A stretch of 64,000 nt of DNA from the NCBI RefSeq assembly GCF_900182835.1, contig NZ_FXUB01000003.1:62001-126000 (forward strand), in the 5' to 3' direction. The position numbers and the translations under genes are program-made. This stretch comes from Desulfurobacterium pacificum. GTDB taxonomy: Bacteria; Aquificota; Aquificia; Desulfurobacteriales; Desulfurobacteriaceae. Of this stretch, positions 1 to 64,000 are shown in pieces (the first letter of the stretch is position 1; every line of letters starts with the position of its first letter). Under the pieces are notes generated by a model. It did no database searches. It worked only from the letters and a program-made list of their open reading frames with translations, and was not told the DNA's origin.

Positions 1-2
1 AT

Positions 3-971
3 GGTATTGCGGTAAGTGTTAAAGTGAAAAGAGAAGAAAAAGGGCAGAGAGAGAAAGTTAAAAAGGAAGTAAAAATTAAAGCTTCTCATCAAAATTCTCA
101 GCAGGTAGCTCCGGCGATTTTTAAAGGTGAAGAGGTAAAAAAAGGGAAAAGAAAGTCTGTAGTTTTTGATAGGGTTTTGAAGGCTCCGGAAGAGAGGAAC
201 GACAGAATTTACGCAGAGATTGTTCCAAACGTTGTTTCAAAGCCTGTTGGTAATTTAAATGTTGATAAAACTCCTCTGCAATTGGAAGTTAGTTTAGAGA
301 AGAAAAGGAAAGTTAATGGTAATTATGTTGAGAATAAAAAGTTAAAACTGAAAGGTGAAAAAATTCTTTTATCGGAAAGGGCGAGAAAGGCGGTTAAGAC
401 TTTAGCTGTGAAAGAGAAAAAAGAAAAGAAAGTTGTCCGTTTGCCGTTTGATGTGAGGAATGTTAAGGAATTTGTTCTCAACGTTTCAGAAAGGGAACAG
501 GTATCGCGAATTGTTGATGCTGTCAGGCGGGATTTTTCCTTTACTTCGGTGGTTCAACATAGGAGTGAAAAAAGTGAAGTTCCTGTGATGAATAACTTTA
601 CCTCTAACTATCAAAACATTCCACTGCACGATGTGAGTAATCCTTCGTTTTCTAGTTACTCTCAGAGCGGTAATTCTAACGACCAGACTTTTACTCAAGG
701 TAAGGAAAATAATGGCTTGTTTCAGAATTTTTCTCAGTTTGAGATAAACCTTGAGCAGTTTTCAATGAAGGCTACTTATCGTACCGGTTTTATAAATCTG
801 CAGCTTAACTTTTCTAATTTATCAATGGTTGATTCGGCTTTAATAGAAGAGGTTAAAAACGTTATCCGTTCTATGAATATGGGAGGGACCTTTACGTTTA
901 AGGTAAAAGGAAAATCACTTTATTCCGGTAGGGTTGAAAAAGAAAAAGGCTCAGTAGAACTTAGAGTATAA
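3..971 (+). CDS. FliK-like flagellar hook-length control protein (5' partial, tentative)
   Basis: The frame is open from the left edge of the window. A GTG at 24 is possible but has no clear ribosome binding site, and the codons before it look coding, so the true start probably lies upstream. The first two thirds are rich in Lys/Glu and Ser/Asn and look disordered. The last 80 residues form a compact alpha/beta segment (INLQLNFSNL, then EEVKNVIRSM, then TFTFKVKGKS), which resembles the C-terminal domain of FliK. FliK measures the hook and switches the export apparatus, and its N-terminal part is normally unconserved. It sits 3 bases before the TPR gene at the head of the flagellar operon, which supports the call. 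The identification rests on pattern and position only. Confidence 0.45.
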   Translation, partial: GIAVSVKVKREEKGQREKVKKEVKIKASHQNSQQVAPAIFKGEEVKKGKRKSVVFDRVLKAPEERNDRIYAEIVPNVVSKPVGNLNVDKTPLQLEVSLEKKRKVNGNYVENKKLKLKGEKILLSERARKAVKTLAVKEKKEKKVVRLPFDVRNVKEFVLNVSEREQVSRIVDAVRRDFSFTSVVQHRSEKSEVPVMNNFTSNYQNIPLHDVSNPSFSSYSQSGNSNDQTFTQGKENNGLFQNFSQFEINLEQFSMKATYRTGFINLQLNFSNLSMVDSALIEEVKNVIRSMNMGGTFTFKVKGKSLYSGRVEKEKGSVELRV

Positions 972-974
972 AAG

Positions 975-2924
975 ATGAGAGCGCTGCTGTTAGTATTGGT
1001 GTTTTTTTCGTTTTTTTTACCGCTGCAAGGATTTGCCAAACTTGAAAAAGGTTCTTCCTTGAATCTTGAAAGAGAAAAGATTCTGTTTCAAAGGGGATTG
1101 AGGCAGTTTAAAATAGGCTCTTATTCAACTGCTCTTGAGTATTTTCTCAAAGCTTTAAAGCCTAACTCTCCGTATTACAGGAAAGCTCTTTTAATGCTTG
1201 CCAAAACCTACTACGCTATAGGTAGGAAAACGGGGGAGAAAAAATATCTGTGGCAGGCACTTAATTATATTCAGCTTTACTTCATTACTTTTAAAGAAGA
1301 TGAGCAGCTTCCTTGGGACTACTATTACACTAAAGCGAAGATTTATGAATCTTTGGGTTTCTATGAGCAGGCTTTAGCCCTTTATAGGGTTGCTTTTTTG
1401 GCTGCGAAGACCGAGGATGAAAAGATAAAAACAACGGTGGGGATTATAAGAACAGCGGTGTGGATAAGAAGACCCGATATGGCAGATGAGTATTACATAC
1501 TTATATCCACTTCTAATTTCATAACGCCGCAGGAAGATAAAGAATTGGAGTTTGTACGTGGTTTAATGCTGTTTAGCAAGGGAAGGTATAAAGAAGCTCT
1601 GCCGTTTTTCTTTAAAGTTTATAGGCAGTATGAAAATTATTTAATAGATAATCCGGAGTATTACTATTACGTAGCCGAAAACGTTTATAGAACCGGAAAT
1701 TTAAAGTTAGCAGAGCAGCTTTTTAGAAGGATAGTAAGTCTTACTAAAGACCCTTTGGTTGTGAGGAAGTCTATTTTAAGGTTGGGGGATATTGAACTTA
1801 GGAGGGGAAATAGGAAGTTAGCTTTTGTTTACTACTATTCGGTGATTAGAGATTATCCTGAAACGCAGGAAGCTCAGGTTGCTCGTCTGAAGATAATTCC
1901 TATGATGAAGTATCCAGAGATTAAGTACAGGACGGAGCTTACGAAAGATAAAGCATTTAAAGACCCTATAAAGTATGTGGCTCAAATTTTAGTAAATTAT
2001 AGAACTACTTACGTAGGAGTTTACGCTCTTGCAGATTTGGGATATCTGGTTTTCAAAATAGGTTCTCCAGAAAGCGTTTTTAAAAGACTTACATGGGAAG
2101 TTTCTCTTATTTTTCCTCAACAGGTAAAGTATGAGCAAGCGGAGTTTTTCCGCTCTTTGTGGTCGCCATATTTGTTGTCTCTTCCTGCTGAAAAGATGTG
2201 TGAACTTTATAGGTCTAATCCTGAGTTTTTCCAGAGTATTTTTAGCAGACAGGTTCTTTTGAAAGTAGCTTCAGACCTTAAGATGTGTAATATGAGGAGA
2301 CTACGAATAAAGCTTTTAGAGTTTATGATTAAAAAGTGGAATACCGATGAGGACATAATATTAATGGCTAAGGCTTTGTATGATAGCAGGGAGTTTGAGG
2401 ATGCTCTTCGTTTTCTGAGCAAGGTTAAAGATAAGCACAGGTGTGATTATTGGAAGTTGGTTTATGAGATTTCCATTTTTCTTCCTGAAAAGAGACGTAG
2501 TAATTTAAAGCCGTTGGAAACAGCTTGCAGAAGTGAGGATTTAACGGTTACTGCAATTAAAATCTACTATTTATCCGCAAATGGAAAACTTGAGAATGCT
2601 TTTAATCTTTTAAAAAGTAATGTAGAAACTATAGTAAAAGAGTATAATAAATCAGCGGTTGTTAAGGCAGCAGTTGATAAGTTTTTGGATGTGGCTCTGT
2701 TAAGAGGGAATTATGGTTTTTCTTACGCTCTCTCCAAGTGGTTGTTGGAAGGAGGGGAAAAGGATTGCTATACTTATAGTTACTTTACCATCTCTTCTGT
2801 GAGGTTGGGTAGGATTAAGGAAGCAAAAAGCGTTTTGCCTGATTTGAAATTATGTAAGGACGACTTTGCGAAGCTTGCAGAGATTGTTTATCAGGATGCT
2901 GTGATGCAGGAGGAGTTGAGATGA
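975..2924 (+). CDS. Secreted TPR-repeat protein at head of flagellar operon
   Basis: A 649-residue protein with a clear N-terminal signal sequence (residues 1-21, hydrophobic core LLLVLVFFSFFLPL, cleavage likely after GFA). Many helical repeats follow, for example YSTALEYFLKAL, YKEALPFFFKVY, LKLAEQLFRRIV and RKLAFVYYYSVI, typical of tetratricopeptide repeats used for protein-protein contacts. It should be periplasmic or anchored to the envelope. Its stop overlaps the flgB start (ATGA), so it is translationally coupled to the rod genes. A role in assembly or anchoring of the flagellar basal body is inferred from position; no named family is recognised. Confidence 0.75.
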   Translation: MRALLLVLVFFSFFLPLQGFAKLEKGSSLNLEREKILFQRGLRQFKIGSYSTALEYFLKALKPNSPYYRKALLMLAKTYYAIGRKTGEKKYLWQALNYIQLYFITFKEDEQLPWDYYYTKAKIYESLGFYEQALALYRVAFLAAKTEDEKIKTTVGIIRTAVWIRRPDMADEYYILISTSNFITPQEDKELEFVRGLMLFSKGRYKEALPFFFKVYRQYENYLIDNPEYYYYVAENVYRTGNLKLAEQLFRRIVSLTKDPLVVRKSILRLGDIELRRGNRKLAFVYYYSVIRDYPETQEAQVARLKIIPMMKYPEIKYRTELTKDKAFKDPIKYVAQILVNYRTTYVGVYALADLGYLVFKIGSPESVFKRLTWEVSLIFPQQVKYEQAEFFRSLWSPYLLSLPAEKMCELYRSNPEFFQSIFSRQVLLKVASDLKMCNMRRLRIKLLEFMIKKWNTDEDIILMAKALYDSREFEDALRFLSKVKDKHRCDYWKLVYEISIFLPEKRRSNLKPLETACRSEDLTVTAIKIYYLSANGKLENAFNLLKSNVETIVKEYNKSAVVKAAVDKFLDVALLRGNYGFSYALSKWLLEGGEKDCYTYSYFTISSVRLGRIKEAKSVLPDLKLCKDDFAKLAEIVYQDAVMQEELR

Positions 2925-3292
2925 AAGGGGTGTTTGGGGAGGTGGATTTTTTAGAAAAGTGGTCTTCTTTTTATTTTGATAGGTCTAAGGTTATACAGAG
3001 TAATATTGCTAATGTTGATACACCTTTTTATAAACCCAAAGATTTGGTCTTTGAGAGAGAACTTGAGCGTTCTATCCCTCTTAAAAAAACAGACCCGAAA
3101 CATATTGACCCTTCTGCTGAGGAAAAATTGAAAGAAGTTGAAGTTCAAGATGTTAGCGGTTATGATGGGAATAAAGTTAATTTAGATAAAGAACTGGGAA
3201 AGTTGGCTGAGACTGCAATAATGGTAAGGACTTTAAATGAAATTATTCGTAAAGAGATGGGAAAGCTTAAGCTGAGCATTCAAGGGAGGTAG
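2921..3292 (+). CDS. flgB: Flagellar basal-body rod protein FlgB
   Basis: A 123-residue proximal rod subunit. The N-terminal flagellar rod motif is visible around residues 22-40 (QSNIANVDTPFYKPKDLVF), matching the conserved N-x-AN-x-DTP-x-Y/F-K signature. A heptad-rich C-terminal helix (LNEIIRKEMGKLKLSIQ) would pack in the axial coiled coil. The length is normal for FlgB. A GGAGG site precedes the ATG, which overlaps the stop of the TPR gene. It is followed 2 bases later by flgC, the usual order. Confidence 0.96.
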   Translation: MKGVFGEVDFLEKWSSFYFDRSKVIQSNIANVDTPFYKPKDLVFERELERSIPLKKTDPKHIDPSAEEKLKEVEVQDVSGYDGNKVNLDKELGKLAETAIMVRTLNEIIRKEMGKLKLSIQGR

Positions 3293-3294
3293 TT

Positions 3295-3702
3295 GTGATA
3301 TTTAAAGGGCTTGAGATATCCCTTACAGGTATGATAGCTCAAAGGGTTAGGATGGATATTCATTCCAGTAACCTTGCAAATGCGAATTCCCTTGATGAAA
3401 ACGGACAGCCGTACAGACGAAAAATACCTATTTTTGAGGCTGTTTTGCAGAAAGAGGGTAATCTATCCTTTTATGAAGTTAGGGTAAAGGAAATAACAGA
3501 AGACCCATCTCCGTTCAAAATGAAGTATGACCCTACAAATCCTCTAGCAGATAAGAACGGATACGTTAAGCTTCCTAACGTTGACCCGCTAAAGGAGATG
3601 GTTGATATGATGTCTGCAATGAGGAGTTACGAAGCTAACCTTACTGCTTTCAATACTTGCAAGAACGAGATTTTGAATACCGTGGATATACTCAAAGCTT
3701 AA
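3295..3702 (+). CDS. flgC: Flagellar basal-body rod protein FlgC
   Basis: A 135-residue proximal rod protein that starts with GTG just after a GGGAGG site in the end of flgB. The N-terminal rod signature is present (RMDIHSSNLANANSLDENG), as is the conserved FlgC middle segment NPLADKNGYVKLPNV. The C-terminal helix MVDMMSAMRSYEANLTAF is characteristic of axial flagellar proteins. It lies in canonical flgB-flgC-fliE order and length is normal. Confidence 0.97.
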   Translation: MIFKGLEISLTGMIAQRVRMDIHSSNLANANSLDENGQPYRRKIPIFEAVLQKEGNLSFYEVRVKEITEDPSPFKMKYDPTNPLADKNGYVKLPNVDPLKEMVDMMSAMRSYEANLTAFNTCKNEILNTVDILKA

Positions 3703-3718
3703 TTGAGGGAGATTTGTT

Positions 3719-4006
3719 ATGAAAGTTGGTTTTGAAGTGAAGGCTCCTGCTGTTTTGAGTTTGGGTGAGAAGAGAGAGGATAGAGATAAGGGATTTGTTG
3801 AGGTTTTTGAGGATTTTCTTAAAGATGTAAACAACGACCAGTTAGAAGCAAGAGCTGTAGAAAAAGAGTTGGCATCGGGGAAAGTGGAGAACTTGCAGCA
3901 GGCTATATACACCATTGAGAAAGCTGATATTTCTCTTCGTTTACTTGTTGAAATAAGGAATAAAGCTGTTGAGAGTTATCAAGAAATAATGAGAATGCAG
4001 GTTTAA
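3719..4006 (+). CDS. fliE: Flagellar hook-basal body protein FliE
   Basis: A 95-residue protein, the usual FliE size, thought to join the MS ring to the rod. The FliE-typical segments are visible: an N-terminal variable part, FEDFLKDVNNDQLEARAVEK in the middle, then DISLRLLVEIRNKAVESYQE and a terminal EIMRMQV. The start has a GGGAGA site 8 bases upstream. It lies between flgC and fliF as in most bacteria. Confidence 0.95.
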   Translation: MKVGFEVKAPAVLSLGEKREDRDKGFVEVFEDFLKDVNNDQLEARAVEKELASGKVENLQQAIYTIEKADISLRLLVEIRNKAVESYQEIMRMQV

Positions 4007-4022
4007 GGTAAGAGGTTAATAG

Positions 4023-5618
4023 GTGAACCTTGAAGAGATAAAGACAAAAGTAGAGAAATTCTTGAGAGAGAAGGCTACTCCTAAAAATATAGTGATAATT
4101 ATTTCCCTTTTAGCGATTCTTTCTTTTTCAACAATAGTTTTGGTGAAGAAAGGAGAGGGAGATTATGCTGTTCTTTATACGCATTTAAATCCTGACGATG
4201 CTGGTGCTATTCTTTCCGTTCTCCAGCAGGAAAAGATACCGTATAAGGTGGTTGGTGACGGTAGTATTATTTTAGTTCCCAAAGATAAAGTTTATGAAGT
4301 CAGATTAAAGTTGGCAGCTAAGGGTTTACCTCACGGTAAAGTTGTAGGTTTTGAGATATTTGATGAACCTAAGTTGGGTATTACGCAGTTTCAAGAACAC
4401 GTTGAATACTTGCGGGCGTTGGAGGGGGAGCTTGAAAGGACCATAAAGCAGATTGATGCTGTTAAGAATGTTAGAGTGAATATAGCTCTTCCTAAGGATT
4501 CCATATTTGTTAGGGAAGAGCAAGAACCAAAAGCTTCAGTTTTGGTTCAGCTGTGGGATGGCATGGATTTAACGCCAGAACAGGTTAAGGCTATTGTTTT
4601 TTTGGTTTCTCATGCTGTTCCCGGTTTGAAACCTGAGAACGTAACGGTGGTTGACAATAGGGGAAGGGTCTTAAGCGATATTTTGCAGGAGGAAAAGGAC
4701 AATTTAGGGACTTCAAAAGAGTTAGAAATTAAGCAGAAGCTTGAAAGGGAGATTCAAAGGAAAGTCCAGTCAATGCTCTCTCAGGTTTTAGGTGGGGGAA
4801 GGGTTGTTGTAAGAGCTTCTGTTGAAGTTGAGACTGGAAAGGTGGAAACGCAGAAGGAGATTTACGACCCGGATAAAACGGCTGTTGTAAGTCAGCGGAA
4901 GATACAGGAAAAAGAAACGGGAATAGAGAAGAAGCAGCAAGGAGTTCCAGGGACTTCAACGAACGTTCCTCCTGTTGTTAATTTGAATGGAGGGAACCAG
5001 GTAACTACTAAAGAAAAGAAGGATGTAACTACGAACTATGACGTTTCTAAAACGATTGAGAAGTCTGTAACTCCTGTGTTTAAGATAAAGAGGATTACTG
5101 TTGCTGTTTTGGTTGATGGTAAATATCAGAAAGAGAAAGATAAAAACGGCAACGAGATAATAAAGTTCGTTCCGCGCTCTCCGGAAGAGATAAAAACTTA
5201 CGAGGATATAGTTAAGAGCGCTATCGGTTACGACCCTAAGAGAGGAGATAGAGTAACGGTAGCGAGCGTTCCGTTTGAAGCGAGGGAGCTGTTTAAATCT
5301 ACAGAAACAGGGAAGCAGATACCTTGGTACTACTATTTAATAGCTGCTTTAGGAGTTATGGGACTTGCTTCTGTAGTTCTTATAAAAGTTCTAAAAGGTA
5401 AGAAAGCTCCGCTGGAAGAAAGTGAAGGTGGAATGGGAGTTCCAGAAGCTGTTTTGGCTGAAATGAAAGCGAGAGCTGAGCATAGAGCGGAGCTTGAAGA
5501 GATTAAGATAGAGCAGGACCCTATTTATTTGAAAATAGTGGAAATTGCGCGGGATTATCCGGAGCTCATATCTAATATAGTTAGTAAGTGGATAAAAGAG
5601 GAAGGTCTGACTAAATGA
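4023..5618 (+). CDS. fliF: Flagellar M-ring protein FliF
   Basis: A 531-residue inner-membrane MS-ring protein starting with GTG after an AGAGGT site. The first membrane helix lies at about residues 22-40 (IVIIISLLAILSFSTIVLV) and the second near 436-456 (YYYLIAALGVMGLASVVLI). Between them are the ring-building motifs (YTHLNPDDAGAILSVLQ, LEGELERTIKQIDAVKNVRV) and the extended periplasmic loop. The short cytoplasmic tail (DYPELISNIVSKWIKEEG) should bind FliG. fliG, which normally follows fliF, is missing here: fliH overlaps fliF directly by 4 bases. Confidence 0.97.
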   Translation: MNLEEIKTKVEKFLREKATPKNIVIIISLLAILSFSTIVLVKKGEGDYAVLYTHLNPDDAGAILSVLQQEKIPYKVVGDGSIILVPKDKVYEVRLKLAAKGLPHGKVVGFEIFDEPKLGITQFQEHVEYLRALEGELERTIKQIDAVKNVRVNIALPKDSIFVREEQEPKASVLVQLWDGMDLTPEQVKAIVFLVSHAVPGLKPENVTVVDNRGRVLSDILQEEKDNLGTSKELEIKQKLEREIQRKVQSMLSQVLGGGRVVVRASVEVETGKVETQKEIYDPDKTAVVSQRKIQEKETGIEKKQQGVPGTSTNVPPVVNLNGGNQVTTKEKKDVTTNYDVSKTIEKSVTPVFKIKRITVAVLVDGKYQKEKDKNGNEIIKFVPRSPEEIKTYEDIVKSAIGYDPKRGDRVTVASVPFEARELFKSTETGKQIPWYYYLIAALGVMGLASVVLIKVLKGKKAPLEESEGGMGVPEAVLAEMKARAEHRAELEEIKIEQDPIYLKIVEIARDYPELISNIVSKWIKEEGLTK

Positions 5619-6262
5619 TAGATATAGAGGATTTTACTCCTCTTGTTTCAGGTCCTGAGGAGAAGGAAGAGGGTGATAAATCGGTAGATGATGTTGTAAG
5701 GGAGTACAACGCAAAATTATTAAAAATAAAAAAGGAGTACGAAGAGCTGCTAAAGAAAGAGAAAGAAAACGCTTTCAGGGAGGGTTTCCAAAAAGGATTT
5801 GAAAAAGCGAAAGAGCAATTACAGGAAGAGTTTTCTTTAAAACTTTCGCAGGTAGAAAAGGAATATGAAGGAAAGTTGAGGTCGTTAGAATTTGACCTTT
5901 CAGCTTTTGAGAGAGAGTTAAAGAACAAAGAGAGAGAAGTAGTGAAAAAGTTAGAGAAATTGTTCCTTTCTGCTGTCTCAGAAATTTTAGAATTTCTTTA
6001 TATTAGCCCAACCAATGCTGAGTACGTTGTGGATAAGATAAAAGAGGTTGTTGATGAGTTTTCGCGGGAGAATTTGGTTTCTATAGAGGTGGGAAAGGGT
6101 TTAGCGCCCTTTATTAAGGGAGATAATGTGACGATTAATGAAGAGTTGGGTAAGGGGGATTTTAGAATTAATTTTGAGCTGTTTTCTATAGAGTCTTCTT
6201 TGAAAGAAAAGTTGGAACTTTTGAGGGAAGAGTTTGAAAGAGAGATTAAGAAGTCTTCCTAA
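5615..6262 (+). CDS. fliH: Flagellar export ATPase regulator FliH
   Basis: A 215-residue protein with a long charged coiled coil (about residues 25-125, including FREGFQKGFEKAKEQLQEEF, the Gly-spaced helix typical of FliH and V/A-ATPase stalks). A smaller C-terminal alpha/beta domain follows (VDKIKEVVDEF, GDFRINFELFSIES). FliH holds the FliI ATPase and docks it at the export gate. It is placed directly before fliI, whose TTG start lies inside its 3' end (29-base overlap). The sequence is divergent, so the call leans partly on context. Confidence 0.85.
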   Translation: MIDIEDFTPLVSGPEEKEEGDKSVDDVVREYNAKLLKIKKEYEELLKKEKENAFREGFQKGFEKAKEQLQEEFSLKLSQVEKEYEGKLRSLEFDLSAFERELKNKEREVVKKLEKLFLSAVSEILEFLYISPTNAEYVVDKIKEVVDEFSRENLVSIEVGKGLAPFIKGDNVTINEELGKGDFRINFELFSIESSLKEKLELLREEFEREIKKSS

Positions 6263-7550
6263 GTATAAGGTAATAGGGCGCGTTTCTGGGGTTAAAGGTA
6301 ACGTTGTTGAGGCAACGCTTCCGAAGGTGCATATTGGGGATTTTTGCACGATAGATTCTTCAATTGAAGCTGAAGTTGTAGGGTTTAAAGATGGAAAGAC
6401 GTTGCTTATGGCTTATAGTGATACTACGGGAATAAGTCTTGGAAGTAGAATTGAATCCAAAATAGCTGGGTTGAAGATAGGGGTTTCCAAAGATTTGTTG
6501 GGTTTGATTCTTGACCCTTTTGGAAATCCTTTGAATGCAGAGAAATTTGTTCCTACCGATTTTGTTCCTTTGAAAGCGGAACCTATCAATCCTTTAAAAA
6601 GGGATAGGATAAAGGAACCTTTGGACTTGGGAGTAAGGGCTATTAATGGGCTTTTGACTATAGGGAAGGGGCAGAGGGTGGGGATTTTTTCAGGTGCAGG
6701 AGTTGGTAAAAGTACTCTTTTAGGGATGGTTTCAAGGTATACTGATGCTGATGTTAACGTTGTTGCTCTGATAGGTGAGAGAGGAAGGGAGGTAAGGGAG
6801 TTTATAGAGGATAATCTAAAAAATGGTTTGGAAAAATCTGTTGTAGTTGTAGCTACTTCTGATATGCCCCCTCTTGCTAAGGTAAGGGCTGCATTCACTG
6901 CCTGTGCTATAGCGGAGTATTTCTCTGATATGGGAAAAAATGTGTTGTTGCTTATAGATTCTTTAACAAGGTTTGCTATGGCACAGAGGGAAATTGGACT
7001 TGCTGTAGGAGAACCTCCAACTTCAAAAGGTTATACGCCTTCAGTTTTTACTCTGATGGCGAAATTGGTAGAGAGAGCAGGGAATTTTTTGGGCGGTGGA
7101 AGTATAACGGGTATTTATACTGTTTTAGTTGAGGGAGATGATATATCCATGGACCCAGTTGCTGATGCGGCGGTGGGCTTTTTGGATGGACATATTGTTC
7201 TTTCACGAGAGCTTGCCAATAGAAGGTTATATCCTGCAATAGATATAGTCAGAAGTATAAGCCGTTTGACTCCTCAAATTGTTTCTGAAGAAATACTGGA
7301 ATTTCAATCAATAGTTATGGATGTTGAGAGTACGTACAAAGAGAATAGCGATGTTATTACTTTGGGCTTGTACAAAAGAGGTACTTCCCCCAAGATAGAT
7401 TTGGCTATAGATGCTCACGAAAAGATTGAAAATTTTATAAGGCAAAAGGTTGACGAGAAGATTGATTTGTATAGAAGTTTTGAAGATTTGAGAGGTTTGG
7501 TAGAATATATAAAAGTTCAGGGAGAACGCTATGGCTATAGATGGGATTAA
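6234..7550 (+). CDS. fliI: Flagellum-specific ATPase FliI
   Basis: A 438-residue type III export ATPase of the F1-beta/Rho fold. The Walker A motif is GAGVGKST near residue 152; GERGREVREF and the Walker B stretch VLLLIDSLTRFAMAQREIGL follow, with the FliI signature AVGEPPTSKGYTPSVF. It powers unfolding and loading of export substrates with FliH and FliJ. The TTG start at 6234 has a GGGAAG site inside fliH; no better start exists downstream without losing the N-terminal beta domain. The usual neighbour fliJ is not next to it; a FliJ-like gene lies at 14.05-14.47 kb on the other strand. Confidence 0.97.
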   Translation: MKERLRSLPKYKVIGRVSGVKGNVVEATLPKVHIGDFCTIDSSIEAEVVGFKDGKTLLMAYSDTTGISLGSRIESKIAGLKIGVSKDLLGLILDPFGNPLNAEKFVPTDFVPLKAEPINPLKRDRIKEPLDLGVRAINGLLTIGKGQRVGIFSGAGVGKSTLLGMVSRYTDADVNVVALIGERGREVREFIEDNLKNGLEKSVVVVATSDMPPLAKVRAAFTACAIAEYFSDMGKNVLLLIDSLTRFAMAQREIGLAVGEPPTSKGYTPSVFTLMAKLVERAGNFLGGGSITGIYTVLVEGDDISMDPVADAAVGFLDGHIVLSRELANRRLYPAIDIVRSISRLTPQIVSEEILEFQSIVMDVESTYKENSDVITLGLYKRGTSPKIDLAIDAHEKIENFIRQKVDEKIDLYRSFEDLRGLVEYIKVQGERYGYRWD

Positions 7551-8193
7551 TGAAAATATTTTTTATTCTTCAGACCAAGAACCTAAAGTGGTTGATGCCA
7601 ACTATGATAATTCCCAAATGTCACAGTCTGATTTCTTAAAGGTTCTTCTTACCGACCTCCAGTGGCAGGACCCCTTACAGGCGGAAGATATCAGTGATTT
7701 TATTAACAATACTGTCAAATTGCGCGAAATGGAGGTTCTTGATAAGTTTGAAACATCTGTGGACAGTTTTGTTTCTTCTATCCAGTCGCAAACGCTGTTT
7801 TACGCTTCTTCTTTTATAGGAAAGACAGTGGAGTATGAGGGGAACCAAACTTATGTAAAAGATGGAAAGGGATACGCTTCTTTTGTTTTATCCCAACCTG
7901 CCGATTTAGTTAAGGTTACTGTTTACGATTCTTCCGGTAACGTTGTGGAAGAGAAAACCTTTAACAACCTTCAGGCTGAACAGGAATATCCGATAGAGAT
8001 AGACAACCCTGCGCTTCCTGATGGCTACTATACCGTTGATGTAGAAGCTTACAATGGAAATGATAAAGTTGATGTAACGGTTAATAGTTATGCCTATGTA
8101 AAAGAAGTGAAAAAGGAAGATGATGGAAAAGTTTATGTTATTACGGATGTCTCATCAATTCCTCTTGATAAAATTGTTGGGGTAGGAGGTTAA
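7531..8193 (+). CDS. flgD: Flagellar hook assembly protein FlgD
   Basis: A 220-residue hook-capping protein. The conserved N-terminal block is clear (SQSDFLKVLLTDLQWQDPLQ, then the MEVLDKFETSV helix), where FlgD recruits hook subunits. The rest is a beta-rich FlgD Ig/Tudor module, including VTVYDSSGNVVEEKTF and LPDGYYTVDVEAYNG. The start overlaps the end of fliI by 20 bases and has a GGGAGA site. flgE follows 2 bases later, as expected for the scaffold and its substrate. Confidence 0.95.
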   Translation: MAIDGINENIFYSSDQEPKVVDANYDNSQMSQSDFLKVLLTDLQWQDPLQAEDISDFINNTVKLREMEVLDKFETSVDSFVSSIQSQTLFYASSFIGKTVEYEGNQTYVKDGKGYASFVLSQPADLVKVTVYDSSGNVVEEKTFNNLQAEQEYPIEIDNPALPDGYYTVDVEAYNGNDKVDVTVNSYAYVKEVKKEDDGKVYVITDVSSIPLDKIVGVGG

Positions 8194-8195
8194 TC

Positions 8196-9818
8196 ATGTT
8201 ACAGTCATTTTATACGGCATTTACCGGTTTGACAGCGGATAAGACATGGCTTTCGGTTATTTCGGATAATATAGCAAATGTGAATACTATTGGTTATAAA
8301 GCGGAAAGGGCAGTATTTGAAGATTTATTGGCACGGAGTTTAACTACTTTTAAAAACGGTGCACCTGTGAACCAAGAGATAGGTGGTGGAACTTATGTGG
8401 CAGCCACTGTAAAAGATTTCAGTCAAGGAACTTTTATGAATACGAACAATCCTCTTGATTTAGCACTTGATGGGGAAGGTTTCTTTATGGTTAAAGATTC
8501 TGCAGGCGTTACCTATTATACTCGTAACGGAGAATTTAGGCTTGATGCTAATGGCGACCTTATAAATATGCAGGGAATGAAAGTTCAAGGCTGGATGTTA
8601 GATGAAAACGGAAACTTAGCAGGAGCTATAGGAAATATTAATGTTCCTATGGATATGAATCCTAAATCTACCACTTATGTTGCTTTTGATGAACCGAGTA
8701 ATCTTGATTCCAGAGCAGCTTTTATTGTTGATAATCCTAATACTGCTGATGTTGATGAGTCTATATTTAATCCAGCGAACTCATTGACTTATAATTACGT
8801 GAATGCCGTAACTGTTTATGATTCTTTGGGTAATCCTCACGAGCTTGATTACTATTTCATCCATAAACAAGATACTTCTGGTAATGCTTACTGGTTGGTT
8901 TACGCAAGTTTAGATGGTAAACCTGTGGAGATTCCTAAGGATGGTAGTAATTATGCGTTTTTAAAGATTTCGTTTAAAACAGATGGTAGTTTAGATACTA
9001 CTGATATTAAGGGCTTTGGAGCGGTAACTGACCAAGGAACAGAAACACTCACTGAAAGTAGCGATAGTGGAGAGTTTACACTGTCTACCTCACCAGTAGT
9101 TCCTGGAAGTCTTGGGGATGTTACTTATACTGTTGGTACTGTTACTCGTACCTTGTACGATGATGGAAAGGGTAATTTAATTGATAAGGATACCGGAGAT
9201 ATAAGGGGGAGTATTGATTATTCAACAGGGAAAATATACATCTCAGAATTGGCGAATAATGGGTCTACTGATAGTATTACAGTTGCTTCTTATCAGACTT
9301 ATGATTCAACGGAAAGTACTAATGCTCTTGACCCAAAACAGATTGAAACGGCAGCTGTTAGCTTAAATAATGGTGCGGCACCAATGAAATTATCTTTTAA
9401 CATTTTGAACTTAAAGCAGGTGGCGTCTGACTTCATTTTCTATGCGGAGCAGGATGGTAATAGCAAGGGAGATTTAATAGCGTTAGCGGTTAGCGAAGAT
9501 GGGGTAATAAAGGCGACTTACTCTAACGGCAAGGTTAAGGATATAGCGAGATTGGCTATAGCCACGTTTAAAGATAAAGAGATGTTGGTTAGAAAGGGGG
9601 AAGGTTTGTATCTCCCGAATATGCAAACCTTTACACCTGTTATTATGCCTGGAGGAGTTATTTCTAAAGTTAGGAGTGGTATGCTTGAGATGTCAAACGT
9701 TGATATAGCAAATGAATTTATAAATCTTATTACAGCTCAGCGTTCTTATCAGGCAAATGCAAGGGTGATAACAACAGATGACCAGATTTTACAGGAAACA
9801 ATGAACATCAAGAGATAG
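8196..9818 (+). CDS. flgE: Flagellar hook protein FlgE
   Basis: A 540-residue hook subunit. The N-terminal axial motif VISDNIANVNTIGYKAERA and the C-terminal helix EFINLITAQRSYQANARVIT are diagnostic of the FlgE/F/G family. The long central domain, with DGEGFFMVKDSAG and NPNTADVD, and the length separate it from the shorter FlgF and FlgG. Extra Thr/Ser/Asp-rich sequence near residues 280-370 looks like a surface-exposed hook domain. A GGAGG site sits 8 bases before the ATG. It probably follows the FlgD cap during hook growth. Confidence 0.96.
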   Translation: MLQSFYTAFTGLTADKTWLSVISDNIANVNTIGYKAERAVFEDLLARSLTTFKNGAPVNQEIGGGTYVAATVKDFSQGTFMNTNNPLDLALDGEGFFMVKDSAGVTYYTRNGEFRLDANGDLINMQGMKVQGWMLDENGNLAGAIGNINVPMDMNPKSTTYVAFDEPSNLDSRAAFIVDNPNTADVDESIFNPANSLTYNYVNAVTVYDSLGNPHELDYYFIHKQDTSGNAYWLVYASLDGKPVEIPKDGSNYAFLKISFKTDGSLDTTDIKGFGAVTDQGTETLTESSDSGEFTLSTSPVVPGSLGDVTYTVGTVTRTLYDDGKGNLIDKDTGDIRGSIDYSTGKIYISELANNGSTDSITVASYQTYDSTESTNALDPKQIETAAVSLNNGAAPMKLSFNILNLKQVASDFIFYAEQDGNSKGDLIALAVSEDGVIKATYSNGKVKDIARLAIATFKDKEMLVRKGEGLYLPNMQTFTPVIMPGGVISKVRSGMLEMSNVDIANEFINLITAQRSYQANARVITTDDQILQETMNIKR

Positions 9819-9829
9819 TGGGGTAGTTG

Positions 9830-10345
9830 ATGGCTGAAGAAGAAAAGAATCAGGAAGGGCAAGAGCAGAAAGGAGGAGGGAAGAAGAAGTTAATATTCCT
9901 ACTCTTGCTTGTTGTAATTTTAGGAGTTGCTGGTGGTTTAGCTTATAAGTTCTTGGTACTTGATAAAAAGAAGGCTGCTGAATCGCAGGAAAAGCAGGCA
10001 CAGAAAATCATAGAGGAGATTAAAGCTACAGAGAACGTTGGAATAATGTTTGATTTGGGAACGTTTGTTGTAAACCTTGCTGATAGGGATATAGATAGGT
10101 ACTTGAAAGTTTCTATTGTTTTAGAGTTGAAAGACCAGAAAGTTCAGCAGGAGGCTCAAAAGAGACTACCAGAGATAAAGGATGCTATAACTACCTTGCT
10201 TCTTACGAAAAAATCCTCCGACATCAGAACCCCCGAAGGAATAGAGTTTTTAAAGGAAGAAATAGCTAAAAGAGTAAACGCTATTTTGCCTTTAGGTGGT
10301 GTTAAGAACGTTTACTTTACAGACTTTATTATCCAAACGGGATAG
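9830..10345 (+). CDS. fliL: Flagellar basal body-associated protein FliL
   Basis: A 171-residue single-pass membrane protein: an acidic/lysine-rich cytoplasmic N-terminus, a membrane helix at about residues 21-44 (KLIFLLLLVVILGVAGGLAY), and a periplasmic FliL domain with FDLGTFVVNLADRDIDRYLK and PEIKDAITTLLLTKKSSDI. FliL rings surround the stator units. An ATG at 9830 is preferred over the TTG at 9827 because it follows the GTGGGG site at a better distance. It begins the fliL-N-O-P-Q-R-flhB stretch. Confidence 0.93.
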   Translation: MAEEEKNQEGQEQKGGGKKKLIFLLLLVVILGVAGGLAYKFLVLDKKKAAESQEKQAQKIIEEIKATENVGIMFDLGTFVVNLADRDIDRYLKVSIVLELKDQKVQQEAQKRLPEIKDAITTLLLTKKSSDIRTPEGIEFLKEEIAKRVNAILPLGGVKNVYFTDFIIQTG

Positions 10346-10355
10346 TGTAGTAACT

Positions 10356-10607
10356 ATGGCTGAAAACAGGGAAAAGTTAAATATTGAACGTTTTAAAGAT
10401 GTGAAATTGAGAGTTTCTTTCGTCATAAGCGGTAAGGAGATGCCGTTTTCTAAGGTGATGAAATTGAAGGAGGGAGATTTAATAGAGTTTGAAGATAAAA
10501 AAGTTGAAGACTACTTGGACGTTTTACTTAACGGGCAAAAGTTTGGTATAGGAGAGCTTGTTGTAGTTAACGATAAAATAAGCTTGAGGCTCGTTGACCT
10601 TGTTTGA
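10356..10607 (+). CDS. fliN: Flagellar motor switch protein FliN (short SpoA form)
   Basis: An 83-residue protein consisting of essentially a single SpoA/surface-presentation domain: LRVSFVISGKEMPFSKVMKL, then GDLIEFEDKKVEDYLDVLLN, GQKFGIGELVVVNDKISLRL. These are the hallmark blocks of FliN, a C-ring subunit. The reading frame extends 60 bases upstream into fliL, but the ATG at 10356 begins the family-like N-terminus. It is shorter than E. coli FliN, and FliM is not in this window. Confidence 0.85.
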   Translation: MAENREKLNIERFKDVKLRVSFVISGKEMPFSKVMKLKEGDLIEFEDKKVEDYLDVLLNGQKFGIGELVVVNDKISLRLVDLV

Positions 10608-10875
10608 AGGGCAGGTTGTTAAGTTTCTTTTAACTTCCTTTTTTGCCATTTTTCTCTTGATTGCTGTTTACTATCTGATTAACAAATTTAACTTTTACTT
10701 ACCGAGAGCGGGGAAAAGCCGCTATATCAAACTTCTTGAAGTTTTACCTGTCGGGAAGGATTTCTATTTAGCTCTTGTTGAAGTAGGCGAAGATAGACTT
10801 CTGTTAGCTTTTACCAATTCATCGGTAAAATTGATAAAGGAATTCAAGGTGAAAGATGGCGATAGCGACAGTTAA
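10594..10875 (+). CDS. fliO: Flagellar biosynthesis protein FliO-like
   Basis: A 93-residue protein with one membrane helix (about residues 9-28, VKFLLTSFFAIFLLIAVYYL) and a small cytoplasmic beta domain (YIKLLEVLPVGKDFYLALVE, RLLLAF). This matches FliO: poorly conserved, one membrane segment, domain with a VGK-x-YL-x-L-like pattern, located between fliN and fliP. FliO assists assembly of the FliP ring. The TTG start at 10594, or another TTG at 10600, overlaps the fliN stop. Confidence 0.8.
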   Translation: MTLFEGQVVKFLLTSFFAIFLLIAVYYLINKFNFYLPRAGKSRYIKLLEVLPVGKDFYLALVEVGEDRLLLAFTNSSVKLIKEFKVKDGDSDS

Positions 10876-11521
10876 CGATATCGTTTCTCAGTTTGGACAG
10901 GTTGATATAACGCTGAAAATTCTTTTTCTTATAACCATTCTCTCTCTTGCACCTGCCATTTTGATAACCGTTACCTCTTTTACAAGGATAGTAATTATTC
11001 TTTCGCTTTTAAGGCACGCTTTGGGAACACCCCAAACACCTCCAAATCAGGTGATTATTGCTCTTTCTCTGTTCTTAACCGTTTTTACTATGGCTCCGAC
11101 TTTTGAGAAAATCAATCAGGTTGCGTTGCAGCCTTATTTAAAGGGGCAGATTTCAGACGTTGAAGCGGTGAAGCGGTCTGTTGAACCTTTAAAGGAATTT
11201 ATGTTACGAAACACCAGGAAGGAAGATTTAAAGCTGTTTTTGGATATAAGGGGAGAAAAACCTAAGACGCCTGAGGATGTCTCACTGGTTACTTTGATAC
11301 CGGCGTTTATGGTGAGTGAGATTAAAACCGCTTTGGAAGTAGTTTTTGTAATATTCTTACCGTTTATAGTTATAGACTTGTTGGTTGCCAGTATTTTGAT
11401 GTCTATGGGTATGATGATGATTCCGCCTATGATGCTTTCTCTACCGTTTAAATTGATTCTATTTGTTGTTTCTGGTGGCTGGGAACTGCTAATAAAATCT
11501 ATTATTTTGAGTTACCGATGA
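10856..11521 (+). CDS. fliP: Flagellar type III export gate protein FliP
   Basis: A 221-residue polytopic membrane protein. The invariant FliP blocks are visible: SFTRIVIILSLLRHALGTPQ, PPNQVIIALSLFLTVFTMAP, LIPAFMVSEIKTALEVVFVI and MGMMMIPPMMLSLPFKLILF. It forms the core pore of the export gate with FliQ and FliR. There is no long cleavable signal peptide, consistent with the short FliP form. The start lies inside fliO and the stop overlaps fliQ (ATGA). Confidence 0.98.
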   Translation: MAIATVNDIVSQFGQVDITLKILFLITILSLAPAILITVTSFTRIVIILSLLRHALGTPQTPPNQVIIALSLFLTVFTMAPTFEKINQVALQPYLKGQISDVEAVKRSVEPLKEFMLRNTRKEDLKLFLDIRGEKPKTPEDVSLVTLIPAFMVSEIKTALEVVFVIFLPFIVIDLLVASILMSMGMMMIPPMMLSLPFKLILFVVSGGWELLIKSIILSYR

Positions 11522-11787
11522 CGGTAGACCAGGTGATAACTTTGGGAAGGAATATGCTTGAAGTGGCGCTGCTTGTAGGTGCGCCTGTTTTAATTATTAC
11601 GTTCGTTGTTGGTATTCTGGTCAGTATTTTTCAGGCTGCAACGCAAATTCACGAAATGACGCTTACGTTTATTCCTAAGATACTTGCTGCACTAATTGCC
11701 GTTTTTATTTTCGGCGGATGGATGTTTATGAAACTGATGGACTTTATGAGGGAAAACTTTCAGTTTATCGTTAATAACTTCAGGTAG
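11518..11787 (+). CDS. fliQ: Flagellar type III export gate protein FliQ
   Basis: An 89-residue, two-helix membrane protein of normal FliQ length. The motif LVGAPVLIITFVVGILVSIF followed by QAATQIHEMTLTFIPKI is the FliQ signature. FliQ wraps around the FliP/FliR ring of the export gate. It overlaps fliP by 4 bases, and fliR follows after 5 bases. Confidence 0.97.
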   Translation: MTVDQVITLGRNMLEVALLVGAPVLIITFVVGILVSIFQAATQIHEMTLTFIPKILAALIAVFIFGGWMFMKLMDFMRENFQFIVNNFR

Positions 11788-11792
11788 CGATA

Positions 11793-12575
11793 ATGGAATT
11801 CTTTGACTATCACCGCTTTTCTGTTTTTCTTTTGGTTCTTTTGCGTATGGCAGGTTTCTTTATGGCTTTTCCGTTTTTCTCAACGGTTTTTATACCTGTG
11901 AACGTTAGGATACTTCTGGTAGTTGCCTTTTCCTTTTACGTTTCTGCTTTTGTTAACTCTGTTCCTTCCAACTTTACTTTTGATAACGTTTCTTTGGTAG
12001 CTTTTTTGCTGCTTGTTGTTAAGGAAGTTCTCTTGGGGGCTTTTCTATCTTTGGTGGCTATGATTTTTTACGGCGTTGTGATTTATGCTGCTGAGTTGAT
12101 AAGCTATTTGATGGGCTTGACGGTTGTTAACATGTTTGACCCCACGTTTGGAATGGTTTCTGTTATCGGTAGGTTTTTTATATTTTTGTTCTACGTTGTG
12201 TTTTTCGTTTCTGGGGCGTATAAGGTGTTTATTGCAGCGCTTGTTGAGAGTTTTAGGGTTGTGCCGGTGGGGGGATTTTCGTTGGGAGAACCAGTTTTTG
12301 AATTTTTCCTGAAGAAAACGGTGCTGATTTTCTCTATGGGATTTCAGCTTGCTTTTCCGTTTCTTATAACGCTTTTTCTTACAAACCTAATTCTTGCGCT
12401 TATTAACAGGCTTATTCCTCAAATAAACGTGTTCATAGTGGGTTTGCCGTTTCAGATTTTTGTAGGTTTATTTGCGCTTTTTTTGGGCTTTTTTGTCGTT
12501 GTTTATTATTTTGTTAACCTGTCTGAATATATGAATGCAGCGTTGATGGAGATTTTGAAAATCTGGAGTAGATAA
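11793..12575 (+). CDS. fliR: Flagellar type III export gate protein FliR
   Basis: A 260-residue polytopic membrane protein with about six hydrophobic segments. FliR features are present: an N-terminal LLRMAGFFMAFPFFST, the central AAELISYLMGLTVVNMFDP, and the C-terminal NRLIPQINVFIVGLPFQIF. It completes the FliP/Q/R export gate together with FlhB. It is co-transcribed with fliQ and flhB, with only 2 to 5 bases between them. Confidence 0.97.
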   Translation: MEFFDYHRFSVFLLVLLRMAGFFMAFPFFSTVFIPVNVRILLVVAFSFYVSAFVNSVPSNFTFDNVSLVAFLLLVVKEVLLGAFLSLVAMIFYGVVIYAAELISYLMGLTVVNMFDPTFGMVSVIGRFFIFLFYVVFFVSGAYKVFIAALVESFRVVPVGGFSLGEPVFEFFLKKTVLIFSMGFQLAFPFLITLFLTNLILALINRLIPQINVFIVGLPFQIFVGLFALFLGFFVVVYYFVNLSEYMNAALMEILKIWSR

Positions 12576-12577
12576 CT

Positions 12578-13621
12578 GTGGCTAAAGACCCTTCCAAAAC
12601 CGAAAAGGCGACGCCGCGGCGGCGGCAGAAAGCGAGGGAAGAGGGACAGGTATTAAAGAGTCAAGACGTTCCTATAGCTTTTTCGCTGGTTGTTATATCG
12701 GCATTTCTCTATTTCTACGTTCCTTACGCCTATAAGAAACTTTTACAAGTATTTTCTTACTCTTTTAATTTTTCTGTAGGTGAGAACGTTCATTACCTGA
12801 TTTATACCCTTTCCTTTGTGTTTATTCTGTTAGTTGCGCCTGTTTTTATCGTTCTTTTGTTTTCTGGAGTTGCCGGTAACGTTGTTCAGTTTGGTTTTCT
12901 GGTTAGCTTTAAGCCTTTAGTTCCTAAGCTTGATAACGTTAATCCTATAAAAGGTTTGCAGCGGCTTTTTTCTTTGAAAACGGTGTTTGAAACATTTAGG
13001 AATACCCTTAAGTTGTTGGTGGCGCTTGCTATCGGTTATCTGCTTGCAAAACATATACTTGCAGGGTTTTCATCTTTCGGTTTTCTTACTCTTGAGCAGC
13101 AGGCGCTATTAATGGTGAAGTTTTCCATTATCGCTTTTTTAGTTTTCGGTTTGCTTTCTGTTCCTATTGCAGCGATTGATTTCTTTTATAGAAGGTGGGA
13201 GTATGAAGAAAATCTGAAAATGTCTAAAGAAGAAGTTAAGGAAGAGAGGAAGCAGTATGAAGGACATCCGATAATTAAATCTGCCATCAGGAAGAAACAG
13301 AGGGAAATAGCTTTTAAGAGAATGATGGCTAAAGTTCCTGAAGCTGATGTTGTCATTACAAACCCGACTCATTACGCTGTTGCTTTGAAGTATGAAAGGG
13401 GTAAGATGAACGCTCCGCAGGTTATAGCTAAGGGAGTGGATAACGTGGCTTTAAAGATTAGGGAGATTGCAGAGGAGCATGGAATTCCGATTGAGGAAAA
13501 CCCTGAATTAGCAAGGGCTTTGTATGAGAGTTGTGAGGTGGGGGATTTTATACCGGAAGAGTTCTACAGGGCTGTTGCTAAAGTCTTAGCAAAGATTTAC
13601 AGGCGTAAGAAATTATTGTGA
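12578..13621 (+). CDS. flhB: Flagellar export switch protein FlhB
   Basis: A 347-residue protein starting with GTG. The N-terminal signature SKTEKATPRRRQKAREEGQV is followed by four membrane helices and a cytoplasmic domain that contains the self-cleavage site NPTH (DVVITNPTHYAVAL, near residue 262). Cleavage between Asn and Pro changes substrate specificity from hook to filament proteins, in partnership with FliK. It is the last gene of the plus-strand flagellar operon; its 3' end overlaps the convergent MotE-like gene by 9 bases. flhA does not follow. Confidence 0.98.
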   Translation: MAKDPSKTEKATPRRRQKAREEGQVLKSQDVPIAFSLVVISAFLYFYVPYAYKKLLQVFSYSFNFSVGENVHYLIYTLSFVFILLVAPVFIVLLFSGVAGNVVQFGFLVSFKPLVPKLDNVNPIKGLQRLFSLKTVFETFRNTLKLLVALAIGYLLAKHILAGFSSFGFLTLEQQALLMVKFSIIAFLVFGLLSVPIAAIDFFYRRWEYEENLKMSKEEVKEERKQYEGHPIIKSAIRKKQREIAFKRMMAKVPEADVVITNPTHYAVALKYERGKMNAPQVIAKGVDNVALKIREIAEEHGIPIEENPELARALYESCEVGDFIPEEFYRAVAKVLAKIYRRKKLL

Positions 13622-14089
13622 GTTTGCAGTGCTGTTTGAAGAAGGTATCTTAATTTGTGTGAGTATCTGAACTATCTTGTTTGCCATTTCCGGGTCAACG
13701 TAGTTCATTACCTGTCCAGCTAAGCGAGTTTTCATGTTGTAAATTATTAACGCTGCTTCTTTGGGGTTGGTCATTTTGGAAATTTTCTGACCTGCTAATT
13801 CTGGGTCCATCTTCTCAAATATTTGTGCTAATTTTTTGTACCTTTCGGCTTCTGCCTCTTTGAGTTCTTTCTCCAGCGCTTCCTTTTCAGCTTTCAGTTT
13901 TGCTCTTTCCTGTTTTATCTGTTTTAGTAACTCTTCTTTTTTCTGTATGAGTTTTTGCAGTTCGGAGCGTAGTTTAATTAGTTTCTGCATTTCTCTCTGT
14001 ATTTCCGCTTTTTGGGCTTCCTGTGCTTGAGTTTTATATGGAGTGAAGATGCTACAGAGCAGAACGATTATTATGACCGAGTACTTCAT
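13613..14089 (-). CDS. MotE-like periplasmic protein (MgtE-N-like domain)
   Basis: A 158-residue protein with an N-terminal signal or anchor (YSVIIIVLLCSIFTPYKTQA), a long coiled coil (residues 25-85, repeated Lys/Glu heptads), then a C-terminal MgtE intracellular-domain-like helical repeat: IFEKMDPELAGQKISKM and AGQVMNYVDPEMANKIVQIL. This architecture matches MotE family proteins, which assist the stator or its partner MotC in some bacteria. It is the last gene of a PilZ/FliJ-like/MotE trio that converges on flhB. Its start lies 38 bases inside the FliJ-like gene. Confidence 0.8.
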   Translation of the reverse strand: MKYSVIIIVLLCSIFTPYKTQAQEAQKAEIQREMQKLIKLRSELQKLIQKKEELLKQIKQERAKLKAEKEALEKELKEAEAERYKKLAQIFEKMDPELAGQKISKMTNPKEAALIIYNMKTRLAGQVMNYVDPEMANKIVQILTQIKIPSSNSTANSQ

Positions 14090-14465
14090 TTATAAACCTC
14101 TCCAAAAGCTGGTCTTCCCTCTTCTCAGCTTTTATTTTAATGTTTTTCTCGGTTTTTTCTAATAGTTTTAACCTGCTTTTAGTAAAAGCTATCTTTTCTT
14201 TAAGAGAGTTTTCTTTTGTAATGAGTTGTTGGAGTTGTTGATTCAATTTTTCTAAAAGCGTTTTTAGGTGTTTGATGTAGTTATCTTTGATTATCATTTC
14301 AAGAGAGTTTTTAGGAAGAAACTTTTTTTTCTTTTCTAATTCCTTATAGGTTTCACTGATTTGTAGTTCAACGGTTCGTATCTCTTCTTGAAGTTTTGAC
14401 AGCTGGGCGGTTAATGTGTCTAATTCTCTTTTTAAAAGTCTTTTGTAAATTTTCAGGAATTTCAT
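14052..14465 (-). CDS. fliJ: FliJ-like flagellar export chaperone (coiled coil)
   Basis: A 137-residue, almost entirely helical protein with two long heptad stretches (ELDTLTAQLSKLQEEIRTVE and LKTLLEKLNQQLQQLITKEN), an antiparallel coiled-coil pattern like FliJ, the stalk of the FliI ATPase. FliJ is otherwise missing after fliI. The gene lies between a c-di-GMP receptor and a MotE-like gene, which also fits a flagellar role. Coiled-coil proteins align loosely, so identity is provisional. Its ATG overlaps the preceding stop (TAATG). Confidence 0.6.
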   Translation of the reverse strand: MKFLKIYKRLLKRELDTLTAQLSKLQEEIRTVELQISETYKELEKKKKFLPKNSLEMIIKDNYIKHLKTLLEKLNQQLQQLITKENSLKEKIAFTKSRLKLLEKTEKNIKIKAEKREDQLLERFINEVLGHNNRSAL

Positions 14466-15496
14466 TAGCCCCTGTTTTTAATCATTAGTTGAGCGAGTCT
14501 TTGTTGTTCTTTCTTAACGAAGTCGTGAATGAATTTTTGAACGTCAGGCTTTATGTCTTCAAACTTTATGCCGTAACAGTTTGTGCTTCTCCTTGGATAA
14601 AAGTTAACTATAGTTCCTTTTAGTGTTAGTCTCCTGTTGTTGAGTGTAAAGTTGATAAGCACTTCTGTCATTTGAGGGATTTCTTTGTTGAGAGTTGATA
14701 GTGGTACGCACACTTTGACTCCACCGGCACTGATGTCAACAATTTCTGCTTGAATCCATACGATTTTGTCTTCCCGTTTATCGTATATACCTAAACTTGC
14801 CGGTATTTCTACCTCAACTCTGGCGTATTCTCTGCGTTGATATCTTGAAAGTTCAAAGGTGTGGGGGATTTTAAGAACGGTTTTAGTGTTTTCGCGGATA
14901 ACGTCAACAACTTTTCCTTCTAACGTATAGATACCGTCTCCTTTCCTGATGAATTGTATTTTAACGGTTTCTCCTATTATTGTTGGCGGTACGGGAACGT
15001 CATCAAGGATAGCCCAATACATGAACTTTTCATCTTTATCAAATAGGGCTGCATCAACTTTTCTATCGCCGGGCAGAAACAGTTTTGCAGGTTGGAACAA
15101 CTCTATATCCTTGCTACAGGTGAGAGGAACGAAGTAGGGAACGTAGTCAAATCCTAATTTTTTGCGCATTTCCGTTACTAATTCTTCTTTGGCTTCGGGG
15201 TCGATTCTGAGGTATAGGTCCACGACTTTCTCAAAGGGAGCTTTGAATTCAAGGGTTAGGAAGGGGTCTCTACCTAATTTCCTTGAGTAAGTCCATAAAA
15301 TTTCAGCTTCCTCTTCTGTTAAACCTCTTTCCAGAGCCTCTCTTATAAAGGAGTTTTTAAGTTTTTTCTCTTGAAGGTAGCTTTTAATCAGTCCGGCTAA
15401 GATGATGAAGAGTAGGAAGGATACAATAAGGAGGATGAATATTAACAGAGTTGTTGAACCTGCAGAAGGAAACTTGAGAAACGTCAGCCGTCCCAT
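14465..15496 (-). CDS. Membrane-anchored PilZ c-di-GMP receptor (YcgR-like)
   Basis: A 343-residue protein with one N-terminal membrane helix (about residues 15-38, LLIFILLIVSFLLFIILAGL). A middle beta domain resembles the YcgR N-terminal domain (FLPGDRKVDAALFDKDEKFM to VIRENTKTVLKIP). A C-terminal PilZ domain shows both c-di-GMP-binding motifs: RRxxxR-like YQRREYARVEV and DISAGGVKV. YcgR-type proteins brake the flagellar motor or bias its switching when c-di-GMP is high. Its position beside FliJ-like and MotE-like genes supports motility control. The membrane anchor is less usual, since E. coli YcgR is soluble. Confidence 0.88.
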   Translation of the reverse strand: MGRLTFLKFPSAGSTTLLIFILLIVSFLLFIILAGLIKSYLQEKKLKNSFIREALERGLTEEEAEILWTYSRKLGRDPFLTLEFKAPFEKVVDLYLRIDPEAKEELVTEMRKKLGFDYVPYFVPLTCSKDIELFQPAKLFLPGDRKVDAALFDKDEKFMYWAILDDVPVPPTIIGETVKIQFIRKGDGIYTLEGKVVDVIRENTKTVLKIPHTFELSRYQRREYARVEVEIPASLGIYDKREDKIVWIQAEIVDISAGGVKVCVPLSTLNKEIPQMTEVLINFTLNNRRLTLKGTIVNFYPRRSTNCYGIKFEDIKPDVQKFIHDFVKKEQQRLAQLMIKNRG

Positions 15497-15533
15497 CCTA
15501 CTTTTTTATCTCCTAATTAACGGATATTGCCTA

Positions 15534-16178
15534 TTATTTTAACATACAGGAAGTTTTTAAATTGCAAATTTTGCAGTCGGGCGTTTTTCTGCAGATTTCT
15601 TTGCAGTGTTTTACGATGAGAGCGTGGAACTCTTTATAGTCTTCTATGGAAGCGTTGTGGCGGTTGAATTCTGTTTCTACCAGAGTGCGCAGGTTTTCGT
15701 AAGGTTCGTTTTCTTTTTGGGTTATTCCGAGGCGGTAAAAGAGTCTTTTGGCGTAGGCGTCAATTACGAAGATTTTTTTATTAAGGGCGTATAGGAGTAT
15801 TGAATCGGCGGTTTCCCTGCCGATGCCTTTTACTTTTAGGAGTTTTTTCCTGATGGTTTGAAGGTTTTCTTTTTTCAAAGTTTCAAGTCCACCGTTTTCT
15901 ACGATAAATAGGCTTAGGTTTTTGAGGTAGTTGGCTTTTTGTTTGTAGAAACCTGCAGGTTTGATGAGTGATTGGAGGAGAGGGAGGGGGGTGGAGAGGA
16001 TTTTTTCTGGAAAGAGAAGGTTATGGCTTTTCAAGTTTTCTATTGCTTTTTCTACGTTCTGCCAATTTGTATTTTGAGTGAGTACTGCACCCACGCAGAC
16101 TTCAAAGGGCGTTTCTGCGGGCCACCAGTTTTGTTTTCCGTAAGTTGACAGTAGTTTCTGGTAAACTTTCCATACCAT
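15534..16178 (-). CDS. HhH-GPD DNA glycosylase, MagIII-type endonuclease III relative
   Basis: A 214-residue base-excision repair protein. The helix-hairpin-helix is LLKVKGIGRETADSILLYAL, the catalytic Asp lies in FVIDAYAKRLFYRLG, and a C-terminal four-Cys iron-sulfur loop is present (CKEICRKTPDCKICNLKTSC). In true Nth the position after GxGR is the catalytic Lys; here it is Glu, which makes it a monofunctional glycosylase type. The pattern GIG-x-ETADSI is that of the COG2231 group, which includes Helicobacter MagIII (3-methyladenine glycosylase). Substrate assignment is by family. Confidence 0.85.
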   Translation of the reverse strand: MVWKVYQKLLSTYGKQNWWPAETPFEVCVGAVLTQNTNWQNVEKAIENLKSHNLLFPEKILSTPLPLLQSLIKPAGFYKQKANYLKNLSLFIVENGGLETLKKENLQTIRKKLLKVKGIGRETADSILLYALNKKIFVIDAYAKRLFYRLGITQKENEPYENLRTLVETEFNRHNASIEDYKEFHALIVKHCKEICRKTPDCKICNLKTSCMLK

Positions 16179-16210
16179 TGCGGTGAAATTCTATAACAGG
16201 AGAAATTGAG

Positions 16211-16873
16211 ATGATAGATTTGCATACACACACCGTTTTTAGCGATGGAGTTTTAATTCCCAGTGAGCTTGTTAGGAGAGCTGAGAATATAGGTTACAGG
16301 GCTGTTGCCATAACAGACCACGTTGATTTTTCAAACTACGAGTTTGTCCTGGAAAACTTATGGAAAACGGTTGAAATATTGAACGAGGAAACTTCTTTGT
16401 TTGTTATACCTGGAGTGGAAATTACTCACGTTCCGCCTAAAAAAATTCCTGAGCTGATTTTAAAGTGTAAAGATATGGGAGCGGCTATTGTTGTTGTTCA
16501 CGGTGAAACGGTAGTTGAACCTGTAGCACCGGGAACTAACAGGGCTGCTATAGAGGGAGGTGCAGATATTCTTGCACATCCTGGTTTAATAACAGAAGAG
16601 GATGTAAGGTTGGCTGTGGAGAACGGCGTTTATTTGGAAATTACCGCGAGGAAGGGACATAACGTAACCAACGGTCACGTTGTGAGGGTTGGTAGGGAAC
16701 TTGGTGCCAAGTTTGTGATAAATACCGATGCTCACGCACCTGGGGATTTAATTTCAAGGGATTTTGCGGCAGTTGTAGGTAGAGGTGCAGGGTTAACGGT
16801 GGAGGAAGTGGAAGAATGCTTCATTAATAGCGAATGTCTTGTAAAACTTGCGAAAGAAAGAATGATGTTCTAA
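16211..16873 (+). CDS. PHP-domain phosphoesterase (histidinol-phosphatase-like)
   Basis: A 220-residue protein containing a whole PHP domain. Metal ligands are visible in order: HTHTVFSDG near the N-terminus, ITDHVDF, the Glu of IPGVEIT, VVHGET, ILAHPG, and the final NTDAHAPGD. PHP proteins hydrolyse phosphoesters at a trinuclear metal site; this stand-alone size fits HisK-like or nucleotidase-like members, and no substrate can be named. The start follows AGGAGA. It is divergent from the glycosylase gene with only 32 bases between, and ends 17 bases before the selenocysteine tRNA. Confidence 0.85.
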   Translation: MIDLHTHTVFSDGVLIPSELVRRAENIGYRAVAITDHVDFSNYEFVLENLWKTVEILNEETSLFVIPGVEITHVPPKKIPELILKCKDMGAAIVVVHGETVVEPVAPGTNRAAIEGGADILAHPGLITEEDVRLAVENGVYLEITARKGHNVTNGHVVRVGRELGAKFVINTDAHAPGDLISRDFAAVVGRGAGLTVEEVEECFINSECLVKLAKERMMF

Positions 16874-16890
16874 ATTTTCTTCTGTCTTTT

Positions 16891-16985
16891 GGAGGCGGAC
16901 GGGGGCTGGTGTCCCTCCCGGACTTCAAATCCGGTGGTCCCGCTAAGAGCGGGATGGTGGGTTCGATTCCCATCCGCCTCCGCCA
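16891..16985 (+). tRNA. selC: tRNA-Sec (anticodon UCA)
   Basis: A 95-base tRNA with encoded CCA. The acceptor stem is 8 bp (GGAGGCGG with CCGCCTCC) and the T stem 5 bp, the 13-bp acceptor/T arrangement of bacterial tRNA-Sec. The anticodon stem CCGGA/TCCGG holds the loop CTTCAAA, so the anticodon is TCA, which reads UGA. A long extra arm follows (TCCCGC loop GCGGGA). The extended D arm also fits. The organism should therefore insert selenocysteine; selA, selB and selD are not in the window. It is very close to the PHP gene and to the convergent tyrS end, so it may be co-transcribed from the PHP side. Confidence 0.97.
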
Positions 16986-16986
16986 C

Positions 16987-18207
16987 TTATTGTTCTACTT
17001 TAACGTTTTCCGGTTTTATCCTGGCAAAACGTCTCTTTCCTACCTGGAGGATTAATTCTTCTTTGAGGACGTCAATTTTTACTGTATCGTCCGTTACTTT
17101 CTCACCGTTTACTCTTACGCCTCCACCCTTTATCTGTCTTCTGCCTTCTGAAGTTGACTTGACAAGTCCAGCTTCTTTTAGGAGTCTTGGAAGCCATATC
17201 GGGTTTTCCGGTATCGTTATTGCTGGTTCTGGAACGTTTTCTGGAATTTCTCTTTTGGAAAATACTTTTTCAAAGTGTTCTCTTGCTTTTTTCGCAGCTT
17301 CTTCTCCGTGGAACGTTTTTACTATCGTTTCGGCAAGGCGCTTCTTTGCTTCCATCGGATGAAGTGTGCCATCTTCCACTGCTTTTTTCATCTTTTCTAT
17401 CTCTTCCTCGGGCACTCTCGTAACTAACTTGTAGTAGCGCCACATAAGTTCGTCTGAGATTCTCATCACTTTGCCGAACTGTTCTTCGGGTGGTTCTAAA
17501 ATGCCTATGTAATTACCTAAAGATTTACTCATCTTCTGAACGCCGTCCAATCCTTCAAGAATCGGCATCATTATGCAGGTTTGTTCTTCCTGCCCGTGCT
17601 CTCTCTGGAGGTGCCTTCCTATGAGTAGGTTGAACTTCTGGTCTGTTCCGCCCAGCTCCACATCTGCTTTTAGAACTACCGAGTCGTATCCCTGAAGTAG
17701 TGGGTAGATAAATTCGTGGATGTGTATGGGACGCTGTTCTTTGAACCTTTTGGCAAAGTCGTCTCTTTCAAGCATTCTCGCAACGGTGTATTTGGAAGCT
17801 AACTTTATGAGGTCAGCTGCAGACATTTCTCCTAACCACTCGCTGTTAAAAACGACAACGGTTTTTTCCGGGTCAAGTATTTTAAATACCTGCTTGGCGT
17901 ATGTTTCGGCGTTTTTGAGGACTTCTTCTCTTGTTAGAGGTGGTCTTGTTTCGGATTTTCCTGTAGGGTCTCCTATCATCGCTGTGAAATCGCCTATAAG
18001 GAAGTAAACTTCGTGTCCTAATTCCTGAAAGTCTCTGAGTTTCCAGAGAAGAACTGTATGTCCTAAGTGGAGGTCTGGAGCTGTTGGGTCAAAGCCTGCT
18101 TTTACTATCAATTTTTTTCCTTTTTTGAGTTTTTCTAAGAGCTGTTCTTCGCCTATTATCTCTGCTGTTCCTCTCTTAATGATTTCAAGCTGTTTTTCCG
18201 GTGTCAT
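16987..18207 (-). CDS. tyrS: Tyrosyl-tRNA synthetase
   Basis: A 406-residue class I aminoacyl-tRNA synthetase. The HIGH-type motif is [13 protein letters not shown], the KMSKS motif is [10 protein letters not shown], and [20 protein letters not shown] is the tyrosine pocket region. A C-terminal S4 RNA-binding domain is present ([18 protein letters not shown]). The length and sequence fit the TyrZ-like subgroup. It is the last gene of the minus-strand operon; its stop is 1 base from the tRNA-Sec CCA, and its start overlaps the upstream acetyltransferase by 23 bases. Confidence 0.97.
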
Positions 18208-18673
18208 TTCCTTCTCCTGATAGCGTTATTTCCATTGCGGTTTCATCACAGTTGGGGAATTTTACACAGTTTATGCAGTCGCGCCATATTTTGTGGGGGA
18301 GGGAATTTTTGTCTATTTCTTTAAAACCTAACTTCTTGAAGAATTCAACCTGATATGTGAGCGTGAAAACGCGTTCTATTCCTAATTCCTTTGCTTCCTC
18401 AAGAGATTTTTTTACCAGCAGCGTTCCGATGCCTTTCCTGACGTGTTCTGGTGCGACGGCTAACGAGCGTATTTCTGCGAGGTCGCTCCAGAATATCGTT
18501 AGAGCACACGTTCCAACAACTTCGCCGTTTTCTTCGCAGACCCAGAAATCCCTTATGTTTTCGTAGATACTGTTGATTGAGCGGGGGAGCATCAATCCCT
18601 GTTTGGCGTATTCGTTAATGAGATACTGGATTTTTTCTGCATCGGATATGAGGGCTTTTCTTACGTTTCTCAA
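18185..18673 (-). CDS. argA: Short N-acetylglutamate synthase-type GNAT acetyltransferase
   Basis: A 162-residue GNAT protein starting with TTG after GAGAGG. The acetyl-CoA motif A is [20 protein letters not shown], preceded by LAEIRS. The C-terminus carries [20 protein letters not shown], a Cys-containing tail typical of short NAGS proteins (ArgA-like) used for the first step of arginine synthesis in bacteria without the long ArgA. Functional assignment is by this signature; no arginine genes are adjacent. Confidence 0.75.
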
Positions 18674-18688
18674 TTTGCTGCCTCTCTG

Positions 18689-20119
18689 TTAAATTTCCAG
18701 TCCTTCAATATATCCTTTTTCAAACGCTTTGTCTGTAGCCAAATCTAAAACGGTCGCTTTTTCTTTGATTTTTTCTGCTTCTTCTAAGTTTCCTGTTAGT
18801 AAGAGTGAGGCGCCTTTAAGTGCAAGGTTACCTTTTGGGATTGGGACGGGTAGGTTTTCAGGTATAACCTTTAGACCTTTGATGCTTCTTGAGTCAAGAT
18901 GACTTCCAAAATCACCGCTGAAGAAAAGGTAATCCGGTATTTTTCTACCGTTTGTCAGGGCGTAAAGCCCTCCATAAATAGCTCCTTTTGCTAAAAGGAA
19001 TTTTCTTACATCTGATTGGGTTAAAGCAATTAACGAATCTTCATCTTTGTAAAGAACAAAGGCTTTTTCACCTTCTATGGTTTCAATATAGTTGTTTATC
19101 AGCGGAGGTAGGTTATCTGTAAAAGTTCCTTCTCTGTTGAGAACTTTAAAGCTTTTTAGCAGGTGTATAAGGTCAAAGTAAGCGCTTGCACATAAACCTG
19201 CAGGTTTTTTGTTTCCTATGGTCAGAAACCTAAAGCTTCTGCCATCAAAGAAAACTTTGTAGATTGCTCCTTCAACTGCTCTCATTCCGGAAAAAAGTCC
19301 TACTCCTTCAAAGGCTGGTCCTGCGGGGACAGAGGAAGCTAAGAAGGTATCTTCTGTTATGAGTCCCATCTCTGCGTTCGTTCCTAAGTCTGCTATGAGG
19401 AAAGAGTCTATTCCTTCTTTCTTTATGGCTAAAACGTTTGATAGGAAGTCTGAGCCGACGAATCCGCCTATTAGAGGAGGAAATATGAACGTTGTGTTTT
19501 CAAAACCTTCTACGCCTAATTCTTTTCCTGTCTTAATTACTGTATCTGAGACTATAGGAGAAAAGGGATGCGCTTCAAAGCTTTTTACCGGCAGGTTCAA
19601 AAGAAAGTGATGGATTACCGGGTTTGATACGGCGATAACTTTGGAAATTTTAGTGTTGAATTCTTTGAGAATCAGTTTGATAGATTTGAGAAGGAGTTCT
19701 CTCTCTTTACTGTAGAAACCTTTGGCTCCCTGTTCTACTCTGGTTACGATGTCTGCACCGAAGACAGATTGCAGGTTGAGAGTTTTAAGTCTTTTTATGA
19801 ACTTTCCTGTGTTTAAATCAAAAGCAGCGGTTTCTATTCCTGTTGTTCCTACGTCAAGGGCAACGCCTATGCCTGTTTCTGACGATGGAAGGATGTCTGG
19901 TAGAGGTTCACCAGTGTATATGAGGTTTTCTTCGGCTATTTCTACTTCACCTTCAAAAGGTCCCCAGAACAGGCAGGAGATGACGTCTTTGCCGCTTATT
20001 TTTACAGTGCATTTGCCGCAGATTCCCCTTCCGCCGCAGTAGGCGGATTTTATCAGTCCTTTTTCTCTCAGGACGCGGTAGAGGGTTTTGTCGGGGGGGA
20101 TGGAGACGTGGATTTTCAT
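18689..20119 (-). CDS. RACo-like reductive activator of corrinoid proteins (2Fe-2S plus ASKHA domain)
   Basis: A 476-residue protein. The N-terminal ferredoxin-like domain has Cys28, Cys34, Cys37 and Cys49 (AYCGGRGICGKCTVKISG) for a 2Fe-2S cluster. The rest is an ASKHA ATPase-like fold, with phosphate loops ALDVGTTGIETAAFDL and LIADLGTNAEMGL and the linker GADIVTRVEQ. This is the DUF4445/RACo architecture, which reduces Co(II) corrinoids back to Co(I) using ATP. The partner could be a corrinoid iron-sulfur protein of the acetyl-CoA pathway or a methionine synthase; none is in the window. It overlaps hepT by 4 bases. Confidence 0.82.
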   Translation of the reverse strand: MKIHVSIPPDKTLYRVLREKGLIKSAYCGGRGICGKCTVKISGKDVISCLFWGPFEGEVEIAEENLIYTGEPLPDILPSSETGIGVALDVGTTGIETAAFDLNTGKFIKRLKTLNLQSVFGADIVTRVEQGAKGFYSKERELLLKSIKLILKEFNTKISKVIAVSNPVIHHFLLNLPVKSFEAHPFSPIVSDTVIKTGKELGVEGFENTTFIFPPLIGGFVGSDFLSNVLAIKKEGIDSFLIADLGTNAEMGLITEDTFLASSVPAGPAFEGVGLFSGMRAVEGAIYKVFFDGRSFRFLTIGNKKPAGLCASAYFDLIHLLKSFKVLNREGTFTDNLPPLINNYIETIEGEKAFVLYKDEDSLIALTQSDVRKFLLAKGAIYGGLYALTNGRKIPDYLFFSGDFGSHLDSRSIKGLKVIPENLPVPIPKGNLALKGASLLLTGNLEEAEKIKEKATVLDLATDKAFEKGYIEGLEI

Positions 20120-20577
20120 TTTATTTCCAGTCCTCTTGCTTTGAGGAAATCTTTGAATTTATCAAGTGTTCTTACCAGCTCTTCTGATTTTTTGAGAGCA
20201 ATTTTGACTGTGTCTATGATTATTTCGGTTTCCCAGGGGTAAGTATGGGTTAGAATGTTCCTCAGTTCTCTTAATTCTTTCCACTTTTGTGCTGATTCAA
20301 TGAGTTCAAGCCTTTCAAGTCTGTTTAAAATGTCTATAAACGGTTTGTTTCTGACTTCTTCGCCTAAAAATTCAAGCGTTAGTGGGAAGAGTTTTTCTCC
20401 CATAGAGTCCTGCAGTTTGGAGAATCGGAAGATAAATGAGTCTATCGTTTCTACTTTTTCGGGATTCTGGAGAATTTTTTCGTCTATTCTGTTCCAGCTT
20501 TCTATTTTCTTCTTGGAGTAAACGAGACGTTCTCTATGTTTTTCCAGTTCATTGAAAACTACTTTAAGGTCTTTCAA
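20116..20577 (-). CDS. HepT-like HEPN toxin/substrate-binding protein
   Basis: A 153-residue helical protein with the HEPN motif R-X4-H-X-Y (RNILTHTY, near residue 107). In HepT toxins this motif is the RNase active site, and MntA inactivates the toxin by adding AMP to the Tyr. The gene begins inside the stop of the nucleotidyltransferase gene (ATGA), giving a complete MntA-HepT pair within a housekeeping operon. A stable toxin-antitoxin role is likely, but a non-toxic nucleotidyltransferase accessory is possible. Confidence 0.8.
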   Translation of the reverse strand: MKDLKVVFNELEKHRERLVYSKKKIESWNRIDEKILQNPEKVETIDSFIFRFSKLQDSMGEKLFPLTLEFLGEEVRNKPFIDILNRLERLELIESAQKWKELRELRNILTHTYPWETEIIIDTVKIALKKSEELVRTLDKFKDFLKARGLEIK

Positions 20578-20867
20578 ATTTTTACTCCTTTACTCTTTGC
20601 TTCTCTGCATATGAATTCCTGGCAGTCTTTCCTTTTAATTACTACATCTATCTTCTGGTCTCCGATGGCATCTTTTAGTTTTACTAAAAACTTTATTTTC
20701 TTTTCAACAACGTTTTGATAGTTATCGGTTTCTACATAAATGTCTATATCTCCGCCTTTCTTTGAATCGTCAACGCGAGAACCAAAAATCCACACCTCCA
20801 CCCCCTCCCCAAACACTTCCACCGCTGTTTCCTTTATAGCTTTAATCTCTTCCTTGCTAAGCCTCAT
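20574..20867 (-). CDS. MntA-like minimal nucleotidyltransferase antitoxin
   Basis: A 97-residue minimal nucleotidyltransferase. The catalytic motif is WIFGSRVDDSKKGGDIDIYV, that is GSX9DXD; a third acidic residue is in KIDVVIKRKD. MntA-type antitoxins transfer AMP to the HEPN partner encoded immediately downstream. It lies 2 bases after ilvE and is therefore co-transcribed with metabolic genes. Confidence 0.85.
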   Translation of the reverse strand: MRLSKEEIKAIKETAVEVFGEGVEVWIFGSRVDDSKKGGDIDIYVETDNYQNVVEKKIKFLVKLKDAIGDQKIDVVIKRKDCQEFICREAKSKGVKI

Positions 20868-20869
20868 TT

Positions 20870-21787
20870 TTAGTAAACCGGCGTTAGCCAGTGTGAATAC
20901 TTTTCGTTTTCCCCTTTAACGATGGAGAAGTAAGTTTCCTGCAGTTGTTTCGTTACTTTTCCGATTTCGCCGTTTCCTATAGTTACGTGGTCAACCTGAA
21001 CAATTGGTGCCACCTGAGCAGCAGTTCCTGTGAAGAACGCTTCATCTGCTACGTAGATTTCGCTTCTTAGAATCGGGCGCTCTTCAACTTCTATGCCTAA
21101 TTCCTCTTTTGCGATTTCTATTACAGCGTTTCTTGTAATACCTTCAAGTATGTTGCTTGACGGCGGGGGCGTTATGAGTTTGCCGTTTTTTACTATAAAT
21201 AGGTTTTCCCCGCTTCCTTCTGCTACCGTTCCATCCGGGTTTAGCATTATCGCTTCATCGTATCCGTTCATAAGCGCTTCTGTTTTTGCAAAGGCGCTGT
21301 TAACGTAAGCGCCGGCTACCTTGCAGCGTGCCGGTATCATAGTGTCGTTTATTCTGTGCCAGGAGGACGTTTTAGCCTTTAAACCTTTTGAAAGGTCAAG
21401 GTAATCACCTAAGGGCAGGGTATATATTGCAACTTCCGTTCTGTATCCTACTAACTTCGGGGAAATTTTGAGGTCGGCAAAGTAGGCTATGGGTCTTATG
21501 TAGGTGTCTTCTCTGTGCTGGCACTTCCTTAAGAGTTCAACGGTTATTTCTGTTAACTCTTCTGCTGATAGCGTGACGTTGAGGTTGAGGATTTTGCAGT
21601 TTCTCAGCATTCTTTCGTAGTGTTCTTTTAGAAAAAGTCCGAAAAGTTGCTGTTTTTCTTCGTTCCAGTATGCCCTTATACCTTCAAATACTGCTGTTCC
21701 GTAGTGGAAGGAATTTGTCTGAATGTTTATGTTTGCTTCTTCAATTGGAACGAACTTTCCTTCAAAGTAAGCGTATCTCTTATCCAT
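20870..21787 (-). CDS. ilvE: Branched-chain amino acid aminotransferase
   Basis: A 305-residue fold-type IV PLP enzyme. Seen are the N-terminal SFHYGTAVFEGIRAYWNEE, the PLP lysine in NSAFAKTEALMNGYDEAIML, and the cofactor-binding VAEGSGENLFIV and DEAFFTGTAAQV. These match IlvE, last step of Val, Leu and Ile synthesis, rather than D-amino acid transaminase. The start overlaps the lgt end by 8 bases. The length is normal. Confidence 0.95.
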   Translation of the reverse strand: MDKRYAYFEGKFVPIEEANINIQTNSFHYGTAVFEGIRAYWNEEKQQLFGLFLKEHYERMLRNCKILNLNVTLSAEELTEITVELLRKCQHREDTYIRPIAYFADLKISPKLVGYRTEVAIYTLPLGDYLDLSKGLKAKTSSWHRINDTMIPARCKVAGAYVNSAFAKTEALMNGYDEAIMLNPDGTVAEGSGENLFIVKNGKLITPPPSSNILEGITRNAVIEIAKEELGIEVEERPILRSEIYVADEAFFTGTAAQVAPIVQVDHVTIGNGEIGKVTKQLQETYFSIVKGENEKYSHWLTPVY

Positions 21788-22544
21788 TTAATGCCTCCGC
21801 GTTTTTTCTCCTGTAAATAACAATTGCTATTCCTACTGCAACCATTATTATACTTATCACCTGATTGTTGCTGAAAGTGCCTAAAATGTCTTTTGGCGTT
21901 GCTCTCCAGAACTCAATGAGGAAGCGGAAAATGCCGTAAAGGATAAGGTAAAAGCCGAAAATTTCGCCTGTAGCCTTTCTCCTTTTGTAGAGCAGGTAGA
22001 GAATTCCGGCTATGAGGAAGTTTGCCAGCGAAGATATGGGCTGAGTTGGATAGAGGGGGACGTTTAAGGGTGCAGCAGAATGGGGATTGTGGAATACAAT
22101 TGCAAACGGAGCGTGACAGACTTTACCGTAGCAGCATCCTGCCATCGTGCAGCCGATTCTTCCAAACCCCAAACCTATGGAAAGGGCAATTGAAGTAATG
22201 TCTGCGAATTTCCATACGGGGATTTTCCTCTTCCTTATAAAATATATCGCCGTTATTGCGCCGAATATTACGCCGCCGTACCAGACAAGTCCTCCCTGCC
22301 AGAAGAAAAAGATTCTATACCAAGGGTTTAAATATTCTGGATTGTAGAGGAAAAAGAAGAGCCTCGCGCCAATCATTCCGGCTATTACACTCCAGAAAGC
22401 CGTATCGGCTATGTCTTTTGTGTTTAGTCCTTCCTTTTCGGCTAACTTCATCAAAGCCAAAGAACCGAAAAAGATACCTAAAGCAACCATTACGCCGTAG
22501 GTGTAAATCGTGATAGGACCTATCTTGAACAGGATTGGATGCAT
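21780..22544 (-). CDS. lgt: Prolipoprotein diacylglyceryl transferase
   Basis: A 254-residue inner-membrane enzyme with seven hydrophobic segments. Conserved Lgt blocks are visible: IYTYGVMVALGIFFG, GARLFFFLYN, QGGLVWYGGVIFG, GRIGCTMAGCCYGK and a C-terminal YGIFRFLIEFWR. It adds diacylglycerol from phosphatidylglycerol to the lipobox Cys, the first step of lipoprotein maturation. It is immediately downstream of murJ. Confidence 0.96.
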   Translation of the reverse strand: MHPILFKIGPITIYTYGVMVALGIFFGSLALMKLAEKEGLNTKDIADTAFWSVIAGMIGARLFFFLYNPEYLNPWYRIFFFWQGGLVWYGGVIFGAITAIYFIRKRKIPVWKFADITSIALSIGLGFGRIGCTMAGCCYGKVCHAPFAIVFHNPHSAAPLNVPLYPTQPISSLANFLIAGILYLLYKRRKATGEIFGFYLILYGIFRFLIEFWRATPKDILGTFSNNQVISIIMVAVGIAIVIYRRKNAEALNG

Positions 22545-24047
22545 CTATTCCTCCGAAATGAGAGATATTACTCTGTCTTTTGTAAGGAGAAGAATAGCAA
22601 AATAAAGAGAAGCAGAGATAGTAATTACTGCCGTTACTGTTAATACGTGAGCCAAAAAGCTGTTGAGCTTGAAGTAAAGCTGGTTTCCTACAAGTGATGT
22701 AATCACTATCGGTAAGGAGAGGACTGTGTATTTTATCGGGAGTTTCCAGAAATCTTTCCTTTCGTCGTAGTGGTTGAACTTAGAAAGGAGCGCAAAGACG
22801 TTGAGCGCAGAAGTCAGTGAGGTTCCTATCGCCAATCCCATTACGCCTAAGTGGAATCCGAAGCATAGAATCAGGTTTATAAACAGGTTGAACAGAAGGG
22901 TGTAGGCTGAGATTTTAACGGGGAGTTTGTATTCGTCTAAGGAGTAGAAGGCGTTGGTGAGGATTTTTTCGGCAGAAAAGAAAAACAAACCTAAAGAATA
23001 GCCTATAAGAACTTTATAGGTTTCGTTGAGCGCTTCTTCCGAGAACGCGCCGTGGTTGAAAATCAGGTCTATTATGGCTTTCCCGAAAAAGATTAGTCCT
23101 ACGGAAGCGGGAACAACGATTGCCGAACAGAAGGTGAGTCCTGCCTTTAAGTCTCTATTAAATCCTTTCTCTCCTACTTTTTTGGAAAGTCTTGGCAGAA
23201 GAACCTGAGAGAGCCCTATAGCGAACATTCCTAAGGGTAGCTGAACGAACCTGTTGGCGTAGTAAAGGTAGGAGATTGCTCCAGCCTTTAAAAACGACGC
23301 CAAAACGGTATCTATGAGCATGGAAACCTGTCTTACGGCAAAGCCGAAAATGCCGGGTATCACGTTTTTTAGTGTCTTTTTCACGTCTTCAGACAGTGAA
23401 AGTATGGGGCGCGGTATCGCTTTTAGTCTTTTTAAGAATATTAGCTGGAGAATTAGTTGTAGGATTCCCCCTGCCACCACACCGATAGCGAGTGCTTCTA
23501 CTCCCAATTTTTCTGAGAGTAGAAGAGTAGAAAGGATTATTGCTAAGTTAAACAGAACTGTTGAGAATGCAGGCGCAAAAAAATGTTCAAATCCGTTCAG
23601 GATTCCGCCGTAGAAGGCAACCAGACTGACCATCAAAATGTAAGGAAACATCTCTCTCAGCAGTTTTATTGCCTCTGAATAGCTTGTTCCTTTTAATCCT
23701 GGAGCAACTACCTTTATCACGTAGGGAGCTGCCAATTCTCCTATCAAAACAGTTAAACTCAGAGAAACGAGCAGAACCGTTAAAAACTCTCCTGCAAACT
23801 TCAGTGCTTCCTCTTTTGAAACTTTCAGCTTTTTGGCAAAAGCCGGAGTGAACGCTGAACTGAAAGCGCCTTCTGCAAATATTCTCCTTAATAGGTTGGG
23901 AATCCTAAACGCAACGAAAAACGCATCTGTTGTAGAGGAAGCACCGAACGATGAGGCGATGATTACGTCCCTTAAGAGACCGAACACTCTACTTGCGAAT
24001 ATGGAAACAGAAACTACGAGGGAGGAGCGAAAAATCCCCTTTGACAT
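22545..24047 (-). CDS. murJ: Lipid II flippase MurJ
   Basis: A 500-residue polytopic membrane protein of the MOP superfamily with about 14 helices. The N-terminal signature FASRVFGLLRDVIIASSFGA, FRIPNLLRRIFAEGAFSSAF and the later YYANRFVQLPLGMFAIGLSQ are typical of MurJ/MviN. It flips lipid II across the inner membrane for peptidoglycan synthesis. It is the first gene of the minus-strand operon running to tyrS and is divergent from trkA across 69 bases. Confidence 0.96.
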   Translation of the reverse strand: MSKGIFRSSLVVSVSIFASRVFGLLRDVIIASSFGASSTTDAFFVAFRIPNLLRRIFAEGAFSSAFTPAFAKKLKVSKEEALKFAGEFLTVLLVSLSLTVLIGELAAPYVIKVVAPGLKGTSYSEAIKLLREMFPYILMVSLVAFYGGILNGFEHFFAPAFSTVLFNLAIILSTLLLSEKLGVEALAIGVVAGGILQLILQLIFLKRLKAIPRPILSLSEDVKKTLKNVIPGIFGFAVRQVSMLIDTVLASFLKAGAISYLYYANRFVQLPLGMFAIGLSQVLLPRLSKKVGEKGFNRDLKAGLTFCSAIVVPASVGLIFFGKAIIDLIFNHGAFSEEALNETYKVLIGYSLGLFFFSAEKILTNAFYSLDEYKLPVKISAYTLLFNLFINLILCFGFHLGVMGLAIGTSLTSALNVFALLSKFNHYDERKDFWKLPIKYTVLSLPIVITSLVGNQLYFKLNSFLAHVLTVTAVITISASLYFAILLLTKDRVISLISEE

Positions 24048-24061
24048 CCAAGTTCTCCATT

Positions 24062-24091
24062 TTTACCTTTGTCTCTCAAAAGAGTTAAAAT
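24062..24091 (+). promoter_or_regulatory. Possible promoter of trkA-trkH
   Basis: In the 69-base divergent gap, TTTACC (24062-24067) and TAAAAT (24086-24091) are spaced by 18 bases and point toward trkA, ending 26 bases before its ATG. The match is moderate and based on sigma-70-like consensus only. A GAGGTGG site (24107-24113) precedes the trkA start. Confidence 0.35.
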
Positions 24092-24116
24092 CTACCAAAA
24101 TTTTTTGAGGTGGTAA

Positions 24117-25409
24117 ATGAAAGTTTGCATAATCGGTGCCGGCGTGGTGGGAAGCTACCTGGCGAAGAAGCTTTCCAAAGAGAACCACGAAATTGCTATT
24201 GTTGACGTTGATTCTTCCAAGCTTGAGCAGATTTCCTACAACTACGACGTTTTAGCTGTGAACTGTAATGCTTTGAACGTTAACTGTTTGAAGGAAGTGG
24301 AAGATTTTGACCTTTTTGTTGTGGTGACAGAGAGCGATGAGAAGAATATAGCGATAGCCACGCTGCTGAGGGCTTTGTTCAAAAAAGACAAAATAATAGT
24401 AAGAGTTAGCAATAAAGCCTTTTCTTCTCCGCCTGTAAGGGAACTTTTGGGTTGCGATACTGTCAATATACTGTCTGAAACTGTTCAAAACGTTATATAC
24501 CAGATTAAATTTCCTTTCGCCAAAAGCGTTGTGAAGTTGGAAAAAGAAGGAATTGTTATAGTTGCCTACAGCGTGAAAGTAGAGGACAGCATATGCGGTA
24601 AACAGATAGCAGAGTTAAGAGATGTTAGAGAGAAGATAGACTTCACGATTGTTGCTATAGAGAGAGAGGGGAAAACTATAATTCCCAAAGGGGATAACTA
24701 TATATACCCTGGAGATAAAATTTACGTTGCAGTTAAAGAGGAAGACGTAGAAAAGTTGTTCACTAATTTAGGAATATCCTACGAACCTGTTAAGCTGGTG
24801 TTCGTTTTCGGTTTTTCCAGGTTTACGGAAGAGCTTCTCTCAAAACTTTCAGATTTCAGCAGTTTGCGCGTTAAGTTTATATCTCCCGACAGAGAGGTGT
24901 GTGAGAGAATTTCGGGCGAGTTTCCGAACATTTCCGTTTTCCACGGGGAGCTTACCGATATGGAACTTTTAAAGCAGGAAAATATTGGAGATGCCGACCT
25001 CTGCGTTGCGATGACGGAAGATGAGGAGACCAACATCCTTACCTGTATTCTTTCTAAAAGGCTTGGATGCAAAAAAGCATCTTCCCTTATAATGCACCCT
25101 GAGTATGAAAAGCTTATTGAATCTATTGGAATTGACGTTCCTCTTGCCCCTAGAAAACTTTTAGCTTCCAAGGTTTATAGCCGGTTGAGTTCTAAAAGTA
25201 TCTTAGAACTTCTTGAGATTTCTGAAGACCTTGACGTTATAGAAACCATCGTTCCTGAGGAAATTGACGGGAAAAGGGTTTCTGAAGTAGGAAAAGACTT
25301 GTGCGGTTTAGTTGTAGCTGTGAAAAGGGGGAATGAAGCGGAGATTGTGAAAGGTAATACCGTCTTGCACAGCGGGGATACAATAATCTGCGTGGAGAAA
25401 AGAGGATGA
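24117..25409 (+). CDS. trkA: Trk potassium uptake system NAD-binding protein TrkA
   Basis: A 430-residue peripheral membrane protein with two tandem RCK units. The first Rossmann motif is IIGAGVVGSYLAKKL, followed by VDVDSSKLEQI and an RCK-C half. The second copy starts near residue 225 (VFVFGFSRFTEELL) and its glycine motif is degenerate, a common state in TrkA. It gates the TrkH channel in response to NADH or ATP. It overlaps trkH by 4 bases. Confidence 0.95.
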   Translation: MKVCIIGAGVVGSYLAKKLSKENHEIAIVDVDSSKLEQISYNYDVLAVNCNALNVNCLKEVEDFDLFVVVTESDEKNIAIATLLRALFKKDKIIVRVSNKAFSSPPVRELLGCDTVNILSETVQNVIYQIKFPFAKSVVKLEKEGIVIVAYSVKVEDSICGKQIAELRDVREKIDFTIVAIEREGKTIIPKGDNYIYPGDKIYVAVKEEDVEKLFTNLGISYEPVKLVFVFGFSRFTEELLSKLSDFSSLRVKFISPDREVCERISGEFPNISVFHGELTDMELLKQENIGDADLCVAMTEDEETNILTCILSKRLGCKKASSLIMHPEYEKLIESIGIDVPLAPRKLLASKVYSRLSSKSILELLEISEDLDVIETIVPEEIDGKRVSEVGKDLCGLVVAVKRGNEAEIVKGNTVLHSGDTIICVEKRG

Positions 25410-26848
25410 ATTTTAAGGTGATATTTAGGAACGTGTCTTTCCTTCTATTTTTGCTTTCCCTTTCCTTTCTGTTGCCAGCTTTTTATTCTCTGTGGGAAAG
25501 AGATGGATTATTCATGGATTACCTCTATCCGATTATTCTTTCCTTTTCTATCTTTTTGGTGGGAATTCAGTTTGAAAATGAAGAGCCTGATATAAAAGAA
25601 GCTATTCTTACGGTAGTTCTTGTATGGTTCCTTTTCCCGGCTTTGTCCGCATTTTTTTACGTGAAAACAGGTGCTATACCTAACCCTTTTGATGCCTACT
25701 TTGAGTCGGTTTCAGGGTTTACAACTACGGGGGCTTCAATCCTTACTAACGTTGAAGCGTTGCCCAAAAGCGTTTTGTTGTGGCGTTCTACAACGCACTG
25801 GATAGGTGGAATCGGTTTTGTCGTCTTTTCCCTTTCTCTCCTTCCTGCGATTGGGGCAGGTGGTGCGCAGCTTATGAGGTTTGAGGCTTCTAAAGCTATG
25901 GAAGAGAAAGTTCTGCCGAGAGTTAAGGAAGTTGCAAGGGCAATTTTGGTCGTTTATTTAGCGTTGACGTTGAGTGAAATAGCACTACTAAAGCTTGCAG
26001 GGATGTCTTTGTATGAGGCGGTGAACCATACGTTTGCGACGGTGGCGACGGGGGGATTTTCTACTAAGAATGCAAGCGTTGGAGCTTTTCATTCCTTTGC
26101 TGTTGAGATGATAATAGCTGTTTTTATGCTTTTAGGGGCTACAAACCTTTCTCTCTATTATAGAGCGTTCAGGAAGAGGAGTTTTAAAGAATTTTTTGGT
26201 TATTACGAAGTCAAATCACTGCTGACGATAACTGTGTTCGCTACTATTTTCTCAACGGTAATTCTTTTGCTTGACCACGTTTACCACAATCCTGTCACAG
26301 CTTTTAGGTATGCCTTTTTCCAGATAGCAACAGCTGTTTCCACAACAGGTTTCTCTTCTACAGATTACACCAACTGGCCCCCGGCAATTTTAGCTTTGAT
26401 AATGATTCTTTCTCTTATAGGTGCTTGTGCAGGTTCAACTGCAGGAGGTATAAAGCAGTTCAGGTTTTTGGTTATGTTAAAAACTATTTATCAGGAATTG
26501 AAGAAGACGGCACATCCGCGGCTTGTATATAAGATTACGTTGGGAGACAAAAGTCTTGATTTTACGATAATAAACACCATATGGGCGTTTATTTCCATTT
26601 ACTTTATGTTAACTGTTATGTTTGGCTTTATTATCACTCTGTCCGGCTACGACTTGGTTACTTCCTTTTCTGCTTCTATTGCATGTATAACAAGTTTAGG
26701 TCCTGGGCTTGCAAAAGTTGGTCCTGCCGGCAATTTTAGTTTCTTCCCGTGGTTTGATAAGTTTCTACTATCTGTAGAAATGATATTGGGAAGACTGGAA
26801 GTTCTTACCGTTATGACGATTTTCCTGCCGTTTTTCTGGGAAAAGTAA
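25406..26848 (+). CDS. trkH: Trk potassium uptake channel subunit TrkH
   Basis: A 480-residue membrane protein with four pore-loop repeats. The filter segments are visible: SGFTTTGASILTNVE, TFATVATGGFSTKNA, TAVSTTGFSSTDYTN and ACITSLGPGLAKVG. The intramembrane gate region is GACAGSTAGGIKQFR. It mediates potassium uptake together with TrkA. Its stop abuts the convergent galE end with no spacer. Confidence 0.96.
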   Translation: MNFKVIFRNVSFLLFLLSLSFLLPAFYSLWERDGLFMDYLYPIILSFSIFLVGIQFENEEPDIKEAILTVVLVWFLFPALSAFFYVKTGAIPNPFDAYFESVSGFTTTGASILTNVEALPKSVLLWRSTTHWIGGIGFVVFSLSLLPAIGAGGAQLMRFEASKAMEEKVLPRVKEVARAILVVYLALTLSEIALLKLAGMSLYEAVNHTFATVATGGFSTKNASVGAFHSFAVEMIIAVFMLLGATNLSLYYRAFRKRSFKEFFGYYEVKSLLTITVFATIFSTVILLLDHVYHNPVTAFRYAFFQIATAVSTTGFSSTDYTNWPPAILALIMILSLIGACAGSTAGGIKQFRFLVMLKTIYQELKKTAHPRLVYKITLGDKSLDFTIINTIWAFISIYFMLTVMFGFIITLSGYDLVTSFSASIACITSLGPGLAKVGPAGNFSFFPWFDKFLLSVEMILGRLEVLTVMTIFLPFFWEK

Positions 26849-28144
<1,296 letters not shown>

Positions 28145-28170
<26 letters not shown>

Positions 28171-28996
28171 GTTCTTCCTCCCAGGTGGGAATTTCTACGT
28201 TTAACAATTTTGATAGTTTTTCATTACTCATTGCAGAGAATTCTGGTCTTTTTGCAGGAAGGGAAAAGATACTTGAGGAAACTGGCCGGATGAATTTTTT
28301 TATGCCTTTTATTTCGAAGATTTTTTTTGCCCACTCGTAGCGGGAGGCACATCCCGAATTTGTAAGGTGGTAGAGTCCTTTTAATCCACTTTTAAAAGCT
28401 TTAAGTGTGTAATTTACAATGGTATTTGTTGAGGTCGGGACGGAAATTTCGTCATAAGATACTTTTAGGTACTCATTAGTTTTAGCCCAAGATAGAAGCT
28501 TATATATAAAGTTTTGCTTTCCGTTTCCGTAAACCCAGCTTACGCGAAAAATCAGGAAGTTTTCAGTTTCTTCTTTCAAAAAAATTTCTCCTGTTAATTT
28601 GCTCCTACCGTATTCGCTTAAAGGAAAGGGTGAGTCTTCTTCTACGTAAAGACCGTTTTCCTTTTTTCCGTCAAATACATAGTCTGTACTGAAATGGATA
28701 AGAAATGATTTAAATTTTCGGCAAGCATAAGCCAAGTTTTTTACTCCGGAAGCATTTACCTTAAAAGCAGTTACGTAATCTTCTTCTGCTTTATCAACGG
28801 CGTTGTAGGCTGCACAATTTATTACAACGTCCGGCTTGTATTCTTCAAAAACCTTTTTTACCTGGTCAAAGTCGGATATGTCGCACTCTTCCCTTTTTAA
28901 CCCCCAAACGCTATTTCTTTTGCTCTCTTCCGATTTCAATCTTTTCAGGAACTCCTGTCCTAACTGTCCTCCAGCCCCGAAAATAAGGTATTTCAT
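28145..28996 (-). CDS. rfbD: dTDP-4-dehydrorhamnose reductase
   Basis: A 283-residue SDR. The NADPH motif is FGAGGQLGQEFLKRL, the SDR Ser/Thr lies in STDYVFDG, and the catalytic YGRSKLTGE contains YxxxK. The CAAYNAVDKAEED block is RfbD-specific. It makes dTDP-L-rhamnose in the last step of the rfbABCD pathway. It overlaps rfbB by 4 bases. Confidence 0.94.
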
Positions 28997-29985
28997 CTCT
29001 TATAAACCTTCTCCCAGTATTCTTTTAACGATTTAACTTTCCTATTTACCCAGTCCATATTATCAAGATACCACTTTACAGTTTTTTCTATTCCCTCTTC
29101 AAACTTTATTTTTGCTTTCCAGCCTATTTCTTTTTCTATCTTTTCTGTATTCAATGAGTATCTAAAATCGTGTCCCGGTCTGTCCTCTACAAAGGTTATT
29201 AAACTTTCTGATTTGTTAAACAAAGAGAGTATCGCTTTTACTACGTCTATATTTCTTTTTTCTTCTCCGCTTCCGACGTTGTATATCTCTCCCGGTTTCC
29301 CTTTCTCCATTGTTTCAAACACTGCTTCTGCGCAGTCGGAGACAAAAAGCCACTCTCTAACGTTCTTTCCTGTCCCGTAAACGGGGATAGGCTCGTCGTT
29401 TAAAGCTTTTAGTATGACTACCGGGATGAGCTTTTCTGGATACTGCCAGTAACCGTAGTTGTTTGAAGGTCTTACCGTTATAACAGGAAGTCCATAAGTT
29501 CTGAAGTAAGCCCTGCCTAACATATCTGCTGCAGCTTTACTGACAGAGTAGGGGGAATTTGGATTTAAAGGCGTATCCTCAAAAAACTGCCCTTCTTCCC
29601 CTAATTCCCCATAAACTTCGTCTGTGGCTATGTTAATAAAAAGAGAAACTCCGCTGTTTTTGGCAGCGTCTAAAAGAATCTGCGTACCTTTAACGTTTGT
29701 TTCTATGAAAGGAGAGGCATCTAAAATGCTTCTGTCAACATGGCTTTCAGCTGCCCAGTGGACAACTACGTCGGGCTTTTCTTTCGCAAAAATCCACTCT
29801 ACAAACTCTCTATTCCCTATATCTGCCTTGTAAAAGGTTATCTTCTTTTCAACTTCCTTTAACCTTTCTAAATCTCCAGCGTAGGTCAGCTTATCTACAA
29901 CTACTGTCTCTAATCCTCTTTCAACTGATTGTCTTACAAATTCGCTTCCTATAAATCCGGCTCCGCCCGTTACCAGTATTTTCAT
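28993..29985 (-). CDS. rfbB: dTDP-glucose 4,6-dehydratase
   Basis: A 330-residue extended SDR. GGAGFIGSEFVRQ binds NAD, WAAESHVDRSI and the TDEVYGELGE block carry the active-site Thr/Asp/Glu, and SPYSVSKAAADML holds YxxxK. RPSNNYGYWQYPEKLIP is the RfbB substrate loop. It forms dTDP-4-keto-6-deoxyglucose. Its ATG overlaps the true end of rfbC (ATGA at 29982-29985), which shows that rfbC originally read through its internal TGA. Confidence 0.96.
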   Translation of the reverse strand: MKILVTGGAGFIGSEFVRQSVERGLETVVVDKLTYAGDLERLKEVEKKITFYKADIGNREFVEWIFAKEKPDVVVHWAAESHVDRSILDASPFIETNVKGTQILLDAAKNSGVSLFINIATDEVYGELGEEGQFFEDTPLNPNSPYSVSKAAADMLGRAYFRTYGLPVITVRPSNNYGYWQYPEKLIPVVILKALNDEPIPVYGTGKNVREWLFVSDCAEAVFETMEKGKPGEIYNVGSGEEKRNIDVVKAILSLFNKSESLITFVEDRPGHDFRYSLNTEKIEKEIGWKAKIKFEEGIEKTVKWYLDNMDWVNRKVKSLKEYWEKVYKR

Positions 29986-30554
29986 CGTTTCTCCTTGTAG
30001 GTGAAATTAATTTCTACGTCCTTAAGTAAAGGAGCGTTCCTGTCTTTTTCGGAGAGAATGGGTTCTGTTTGTAGGGGTCAGTTTATATCTATTTCTGGGT
30101 CATTCCACCTTACATTTCTATCATGTTCGGGGGAGTACTCGTTTCCAGAGACCTTATAAATTATTTCTGCTTCTTCAGAAAGGGTTAAAAAGCTGTGAGC
30201 AAACCCAGGGGGTATCCATAGCATCAGTTTATTTTCTTCAGAAAGCTCTATGCCGAACCATTTTTTGAATGTCGGGCTTCCTTTCCTTAAATCTACTGCT
30301 ACATCAAAGATTTTTCCTTTTATGCACTTTACTAATTTACCCTGAGCAGCTGGTTCGTCTTGAAAATGAAGTCCTCTTAAAACGCCTTTTTTTGACCTTG
30401 AATGGTTATCCTGAACGAAATCTGCGTCTATTCCTGCTTTCAGAAAATCTGAACGTTTATAAAATTCAAGAAAAAACCCTCTTTCATCTCCGAATACTAT
30501 AGGTTCAATAATTAAAAGGTCCGGAATCCCTGTTGCTCTGAACTTTAGCGGCAT
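29982..30554 (-). pseudogene. rfbC: dTDP-4-dehydrorhamnose 3,5-epimerase interrupted by in-frame TGA
   Basis: RmlC family: DERGFFLEFYKRSDF, the catalytic His in LRGLHFQDEPAAQGKLV, VDLRKGSPTFKKWFG and PPGFAHSFLTLSE are clear. The frame meets TGA at 30078-30080 just after WNDPEIDIN. Reading on in the same frame gives 31 further codons, including EPILSEKDRNAPLLKD, the normal RmlC C-terminus, and ends with an ATGA overlap onto rfbB. RmlC normally has Trp at the TGA position (I-x-W-P), so TGG to TGA is the likely change. As read the protein is 158 residues instead of 190. The catalytic residues lie before the stop, so partial activity is possible. The ATG at 30554 follows AGAAGGA. Confidence 0.85.
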
Positions 30555-30555
30555 T

Positions 30556-31434
30556 TTATCCTTCTTTTGCAATTTCTAATAGATACTTGCCGTAATTAGT
30601 TTTTGCGAGTGGTTTTGCAAGTTTAATCAATTCTTCTCTACTTATCCATCCATTTCTATAAGCTATCTCTTCTATACATCCAATCATAAGTCCTGTTTTC
30701 TTCTCTATCGTTGCCACGAATTCCCCAGCTTCCAAAAAACTATCGTGAGTTCCGGCGTCAAACCAGGCGAATCCTCTGCCTAATAACTTAACTTTTAGTT
30801 TACCTTCCTTAAGGTATTCTTCGTTAACAGAAGTAATCTCAAGCTCTCCTCTATTAGAAGGTTCAACTCCTTTCGCTATTTCAACGGCTTTGCTGTCGTA
30901 GAAGTATATTCCTACAACGGCAAAGTTTGACTTCGGGTTTTTCGGTTTTTCCTCTATTGACTTGACGTTACCCTCTTCGTCAAACTCTACTATACCGAAC
31001 CTTTCAGGGTCTTTTACGTAGTATCCGAAAACGTATGCACCGCCGTTATTTTCAATTTCTGTTTTTGCTTCAGCCATTATTTTAATCAGATTGTGCCCAA
31101 AGAACACGTTGTCACCTAACATGTAGCAGACGGTATCTCCGTTTAGAAACTCTTCTGCTAAGATGAGTCCTTTTGCAAGCCCCCTTGGTTTTTCTTGAAT
31201 TTGGTAGCTAATAGACATTCCAAGGTGTGAACCATCACCGAAGAGTTTTTGAAAGTTTTCTAAATCCTGCGGATTAACTATAAATAGCACTTCACGTATT
31301 TTTAGGAGCATAACGAGCGAAAGTGGATAGTAAATCATTGGTTTGTTGTAAATGGGGAGAAAATGTTTGTTGACGGCTATAGTAACGGGGTAGAGCCTCG
31401 TTCCGCTCCCCCCCGCCATAATAACGGCTTTCAT
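30556..31434 (-). CDS. rfbA: Glucose-1-phosphate thymidylyltransferase
   Basis: A 292-residue nucleotidyltransferase. [20 protein letters not shown] is the signature, with [25 protein letters not shown], and [20 protein letters not shown], plus [10 protein letters not shown] near the active site. It makes dTDP-glucose, first step of dTDP-rhamnose synthesis. rfbC starts 1 base after its stop. Confidence 0.96.
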
Positions 31435-31443
31435 TGTTCCCCC

Positions 31444-32238
31444 TTACTTTAAGTATTCTGCCGCCTCTTGTGCCGTTTTTCCTTCGTGAACGATTGCGGC
31501 AATGGCTCTTACTATCTTTTCTGGATTATCATGCTGGAACGCGTTCCTTCCGATGGATACTCCCTTTGCGCCGGCCTTCATTGCACCTTCTACCATTTCT
31601 AAAATTTCTATATCGTTGCTCATTTTTGGTCCACCGGCAATAACCACAGGGATTGGACATCCTTCTGTAACTTTTCTAAACGATTCTGGGTCGCCGGTGT
31701 ATGCAACTTTGACGATATCAGCGCCCAATTCTGCTGCTACTCTTGCACAATGAGCAACAACTTCAGGGTCATACTGATTCTTGATATGTTCTCCTCTTGC
31801 GTACATCATAGCTATTAGAGGCATACCCCACTCAAGGCACTTCTCAGAGATTTTACCGAAATCTTCAAGCATTTTGTCTTCGTTTATGTCTCCCAAGTTA
31901 ACGTGGATAGAAACGCCGTCAGCACCTATTTTTATTGCTTCTTCAACAGAACAAACAATCACTTTTGTGTTTGGCTTTGGAGAAAGAGAGGTACTTGCAG
32001 AAAGATGAACGATAAGTCCTACATCTTTACCTTTTCTTCTGTGACCGTGTTTTACAAGCCCTTTATGGATGATTACTGCGTTTGCGCCACCGTTTGCTAC
32101 TCTATCTATGGATTCTCTGATGTTAATTATTCCCGGGATTGGTCCCATTGAAACGCCGTGGTCCATCGGTATTATTACTGTATTTCCCGTTTCTCTGTTT
32201 ATGATTCTTTCCATCCTGATTTCTTTTCCTATTTTCAT
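31444..32238 (-). CDS. DhnA-type class I aldolase: ADH synthase (AroA') or archaeal-type FBP aldolase
   Basis: A 264-residue TIM-barrel aldolase. Characteristic blocks are [71 protein letters not shown] and PVVIAGGPK. The Schiff-base Lys is in [10 protein letters not shown]. The same family holds archaeal fructose-bisphosphate aldolase and 2-amino-3,7-dideoxy-hept-6-ulosonate synthase (archaeal aromatic pathway); the [10 protein letters not shown] block resembles the latter. An upstream in-frame ATG at 32253 would include the GGAGG site itself, so 32238 is chosen. Activity is unresolved from sequence. Confidence 0.8.
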
Positions 32239-32328
32239 GGCTATAACCTCCAAAAAGTTATTTTTTACACTTATTTAACGTGATTTGAAAGGGGATTTTA
32301 GCAGGGAATTTTAAGATATGGAAATAGA

Positions 32329-32940
32329 TTATTGACGCGCTCCCTCCCCGAAGGGAGGGAAGTAGTTGTTATAGGAAAAGATAAATTTTTCAATAAAATC
32401 ACAAAGAACGTGCCCTAAAGTTATGTGAACTTCCTGAATTCTTGGCGTTGAAAAGCTTTTTACTATGAAAGAATGGTCGCAGATTTCAGCTAATTTTCCC
32501 CCGTCTTTTCCTAAAAAGCCGATGGTGAGGAGACCTTTTTCTTTGGCTTTTTCAACGGCATTTATTACATTTTTTGAGTTACCGCTTGTGCTTATGCCTA
32601 TTAGCACGTCTCCTTCCTCACCTAAAGCTTCTACCTGCCTTTCAAATATTTTATCAAATGAGTAATCGTTGCCAATGGCGGTTAAAATGGAGGTATCTGT
32701 AGTTAATGCGATGGCAGGTAGGGCTTTTCTTTCCATTAAGAATCTGCCTACCAATTCTGCTGCTATGTGCTGAGAGTCTGCAGCCGAGCCGCCGTTGCCG
32801 CAGAGGAGGATTTTGTGTCCCTCTTTTACGCGTTTTGCTATTTCTAAAAAAACCGAATAAATCCTTTCCTTATTTTCCTCTATAAACGCTTTCTTTAGGT
32901 CGGCGCTTTCAACAAACGTATAGTAAATTAGCTCTTTCAT
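32329..32940 (-). CDS. gmhA: Phosphoheptose isomerase (GmhA, SIS domain)
   Basis: A 203-residue SIS-domain protein. [20 protein letters not shown] is the GmhA signature, then [40 protein letters not shown] and [14 protein letters not shown] with zinc ligands. It converts sedoheptulose 7-phosphate for lipopolysaccharide inner-core heptose. It overlaps rho by 4 bases. The last codons fold into a strong hairpin. Confidence 0.93.
32341..32360 (-). terminator. Stable UUCG-tetraloop hairpin at 3' end of gmhA
   Basis: On the minus strand CCCTCCC, loop TTCG, then GGGAGGG gives a perfect 7-bp stem, extended by a T-A pair, with a C(UUCG)G loop, the most stable tetraloop class. It lies in the last codons of gmhA. 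No T run follows, so it is not a canonical intrinsic terminator; it may be an RNA-stability or 3'-end element that insulates rho-gmhA from the aldolase gene downstream. Confidence 0.55.
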
Positions 32941-34208
32941 GCGTTCATCGCCTTTAAGAAGTCTTCGTTTGTTTTGTATTTTCTCAGTTTTTCAAGCAGG
33001 AATTCCATAGCTTCGACTGGGGACATGGAAGTTAGGAGTCTTCTTAAAATCCAAACTCTGTTGAGTTCCCATTCAGAGAGTAATAGCTCCTCTTTTCTCG
33101 TTCCAGATTTCTGGATGTTGATAGCAGGGAATATACGTCTTTCCACAAGTTGTCTGTCTAAAACTATTTCCATATTTCCTGTTCCTTTAAACTCTTCAAA
33201 AATAACATCATCCATTCTACTGCCCGTTTCAACCAACGCTGTTGCAATTATTGTTAAGCTTCCGCCTTCCTCTATGTTTCTTGCGGCTCCGAAAAACCTT
33301 TTAGGTTTATGGAAAGCGTGAGCATCTATACCACCAGACAGTATTTTACCACTTGGTGGAGTGAGTGTATTGTAGGCTCTTGCAAGCCTTGTTAGGGAGT
33401 CCAGCAGTATGACTACGTCCTTTTTATGTTCAACCAACCTTTTGGCTTTTTCTATTACTATCTCTGCAACTTGCGCATGGCGCTCTGGCGGTTCATCAAA
33501 AGTGGAACTAATCACTTCGTCAGCTAAAGTATTCCTTTTCATATCTGTAACTTCTTCCGGTCTTTCGTCTATTAACAGGATTATTAGATAGGTATCTGGG
33601 TAGTTTGTTTTTATCGCATTAGCCATTTTTTGGAGAAGTACCGTTTTACCTGCTCTCGGTGGAGCAACTACCAGCCCTCTCTGTCCTTTTCCTACTGGTG
33701 TGATAAGGTCAACGACTCTTGTGGCTAATTCTGAAGGGTCGTGTTCAAGCCTGAAACGTTCTGTGGGGTGTAGGGGAGTTAGCTGGTCAAAAAGGGGTCT
33801 TTCTTTAGCTTTTTCTGGAGATTCCCAGTTTATAGCGTGAACTTTTACTAAGGCGTAGTACTTTTCATTTTCTTTGGGTGGTCTTACTTCTCCGGCAATT
33901 GTATCGCCTGTTCGTAGTCCTAATTTTCTTATCTGGGCTGGAGAAACGTAAATGTCTGTAGAGCTTGGTAGGTAGTTGTTTTCCGGTGAACGTAAGAATC
34001 CAAAACCGTCAGGTAAAACTTCAAGAACACCGACACGGAATATCGCACCCCTTCTTTCTGCATCTTTTTCTAAGATTTTTCTTATTAGGTCCTGTTTTTT
34101 GGCCGATTTTACGTCTATCCCCAGCCCTTTGGCTATCTTCCTCAAGTCAAATATGCTCATCTTTTGAAGTTCTTCAATTGTAAAACCTTCAAGTGTATTT
34201 TCTGCCAT
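32937..34208 (-). CDS. rho: Transcription termination factor Rho
   Basis: A 423-residue hexameric helicase. The N-terminal domain ([18 protein letters not shown]) and cold-shock-like RNA-binding domain ([20 protein letters not shown]) precede the ATPase core: Walker [14 protein letters not shown], Walker [17 protein letters not shown], and [20 protein letters not shown]. All canonical blocks are intact. It lies between tatC and gmhA. Confidence 0.98.
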
Positions 34209-34256
34209 GCAGAATTCCCTCCGATTGGTTTAAAGTGAGATTTTATGGATAAAGAG

Positions 34257-34994
34257 TTATTGCTCCCTCTTCCCAGTCACTTTTGCTACCCATATACTTA
34301 ACTCATAAAGTGCAAGTAAAGGTAGTGCCATCATTATTTGTGAGAAAACGTCTGGAGGTGTAAGGATAGCAGCAACTATGAAAATAATCAGTACGGCGAA
34401 CTTTCTGTTTTTTTCAAGCATCCTGTAATTTATTACTCCCAGTTTGGAAAGCAACCATACAATTACAGGCAAAAGGAAGACAAGACCGAAAGCCAGTATC
34501 ATCTGAATTACGAATGATATGTAGCTGCCTACAGTAATTTGAGGAGTCAGTAAGTCTCCCATGAATCCTAATAGGAATCTTAGCCCGAAGGGTAGAATGA
34601 CGAAGTAGGCAAAGGCTGCTCCTGCGAAGAAGAACATAACCGAGAAGAACATAAAAGGAAGGATAAATTTCTTTTCATGTTCGTATAACCCAGGTTCAAT
34701 AAATTTCCATAATTGATATAAAACGTAAGGCATTGCTATTAATATTCCAGCAAAAAAAGAAACTTTTAAAGCTGTAAAGAACGCTTCTGGAGGAGACAGG
34801 AATATTAGTTTCCCGTGGAGGTTTTCTGGTAAAGGTCTTTCTAAGAACAAAAGCAGTTTCTTTTTAAAGGGCCATGCTATTAGAAACCCAATAATTATTG
34901 CTGCTACAGCTCTAAAAAGCCTATACCTAAGCTCTTCTATGTGTTCAGTTACGGGAAGTTCGTCTTGTGGCGTTAAAACTTTCTTTTCTGGCAT
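34257..34994 (-). CDS. tatC: Twin-arginine translocase subunit TatC
   Basis: A 245-residue, six-helix membrane protein. The N-terminal VTEHIEELRYRLFRA and the loop LSPPEAFFTALKVSFFAG are hallmark TatC, followed by PYVLYQLWKFIEPGLYEHEK and the FxxGxxFAY-type segment (FFAGAAFAYFVILPF). It recognises twin-arginine signal peptides for export of folded proteins. It is downstream of tatA, 10 bases apart. Confidence 0.97.
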   Translation of the reverse strand: MPEKKVLTPQDELPVTEHIEELRYRLFRAVAAIIIGFLIAWPFKKKLLLFLERPLPENLHGKLIFLSPPEAFFTALKVSFFAGILIAMPYVLYQLWKFIEPGLYEHEKKFILPFMFFSVMFFFAGAAFAYFVILPFGLRFLLGFMGDLLTPQITVGSYISFVIQMILAFGLVFLLPVIVWLLSKLGVINYRMLEKNRKFAVLIIFIVAAILTPPDVFSQIMMALPLLALYELSIWVAKVTGKREQ

Positions 34995-35004
34995 AGTTCC
35001 GCTT

Positions 35005-35271
35005 TTATTCTTTAACCTTTATTTTTTCTACATTTTCTTCCTTATCTTTTTGGGTAGCGACAGCTACAACTTCTTTTTCCTTTTCCTCAGATTCTTTCTT
35101 CTTTTCTTTTGTTTCCTTTTCATCTTCATCAAGTATACCAGCAGAGGCTTTTCTAAACTCATTTATTGCTTTGCCTGTTGAGCGAGCAAGCTCAGGTAAT
35201 TTCTTTGGACCAAAAATAAGCAAGGCGATTACCAAGATTATTATCAGTTCTTGGGTTCCTATTCCGAACAT
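35005..35271 (-). CDS. tatA: Twin-arginine translocase subunit TatA/E
   Basis: An 88-residue protein. The N-terminal ELIIILVIALLIFGPKKLPE is the TatA signature: transmembrane helix, FGPKKLPE hinge, then an amphipathic helix (LARSTGKAINEFRKAS). A charged Lys/Glu-rich tail follows. It oligomerises to form the Tat pore. It is paired with tatC; no tatB is seen, so the same protein may serve both roles. Confidence 0.95.
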   Translation of the reverse strand: MFGIGTQELIIILVIALLIFGPKKLPELARSTGKAINEFRKASAGILDEDEKETKEKKKESEEKEKEVVAVATQKDKEENVEKIKVKE

Positions 35272-35289
35272 GATTCCTCCAGACTTAAG

Positions 35290-36075
35290 TTAGGATTTTG
35301 TGGCTATCTTGAGAGATTTTAGCAAGTTTTCTAAACCTTTCATATCGTTGTTCTCAATTTTTCTGACCACGGCACTTCCTACAACAAAACCATCGGGAGT
35401 ATTATACATCTCTTTGATATGCTCGGGCTTTGAAATTCCGAATCCCACTACGGTTCTTTTACCTGTTATAGCTTTTACTCTTGAGATATCTTTCTCTATT
35501 TCTTTGTAGGCTAATTTGTCTCTTATTCCTGTTATCCCTGTTACGGAAACGTAGTATATAAAGCTTCCACTAACTTCTCCTATCTTCTTGACCCTTTCAT
35601 CCGTACTCGTGGGGGCTGCTAAAAAGATTGGTGACAGTTTTAGCGATTTTACTTTGCGTGAAAACTCCGCTCCTTCCTCTGGAGGTAGGTCAGGCACTAT
35701 AAATCCGTCAACGCCAGCTTCTTTGGCGTCCCTTATAAACTTATCTTCTCCGTAGACAAATATGGGGTTGTAGTAGCCCATAAGGATTATGGGTTTTTCT
35801 TTAAATTCAGCTCTTAACTTATCTATTAATTCCAGCACTTTTCCTGTGTTGGCACCTGCTGATAATGCTCTTTCGTGGGCTTTCTGAATTGTTGGTCCGT
35901 CTGCCAGTGGGTCTGAAAAGGGCATTCCTACTTCAACCATGTCGGCGTATTCAAGAATTAGTCTAAAGATGTCTAACGATTTTTGGCAATCAGGGTCACA
36001 TGCAGTAGCGTAGACAATGAGTGGTTTTTCTCCTTTCTGGGAAAGGGCTTCAAAACAGTTTTCTATTCTTTCCAT
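35290..36075 (-). CDS. trpA: Tryptophan synthase alpha chain
   Basis: A 261-residue TIM barrel. The catalytic Glu is in YADMVEVGMPFSDPLADGPT, the Asp in GVDGFIVPDLPPEE, and the phosphate site includes VVGFGISKPEHI. It splits indole-3-glycerol phosphate. The frame extends 12 codons upstream, but the ATG at 36075 with GGAG 5 bases before is preferred. trpB and other trp genes are not here; trpA is separated from the pathway. Confidence 0.95.
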   Translation of the reverse strand: MERIENCFEALSQKGEKPLIVYATACDPDCQKSLDIFRLILEYADMVEVGMPFSDPLADGPTIQKAHERALSAGANTGKVLELIDKLRAEFKEKPIILMGYYNPIFVYGEDKFIRDAKEAGVDGFIVPDLPPEEGAEFSRKVKSLKLSPIFLAAPTSTDERVKKIGEVSGSFIYYVSVTGITGIRDKLAYKEIEKDISRVKAITGKRTVVGFGISKPEHIKEMYNTPDGFVVGSAVVRKIENNDMKGLENLLKSLKIATKS

Positions 36076-36673
36076 ACTTTCTCCAGAATAAATAAATTGC
36101 CATACATGCAAGAGATAAGGGTATTGCTACAAACTTGTGGGTAATAATAAGAGAAAAAACTTCTTTAATCAAGTTGCCAAGGAAAAGATAGGAAAGTGCC
36201 CATAAAAAAGCGCCTATGAGGTTGTATAGAGAAAATTTTGCAAAGTTTGGCTTGAAGCTTCCTATAACGACAGGTAATGTTGCCCTGACTACAGGGAGGA
36301 ACCTTCCAAATATTAGAGAGATTTCTCCCCTCTTTTCTATGAATTCTTGCGTTTTCCTTATACCCTCTTCCGACACTCCAAGTTTTTTAAGCGTTTTGTA
36401 AAGAAGAGCCTTACCTAAGAACGTTCCCATAAAGTACGAGACGGTGTATCCTAAAAATGTTCCTGTTGTAATGCACGTTAGGAAAGATATGGGTGAAATG
36501 ATGCCTTCAGAGACCAAAACGCTGCTGATGATAAGAACTTTTTCTGCTGGTAGTAATAGTCCTAAAAGAAGTGCTGTTTCTAAGAAGGACCAAGTAAAAA
36601 GTATGATACACGAAAGGTGCGGGTGAAGTTTTAAATATTCTGCTGTAGTTTCTATGAGCCTTGTTATTTCCAC
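36050..36673 (-). CDS. DedA family membrane protein
   Basis: A 207-residue protein with about five hydrophobic segments. DedA/SNARE-associated features are FLETALLLGLLLPAEKVLI, GTFLGYTVSYFMGTFLGKAL and the FGRFLPVVRATLPVVIGSF motif with its conserved Arg residues. Family members are linked to undecaprenyl-phosphate recycling and membrane homeostasis. It is the first gene of the minus-strand run toward galE; its end overlaps trpA by 26 bases. Confidence 0.88.
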   Translation of the reverse strand: MEITRLIETTAEYLKLHPHLSCIILFTWSFLETALLLGLLLPAEKVLIISSVLVSEGIISPISFLTCITTGTFLGYTVSYFMGTFLGKALLYKTLKKLGVSEEGIRKTQEFIEKRGEISLIFGRFLPVVRATLPVVIGSFKPNFAKFSLYNLIGAFLWALSYLFLGNLIKEVFSLIITHKFVAIPLSLACMAIYLFWRKYGKNRKLF

Positions 36674-36693
36674 TATATCTCCTTAATTTAACC

Positions 36694-36722
36694 TTGACAC
36701 TTTTTGCTCTCTTAAATAAACT
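36694..36722 (+). promoter_or_regulatory. Sigma-70-type promoter of rpmE
   Basis: TTGACA (36694-36699) and TAAACT (36717-36722) are spaced by exactly 17 bases in the 87-base divergent gap between dedA and rpmE, pointing to rpmE. The start of rpmE lies 38 bases downstream, with AGGAGG at 36746-36751. Confidence 0.6.
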
Positions 36723-36760
36723 TTCCGTTCGCGAAGAAACAAATTAGGAGGTTGATTATA

Positions 36761-36967
36761 ATGAAAAAAGGTATCCATCCGGAATACAAAGAGACGAGAG
36801 TTGTATGTGCGTGTGGTAATACGTGGGTTACAAGGTCTACAAAGTTTCCTGAAATTAAAGTGGAAGTTTGCAACGCTTGCCATCCGTTCTATACAGGAAG
36901 CCAGAAGCAGAAGGTTGTAAGAGGTAGGGTAGAGAAGTTCCTTTCTAAATATGAAGGGAAGTATTAA
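36761..36967 (+). CDS. rpmE: 50S ribosomal protein L31 (zinc-type)
   Basis: A 68-residue ribosomal protein. [40 protein letters not shown] and [17 protein letters not shown] are characteristic. The two Cys pairs (CACG, CNAC) show the zinc-binding form. An in-frame TTG at 36752 is rejected because the ATG at 36761 is correctly spaced from AGGAGG. Confidence 0.98.
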
Positions 36968-37362
36968 TGGGGATTTCTTTAGTTGCTCAAACAGAAGATA
37001 TGCTGAGAGTTGTTGCCACGGCAGCCAGGGTTTGCTACTCCGGGCTGCCTGTGGATGAACTCCTTTCAAGGTTTTCAGATGAAGATAACGAGAAATTGAT
37101 TAAAAAAGTTGTCGGAATGGGTCACCTTTCTGTTGTTGAACACGGCGTTATGACGTTTTCTGTTCCTTCTTCTTTTAAAGAAGAACTGTTTAAAGTGATG
37201 ATGGAAAAACCTTTTTTAAAGATTACAGAAAAAGAGGATGGTTTTTTTGTTACGCTTAACTTGAGGACAATAGTTGAACTGATTAACGAAATGCCGGAGT
37301 TAGGATTTTCTAAAGAGTTAAGAAAGTTCGTTCCCGATTTTTTGAAGGATGTTATCAAATAG
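36967..37362 (+). CDS. Shortened ThyX-like protein lacking the RHR motif
   Basis: A 131-residue protein. Residues 14-67 look like the N-terminus of flavin-dependent thymidylate synthase: VVATAARVCYSGLPVDELLS, then MGHLSVVEHGVMTFSV with the ThyX H-x-S-x-x-EH. After this the family normally has a segment with the flavin/dUMP motif RHR...QS-R-Y; here the sequence passes directly to FFVTLNLRTIVELINEM, which resembles the NARxLxHF region near the ThyX C-terminus. About half of a usual ThyX (210-250 residues) is missing, from the middle. It cannot be an ordinary ThyX; a regulatory or decayed role is open. It is coupled to rpmE by a 1-base overlap. Confidence 0.65.
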   Translation: MGISLVAQTEDMLRVVATAARVCYSGLPVDELLSRFSDEDNEKLIKKVVGMGHLSVVEHGVMTFSVPSSFKEELFKVMMEKPFLKITEKEDGFFVTLNLRTIVELINEMPELGFSKELRKFVPDFLKDVIK

Positions 37363-38392
37363 AGCGGTTTATAGTTATACCCTTTTCGCCTTTTAAAAAT
37401 TCTCTTTTTTGCTCCTCACCTTTTGAAAAGTTTCCTGCAAAGCGCATGTAGAGTAGATTAAATCCTTCTTTTTTAAGTTCTTCACGTATTTCTTCTTCAA
37501 TTTTTAGTAACTTTTCCTTCAAGATTTCAGAGTCGGTAAAAAAGTCTATTGAAAAATCCCCCCCACTCCCCACTTTCACCAGCAGTCCTACCTTTCCCTC
37601 TTCTGCTTCTATCTCTAAAAACACGCTTTTTATCTCATCCTGCTCTTTAGGCAGATAAATTGTTCCTTTAAAGCCTTCATCAAACAGGAATGGGATAATT
37701 ATTAGCGAAGTAACGGCAAAAAATCCAAAACTTGAAAGTAGAGACTGAACAGCAGACTTTATCATTTCTCTGGTTACTTCCGGGCGTTTTTCTTTAACCT
37801 TTTCAAAGTTCTCGTCTTCTAAAAGCGCAAGCAGAGAAAGAATAAGGTGAGACTGCCTTTTGGGAATTCCGTTCTGGGCTAAAAACTTAAGGGACTTTTC
37901 TACTTCTTTTTTTATTTCAGGGGACTGTTTTGCCAGATAAGAAACGATTAACTGAACCACAAAAGGGTCTTTTAAAAGCTCCAGACCTTTGAGGGCTTCC
38001 TGCGGTGCAAAGTTTGAAAGCAGGTTTTTCAGCACGTTAAGGGTGCTTTGAACTTCGCCTTCTACCAGAGAAAGCTCTATCTTCGGGAATATAGACTTTA
38101 ACCTGAACAGCAGCTCTTCGCCGATTTTGAACTCTCTGTCAACGTTTACGTCTGCTATGAGCATTAATTTTCCAGAGCGCAGTTTTGCCTTTCCTTCCGG
38201 CGTGTAACCTTCAAACGTTGCCTTGATTAAAAGCGTTTCAAATTCTTCTTTCATGTCCTTTTTAGTAGAGCCGGAAGAAATCGTAGAAAGTAACCTTTTC
38301 ATGTCTTGGAATGAGAAATTTTCAAGCTTTATCGGCAGGTCGCGCGATACCCCTTCTATGGGGAGTATCCCCTCTACCCTCCTGATTTCCAT
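37355..38392 (-). CDS. Conserved hypothetical, FliK-like C-terminal architecture
   Basis: A 345-residue protein that I do not firmly recognise. The N-terminal third is mixed alpha/beta (AKLRSGKLMLIADVNVDREF), the middle is helical (ALKGLELLKDPFVVQLIVSYL to EMIKSAVQSLLSSFG) with one hydrophobic stretch (FFAVTSLIIIPFLF). The C-terminal part, TIYLPKEQDEIKSVFLEIEA with GKVGLLVKV, LKKEGFNLLYMRF, has the strand-strand-helix pattern of FliK-type C-terminal domains. It is last in the operon after cysK, and ends convergent to the ThyX-like gene. Confidence 0.5.
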   Translation of the reverse strand: MEIRRVEGILPIEGVSRDLPIKLENFSFQDMKRLLSTISSGSTKKDMKEEFETLLIKATFEGYTPEGKAKLRSGKLMLIADVNVDREFKIGEELLFRLKSIFPKIELSLVEGEVQSTLNVLKNLLSNFAPQEALKGLELLKDPFVVQLIVSYLAKQSPEIKKEVEKSLKFLAQNGIPKRQSHLILSLLALLEDENFEKVKEKRPEVTREMIKSAVQSLLSSFGFFAVTSLIIIPFLFDEGFKGTIYLPKEQDEIKSVFLEIEAEEGKVGLLVKVGSGGDFSIDFFTDSEILKEKLLKIEEEIREELKKEGFNLLYMRFAGNFSKGEEQKREFLKGEKGITINRSI

Positions 38393-38407
38393 CCCTTCTC
38401 CGCCAAA

Positions 38408-39316
38408 TCATTCAAAAAGGTCTGTGCTTAAATACCTTTCTCCTGTATCCGGTAAAACGGTTACAGCCGTTTTCTTTCCTGTTTCTTTAGCAACTTTTAT
38501 AGCCGCTGCAACGTTTGCGCCGGAGGAGATTCCCGGTAGAACGCCGTAATTCCTTGCCAGCAGTTTTGCGTAGCGTTTTGCCTCTTCGTAAGTAACGGTT
38601 TCTACTCTATCGCAGAGGCTTTTATCAAAGTTTGCCGGAACGAAACCTGCGCCTATTCCCTGAATTTTATGAATTCCCGGTTTACCGCCGGAAATAACTG
38701 AACTCTCAGCAGGCTCAACGGCAACGCAGAGGCACTCTGGGTTTACTTCTTTAAATCTTTTTGCGATGCCTGTAAACGTTCCTCCTGTTCCGACGCCTGC
38801 TACGAAAAGTTCCGGCAGTTTTCCGATTTGTTCCAGTATTTCCACGGAAGTTTTTTCGTAGTGTACGCGGGGGTTTGCCGGGTTTTCAAACTGCCTTGCG
38901 GGGAAGTAGAGGTGAGGATTTTTAGATATCAGCTCTTCAACCTTTTTAACTGCACCGGGAATTCCTTCCTCTTTCGGCGTTAGTATCAATTCAGCGCCGT
39001 AGGCTCTGAGTATCTTCTTCCTTTCTTCGCTCATGTTTTCAGGCATAACTATCGTGCATTTATAACCTTTAGCAGCGCATACTAAAGCTAATCCTATGCC
39101 GGTGTTACCGCTCGTTGCTTCTATTACTGTTTTTTCCGGCGTCAGCTCACCGCTTCTTTCCCCTTCCTCTATTATCGCCAGCGCGACTCTATCCTTTATT
39201 GAACCGCCCGGATTGAACATCTCAAGCTTTAAAAACAGCTTTATCCCTTCAATTTCAATTTCTAACAGCGGCGTATTGCCTATCTCTTCAAGGATAGACC
39301 TTGACAACATCTTCAT
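38408..39316 (-). CDS. cysK: Cysteine synthase A
   Basis: A 302-residue fold-type II PLP enzyme. The PLP Lys is in NPGGSIKDRVAL, the cofactor-binding loop is EATSGNTGIGLALVCAAKGY, GVGTGGTFTGIAKRF holds the phosphate, and GISSGANVAAAI is near the C-terminus. It makes cysteine from O-acetylserine and sulfide (O-phosphoserine is possible). The ATG at 39316 has AGGAG at good spacing; a TTG at 39322 is too close to it. Its start lies 29 bases inside the Trm10-like gene. Confidence 0.93.
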   Translation of the reverse strand: MKMLSRSILEEIGNTPLLEIEIEGIKLFLKLEMFNPGGSIKDRVALAIIEEGERSGELTPEKTVIEATSGNTGIGLALVCAAKGYKCTIVMPENMSEERKKILRAYGAELILTPKEEGIPGAVKKVEELISKNPHLYFPARQFENPANPRVHYEKTSVEILEQIGKLPELFVAGVGTGGTFTGIAKRFKEVNPECLCVAVEPAESSVISGGKPGIHKIQGIGAGFVPANFDKSLCDRVETVTYEEAKRYAKLLARNYGVLPGISSGANVAAAIKVAKETGKKTAVTVLPDTGERYLSTDLFE

Positions 39317-40373
39317 CGCCAATCTCCTCTACCACAAAAACTTCTTTACCTCTTTTTTTTGTTTTACCTTTAACTTTATCAAATAAGGAATTTTTAAACA
39401 CGAAAAATCCCCCCACATGCCCCGCTGCCTTCCTGAACAAAAAGTCAGATATTCCAAACTCTTCCTGCCACTTTTTCCACTTTTCTTCCGGAATTCCCCT
39501 TAAAAGACCGGTGCTGTTGTAAAATTTAACAACCTCTTTCTGAAGGGTTTTCCTGAGCCAGCGTAGCTTTGAATCTCTCGTCAGATTTTCCCTTACAACT
39601 TCTTCAAGGCTTTTGTTTTCCGTTAAATACTGACACACTATCTTTGTTATTTCGTTTATCCTGTCAGGAACAATCTCAACTTGCCCTTTGTAGGTTATCT
39701 TTCTGTGCTTAACTTCAGGCAGGATTTCAGCCGTTGAACCTTTTAACCTTTCGCTGCTGTCAACGATACCGCCAATCAGTATAAGAGTGCTTTCGTCCAC
39801 TTCTTCGTGGGTAAATTCTTTTTCGGCGTTTGGGTCTAAAACGATAACGTTTTTAAAGCTGTTTATCTCAACCGTTTTGAAGGGAACTTTCGGCCTGAAA
39901 AATTCCTGCAGAAAGGACCTTCCTTCCTCGTCTAAAGACGTAACTGCGAAATTTTCAGGCGTAAAGTAGTCTTTTACAATTCCAAAAGCTATTTCAATCT
40001 GAACGGCAAGGCTTTTTTTCTCCGATGGTAGCAACTTTTCAAAAAGAGAAAAATCCACCCCCACCGTCGGATACCTGAACTCTACGTTAGAAAAGTCTAT
40101 TTCCCCTCTGCCTTTAACGATAACAGCATCAGCCTTTTCTTCACCCCTTAGTCCCAAAAACTTTACGCCTTCTACTTCCCCTAAAACCTTTCCCGGCTTT
40201 ATCTCCTTGCCAAAATTTTTAGCTTTTATAACGCCAAACCTTCCCCTTGCAATTTCCCACGCAGCCCTGTTTAAAAAGTTGCCCCTTCCCGGAAACAGCA
40301 GAAACTTCGGACGGAAAATCCCTTCTTTTTTTAGCTTTTCTGCTATTAACTGGCAGGGTTTCCTAAACTTCAT
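39288..40373 (-). CDS. Trm10-family (SPOUT) tRNA m1G9/m1A9 methyltransferase
   Basis: A 361-residue protein. The core follows the Trm10 order: VGVDFSLFEKLLPSEKKSLA (counterpart of DxSFDxLM...E..SL), NVIVLDPNAEKEFTH, LILIGGIVDSSERLKGSTAE (the GGIVD block), and KITYKGQVEIVPDRINEITK. These match archaeal Trm10, which methylates N1 of purine 9 in tRNA with S-adenosylmethionine. Residues 1-110 form an extra N-terminal domain. The family is known chiefly from archaea and eukaryotes. It overlaps yraN and cysK by 4 and 29 bases. Confidence 0.8.
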   Translation of the reverse strand: MKFRKPCQLIAEKLKKEGIFRPKFLLFPGRGNFLNRAAWEIARGRFGVIKAKNFGKEIKPGKVLGEVEGVKFLGLRGEEKADAVIVKGRGEIDFSNVEFRYPTVGVDFSLFEKLLPSEKKSLAVQIEIAFGIVKDYFTPENFAVTSLDEEGRSFLQEFFRPKVPFKTVEINSFKNVIVLDPNAEKEFTHEEVDESTLILIGGIVDSSERLKGSTAEILPEVKHRKITYKGQVEIVPDRINEITKIVCQYLTENKSLEEVVRENLTRDSKLRWLRKTLQKEVVKFYNSTGLLRGIPEEKWKKWQEEFGISDFLFRKAAGHVGGFFVFKNSLFDKVKGKTKKRGKEVFVVEEIGDEDVVKVYP

Positions 40374-40732
40374 TGGAAAGCGTCCTCTACGTGTTCTATT
40401 TCATACTTTCCGTTTTCTTCCGTAATTCCTATAACATCAAACCTTATCGCTTCGTAGTCAACAAAGCGCTTTTGCAAGAAGTAGAGTGCAGTCTTCTTTA
40501 TCTTTTCTATTTTCTTTCTGCCAATAGATTCCAGTGGATTAACAAGGTTTTTTTTCTTTCTCAGCTTAACTTCAACGAAAACAACCGTTTTAGAACTGCT
40601 TTCGTAGGCTATCAGGTCAATCTCTCCCCAGTAGCTCCTGAAGTTTTTCCCTATAATATCGTAGCCTTTCTTCAACAGGTAGCGGGAAGCTATCCTTTCC
40701 CCTTCTAACCCTTTTTCCCTTGACCCTTCCAA
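40370..40732 (-). CDS. YraN family (UPF0102) nuclease-fold protein
   Basis: A 120-residue restriction-endonuclease-fold protein. The conserved core is [34 protein letters not shown] and VFVEVKLRKK, giving the E...D...ExK acidic residues of the PD-(D/E)XK family. Function is not established; related proteins are linked with DNA processing or the Holliday junction. Its first 116 bases overlap the end of rnhB out of frame, yet both reading frames match their families. Confidence 0.85.
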   Translation of the reverse strand: MEGSREKGLEGERIASRYLLKKGYDIIGKNFRSYWGEIDLIAYESSSKTVVFVEVKLRKKKNLVNPLESIGRKKIEKIKKTALYFLQKRFVDYEAIRFDVIGITEENGKYEIEHVEDAFQ

Positions 40733-41321
40733 AACTGCCTCTGTGTATCGGCGTTATTCCCATTTTATCAATGGCAGCGATGTGTTTTTTCGTCGGATAC
40801 CCTTTATTGCTTGAAAAGTCGTATCCCGGAAAGATTTCTTCAAACGATTTCATTATGTAATCCCTTGTTACTTTTGCCAGGACGCTTGCACAGGCGCAGG
40901 AAAAGCTCCTCTCATCACCTTTGACTAAAACCAAAGAGTTTTCCTCGTATCCTTCAACTTTCAGGTAGTCTGTTATAAGAAAGTCCGGCTTTTCTTTTAA
41001 ACCTTTCAGCGCCCTGTGAACAGCGAGCAGAGTGGCTTTGTAGATGTTAAGAGAGTCTATTTCCAGAGAATCGGCAAATCCGACGGAAAAATCAAGGCAC
41101 GAATTGACTATCTCGTAAAAAAGGTTTTCTCTTTCACTTTCTTTGAGTTTTTTTGAGTCTTTAAAAAGAAAAGGATTGACGTTAGGCGGGAACACAACAA
41201 CCGCTGCTACTACTGGTCCTGCCAAAGGACCTCTTCCCGCTTCGTCAATCCCTGCTATTCTTTTGTAACCTTTATTCCAGAGTTCTCTTTCAAACTTTAA
41301 GATTACTTGCTGGTCATCCAC
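40617..41321 (-). CDS. rnhB: Ribonuclease HII
   Basis: A 234-residue nuclease. The catalytic acidic residues lie in [31 protein letters not shown] and [13 protein letters not shown], and [12 protein letters not shown] with [10 protein letters not shown] marks the C-terminal end of the usual domain. About 25 extra residues follow ([20 protein letters not shown] and on), encoded in the segment shared with yraN. It removes ribonucleotides from DNA. Confidence 0.95.
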
Positions 41322-41677
41322 TCTTTTTTCTCTTTAATTCTTGCAGCCTTACCTTTACGCTCTCTGAGGTAGTAGAGTCTTGCTCTTCTTACGATACCTC
41401 TCTTGAGAACTTCTACCTTTTCAATTACGGGAGCGTGCATAGGGAACGTTCTTTCAATACCAATTCCGTAAGATACCTTTCTTACTGTGAAGGTTGCGTC
41501 CGTTCCGCCGCCTCTCTTTCTGATTACAACGCCTTCAAAAGCCTGAATTCTTTCCTTATCTCCTTCCTTTACCTTTACGTAAACTCTTACAGTATCTCCA
41601 GGTCTAAATTCAGGTATATCATTTCTCATATATTTTTCCTGAACAGTCTTCATTAAAGCATCAAGTCCGCCTAACAT
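41303..41677 (-). CDS. rplS: 50S ribosomal protein L19
   Basis: A 124-residue ribosomal protein. [60 protein letters not shown], and [20 protein letters not shown] are the L19 blocks. The frame extends 21 codons upstream, but ATG 41677 with GGGAGG is the natural start. The last 19 bases overlap rnhB, so L19 leads the operon rplS-rnhB-yraN-trm10-cysK. Confidence 0.97.
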
Positions 41678-41712
41678 GGTAAACCTCCCTGAAAAGTTAA
41701 AAGTGCGGGCAA

Positions 41713-41740
41713 ATTTTATGGAAAAAATCCTCTTTGTCAA
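41713..41740 (-). promoter_or_regulatory. Sigma-70-type promoter of rplS operon
   Basis: On the minus strand TTGACA (41740-41735) and TAAAAT (41718-41713) are spaced by 16 bases, 36 bases before the rplS start. It lies between tRNA-Arg and rplS, both on the minus strand, so the ribosomal operon can be transcribed independently. Confidence 0.6.
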
Positions 41741-41756
41741 GCCCTAAAAATAAAAA

Positions 41757-41833
41757 TGGTGCGCCCGGCAGGGATCGAACCTGCGACCTCGAGATTAGGA
41801 ATCTCGCGCTCTATCCTACTGAGCTACGGGCGC
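41757..41833 (-). tRNA. tRNA-Arg (anticodon CCU)
   Basis: A 77-base tRNA with encoded CCA. The acceptor stem is GCGCCCG/CGGGCGC (7 bp), the D stem GCTC/GAGC, and the anticodon stem CGAGA/TCTCG with loop TTCCTAA, anticodon CCT. The T arm is GCAGG-TTCGATC-CCTGC. It reads AGG codons for arginine. Confidence 0.97.
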
Positions 41834-41853
41834 ACGTTTTGAAGATAGTTAGA

Positions 41854-41881
41854 AAAATAAACCTCTACTTTTGTATGTCAA
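41854..41881 (-). promoter_or_regulatory. Probable promoter of tRNA-Arg
   Basis: On the minus strand TTGACA (41881-41876) and TATTTT (41859-41854) are spaced by 16 bases, ending about 20 bases before the tRNA 5' end. The -35 box overlaps the stop of ruvX. Confidence 0.5.
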
Positions 41882-42297
41882 CTTCTGCTTTCCAGCCACT
41901 CTTTTAGTATGAGCGCTGCTGCTATGTCGTCTAAGAATTCCCTTTTTCTGTTGAGGCTGTTCATCAACTCTTCAGCTTCAGCGGTAGAAAAAGATTCGTC
42001 TGTGAAAACGATTTTAACGTCGTTCTTACCATGTTCTTTCAGAAATTCTTTCAACTTTGAGGCAAACTTTTCAATCTTTTCGGCAATTTTGGTTTTTTCT
42101 CCTTTACTGTTTAAAGGTAGTCCGATTACTACCGTTCCAACGTTTTTCTCTTCTATCGTTTTTAGCAGTTTTTCAAAGGTTTCTCTGTTGCTTTTTCTGA
42201 AAATTACTTCGTGAGGCTGTGCCGTTAGCTTTAAAGGGTCAGACAGCGCTACGCCTATTCTTTTAAAGCCTACATCTAAAGCCATTACTCTTTTCAA
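41878..42297 (-). CDS. ruvX: Holliday junction resolvase-like RuvX/YqgF
   Basis: A 139-residue RNase H-like protein. The N-terminal VMALDVGFKRIGVALSDPLK holds the first catalytic Asp, VVIGLPLNSKGEK follows, and the C-terminal FTDESFSTAEAEELM and FLDDIAAALILKEWL supply the acidic residues. YqgF is needed for pre-16S rRNA 5' processing in bacteria. It follows the ThiS-like gene by 3 bases. Confidence 0.94.
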   Translation of the reverse strand: MKRVMALDVGFKRIGVALSDPLKLTAQPHEVIFRKSNRETFEKLLKTIEEKNVGTVVIGLPLNSKGEKTKIAEKIEKFASKLKEFLKEHGKNDVKIVFTDESFSTAEAEELMNSLNRKREFLDDIAAALILKEWLESRS

Positions 42298-42300
42298 GCT

Positions 42301-42507
42301 TTACCCCTTTGACGTTGCAATTACGATTTTTACCCTGTCTCCCGGCTTTATCCTTTCATCGTCGCATAGTAGCTTGCCGTCTTTTAAAACTACGGCAGTT
42401 TCGGGGTAGATGTTCAGCGATTCTAAGAGTTCGTCCACTCTTATAGATTTCTTTTCTATTGTAACTTCTTCTGTTTTTCCGTCTATTTCTACCGCAATTG
42501 TGTTCAT
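42301..42507 (-). CDS. ThiS/MoaD-like beta-grasp protein
   Basis: A 68-residue protein with a ubiquitin-like pattern: TIAVEIDGKTEEVTIEKKS, the helix VDELLESLNIYP, AVVLKDGKLLCDDERIKPGD and VKIVIATSKG. ThiS/MoaD sulfur carriers end in Gly-Gly, which is adenylated and thiocarboxylated; this one ends Lys-Gly. It may be a tRNA-thiolation carrier (TtuB-like) or a divergent member. It is the first gene of the ruvX operon and divergent from the mntA gene over 62 bases. Confidence 0.7.
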   Translation of the reverse strand: MNTIAVEIDGKTEEVTIEKKSIRVDELLESLNIYPETAVVLKDGKLLCDDERIKPGDRVKIVIATSKG

Positions 42508-42569
42508 GTTTTCTCCTATCTTTGCTTAGGGTGTTAATATATTATTGCTTAAATTTTGGAGAAAGAGCC

Positions 42570-42866
42570 GTGCTTAGAAAAGTGAAAATAGAGACTATAG
42601 AGGATTTGAAAAGATTTTTGATTGAGTTTTTTGAAGGTGAGGAGGTGGGGATTTTTCTTTTCGGTTCAAGGGCAAGAGGTGATAACTCATCCTTTTCCGA
42701 TGTTGATATTGCCTTTCTTTCGTCTAAAGACATTTCTGATAAATTGACTCTTTTGAGGGAATTTATTGAAGAGAGCAATTTTCCCTATAAAGTTGACCTT
42801 GTGGATTTGTCTCGCGCTAATAAGTTAAAGGACATAGTTTTGAGAGAGAGTATTAGATGGCTTTGA
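42570..42866 (+). CDS. Minimal nucleotidyltransferase (MNT domain)
   Basis: A 98-residue protein starting with GTG after GGAGAAAG. The catalytic motif is FLFGSRARGDNSSFSDVDIA, GSX10DXD, with a third acidic residue in KVDLVDLSRAN. It pairs with the HEPN protein downstream, whose ATG overlaps its end by 10 bases. Longer upstream extension of the frame (24 codons) lacks a good start context. It is a second MNT/HEPN pair in this window, from a different subfamily than the 20.1-20.9 kb pair. Confidence 0.85.
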   Translation: MLRKVKIETIEDLKRFLIEFFEGEEVGIFLFGSRARGDNSSFSDVDIAFLSSKDISDKLTLLREFIEESNFPYKVDLVDLSRANKLKDIVLRESIRWL

Positions 42867-43280
42867 AAGAACAGCTTGAATCTCTCAAATCTGCATTCAG
42901 CAGGCTTAAAGGGGCTCAAGAAAAAGCAAAGAGCTCTTCGCTGGAAGATTATCCTTTTTTTTAGAAATAGCGCCATTCAAAGGTTTGAATTTACCGTTGA
43001 AATACTGTGGAAAACGGTTAAAACTTTCTTAAAAGAGATTGAGGGTATTGAATGCAGGAGTCCTAAATCCTGTATAAGGGGCTTCTTTTCTGTCGGCTAT
43101 CTGTCTGAAGACGAAGTTTTGCTGCTTTTGAGAATGATAGATGATAGAAACTTAACTTCTCATGCTTACATTGAAGAAGTTGCAGAAGAAATTTTTCGCA
43201 GAATAGTTGAATATGAGCCTTTGATAGAAAAAATAATTAATATTTTGGAGGAGCGTGTTTATAATGAAAATCTACCTTGA
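42857..43280 (+). pseudogene. HEPN partner of nucleotidyltransferase (HI0074/HepT-like), frameshifted at T8
   Basis: The frame opens at ATG 42857 as ALKEQLESLKSAFSRLKGAQ and meets TAG straight after DYPFF, at a run of eight T (42955-42962). Removing one T joins it exactly to the downstream frame FFRNSAIQRFEFTVEILWKT, the conserved RD/N-x-x-IQRFE-x-x-x-E block of the HI0074 family. The frame goes on to the HEPN motif RNLTSHAY (R-X4-H-X-Y) and ends at 43280. Unshifted, only a 35-residue fragment or an internal start would be made. True mutation, sequencing error at a homopolymer and transcriptional slippage at T8 are all possible. Confidence 0.8.
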
Positions 43281-43584
43281 TGACTGGAGGCAGCCGCCGC
43301 CGGGATACCTGTGGGTGAAAACCGTTAACGACCTGAAGAAAATAGTTAAGGAGAGAGGTAGAGAAATAGAAGTTCTTGACCTTGACAATTATTTAGAAGA
43401 ATATTCTGTTTTTGGTGGTAACGGTATTGATTTTATAAATTGGCTTGAAGAAGTTGTTTATACTGGTGAAGTTGAGTTGAATCCTGATGTTAAAATTATT
43501 TCTCACTCTTCTGACCCAATTATGAGAGCAAAAATAGAGGAAATTGGTGAAAACATAAAAGCCTTTTTAAGGAGTAGAAAATGA
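43264..43584 (+). CDS. Cyclic-phosphate-processing receiver-like (cREC) protein
   Basis: A 106-residue protein. The start KIYLDDWRQPPPGYLWVKTV has the LDD-x-R-x-P-P-G-Y/W pattern of the stand-alone receiver-like domain known as cREC (cyclic-phosphate processing receiver). VLDLDNYLEEY gives a further acidic stretch. The biochemical role is not established. The ATG at 43264 is 10 bases after GGAGGAG and overlaps the end of the HEPN gene; the end overlaps gatC by 4 bases. It may act with the MNT/HEPN pair or may be a passenger. Confidence 0.6.
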   Translation: MKIYLDDWRQPPPGYLWVKTVNDLKKIVKERGREIEVLDLDNYLEEYSVFGGNGIDFINWLEEVVYTGEVELNPDVKIISHSSDPIMRAKIEEIGENIKAFLRSRK

Positions 43585-43871
43585 AGTTAAGTAAAGAAGA
43601 AGTCAAGCACATAGCCATGCTTTCAAGGCTTACCCTTTCTGAAGAGGAGGTGGAAAAGTTTCAGGAGCAGCTCTCAAGAATTCTTGACTTTGTTGAAAAG
43701 TTAAATGAACTTGATACTGAAGGTATAGACCCCAAATTCCAAATTATTCCTCCTCAAAACGTTTTAAGAGAAGACGTGCCTGGCGTGAGCCTGCCAAGAG
43801 AAAAAGCTCTTATGAATGCACCGGAAACGGACGGTGAGTACTTTATAGTACCTAAAGTTGTGAGAAAGTAA
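43581..43871 (+). CDS. gatC: Asp-tRNA(Asn)/Glu-tRNA(Gln) amidotransferase subunit C
   Basis: A 96-residue GatC. KLSKEEVKHIAMLSRLTLSE, EEVEKFQEQLSRILDFVEKL and VLREDVPGVSLPREKALMNA, ending in EYFIVPKVV, are the conserved blocks. It stabilises GatA in the transamidosome. It overlaps the cREC gene (ATGA) and lies 21 bases before gatA. gatB is elsewhere. Confidence 0.96.
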   Translation: MKLSKEEVKHIAMLSRLTLSEEEVEKFQEQLSRILDFVEKLNELDTEGIDPKFQIIPPQNVLREDVPGVSLPREKALMNAPETDGEYFIVPKVVRK

Positions 43872-43892
43872 TTAAAACACTGGAGGTAAGCT

Positions 43893-45356
43893 GTGGAGCT
43901 TTTAAATAAAACCTTAAGAGAACTTAACGATTTAATAAAAAGAAAGGAGCTTAAGCCTTCTGAATTAACACAGGAACTTTTAGGCCGCATAGAAGAAACA
44001 GAACCCAAGCTAAACGCTTACATAACAGTTGAAGCAGAAAAGGCGTTAGAAAAGGCAAAGATTGCTGACAAGGAACTTGAGAAACTTTCTGAAGACGAAA
44101 TGCCGGAACTTTTTGGCATCCCACTTTCTATTAAGGACAACATAAACGTAGAAGGTATGAGAATGACCTGTGCTTCAAAAATATTGGAAAACTTCATTTC
44201 ACCTTTTGATGCTACCGTTATAAAGCGTTTAAGGGAAAGAGGGGCGATTTTTGTCGGTAAGAACAACCTTGATGAATTTGCCATGGGTTCATCTACCGAA
44301 ACTTCTTACTTTGGCGTAACAAAAAATCCGTGGGATTTGGAAAGAGTGCCAGGCGGTTCTTCCGGCGGTTCGGCTGCTGCCGTTTCTGCAAGGTCGGCGT
44401 TGGCTTCTCTTGGTTCTGATACCGGCGGTTCTATCAGACAACCAGCATCTTTCTGCGGAGTGGTTGGACTTAAGCCGACTTACGGCAGAGTTTCCCGTTA
44501 CGGCTTAACTGCATTTGCTTCGTCTTTAGACCAGATAGGACCTATAACGAAAACGGTTGAAGACGCCGCTTATCTTATGAATATTATTTCTGGTCAGGAC
44601 GCTAAAGATGCTACAAGTGCTCGTATTCCGGTGCCCGATTTTTTAGAAAATCTTGATAATGACATTAAAGGATTAAAAGCCGGTTTACCAAAAGAGTACT
44701 TTGTGGAAGGTATTGAACCAGAAGTGAAGAAAAAGGTTTTAGAAGCTGTAAAGGTTTTGGAAAGTTTGGGCGTTGAAGTTGTAGAGATTTCTCTTCCTAA
44801 CACTAAGTATGCTGTTGAAACTTACTACATCATTGCGCCGGCTGAAGCTTCTTCAAACTTGGGAAGGTTTGACGGCGTTAGATATACATACAGAGCGAAA
44901 GATTACGAAGGTTTGGTTGATATGTACTGCAAAACGAGGGCAGAAGGCTTTGGTGATGAAGTAAAAAGAAGGATAATGATTGGGACTTACACTTTAAGTG
45001 CCGGATATTACGATGCTTACTACTTAAAGGCACAGAAGGTTAGAACGCTCATTTATCAGGGTTTTGAGAATGCGTTTAAAGATGTTGACTTTATCGTTAC
45101 TCCAGTTTCTCCAACTACTGCCTTCAAAATAGGAGAGAAAACCGACGACCCGATAAAGATGTATCTGTCCGATATTTTCACCATTGCTGTTAACCTTGCC
45201 GGATTGCCTGCAATTTCTTTACCCTGCGGTTTTGACAGTAAGAATTTGCCTGTTGGAGTTCAACTGATAGGAAAAGCCTTTGATGAGCCTACAATCTTGA
45301 ACGTTGCAAACGTTTTAGAAAAAGAGCTTAAGCTTAATCTAATGCCTCCTGTTTAA
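43893..45356 (+). CDS. gatA: Asp-tRNA(Asn)/Glu-tRNA(Gln) amidotransferase subunit A
   Basis: A 487-residue amidase-signature protein starting with GTG after GGAGG. The Ser-cisSer-Lys triad is visible: Lys in [11 protein letters not shown], and [17 protein letters not shown] with [20 protein letters not shown]. The C-terminal substrate domain and [18 protein letters not shown] are normal. It releases ammonia from glutamine for transamidation of misacylated tRNA. The length is normal. Confidence 0.97.
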
Positions 45357-45397
45357 GGGTATATATTGAAAGTGGTAAAGGTTATTGGAGGAAAATA

Positions 45398-46006
45398 GTG
45401 GGGACCTCTTTGGTTAAAAAGGAAAAAAGGAAAGGAAGGGGTATTCCTAAAGAGCTCATTTATGAGATGAGATATGGGAAGCCGATTTATTACAGGGATT
45501 GCGACAAAGTTCTTTCTGGCGAGAAAACCCTGGAGGAGGTGATGGGGAGTAGTAAACTGCAGTGGTGGATTATCAACAGTTTACTTCGTTTTCTTTATTA
45601 GAAGTTAGACGTTGGTAAATATGTAATTGCTACTAATGAGGCAGGTTTCCAATGGGCACCAAAGACTTGGAGGAATTTAGACATAGCCATTTTTGATAAG
45701 GAAAAGATTTTAAAAGAGGGTATTGATGAGAAGTATGTAAAAACTCCTCCAGAGGTTGTTATAGAGATAGACACGAAGGCAGATTTGCGTAAATACGGCG
45801 ATTTTATGAACTATAGCAAGAGAAAAAACTCAGGATTTGCTTGATTCTGAAGTTAAGAGAGTAATCTGGTATACGACTTTTGATAAAAAAGTAATGGTGG
45901 CAGAGAAAGGAAAAAAGTGGTTTATATCGGAATGAAAAGAGGAAGTGGAGATTATTAAAAGTATAATATTTAACTTTGAAAAAGAGTTAAAACAAGAAGG
46001 TATTTG
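45398..46006 (+). pseudogene. Uma2-family (DUF820) nuclease-like pseudogene
   Basis: The frame starts with GTG after GGAGG and reads IPKELIYEMRYGKPIYYRDC and LEEVMGSSKLQWWIINSLLR, then TAG at 45599-45601. The same frame continues with VGKYVIATNEAGFQWAPKTW, LDIAIFDKEKI and PPEVVIEIDTKADLRKYGDF, the Uma2 PD-(D/E)XK core (PDIAI... VEI). Two bases appear lost at TATA 45812-45815, after which another frame gives DLLDSEVKRVIWYT, then TGA at 45933-45935 and a natural end at 46006. Two stops and one frameshift make it a decayed gene. It stands just before the polysaccharide locus. Confidence 0.85.
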
Positions 46007-46084
46007 AAAGTTTTTTGGATAAGTTAAAGTGTATTAACGATTTTAGGAGAGGTTATTCTAAATATGTAAGTGACGGAGGAATGG

Positions 46085-47395
46085 ATGAGTTTGCAATTAG
46101 AGAAAAAAAATAAAATTTGTATTGTTGGACTGGGGTATGTAGGACTACCATTAGCAGTTCTTCTAGATACCAAATTCAATATCATTGGATATGATATAAA
46201 CTCTGAAAGAGTTAAAGAATTGAAGAAAAGTTTTGATAGAACCGGAGAAATTGATTCTGAAAAGTTAAAAAATTGCTCAGTGGAATTTACTGATAATCCA
46301 GAAAAAATTTCGGAAGCTAAAGTAATCATTATAACGGTTCCAACACCGATAGATGAACATAAAATTCCTGATTTAAGACCTGTTAAAGCTGCTACAAGTA
46401 CAGTAGGAAAGTATATGCAAAAGGGCAGTATTGTTGTCTATGAGTCTACTGTTTATCCTGGAGTTACAGAGGAAGAATGTGTGCCTATTCTTGAGAAAGA
46501 GAGTGGTTTAAAGTGGAAAAAAGACTTTCATGTAGGATATTCTCCTGAAAGGGTTAACCCTGGTGATAAGGAGCACACAATAGATAAAATCGTAAAAGTT
46601 GTAGCAGGTGACACTCCTAAAATAACAGAGTTTCTGGCACAGCTCTACGGTTCGGTGATAACGGCCGGAGTTCATAAAGCCCCCGATATTAAGACTGCTG
46701 AGGCTGCAAAGGTTATAGAAAATACACAGAGGGATTTGAATATTGCTTTGATGAATGAACTATCAATAATCTTTAATAAAATGGGAATAGACACGAAAGC
46801 AGTTCTTGAAGCTGCTGGAACAAAGTGGAACTTCTTAAAGTTTGAGCCAGGACTTGTAGGAGGACATTGTATAGGTGTTGATCCATACTATTTAACATTT
46901 AAAGCACAAGCAATAGGATATCATCCTGAGGTTATCTTAGCGGGAAGAAGAATAAATGATTATATGGGTAAGTTTGTTGCTGAAAATACTGTTAAAAAGC
47001 TTATAAAAGCTGGGAAAGCTGTAAAGGGAAGTAAAGTCCTTATTCTTGGAATTACCTTTAAGGAGAATATTTCGGATATAAGGAATTCGAAAGTGATAGA
47101 TATTTATAATGAGTTACGGGAATATGGGGTAGAAGTTTATGTTTATGATCCTCATGCGTATCCTGAGGAAGTGAAGGAAGAATACGGTATAGGACTTGTA
47201 GAGGATGTGAATAAATATAAACCATATGATGCTGTAATTGTAGCAGTGAAGCATAAGCAGTTTATAGAGAGATTTGACTTAGAAGAATATAAAAGTTTGA
47301 TGGAAAATGGAGATCGTCCTGTACTAATAGATGTTAAAGGGGTGTATGATAGAGAGGAAGCTATAACAAAAGATTTTCTATACTGGAGGTTATAG
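46085..47395 (+). CDS. wbpA: UDP-N-acetylhexosamine 6-dehydrogenase (WbpA/WbpO/WecC type)
   Basis: A 436-residue NAD-dependent UDP-sugar dehydrogenase. NAD binding is at ICIVGLGYVGLPLAVLL, VPTPIDEHKIPDL follows, YESTVYPGVTEEECVPILE and GYSPERVNPGD lead to the active-site Cys in GLVGGHCIGVDPYYLTFKA. It oxidises C6 of UDP-GlcNAc (or GalNAc/ManNAc) to the uronic acid. Because wbpB, wbpD, wbpE and wbpI homologues follow, UDP-GlcNAc is the likely substrate. The ATG at 46085 is chosen over GTG 46070, which lies before the GGAGG site (46075-46079). Confidence 0.9.
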   Translation: MSLQLEKKNKICIVGLGYVGLPLAVLLDTKFNIIGYDINSERVKELKKSFDRTGEIDSEKLKNCSVEFTDNPEKISEAKVIIITVPTPIDEHKIPDLRPVKAATSTVGKYMQKGSIVVYESTVYPGVTEEECVPILEKESGLKWKKDFHVGYSPERVNPGDKEHTIDKIVKVVAGDTPKITEFLAQLYGSVITAGVHKAPDIKTAEAAKVIENTQRDLNIALMNELSIIFNKMGIDTKAVLEAAGTKWNFLKFEPGLVGGHCIGVDPYYLTFKAQAIGYHPEVILAGRRINDYMGKFVAENTVKKLIKAGKAVKGSKVLILGITFKENISDIRNSKVIDIYNELREYGVEVYVYDPHAYPEEVKEEYGIGLVEDVNKYKPYDAVIVAVKHKQFIERFDLEEYKSLMENGDRPVLIDVKGVYDREEAITKDFLYWRL

Positions 47396-48949
<1,554 letters not shown>

Positions 48950-48950
<1 letters not shown>

Positions 48951-49438
48951 TGCTTATGCTGGATATCTTGCCGATTGAGCTGATTAAACAGGTAGAAATA
49001 AATAAGTTTGTTTCTTCTCTTGATAAAGCTCCTGCTTTTGAGCTTCTTGAGTGGGAAAAATTTTCCGATATTATTGATTTTACGCCTGATCTATTGGTGA
49101 AGTTTATTAATGATGTCTTCCTTATACAGTTCATAGACAAAACTGTTCCTGAAGATGTAATTTTTATGCTGTCTGTCTTGTCTTTGAGCTTTAAAAAGAA
49201 GTATGAGAGGAAGTATAAGGGATACGTTATTATTCTCTTTTTTACTAAAGGAGAACTAAGACGAGAACAGATGAACTTAATAAGACTTGCGGAACATTCC
49301 TTTGATATGAAAGGAGAAATTGATATTAGAGATTTGGAAGAAATAGAAGATGGAGACATAGCAAACTATATGGAACATAAAGTATGGTACGAATACATGG
49401 CATACTTTAAACGAGCTAAAGAAAAGGGGTGGTTGTAA
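48950..49438 (+). CDS. Unrecognised 162-residue protein upstream of PIN-WbpE fusion
   Basis: I do not recognise this protein. It is acidic and helical, with LDILPIELIKQVEINKFVSS at the start, a middle EKFSDIIDFTPDLLVKFIND, a strand KGYVIILFFTKGELRREQMN, and an aromatic end EHKVWYEYMAYFKRAKEKGW. There is no signal peptide or membrane helix. It overlaps wbpD by 1 base and the PIN-aminotransferase gene by 1 base, so it is tightly coupled to both. A partner or antitoxin of the PIN domain is one idea; nothing in its own sequence proves it. Confidence 0.7.
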
Positions 49439-50979
49439 TGCAAAAATTGCTTCTTGATTTAAATGTTGTTCTTGATTATCTGGATGTATCAAGGCCACGA
49501 CATAAAGCGGTTAGTGACTTTATGAATAGAAATAAGGGAAAGGTTAAATTTCTTTTTGCTTCTTATCATTACGATACTTTGTTTTATCTTGTTAAGAGAT
49601 TGAAGTTGGAACAAGAAGTTATTGATAAATTTTTGAAAGATTTTGATGTTAACTTAGTTTCCACTTCAGGAAGAAATATTATTGATGCCAAAAGTTTTAA
49701 AGATATTGAAGACGGCATCTTGGTTTCAGTATGCAGGAGAATAGGAGATGATTGCTATATCATAACTTATGATGAGGAGATGATAAGAAACTTTGAAAGG
49801 GCAGTAAGACCTGAAGTTTTCAAAGTAGAAGAACCTAAGACGATTCCAATGCTTGACCTGAAGCTTGAATATCTTTCACTTTCAGAGGATTTAGAAGAAT
49901 CTTTACTAAGAGCAGCTACAAGAGCCAGGTATATCCTTGGAGATGAAGTAAGACAGTTAGAAGAAAAAATTGCTAATTACGTGGGAACAAAATACGCTGT
50001 TGGAGTTTCTTCCGGAACGGATGCACTTGTTCTTTCATTAAGGGCATTAGCAATTCAAAGGAAAAAGAAGGAATTTTTCGACAAAGAAGATTTGGTAATT
50101 ACCACACCATTTACTTTTACTGCAACAGGAGAAGCTATTTTAAGAGCTGGAGCGACTCCTCTTTTTGTTGACATAGACATTGACACCTACAATATTGACC
50201 CTAAGCAGATAGAAAAAGCTGTAAAGAAGTACGGAAAAAGAGTAAAGGGAATAATTCCGGTCCACCTCTACGGTCAGCCGTGCAATATGGATGAGATTAT
50301 GAGAATAGCTAAGGAAAATGATCTATTCGTAGTTGAAGATTGTGCGCAGAGCTTAGGAGCTAAGTGGAATGGGAAGCAGACGGGCTCTTTTGGTGATATG
50401 GGATGTTTCAGTTTCTTCCCAACGAAACCCCTGGGCGGTTTTGGTGATGGAGGGATGATAACTACTAATGATGAAAAACTTTATGAACTTCTCTTAATGC
50501 TTAGGAAGCATGGTGGAAGGGATAAATATAACGTTGAATATATTGGCTACAATGCACGTCTTGATACTATTCAGGCTGCCGTATTGCTTGAGAAATTTAA
50601 GCACCTTGATGACTTCAATGAACGCCGCAGGGAAATTGCAATGAATTATAATGAACAGTTGAAAGATATAGAGTGGATAAAAACTCCTTATGAGCATCCG
50701 AAGGCTTATCATGTTTATCATCAGTATACTGTAGGAGTTATGAATGGAAAAAGAGATGAATTCCAGAAGAAATTAAAAGAAAAAGGAATTCAAACGATGA
50801 TTTATTATCCTGTTCCTTTGTATAAAATGAAAGTTTTTGCTAAGAACGGTATGGAGGTAATTGGAGAGTTAGAAAATGTGCAAAAAGTAGAGAAAGAAGT
50901 TGTGAGTTTGCCAATAGAACCCTTGTTAGGGAAAGAAGAAATAAAATCTATTTTAAATAAGGTATTGAACGATTCATAG
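49438..50979 (+). CDS. wbpE: PIN-domain/WbpE aminotransferase fusion
   Basis: A 513-residue protein with two modules. Residues 1 to about 132 look like a PIN nuclease: KLLLDLNVVLDYLD with Asp7, SYHYDTLFYLV with Asp46 in place of the usual Glu, IEDGILVSVCRRIGDDC with Asp92, and IITYDEEMI with Asp112. Residues from 136 on form a DegT/DnrJ aminotransferase: IPMLDLKLEYLSLSEDLEES, VGVSSGTDALVLSLRAL, VVEDCAQSLGAKWNG, the PLP Lys in CFSFFPTKPLGGFGDGG near 330, and ARLDTIQAAVL. The second part matches WbpE, which adds the 3-amino group in UDP-diacetamido-uronate synthesis. No stop or frameshift separates the modules. The fusion is not one I know for WbpE. Confidence 0.88.
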   Translation: MQKLLLDLNVVLDYLDVSRPRHKAVSDFMNRNKGKVKFLFASYHYDTLFYLVKRLKLEQEVIDKFLKDFDVNLVSTSGRNIIDAKSFKDIEDGILVSVCRRIGDDCYIITYDEEMIRNFERAVRPEVFKVEEPKTIPMLDLKLEYLSLSEDLEESLLRAATRARYILGDEVRQLEEKIANYVGTKYAVGVSSGTDALVLSLRALAIQRKKKEFFDKEDLVITTPFTFTATGEAILRAGATPLFVDIDIDTYNIDPKQIEKAVKKYGKRVKGIIPVHLYGQPCNMDEIMRIAKENDLFVVEDCAQSLGAKWNGKQTGSFGDMGCFSFFPTKPLGGFGDGGMITTNDEKLYELLLMLRKHGGRDKYNVEYIGYNARLDTIQAAVLLEKFKHLDDFNERRREIAMNYNEQLKDIEWIKTPYEHPKAYHVYHQYTVGVMNGKRDEFQKKLKEKGIQTMIYYPVPLYKMKVFAKNGMEVIGELENVQKVEKEVVSLPIEPLLGKEEIKSILNKVLNDS

Positions 50980-51067
50980 TACGGTGTACATCATGATGAG
51001 GATAGAGTACAAATTTTTAATTTTAAAAAATGGAGAAAACTCCAATACAAAGTAAAGGAGGTAACCA

Positions 51068-52321
51068 ATAACTAAATGGCTTCTGAATTACTTACTATAT
51101 TTTAAAACAAAAAGTACTTTCGCAAAAGGATCGCTTCTCTTATTTATTGCTAATGTAACTTCTCAAGTATTAAATACGCTAAGTTTTTTGGTATTAGCTC
51201 GTATTTATGGAGTTGGAGATTTTGGCAATTTTGCATTGTTCTCAAGTTATACAGCTGTTCTATCTATTCTGTTTTCTTTGAAGTACGATTCTGCTATAAT
51301 AAGTATGAAGCTCGATGAAAGAGAAATAGTTGCTAAGTCTTATATCATCCTATATGGTTTATTAACCTTGATTTTGCTTCCAGGAATTTTTTTTGTGCGG
51401 AATATTCTTTATCATGCTGTTCTTGCTGCAATTCTAATTTCTGTTTTTAAGGTCGCATTTAATTTTTTTCTTTCAACCAAAAATTTTGCGATTTTAGTTG
51501 TTTCCAAAATATCGAATAGTTTATTATTTTTAGTACTTTCCATTTTTATATCAAGATTTGCAAGCGATAAAAACTTTGGCATGATTAACTCTTATACAAT
51601 TTCCTACACAATTGTGCTATTATTCCTAATTTTAATGTTTAAGAATAAAGCAGTTGGATTTTCCACAGAAGAGATTATAAGAGTTTTTAAGATACTCAAA
51701 AGGTATAAAAACTTCCCCGTATATTATTTGCCCCAGCAAATACTGAATGAGCTGTCTAATCAAATGCCAACTTTCTTTATATCTTTCTTTTTTGGTAGTT
51801 ATTATACTGGAATTTTTATGATGACAGTTAAGCTTTTATCAGCATTACCTTCAATGGTAGCATCGTCTATATCTCAGATTTTCTATCAGCAATTTGCAGA
51901 ATTATATCATAAAAACAAACAACCGTGTATGTTTTTCTACAAAGTTTATAGAAAGTTGATGATAATTGCTCCATTACTAATCTTATTTATTCTGTTTATT
52001 ATTTTTCTTATTGAGGATCATTTTCTACCAAAGTCATGGAACGGTATTCTTTACTACTCGATATTGATGGCTCCAATGGTAGCAATACGATTTATAGGCT
52101 CTATAATTTCGTCTGTTGTTTTGGTGTTAGGATATCAGAAGAAATCTTTTTACCTAGAAGTATTTCATATTGCAACTAGATTTATTTCTTTAGTGATAAG
52201 TGGAGTTATTTATAATTTTTCTTTACTCCTGATTATGTTAACTTTATCAAGTTTGCTAATTACTGGATATAGATTGCAATGGTATAAGGAAATAGTAAAT
52301 GAATCTAAAAAAGGAGAATAG
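51068..52321 (+). CDS. wzx: O-antigen flippase Wzx (apparent ATA start)
   Basis: A polytopic polysaccharide transporter of about 417 residues with 10-12 membrane segments. The N-terminal family block TFAKGSLLLFIANVTSQVLN and SFLVLARIYGVGDFGNFALF is in one open frame, but the first TTG (51188) falls in the middle of it. The frame is open from 51065, and a consensus AGGAGGT (51056-51062) stands 5 bases before an in-frame ATA at 51068. No ATG, GTG or TTG is properly placed, so either ATA is used or an ATG has become ATA. The 88 bases between wbpE and this start hold no gene, only a small TGGAG/CTCCA inverted repeat at 51031-51044. Confidence 0.75.
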   Translation: MTKWLLNYLLYFKTKSTFAKGSLLLFIANVTSQVLNTLSFLVLARIYGVGDFGNFALFSSYTAVLSILFSLKYDSAIISMKLDEREIVAKSYIILYGLLTLILLPGIFFVRNILYHAVLAAILISVFKVAFNFFLSTKNFAILVVSKISNSLLFLVLSIFISRFASDKNFGMINSYTISYTIVLLFLILMFKNKAVGFSTEEIIRVFKILKRYKNFPVYYLPQQILNELSNQMPTFFISFFFGSYYTGIFMMTVKLLSALPSMVASSISQIFYQQFAELYHKNKQPCMFFYKVYRKLMIIAPLLILFILFIIFLIEDHFLPKSWNGILYYSILMAPMVAIRFIGSIISSVVLVLGYQKKSFYLEVFHIATRFISLVISGVIYNFSLLLIMLTLSSLLITGYRLQWYKEIVNESKKGE

Positions 52322-52323
52322 AG

Positions 52324-53436
52324 ATGATAAATATAGAGATTTTTGAAAAGAAATTTGCTATTTATTTTGAAGGAATAGATACTAAAAAATTTATAGAGGA
52401 ATTGTCTATTTATGGAAATTTGAATAAAAAATTCAGTGCTTACGATTATGAAGTGTTTTTGTTAAGAGGTAATAACTATGATTTTAGTGAGAAAATTATA
52501 TCTGTTAATCCTTCTTCTTTTTTCTTTTTGAAAGATGGGAGTTTTGCTGTAGATTATGGTCACTCTATAATTCACTATCAACTGGTGAGAACACCCAAGA
52601 GAATTATTATTAAAGTGAAAAAACAAGGTTTTTTAAGAAAGTTTCTATCCATGGAATATAGAAGCAATTTAGAAAATTTAGGTCAAATTTTCCATGAACT
52701 TGTTGTAGTTCCGTTGATGTTTTTTGACAGAAAAAAGTTTCTCATTCATGCTTCTGCTGTCTATGACAATGATTCGCATCAAGTTATTATGTTTGGCGGA
52801 ACTGGAGGTGTAGGAAAAACTTCTTTGGAATTGTTACTATCTCAGAGTAAAAGATATTCCTTTTTTGCAGATGATATTTGTGTGGTAGATGAAGAGGGAT
52901 TTGCCTATCCCAATCTGTCATATCCTAAGATATATGGTTATAATGTTCTAAATAATAAGCTTTTAACAACTAGAGATTTACTGAAAAAAAACACTCTTTT
53001 GTCTAAAATACATTGGTTTTTACATTATTATCTAAGAGGCCCCAATAAGGTAAGAAGAAAACTTTGTCCTGATTGTTTGTTTAAAGGAGGAGTACGAAAA
53101 CAGAAAGCCAAAATAGGAAAGTACTACATTCTTTTTAGGACCGCTACAGTTAAAGATATATGCTTGGTTGAAGTTCCGGTAACGAAGGTAGTAGAACCGA
53201 CAATACAAATAATTAAGAACGAATACTACACATTCTTGAGAAATATTCGCTGGTTTGTTGTTAATTCTGAGTTAGCTAACAAAAAAATAGATCTACAGGG
53301 ATTTAATATAGCTTTTTCTAAAGAAATTTTGGAAAATGCGTTAAAGGAAGCAGAGATTTATATCTTGAAAATCCCACTAACTTTAAGTCATAACGAATTT
53401 CTTAATAAAGTTAGAAGAATTATAGGAGTAGAGTAA
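52324..53436 (+). CDS. HprK-like P-loop kinase in polysaccharide locus
   Basis: A 370-residue protein. The central block LIHASAVYDNDSHQVIMFGG continues into Walker A GGTGGVGKTSLELLL (about residue 157-170), then SFFADDICVVDEEGFAYPNL, the pattern of the HPr kinase/phosphorylase C-terminal fold with its acidic Asp pair. The N-terminal 130 residues are unfamiliar, with strands FAIYFEGIDTKKF. HprK-like kinases occur in capsule/O-antigen loci of other bacteria, with unknown substrates. It lies 2 bases after wzx and overlaps the next glycosyltransferase gene by 1 base. Confidence 0.7.
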   Translation: MINIEIFEKKFAIYFEGIDTKKFIEELSIYGNLNKKFSAYDYEVFLLRGNNYDFSEKIISVNPSSFFFLKDGSFAVDYGHSIIHYQLVRTPKRIIIKVKKQGFLRKFLSMEYRSNLENLGQIFHELVVVPLMFFDRKKFLIHASAVYDNDSHQVIMFGGTGGVGKTSLELLLSQSKRYSFFADDICVVDEEGFAYPNLSYPKIYGYNVLNNKLLTTRDLLKKNTLLSKIHWFLHYYLRGPNKVRRKLCPDCLFKGGVRKQKAKIGKYYILFRTATVKDICLVEVPVTKVVEPTIQIIKNEYYTFLRNIRWFVVNSELANKKIDLQGFNIAFSKEILENALKEAEIYILKIPLTLSHNEFLNKVRRIIGVE

Positions 53437-54614
53437 TGCAGAGACTTCTTTTGTTTACTTCTTCCTTTCCATACGGTAAGGGTGAACAATTTTTGGAAGA
53501 TGAAATTGAAATTTTAAGTGAAGTTTTCAAGGTTAAAATAATTCCTTTTAGCTATGGAGGAAGCATTGTATCAAGAAAATTGCCTAAAAATGTAAAAGTA
53601 AATAAACCTTTATACATAGAAAAATTACAATTTTCAAAATTGATAAAGATTTTAATTGCTTCTTTACCTGAGATGAAGAAAATAAACTTTAGCTTTCGAC
53701 GTTTGAGATTGTATTTATCTGCTTTAAGAGCTATTGGTTTTTTCTTTTCCAATAAATCTATTTTAGAAGAACTGAAAACTTTAACAGACTCAGATATAAT
53801 CTACTTTTATTGGGGACATGTGTCAGCCTTTGCTATACCATTTCTTCCAAATCTAAAAGCTAAAGTTGTTATGAGGTTACACAGAGGTGACTTATATGAA
53901 TACTTGCACGATGGTTATTTCCCGTTTAGAGAACAGCAGTTAAGAAAAGTAGATGCAGTAATTCCTATTTCATTTGATGGCAGAAAATTCCTTTTGAGAA
54001 AATATTCTTTTATCAAAAACAAGATATTTGTACATAGATTGGGAGTTAAAAATGATTCATTTATAACTCAACCAAGTAAAGACGGTATTTTTAGAATAGT
54101 TTCAGTCTCATCTATTAACCATGTGAAAAGGGTAGATTTAATATGTGAGATTCTGAAATATATAAGATCACATAAGGTTTTATGGACCCATTTTGGTGAT
54201 GGTCCTTTAAGGAAAAAATTGGAAGAAAAAATAAAGGAACTACCTTCAAACGTAGTAGTTAATTTGAAGGGATTTGTCCGTAGAAATGATATTTTCCGAT
54301 TTTATCGCGAGAACCCAGTAGATTTGTTCATTAACGTTAGTTCAAGTGAAGGGATTCCTGTTTCGATAATGGAAGCTATTTCATATGGAATTCCTGTGGT
54401 TGCAACAGCAGTTGGAGGAACACCGGAAATTGTTAGTGAAAAAGTCGGTATACTTATCGAAAAAGAATTCAACCCTAAGGAAGTAGCTTTTGTAATTCAA
54501 AATGTTTTAGATAGTTCTGCATTTGATAGGAATGTCATAAAAAATTACTGGAGTATTTACTATAATGCTGAGAAAAACTATAAGAAGTTCGCAGAATTTC
54601 TTAAGAACTTATAA
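53436..54614 (+). CDS. Family 4 glycosyltransferase
   Basis: A 392-residue GT-B enzyme. The N-terminal acceptor domain begins LLLFTSSFPYGKGEQFLEDE. The C-terminal donor domain has VSVSSINHVKRVDLICEIL, LWTHFGDGPLRKKLEEK, and the GT4 motif NVSSSEGIPVSIMEAISYGI with PVVATAVGGTPEIVSE (E-x7-E). It probably adds one sugar of the repeat unit; donor not predictable. Its 3' end overlaps wzy by 50 bases. Confidence 0.88.
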   Translation: MQRLLLFTSSFPYGKGEQFLEDEIEILSEVFKVKIIPFSYGGSIVSRKLPKNVKVNKPLYIEKLQFSKLIKILIASLPEMKKINFSFRRLRLYLSALRAIGFFFSNKSILEELKTLTDSDIIYFYWGHVSAFAIPFLPNLKAKVVMRLHRGDLYEYLHDGYFPFREQQLRKVDAVIPISFDGRKFLLRKYSFIKNKIFVHRLGVKNDSFITQPSKDGIFRIVSVSSINHVKRVDLICEILKYIRSHKVLWTHFGDGPLRKKLEEKIKELPSNVVVNLKGFVRRNDIFRFYRENPVDLFINVSSSEGIPVSIMEAISYGIPVVATAVGGTPEIVSEKVGILIEKEFNPKEVAFVIQNVLDSSAFDRNVIKNYWSIYYNAEKNYKKFAEFLKNL

Positions 54615-56026
54615 TTTGTTTTTAGAATTTGCTATTTTAATGGCCTTTGGTTTATTGGTACTTATGTATCTTTTGAGTTGTCAAGCTTATCTGACTTTTA
54701 CTTTGTTTGTCCTTATGTTTCTTCTGGCTTTAACTCCAATGATTACATTTATAGTTTCTAAAGTACATTTATTAAATCCTTTGATTATTTTCTCTACCTA
54801 TTATTATGTTTTAATAATTAGTGTTTTGCTATCACTAGACAAAATTGAACCTGAAGAATTAGCGAAAGCTTCTATTATTGTATTATCGTCCTATATCTTT
54901 TTTGTTTTAGGCTTTCTTACGTTTGTTAACAAGCGACTACTTTCAAAGCCGATGTTAAGAAAAATGAATTACACAGACATACCTATAGTTCTTTCAAAAG
55001 TGGTAATGTTTGTTTTCTTTTTGATAGGATTCTCTAACTATATTTTTGTTTTATATAAAACAGTGAATTTGAGATTTTGGGAATACTACCTAAACTTAGG
55101 ATTCTATGGTAGGAATTTGAAAGAAATCTTTGGATTATCAACGTTAGGATACTTATTTCTACATCCAGCTATATATATAGCCATTTATAACTATGTTTAG
55201 GCAAAAGATAAACAGGTATATTTTCTACATGCTGATTTTTGTATATGTCATAATCATTTTATCTTTGGCAAAAATTACATATTTCGCTTTGCAAATTGCC
55301 ATATTTATAACTTTGTTGTTTGCTCTTAAGAACGATGTTGTCATAACATTCAAGCGTATTTTCCTTTTGTTGCTTTTCACCACACTTGTTTTATCACTTT
55401 TTCTTTACAGGATGATTGCAGATATAGCAAGAGTTAAGGGACTTAGCATAATAGAAGTTTTTCTTTCTGTATTAGATACAAATAGTTTATATTCCCTTTT
55501 TTTTGAAAAATCCAACTTGCCAAATATAAATATCATAGTGCTTATAATGAAACACTGGGGTAAAGAAATAGATTATCTAAAAGGAACGAGTTTGGTAAAT
55601 GTTATATCTGGATTTATGCCTTCAGATATTAGAACTTCTCTAGTGCACAATTTCTCGGTAAGCTGGATTATTAAGAATCAATGGTTTACTTATCAACCTG
55701 GTGGTGCCATTCCACCGACAATAATAGGAGAATTATTCGCAAATTTCGGATATTTTGGAATGTTTACTATGTTTTTCTTAGGGATGACAACAGCCAATAT
55801 TTACAATTGGGTTTTTAAAAACCTTTCCTATCCTAAGTTGATCTTTTATACTTACTTCCTATGGAAATTTGTTTTTCTGATGGCAAAGGGAGAGTTTTCT
55901 AGAATTAGCGATATAAGTATGCTTATTTCTGTCGCAGCTGTAGCTATTCTAAAATCCTTAAACCAGCTAAGGTTCCGTCATGATAATAGGGAGAAAAACT
56001 TCCAAAGCAATTTAAAGGAGGCATAA
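54565..56026 (+). pseudogene. wzy: O-antigen polymerase Wzy split by a frameshift
   Basis: Two adjoining frames encode one polytopic polymerase. The first (54565-55200) ends LGYLFLHPAIYIAIYNYV then TAG; the second starts inside it (ATG 55193) as MFRQKINRYIFYML and runs to 56026 in another frame. Loss of one T in TTT (55196-55198) would give NYV-RQKINRYIFYML as one chain of about 486 residues, normal for Wzy. Many membrane helices and a large loop (NIIVLIMKHWGKEIDYLKGT to PGGAIPPTIIGELFANFGYF) fit O-antigen polymerase. The second part could be translated by coupling from the overlapping start, so partial function is conceivable. Confidence 0.75.
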
Positions 56027-56028
56027 AG

Positions 56029-57138
56029 TTGTACTGCAAAATTTGTCATTTAACATCTGTTCATTCAAGATATGATGGGCGTATATTCTTAAAAGAACTA
56101 AAAAGTTTGAAGGAAGCAGGTTTTGATACCTATCTTATAGTAGCAGACGGGAAGGAAGATGAGATTACTAAGGAAGGTATTAAAATATTAGATGTAGGGA
56201 TACCAAGAAATAGAAAAGAAAGAGTTTTGAAGATAACAAATGAAATTTACAAAAAAGCTTTAAAAGTTAATGCAGATATTTATCATTTTCACGATCCAGA
56301 GCTTATTCCTATGGGACTGAAGCTAAAGAAATGGGGTAAGAGAGTTATTTACGATGTGCATGAGGATGTGCCAAGACAAATTTTGACTAAACCTTATTTA
56401 AACAAGGTTTCTAAAAAATTCCTATCTTTTTTCTTTGAAAAATATGAAGATTGGGCGGTTAAAAAATTTGATTTTGTGATTACTGCTACGCCTTATATAA
56501 GAGACAGATTATTAAAAATAACTCTCAATGTTGTTGATATAAATAATTACCCTCTTTTAGAGGAATTTCCTGAAATATCACCTTGGAAGGGAAGGAAAGC
56601 AGAAATATGTTATATAGGAGGCATCGCCAAGATAAGAGGTATAGTGGAGCTGATAAAGTCTTTAGAAAATGTAGATACTCTCTTACATTTGGCGGGTAGT
56701 TTTGAAAGTAAGTCTGTGGAAGAAGAAGTTAGAAAATTGTCTGCTTGGAGGAAAGTAAGATATTACGGTTTTGTTGATAGAACAAAAGTTCAGGAAATTT
56801 TAAAAAGTGTTATGGTAGGTATGGTAACATTTTTACCTTGTCCTAATCATGTAAACAGTCAGCCTAATAAACTTTTTGAATATATGGCTGCGGGCTTACC
56901 GGTAGTTGCCTCTAATTTTCCTTTATGGAAAGAGATAGTTGAAGAAAATAGATGTGGAATATGCGTAAATCCTTTGAATCCAAAGGAAATTGCGGAAGCC
57001 ATAAAATATTTACTAACCCATCCTGAAGAAGCTAAAGTAATGGGAGAGAATGGAAGAAAAGCAGTCTTAGAAAAATACAACTGGAGTTTGGAAGAAAGAA
57101 AGTTGATAAAAGTTTACAAGGAGCTTTTGAATGATTAA
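56029..57138 (+). CDS. Family 4 glycosyltransferase
   Basis: A 369-residue GT-B enzyme. ICHLTSVHSRYDGRIFLKEL is the usual N-terminal block of O-antigen GT4 enzymes, with VIYDVHEDVPRQI. The donor domain includes ICYIGGIAKIRGIVELIKSL, YYGFVDRTKVQEIL and PNKLFEYMAAGLPVVASNFP. The start follows AAGGAGG, and its end overlaps the next frame. It is expected to build the repeat unit on the cytoplasmic face. Confidence 0.88.
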   Translation: MYCKICHLTSVHSRYDGRIFLKELKSLKEAGFDTYLIVADGKEDEITKEGIKILDVGIPRNRKERVLKITNEIYKKALKVNADIYHFHDPELIPMGLKLKKWGKRVIYDVHEDVPRQILTKPYLNKVSKKFLSFFFEKYEDWAVKKFDFVITATPYIRDRLLKITLNVVDINNYPLLEEFPEISPWKGRKAEICYIGGIAKIRGIVELIKSLENVDTLLHLAGSFESKSVEEEVRKLSAWRKVRYYGFVDRTKVQEILKSVMVGMVTFLPCPNHVNSQPNKLFEYMAAGLPVVASNFPLWKEIVEENRCGICVNPLNPKEIAEAIKYLLTHPEEAKVMGENGRKAVLEKYNWSLEERKLIKVYKELLND

Positions 57139-58104
57139 GTTGATGGAAGAAAGAGATTTCGAAATCTATGAAACTTTAAATAAGAAGTATGGAACTATTT
57201 TTACATCTCTTGATTGGCTAAAATTGTTTTCTCCCAGAGTAAAACTGTATGGACTTTATAGTAAAAGCAAAGAACTAGTTGGAGGAATAATTGTTTATGT
57301 GGAAAAAAGTACAGTTTGAAAATCCTTAGGAATCCACCTATCACACCTTATAGCTTTTGGGTAGTACCTCCACTATCTTCAAAAGCTTTTTCCATTCAAT
57401 CTTATTATAAAAGTATTTTAAAAGAGCTGGCATACTTTTTAAAAGAAAATTTTTCTCAAAAAATTTTATATTTGAGTTTTCCCTATTCCGTTACTGATTT
57501 TCAACCTTTTATTTGGGAGGGATTCAAAGTTTTTCCAAGATATACTTATCTATTAGACTTAAATATTTGTATAGACGATATAAAAAAGCAAATGTCTCCA
57601 GAAAGAAGAAATGATATTGGAAAAGTTCTAAGAGATGGGTTAGAGATTCGAGAAATCAAAACGATAGAAGATAAGGAAACTGCTTTAGATTTAATAGCAC
57701 ACACATTCAAACGACAGAATAAGCAAGTGAATTTAGATATTATCAAAAAAGTCCTTTTTGAGTTTTTAAAGACACAGAACGGTTTTGGCTACATAACATA
57801 TAAAAAGAAAACCCCTCTTGCCACTTCTATACGTATTTATGACAAAAAGACAGCTTATTATATTTTAGGAGGATACAATTCAAAAGAAAAGCATCATGGA
57901 GCAGGTGCATTAAGTTTATGGAGTTGCATATTAAAAACGAAAGAGAAAAATTTGCAAACATTTGATTTTGAAGGCTCTATGATACCTAACATTGAGAGGT
58001 ATTTTAGAGGATTTGGGGGTAAGATAACGCCTTATTTTGCTATTGCAAGGGCTTCCTTTGTGATTGAGTGTTTTTTGAAAATTTTTAAAAGGAGTATTTT
58101 TTGA
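57131..58104 (+). pseudogene. FemAB/GNAT-like acyltransferase split by a frameshift
   Basis: Two frames make one protein. The first (57131-57318) reads KLMEERDFEIYETLNKKYGT and FTSLDWLKLFSPRVKLYGLY, ending at TGA; the second gives LKILRNPPITPYSFWVVPPL and on to 58104. They join if one A is restored in the run of six A at 57303-57308, giving YVEKKYSLKILRNPPITPY, a block typical of FemAB-like/BioF2 proteins. The second part includes MSPERRNDIGKVLRDGLEI and YYILGGYNSKEKHHGAGALS, the peptidyl- or acyl-transfer half. It probably added an amino-acyl or acyl group to the glycan. Confidence 0.75.
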
Positions 58105-58105
58105 G

Positions 58106-58928
58106 ATGAAAATTATAATATCCCACGATGTTAACCATTTAACTACATGGGAATATAAAAGAGACCTGATTATTCCTAAATTTTAGGTTCGTAGTTTGAT
58201 AGAAATAGGTTTGGGTGCTATTTCTTTAAAGGAATTCTTGTTAAGATTTAAAGATTTTATTTCTAATAAATGGAATAACGTAGAGGAGCTATTAGAGTTT
58301 AATAAAGCTAACAGTATACCTGCAACATTCTTTTTGGAATGAATCAAGGTTTGGGATTATCATATTTCCCTGAAAGTGCTCAAGAATATATCCAACTGGT
58401 TTTAAACAAAGGATTTGATGTAGGAGTTCATGGAATTGATATAAGGATTTTGAAGGAATTAAAAAGGAATTTGATACATTTAGAGAAATATCTAAATTGA
58501 GTAAATTTGGTATTAGAATGCATTACTTAAGGATGAATAGCGAAACTTTAGAAAAATTGGAAAGAGCAGGTTACATTTTTGATTCAACTCTCTATGAGGA
58601 AAAAAATCCATTTAAAATAAATAAGATGTGGGAATTTCCACTGCATATAATGGATGGGTATATACTTCAAGGCAAAGAGAGATGGCAAAGCTTGAAATTT
58701 CAGGAGGTCATGGATCTTACGAAGAGGAGAATAGAAACTTTGTTTGATAAAGGTATCAAGTATCTTACAATTTTATTTCACGACAGATATTTTTCGGAAA
58801 GTTTTAGAACATGGAAAGAGTGGTATATACATACGGTAGAATTTTTAAGGTCTAATAGTTTTAGTTTTGTTAGCTATGGGAAAGCCATAGATGAGTTAGA
58901 GAATGTAAAGCAGGGAGAGAAGATATGA
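58106..58928 (+). pseudogene. Polysaccharide deacetylase-like pseudogene
   Basis: The frame begins MKIIISHDVNHLTTWEYKRD and has TAG at 58184. It continues as GLGAISLKEFLLRFKDF and NKANSIPATFF, then needs one extra T near 58345 to give FGMNQGLGLSYFPESA and GFDVGVHGIDI, and one extra A near 58454 to reach KDFEGIKKEFDTFREISK. The last frame is intact to 58928 (RMHYLRMNSETLEKLERAGY, LTILFHDRYFSESFRTWKEW). The HDV, ATFFFGMN, GVHG and FHDRYF blocks follow the polysaccharide deacetylase order. One stop and two frameshifts make activity unlikely. Its end overlaps the epimerase gene by 4 bases. Confidence 0.8.
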
Positions 58929-60013
58929 AAGTCGTATCTGTAGTAGGAGCTCGTCCTCAATTTGTTAAAGCTGGGATTGTTTCAAGAAAACTTAGAGATA
59001 AGGGAGTAAAAGAAATTTTAGTTCATACTGGGCAACACTATGATTTCAATATGTCTAATGTATTCTTTAGAGAGTTAAGGATTCCTAATCCAGATTATTA
59101 TTTAGGCATTGGTTCTGGAATGCATGGTGAACAGACAGGAAAAATGTTGATAGAGATGGAGAAAGTTTTAGTTGAAGAAAAACCGGACATAGCTTTGGTT
59201 TACGGCGATACAAATTCTACTTTAGCTGGTGCTTTGGCTGCATCTAAGCTCCACATTCCTGTCGCTCATGTTGAAGCTGGTTTGAGGAGCTATAATAGAA
59301 AAATGCCGGAGGAAATAAATAGAGTTTTAACAGACCACATTTCTGAAATTTTGTTCGCTCCTACGGATGTCGCGGTTGAGAATTTGAAGAAGGAAGGAAT
59401 TACCAAAGGGGTTTACAAAGTTGGGGATGTTATGTTTGATGTTGCTTTAGAAGTTGCAGGCAAAGTTAATGAAAAAAAAGTATTGAATAAATATGGTCTT
59501 AAACCAGAAAAATTTATTTTGGTTACCATTCACAGAGCAGAGAATACTGTGGAAGAAACTTTTCTCCAAATATGGAAAGCTCTTAATAAACTTGCAAAGT
59601 TGGGGATTAAATTGTTCTTTCCTGTGCATCCTCGAACAAAGAAATTAATAGAAAAATTAGAATTGGTTCCAGAATCTAAAAATCTAACTCTAACGGAGCC
59701 AGTTTCCTACTTTGAAATGGTAGCCTTAGAAAAGAATGCAAAGGTCATTATCACTGACTCTGGAGGAGTCCAGAAAGAAGGATTTTTCTTTGGAACTCCG
59801 TGTGTTATTCCCAGAGAAGAGACGGAATGGATTGAACTTGTAGACTTTGGATTTAATCATCTTGCTGGAGTTAATACGGAGAAAATTTTTGAACTGTGTG
59901 AAGGACTTTTCTTCGGTGGGATAGAAATACAAAAAAATTTGCCAAAGTTCTATGGAGATGGTTCAGCCTCAGATAAAATTGTTTCCATTATAAGCGGGGA
60001 TGACTTTGAATAA
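58925..60013 (+). CDS. wbpI: Non-hydrolysing UDP-N-acetylhexosamine 2-epimerase (WbpI/WecB family)
   Basis: A 362-residue GT-B-fold epimerase. VVGARPQFVKAGIVSRKLRD, VHTGQHYDFNMSNVFF, VYGDTNSTLAGALAASKL, HVEAGLRSYNRKMPEEINR and TDSGGVQKEGFFFGTPCV are signatures. With WbpA, B, E and D encoded upstream, it most likely acts as WbpI, which epimerises UDP-GlcNAc(3NAc)A to UDP-ManNAc(3NAc)A. A WecB role on UDP-GlcNAc is the alternative. Confidence 0.9.
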   Translation: MKVVSVVGARPQFVKAGIVSRKLRDKGVKEILVHTGQHYDFNMSNVFFRELRIPNPDYYLGIGSGMHGEQTGKMLIEMEKVLVEEKPDIALVYGDTNSTLAGALAASKLHIPVAHVEAGLRSYNRKMPEEINRVLTDHISEILFAPTDVAVENLKKEGITKGVYKVGDVMFDVALEVAGKVNEKKVLNKYGLKPEKFILVTIHRAENTVEETFLQIWKALNKLAKLGIKLFFPVHPRTKKLIEKLELVPESKNLTLTEPVSYFEMVALEKNAKVIITDSGGVQKEGFFFGTPCVIPREETEWIELVDFGFNHLAGVNTEKIFELCEGLFFGGIEIQKNLPKFYGDGSASDKIVSIISGDDFE

Positions 60014-61211
60014 AAAGATTGTATGGTTTATAAATGAATATGCTGGAAGTCCGAAATATGGAATGGTTTTTAGGCATTATTATTTGGGAAAAGAATTAGT
60101 AAATCTTGATTACAATGTATGGATTATAAGTGCAAATTATTCTCACTTGTTTTATAACTACCCTCATGTTAAAAGAGAAAATATTGATGGTATTAACTAC
60201 TACTGGATAGATGTTATAAAGTATCCACATGCTCATAGTAAAAAGAGAGTTCTAAAATGGTTTCAATTTTCTACTAAACTATTTAGACAGCTAAGATTTC
60301 TACCAAAGCCAGACTATATTTATGTTTCTTCACCTTTTCTTCTACCTATAGTTCCTGCTTATTTTTATAGCAAAAAGTATAAGGCTAAACTCATTTTTGA
60401 GGTAAGAGATATTTGGCCTTTAACTCTTGTAGAACTTGGGGGTTATTCTTGGAAACATCCTTTTATTAGTTTTATGCGGAAGATTGAGCTGTTTGCTCTA
60501 AAAAAATCGGATAGTATAGTGTCTGTTTTATTTAACTTTGGAAAGTATTTAAGTGATTTGGGGTTGAAAAGGGATTGGCATTACATTCCCAATGGCGTAG
60601 CGATGAAGGATGTTGTAGAAGAGGAGTTGCCGAAGACATTTATTAGTAAGATTCCGAAGAACAAATTTATTGTTGCTTATACTGGAACTATTGGGTGGGC
60701 TAATTCGTTGGATACATTACTTGGGGCTGCAGAAATTCTTAGAGACAGGAAAGATATTGCTTTTGTAATAGTCGGAAAAGGGAAAGAAAAGCAGAGGCTG
60801 ATTTCAATTAAAGAAAAAAAGATGCTGAATAATGTTGTATTTCTTGAGCCTATTACAAAAGGTCAAATATTGGCTTTCCTAAAAAATTTTGTAGATATAA
60901 CTTATGTAGGATTAAGGAGAAAAAAATTGTTTAAATATGGAGTGTCTCCTAATAAGATTTTTGACTATATGCTCGCCAAAAAACCTATTATTCATGCAAT
61001 AGACGTTCCTAATGATTTAGTTTCACAAGCCGGCTGTGGAATAAGCGTTAAGGCTGAAAGTCCTAAAGCAGTTGCAGATGCTATTTTGAAGCTTTATGAA
61101 ATGCCGAAAGAGAAGAGGGAACGCTTAGGAGAAAATGGTTACAGTTTCCTGTTGAAGAATCATACTTATGAAAAACTGGCAGAAAAGCTTGTTAAAGAAG
61201 TTTTGGCGTAA
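60000..61211 (+). CDS. Family 4 glycosyltransferase (WbuB-like)
   Basis: A 403-residue GT-B enzyme. The acceptor domain begins IVWFINEYAGSPKYGMVFRH, the WbuB-like pattern, and includes LIFEVRDIWPLTLVELGGYS. Donor motifs are IVAYTGTIGWANSLDTLLGA, ISIKEKKMLNNVVFLEPIT and GVSPNKIFDYMLAKKPIIHA. WbuB-type enzymes often transfer a FucNAc-like sugar. The start overlaps the wbpI stop by 14 bases. Confidence 0.88.
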   Translation: MTLNKKIVWFINEYAGSPKYGMVFRHYYLGKELVNLDYNVWIISANYSHLFYNYPHVKRENIDGINYYWIDVIKYPHAHSKKRVLKWFQFSTKLFRQLRFLPKPDYIYVSSPFLLPIVPAYFYSKKYKAKLIFEVRDIWPLTLVELGGYSWKHPFISFMRKIELFALKKSDSIVSVLFNFGKYLSDLGLKRDWHYIPNGVAMKDVVEEELPKTFISKIPKNKFIVAYTGTIGWANSLDTLLGAAEILRDRKDIAFVIVGKGKEKQRLISIKEKKMLNNVVFLEPITKGQILAFLKNFVDITYVGLRRKKLFKYGVSPNKIFDYMLAKKPIIHAIDVPNDLVSQAGCGISVKAESPKAVADAILKLYEMPKEKRERLGENGYSFLLKNHTYEKLAEKLVKEVLA

Positions 61212-61225
61212 CGGAGGAGATTAAA

Positions 61226-62374
61226 ATGGAAATTCCCTTTCACAGACCATATATAGGTAAAGATGAAGAAAAAGAAGTTATTGATAGTCTTAGAAAAGGC
61301 TGGCTCACTATGGGGAAAAAGACAGTTGAATTTGAAAGGAAATTTGGAAACTATATCGGGGCTAAAAACGCCATTGCTGTTAGTTCGTGCACAGCTGCCC
61401 TGCACTTAGCTTTAAGGTGCATAGGTCTAAAAGAGGGAGATGAGGTCTTAGTTCCGGCTGTTACTTTTGTTGCTACAGCCGAGGTGGTTGGTTACTTTGG
61501 GGCAAGACCGGTGCTTGTAGATGTGGAAAGAAATACACACCTCATTGACATAAATGATTTGGAGAAAAAGATAACAGAGAGAACTAAAGCGATAATACCG
61601 GTTCACTACTCTGGTCAACCTGCCGATATGGATGAGATTATAGAGATAGCAAAAAGCTATAACCTCTATGTTATAGAGGATGCAGCTCACGCCTTACCTT
61701 CATGGTATAAAGGAAGAAAGGTTGGAACTATTGGAGATTTAACAGCATTCAGCTTCTATGCTACAAAAACTTTAGCCACTGGCGAAGGCGGAATGGTGAC
61801 AACAGAAAATAATGAATGGGCGGAGAGAATAAGAGTCCTCAGACTCCACGGAATTAGCAAAGATGCGTGGAAAAGGTACACTAAAGAGGGAAGTTGGGAA
61901 TATGATGTTCTTGAGAATGGCTATAAGTATAATATGACAGATATAAACGCAGCCCTTGGATTAGCTCAGCTAAGAAAGGTAGAGTGGATGTGGAAGGAAA
62001 GGGAGAGAGTAGCGAGTATGTACAACGAAGCTTTCAGAGAATATGAAGAGTTAATTCCTTATAGAGTTAAGTCAGATAGAATAAGTTCTTGGCACCTCTA
62101 TCCTTTAAAGTTGAACCTTGAATCTCTTAAGATTAATAGGAATCAGTTTATTGAGGAATTAAAGAGGAGAGGAATCGGCACGAGTGTTCACTTTATACCT
62201 CTTTATAGATTCTCTTATTACAAAAACATAGGGCATGGAGCAGTTGATTTTCCTAAGAGTGAGTGGGTTTTTGAGAGAGTTGTTTCCTTGCCGATTTTTC
62301 CGGGGATGAGAAAAGAAGAAGTTGAATACATTATTGAAAATATTATTGACATTGTTGAAAAAAACAGAAGGTAA
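61226..62374 (+). CDS. UDP-4-keto-6-deoxy-hexosamine aminotransferase (DegT family)
   Basis: A 382-residue PLP enzyme. FHRPYIGKDEEKEVIDSLRK, AVSSCTAALHLALRCIGLKE, VPAVTFVATAEVVGYFGARP, VIEDAAHALPSWYKG and the PLP Lys in FSFYATKTLATGEGGMV are typical of 4-aminotransferases such as PglE, WbgX and ArnB. It likely aminates a 4-keto-6-deoxy sugar made by the CapD-like dehydratase at the window end. It is preceded by GGAGG. Confidence 0.9.
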   Translation: MEIPFHRPYIGKDEEKEVIDSLRKGWLTMGKKTVEFERKFGNYIGAKNAIAVSSCTAALHLALRCIGLKEGDEVLVPAVTFVATAEVVGYFGARPVLVDVERNTHLIDINDLEKKITERTKAIIPVHYSGQPADMDEIIEIAKSYNLYVIEDAAHALPSWYKGRKVGTIGDLTAFSFYATKTLATGEGGMVTTENNEWAERIRVLRLHGISKDAWKRYTKEGSWEYDVLENGYKYNMTDINAALGLAQLRKVEWMWKERERVASMYNEAFREYEELIPYRVKSDRISSWHLYPLKLNLESLKINRNQFIEELKRRGIGTSVHFIPLYRFSYYKNIGHGAVDFPKSEWVFERVVSLPIFPGMRKEEVEYIIENIIDIVEKNRR

Positions 62375-62376
62375 AA

Positions 62377-62982
62377 ATGCTCTATGAAAAGTATTTCAAG
62401 AGAGCTTTTGATTTTATAGCTTCTTTGTGTGGTCTTATAATTCTTTTCCCAATGTTTATTGTAATTGCTGTTTTGATTAAAATTGAAGATGGTGGGAGAG
62501 TGTTTTTTAGACAAACGAGGGTAGGACAAAACGGAAAGCTGTTTAAAATCTATAAGTTCCGAACGATGGTTGAGAACGCGGAAAAAATGGGGGCTCAGGT
62601 AACAAAAGGGGATGATCCGAGGATTACTAAGATAGGTAAAATTTTGAGAAAGTATAAACTTGATGAATTTCCTCAACTTATAAATGTTGTAAAAGGAGAG
62701 ATGAGTCTTGTTGGTCCCCGTCCGGAAGTTCCCAAATATGTGAAATTTTTTGAGGAGGATTATAAAGAAATTTTAAGAGTAAAACCAGGAATAACCGATT
62801 ATGCTTCCTTAGAATATAAAGATGAGAATGAGCTTCTTAGAGGAGTTGATGATCCTGAAAGAGTGTATCTGGAAAAAATACTTCCTGAAAAGATAAAGTA
62901 CTATAAGAGGTATCTAAAAGAAATCAGTTTTTTAACTGACTTGAAACTTATATTGAAAACAATAATGGAGATTTTTAAATGA
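62377..62982 (+). CDS. Undecaprenyl-phosphate phosphoglycosyl transferase (PglC/WbgY type)
   Basis: A 201-residue initiating sugar-phosphate transferase with one re-entrant membrane helix (FDFIASLCGLIILFPMFIVI). FFRQTRVGQNGKLFKIYKFR, then KYKLDEFPQLINVVKGEMSL with the catalytic Asp-Glu, and VGPRPEVPKYV are the family blocks. It transfers the first sugar phosphate to undecaprenyl phosphate. The short size is that of monotopic PglC-like enzymes. It overlaps the next gene by ATGA. Confidence 0.92.
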   Translation: MLYEKYFKRAFDFIASLCGLIILFPMFIVIAVLIKIEDGGRVFFRQTRVGQNGKLFKIYKFRTMVENAEKMGAQVTKGDDPRITKIGKILRKYKLDEFPQLINVVKGEMSLVGPRPEVPKYVKFFEEDYKEILRVKPGITDYASLEYKDENELLRGVDDPERVYLEKILPEKIKYYKRYLKEISFLTDLKLILKTIMEIFK

Positions 62983-64000
62983 AAGGTTTGCTCAGGCCGA
63001 CAAAAAGAAAACGTTTTTTGTTTTTCTTTGTCAGTGATATCTTTCTATTTACTTTTAGTTTCTATATAGCATTTTTGTTAAGATTTAACTTTTTAATTCC
63101 CAGTAGCTATTTAAAAATTTTCCCCTATTGGCTTGTTGTTATTTTATTCTTGAAGATTTCAACTTTTTGGTTCTTGGGAGTATATAGAGCCAATTGGCGA
63201 TTTATTGGGTTGAGCGAGTTTAGCCGAATAGTTATTGGACTTGGAGCGGATGCGATACTTATGCTTTTGATTGATATAATTTTCCAAAGACAAGTTCCTT
63301 TGTTTTCCATTCCTCTTAGTGTGATTTTAATTGATTTTTTTGTTTCCTTATCTTTTGTTTCTGTACTTAGAATTTCTAAAAGAGTTTACGTAGAGATTAT
63401 TAGAAAAGGTAAGAACTCCAAAAGAACTGTAGTTATAGGAGCTGGAAATACTGGTGAGAGGATTGTTAGAGAACTTAGAAGAAATAGTAATGCTGAGTTT
63501 AATCCTGTGTTTTTTGTAGATGATGACCCGAATAAAATCGGAACTTGTATTCATAATGTACCGGTTCTTGGAAAAATTGAGGATTTACCTGGACTTTTGA
63601 AAGAAAATAAAATAGAAGCTGCAATAATTACTATTCCATCACTTTCTCATAGAAAAGTAAGAAAAATTTTTGCTCTTCTTAATACTGCTGGAATAAAGGA
63701 AGTGAAAATTGTTCCAAGTATATCTAAGCTTCCCTCTCAAGTCATTAGTGTAAAGGATATAAAAGAAATTTCTATAGAGGATTTGTTATGTAGAGAACCT
63801 GTTAATGTGAATTACGATTCTCTTCAGGAGTTTTTAAAAGATAAAAAAGTTCTTGTGACTGGTGCAGGAGGTTCGATAGGTTCCGAAATAATCAGACAGC
63901 TTCTGAAATTTAATCCAGCTAAGATAATAGCTTTAGAAATTGATGAAACGGAGCTTCACAATTTGTCTTTAGAGATAGCTAACGAGACAAACGAAAAGGG
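62979..64000 (+). CDS. CapD/WbpM/PglF-like 4,6-dehydratase, truncated by window end
   Basis: The frame is open from ATG 62979 to the window edge, 340 codons. The N-terminus has four membrane helices (FFVSDIFLFTFSFYIAFLLR and following), then a CoA-binding-like Rossmann domain (VVIGAGNTGERIVRELRRNS, VFFVDDDPNKIGTCIHNVPV), and the start of the catalytic SDR domain VLVTGAGGSIGSEIIRQL near residue 288. This is the WbpM/FlaA1 architecture, making UDP-4-keto-6-deoxy-HexNAc. The 3' part is outside the window. Confidence 0.92.
   Translation, partial: MKGLLRPTKRKRFLFFFVSDIFLFTFSFYIAFLLRFNFLIPSSYLKIFPYWLVVILFLKISTFWFLGVYRANWRFIGLSEFSRIVIGLGADAILMLLIDIIFQRQVPLFSIPLSVILIDFFVSLSFVSVLRISKRVYVEIIRKGKNSKRTVVIGAGNTGERIVRELRRNSNAEFNPVFFVDDDPNKIGTCIHNVPVLGKIEDLPGLLKENKIEAAIITIPSLSHRKVRKIFALLNTAGIKEVKIVPSISKLPSQVISVKDIKEISIEDLLCREPVNVNYDSLQEFLKDKKVLVTGAGGSIGSEIIRQLLKFNPAKIIALEIDETELHNLSLEIANETNEK

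What the first reader, a model, noticed from the sequence alone, without database searches (positions are those of the whole stretch)
49438..50979. PIN nuclease-like domain fused to a WbpE sugar aminotransferase
Seen: a single uninterrupted frame joins a PIN-like module (Asp7, Asp46, Asp92, Asp112 in PIN-like positions) to a complete DegT/WbpE aminotransferase. Known: PIN domains cut RNA and usually occur as VapC toxins; WbpE makes a nucleotide sugar. Inference: the fusion might couple glycan synthesis to RNA cleavage, or record capture of a toxin gene by the operon. I know of no described PIN-WbpE protein.
Basis: partly seen in the sequence, partly recalled or inferred. Interest (0 to 1): 0.75.

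Follow-up and report, generated by a model that had tools for sequence, protein, structure and literature searches.

The report
Swappable toxins fused to sugar enzyme
A sugar-making enzyme in heat-loving bacteria carries, welded to its front end, an RNA-cutting toxin-like domain with a matching antidote-like gene just upstream, and related bacteria have repeatedly swapped different toxin-antidote pairs into the same spot, which suggests a self-protecting surface-sugar operon of a kind we could not find described.

Summary
The fusion is real: window 49438-50979 (+) is one open frame joining a PIN (VapC-like) domain (residues 1 to about 133) to a complete WbpE/DegT aminotransferase (136-513). 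It is no artefact: I found 19 PIN-DegT fusion loci, most in Aquificota, some in a Nitrospirota-centred set and unassigned bins. In Aquificota every complete wbpE of this clade is fused, while nearly all of about 120 PIN_3 hits are free-standing.

In 18 of 19 loci a small ORF overlaps or abuts the fusion start, as in type II toxin-antitoxin (TA) operons; the exception has a wrecked PIN active site. Antitoxin C-terminal tails match PIN type; their N-terminal halves do not.

At least seven PIN types occupy the slot, and the enzyme tree rejects types A and B as clades. Window and L006 share 81% identical WbpE but 28% identical PIN. L005 keeps an orphan antitoxin plus the truncated start of the PIN it replaced.

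Best reading: a VapBC-like TA module lodged in a glycan operon, toxin fused to WbpE, exchanged as a cassette, probably making the operon hard to lose. RNase activity, neutralisation and addiction are inferred. Known parts, apparently undescribed arrangement.

The parts
49438..49836 (+). PIN (VapC-like, type A) domain, residues 1-133 of the fusion; conserved D7 (49456-49458), D89/E91/D92 (49702-49713), D112 (49771-49773)
   Evidence: AF2 model and Foldseek to VapC structures; PIN_3 in relatives; residue conservation
49843..50979 (+). WbpE / DegT aminotransferase domain, residues 136-513, with invariant Lys330 (50425-50427); stop codon included
   Evidence: PF01041 388 bits; aligned with solved WbpE from residue 136; Lys330 invariant
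48950..49438 (+). 162-aa partner gene, putative antitoxin of the type A PIN; its TAA stop shares one base with the ATG of the fusion
   Evidence: ORF; 52% identical gene in the same place in L005, the other type A locus, and nowhere else in 136 genomes; position equals that of the antitoxins of types B, C, D. Assignment as antitoxin is inferred
48951..49925 (+). exchanged cassette: partner gene + PIN + first ~28 residues of WbpE; no DNA similarity to L006 although both flanks are 82-85% identical
   Evidence: blastn window vs L006; block identities
46070..47395 (+). nucleotide-sugar dehydrogenase (WbpA/WbpO-like) of the same operon
   Evidence: PF03721/PF00984/PF03720
47396..48358 (+). Gfo/Idh/MocA oxidoreductase (WbpB-like)
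   Evidence: PF01408/PF02894
48348..48950 (+). hexapeptide acetyltransferase (WbpD-like); left edge of the exchanged cassette
   Evidence: PF00132; adjacent to the cassette in the fused loci with sequence available there

Best explanation
A VapBC-like type II toxin-antitoxin module sits inside the wbpA-B-D-E glycan operon, with the toxin (PIN) translated as the N-terminal domain of WbpE and its antitoxin from the gene just upstream. The antitoxin's C-terminal tail binds the PIN and keeps it silent while the WbpE half makes a 3-amino sugar for a surface glycan. Because the enzyme carries the toxin, a cell that loses or replaces the operon or its antitoxin is left with unneutralised RNase, so the module makes the operon hard to lose or overwrite. 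Recombination through wbpD and the WbpE body swaps the antitoxin + PIN cassette, so toxin types turn over like alleles. Shown here: fusion, PIN fold, conserved active site, overlapping partner gene, tail-PIN matching, purifying selection, exchange history. Inferred: RNase activity, neutralisation, WbpE activity of the fusion, addiction benefit.
For: Fusion conserved in 19 loci. PIN active-site residues kept in 18 of 18 loci with a partner gene and lost in the one without. Partner ORF overlapping or abutting the start as in the free RHH-PIN_3 pairs of the phylum. Antitoxin C-tails cluster by PIN type, N-halves do not. PIN dN/dS 0.05-0.30 where measurable. PIN types A and B rejected as clades on the WbpE tree. 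Footprints of replacement: orphan type D antitoxin plus truncated type D PIN start in L005, type D antitoxin remnant in L007. Unfused relatives have wbpD next to wbpE with no cassette. PIN_3 fusions above 200 aa in the phylum are only with WbpE.
Against: No RNase or toxicity test. The window's 162-aa partner has no recognised antitoxin domain and no usable model. The addiction benefit is not shown; TA modules can persist as selfish genes. AF2212-like assignment of the antitoxin N-half is sub-threshold.
Confidence: 0.6

Rival explanations
1. Anti-phage defence: the fusion is a sensor-effector. Phage interference with the glycan enzyme or the antitoxin releases the PIN RNase and aborts infection; exchange of toxin types reflects an arms race with phage-borne antitoxins.
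For: Rapid exchange of toxin types; surface glycans are common phage receptors (general knowledge); multidomain TA toxins are proposed to act in defence (PMC11980606, PMC10865869).
Against: Locus lies in a glycan operon, with no defence gene noticed among the neighbours looked at; no matching proteins in viral contigs.
Confidence: 0.17
2. Regulatory coupling: the PIN trims specific RNAs, for instance the operon mRNA, in response to substrate binding or flux through WbpE.
For: One polypeptide and one operon.
Against: Both halves are exchanged independently: PIN types of 20-36% identity on the same enzyme, and type B PIN on a WbpE of ~41% identity in L101; fine allosteric coupling would be hard to keep.
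Confidence: 0.1
3. Inert passenger: the PIN no longer acts, and serves at most as a structural or dimerising extension of WbpE; the upstream gene is a relic.
For: One decayed PIN without partner exists (L186).
Against: Active-site residues and tail-PIN matching kept in 18 of 18 loci with a partner; purifying selection; repeated refilling of the slot.
Confidence: 0.12
4. Sequencing or assembly artefact joining two genes.
For: None found.
Against: Same join in 19 loci from many independent assemblies.
Confidence: 0.01

Closest known systems
VapBC type II toxin-antitoxin modules (PIN_3-type VapC, e.g. the free RHH-PIN_3 pair of this genome, L004)
   Same: PIN fold, conserved acidic residues, small gene upstream overlapping or abutting the toxin start, antitoxin C-tail matched to toxin type
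   Different: Toxin is not a free ~130-140-aa protein but the N-terminal domain of a 500-aa sugar aminotransferase; partner genes are mostly not of the RHH type, and in the window a 162-aa protein of unknown family
WbpE / DegT sugar aminotransferases of UDP-2,3-diamino-uronic acid pathways (P. aeruginosa WbpE, PDB 3nyu)
   Same: Full catalytic domain, PLP lysine, wbpA-B-D-E gene order
   Different: Solved WbpE starts where residue 136 aligns, with no PIN; 77 of the 80 best genome contigs relatives lack one
Polymorphic toxin systems (CDI, Rhs and others; PMC3482391)
   Same: Variable toxin domains on a constant carrier, cognate neutraliser gene beside it, orphan neutraliser genes left behind
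   Different: No export or trafficking part; N-terminal, not C-terminal, toxin; PIN domains are stated not to be used in those systems
Multidomain TA toxins (SMC-HicA, PtuZ, fused HicAB, CapRel; PMC10865869, PMC11980606)
   Same: A TA toxin domain inside a larger protein
   Different: Partners there are antitoxin, SMC or nuclease-like domains; no sugar aminotransferase fusion found in those papers

Membership tests
VapC / type II TA toxin | PIN fold | tested here: met
   AF2 pLDDT 80.6; Foldseek top hits VapC-type
VapC / type II TA toxin | Conserved acidic active-site residues | tested here: met
   D7, D13, D89, E91, D92 in 18 of 18 loci with partner, D112 in 16 of 18; the usual second acid (helix 3) is not clearly present, as in the free PIN_3 of L004
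VapC / type II TA toxin | Cognate antitoxin gene directly upstream | tested here: met
   Small ORF in 18 of 19 loci; C-tails cluster with PIN type. For the window's type A: position and 2 of 2 loci only
VapC / type II TA toxin | Antitoxin with known DNA-binding domain | tested here: inconclusive
   AF2212-like half sub-threshold; 162-aa protein unrecognised
VapC / type II TA toxin | Free-standing toxin of about 130-150 aa | tested here: not met
   Fused to a DegT enzyme; 513 aa. Works like a VapC, but is a variant architecture
VapC / type II TA toxin | RNase activity, toxicity, neutralisation | not testable with these tools
   Needs bench work
WbpE / DegT aminotransferase | Complete DegT domain with PLP lysine | tested here: met
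   PF01041 388 bits; Lys330 invariant
WbpE / DegT aminotransferase | wbpA-B-D-E operon context | tested here: met
   46070-48950 encode dehydrogenase, oxidoreductase, acetyltransferase
WbpE / DegT aminotransferase | Substrate specificity (UDP-3-oxo-GlcNAcA) | not testable with these tools
   No NCBIfam equivalog cut-off reached; inferred from context
Polymorphic toxin system | Variable toxin on constant carrier with cognate and orphan neutraliser genes | tested here: met
Polymorphic toxin system | Export or trafficking part, action on neighbouring cells | tested here: not met
   Only PIN and DegT domains in the protein. Not a member; it only resembles the exchange pattern

The most novel reading that the evidence does not exclude
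A new class of intracellular polymorphic toxin-antitoxin locus: a constant metabolic enzyme (DegT sugar aminotransferase) serves as a carrier on which interchangeable PIN toxins with cognate antitoxins are mounted, so that a surface-glycan operon protects itself against loss or replacement; it has arisen several times and has spread between phyla.
Probability: 0.4. Interest if true: 0.87.

Novelty: new variant of a known kind. Interest (0 to 1): 0.74.

Why it matters
If the fused PIN is active and held by its antitoxin, toxin-antitoxin modules can be built directly into a biosynthetic enzyme, giving a glycan operon its own addiction module. That would offer a concrete, testable answer to the old question of what chromosomal TA modules are for, and a natural series of exchange intermediates (orphan antitoxins, chimeric antitoxins, a truncated PIN, a decayed PIN without antitoxin) with which to study how toxin specificity changes hands.

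Tried and rejected
Assembly or frameshift artefact: rejected (19 loci). Internal translation start giving free WbpE: no Shine-Dalgarno-like motif seen in front of the internal ATG, which is not universal (L005 has TTG there, L101 none). Asp46 as catalytic: not conserved. Relatives of the 162-aa gene: none in viral contigs, PDB (best E 0.69), Pfam or NCBIfam, nor in Aquificota outside the two type A loci; a by-eye likeness to Rpn/PD-(D/E)XK proteins has no support; its AF2 model failed (pLDDT 40). Mobile-element signature at the cassette: no flanking repeats of note. PIN type B on plasmids: none. Labels taken at face value for L101 (Gracilibacteria) and L043 (archaeon): doubtful; L101 genes end in TGA and its contig is 26% GC, and the L043 PIN start and antitoxin sequence also occur in an Aquificota genome, G097/L131. 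More fusions in 288 relatives of G136 and 357 of G881: no new ones. Full-length structure not modelled, as the two jobs went to the PIN and the 162-aa protein. Papers on PIN-DegT fusions: none found in the held open-access library; the PIN superfamily classification paper I tried was not held, so earlier mention cannot be excluded.

Full report
OBSERVATION. Window 49438-50979 (+) reads as one frame of 513 aa. Its C-terminal part is a complete DegT/WbpE aminotransferase (PF01041, 388 bits, residues 152-509), matching solved WbpE from residue 136 (3nyu, E 2e-72), with Lys330 invariant in an alignment of 32 proteins. The N-terminal 133 residues give only a sub-threshold PIN_3 hit. An AF2 model built with three relatives is good (pLDDT 80.6) and its best PDB matches are VapC-type toxins. 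In relatives the same region passes the PIN_3 cut-off (L005, L007, L168). The genome has 1.59 Mb in 11 contigs and is 99.9% complete. A relative in the same class is the locus L034, whose match coordinates and PIN sequence are the same as those of the Hydrogenothermus contig L042, so the organism is taken to be a member of Aquificota, genus not determined.

THE FUSION IS CONSERVED. In 136 genomes of the phylum, all complete WbpE orthologues of this clade carry an N-terminal PIN: L001 (window), L005-L009, L034-L036, L038. L040 is a second copy, cut by a contig end, in the genome of L036, and L037 is cut by a contig edge. Further fusions are L043 (bin labelled archaeon, but its PIN start and antitoxin also occur in Aquificota genome G097), L101, L165, L168, and L183-L186 from genomes searched around a Nitrospirota centre. 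That makes 19 loci. Of the 80 best WbpE loci in genome contigs only L042, L043 and L101 carry a PIN. In the unfused relatives L045-L050 wbpD runs directly into wbpE, so the TA cassette is an insertion between the two. Control: a PF13470 search of the same 136 genomes gave about 120 PIN_3 matches, and the only frames above 200 aa were WbpE fusions.

PARTNER GENE. Directly upstream of each fusion but one, overlapping or abutting its start, lies a small ORF: 71-89 aa in types B, C, D, E and G, 132 aa in F, 162 aa in type A (window 48950-49438; stop and start share one base, TAATG). The free-standing PIN_3 genes of the same phylum show the same layout with short antitoxin genes, mostly of RHH appearance. 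Splitting the antitoxins into the N-terminal 33 aa and the rest gives a clean result. The C-terminal parts cluster by the PIN type they precede: within B mostly 4.8-25 (lowest 2.6, for L183 against L101), within C 14.9, within D 12-17 and 11-23 with the relics, against values mostly under 3 and at most 5.2 between types. The N-terminal halves fall into two unrelated families that cut across types: an AF2212-like half in B (L008, L043, L009, L183), C (L184) and D, and another half in B (L006, L035, L101) and C (L007). That is what is expected of type II antitoxins, whose C-tail binds the toxin and whose N-half is independent (general knowledge). The 162-aa type A and 132-aa type F partners were not in this test.

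EXCHANGE. PIN types are 20-36% alike between most types (B-like L183 is 38-44% to B); WbpE is 57-87% alike within the clade. The window and L006 share 81% identical WbpE but 28% identical PIN. Window DNA matches L006 at 85% up to 48950 (the wbpD stop) and at 82% from 49919, with no detectable match between. The break lies about 28 residues inside WbpE, and that N-terminal stretch travels with the PIN type in most pairs compared (B versus D and L183 versus L035 show it weakly or not at all). On the WbpE tree, type B and type A are rejected as clades (AU p 0.0003 and 0.0015), with at least five changes of type; type D is not rejected (p 0.12). These groups were defined by the PIN, not by the tree. 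L005 is a fossil of one event: a complete type D antitoxin, then the first ~12 codons of a type D PIN ending in a stop, then the type A partner and PIN; its DNA is 82% identical to type D locus L034 up to that point. L007 keeps a D-tailed antitoxin remnant ahead of its type C pair. L101 joins a type B PIN (64-70% identical to other B) to a WbpE only ~41% identical to the clade. L165 and L168 are fusions to other DegT enzymes. On the enzyme tree I count about four separate gains: the WbpE clade, L101, L165/L168, and L186, perhaps also L185 (my reading of the tree).

IS THE PIN KEPT ACTIVE? D7, N9, D13, D89, E91 and D92 are present in all 18 fusions with a partner gene; D112 in all but two. dN/dS of the PIN is 0.05-0.30 in the pairs where dS could be estimated (several were saturated), similar to WbpE. 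L186 is a natural control: the only fusion without a small partner gene (its upstream neighbour looks FdtA-like by eye) and the only one that has lost the active-site residues. It is a single case, but in the direction the toxin-antitoxin reading predicts.

MECHANISM. Best supported: the PIN is a VapC-like RNase held by the upstream antitoxin while WbpE makes its sugar; the fusion ties toxin and enzyme together so that the operon cannot be lost or replaced without releasing a toxin; recombination through the flanking wbp genes exchanges toxin types. Steps shown: fusion, fold, conserved site, partner, tail matching, exchange. Steps inferred: RNase activity, neutralisation, addiction benefit, enzyme activity of the fusion. 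Defence against phage remains possible. A finely tuned regulatory coupling is less likely because the two halves are exchanged independently. An inert relic is unlikely for the intact loci.

NOVELTY. Parts are known (VapC-like PIN, antitoxins, WbpE); the arrangement was not found in the open-access literature searched. A survey of polymorphic toxins states that PIN domains do not appear to be used there (PMC3482391), and two surveys of multidomain TA toxins hold no occurrence of 'aminotransferase' (PMC11980606, PMC10865869). The absence is limited by the library: the PIN superfamily classification paper I looked for is not held.

LIMITS. No experiment. The window's 162-aa partner is assigned by position and by two of two type A loci only. 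Taxonomy of some contigs is uncertain. The search for further fusions covered 1989 genome look-ups (with overlaps) plus one capped scan, so the true spread is unknown.

Noticed in passing
L005 rc 740-990; L007 rc about 970-1202: Orphan type D antitoxins left upstream of the new cassette; L005 also keeps about 12 codons of the replaced type D PIN.
   Followed up: yes
L036 and L040 (same genome, G126): One genome carries two PIN-WbpE loci with different PIN types (B and D); L040 is cut by a contig end.
   Followed up: partly
L186 (G881:C166), rc 1772-3256: A DegT enzyme with a decayed PIN-like N-terminus (active-site residues lost) and no small partner gene; upstream are two FdtA-like genes.
   Followed up: partly
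L047-L050, L183-L185: WbpB-like and WbpD-like enzymes are themselves fused into one protein in these loci (524-610 aa).
   Followed up: no
L119 (Thermacetogenium sp. UBA5472 contig): A DegT aminotransferase with a long in-frame N-terminal extension that looks like a hexapeptide-repeat acyltransferase (647-aa frame).
   Followed up: no
window 52324-53436: 370-aa ORF in the glycan cluster with no good Pfam match; a weak PEPCK/HPr-kinase-like P-loop stretch.
   Followed up: no
window 61226-62374: A second, unfused DegT aminotransferase downstream in the same glycan cluster (35% identical to the fused one).
   Followed up: no
L004 (G000:C1:161291-161632): A free-standing antitoxin + PIN_3 pair of the classic kind elsewhere in the same genome, with a 4-base overlap.
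   Followed up: yes
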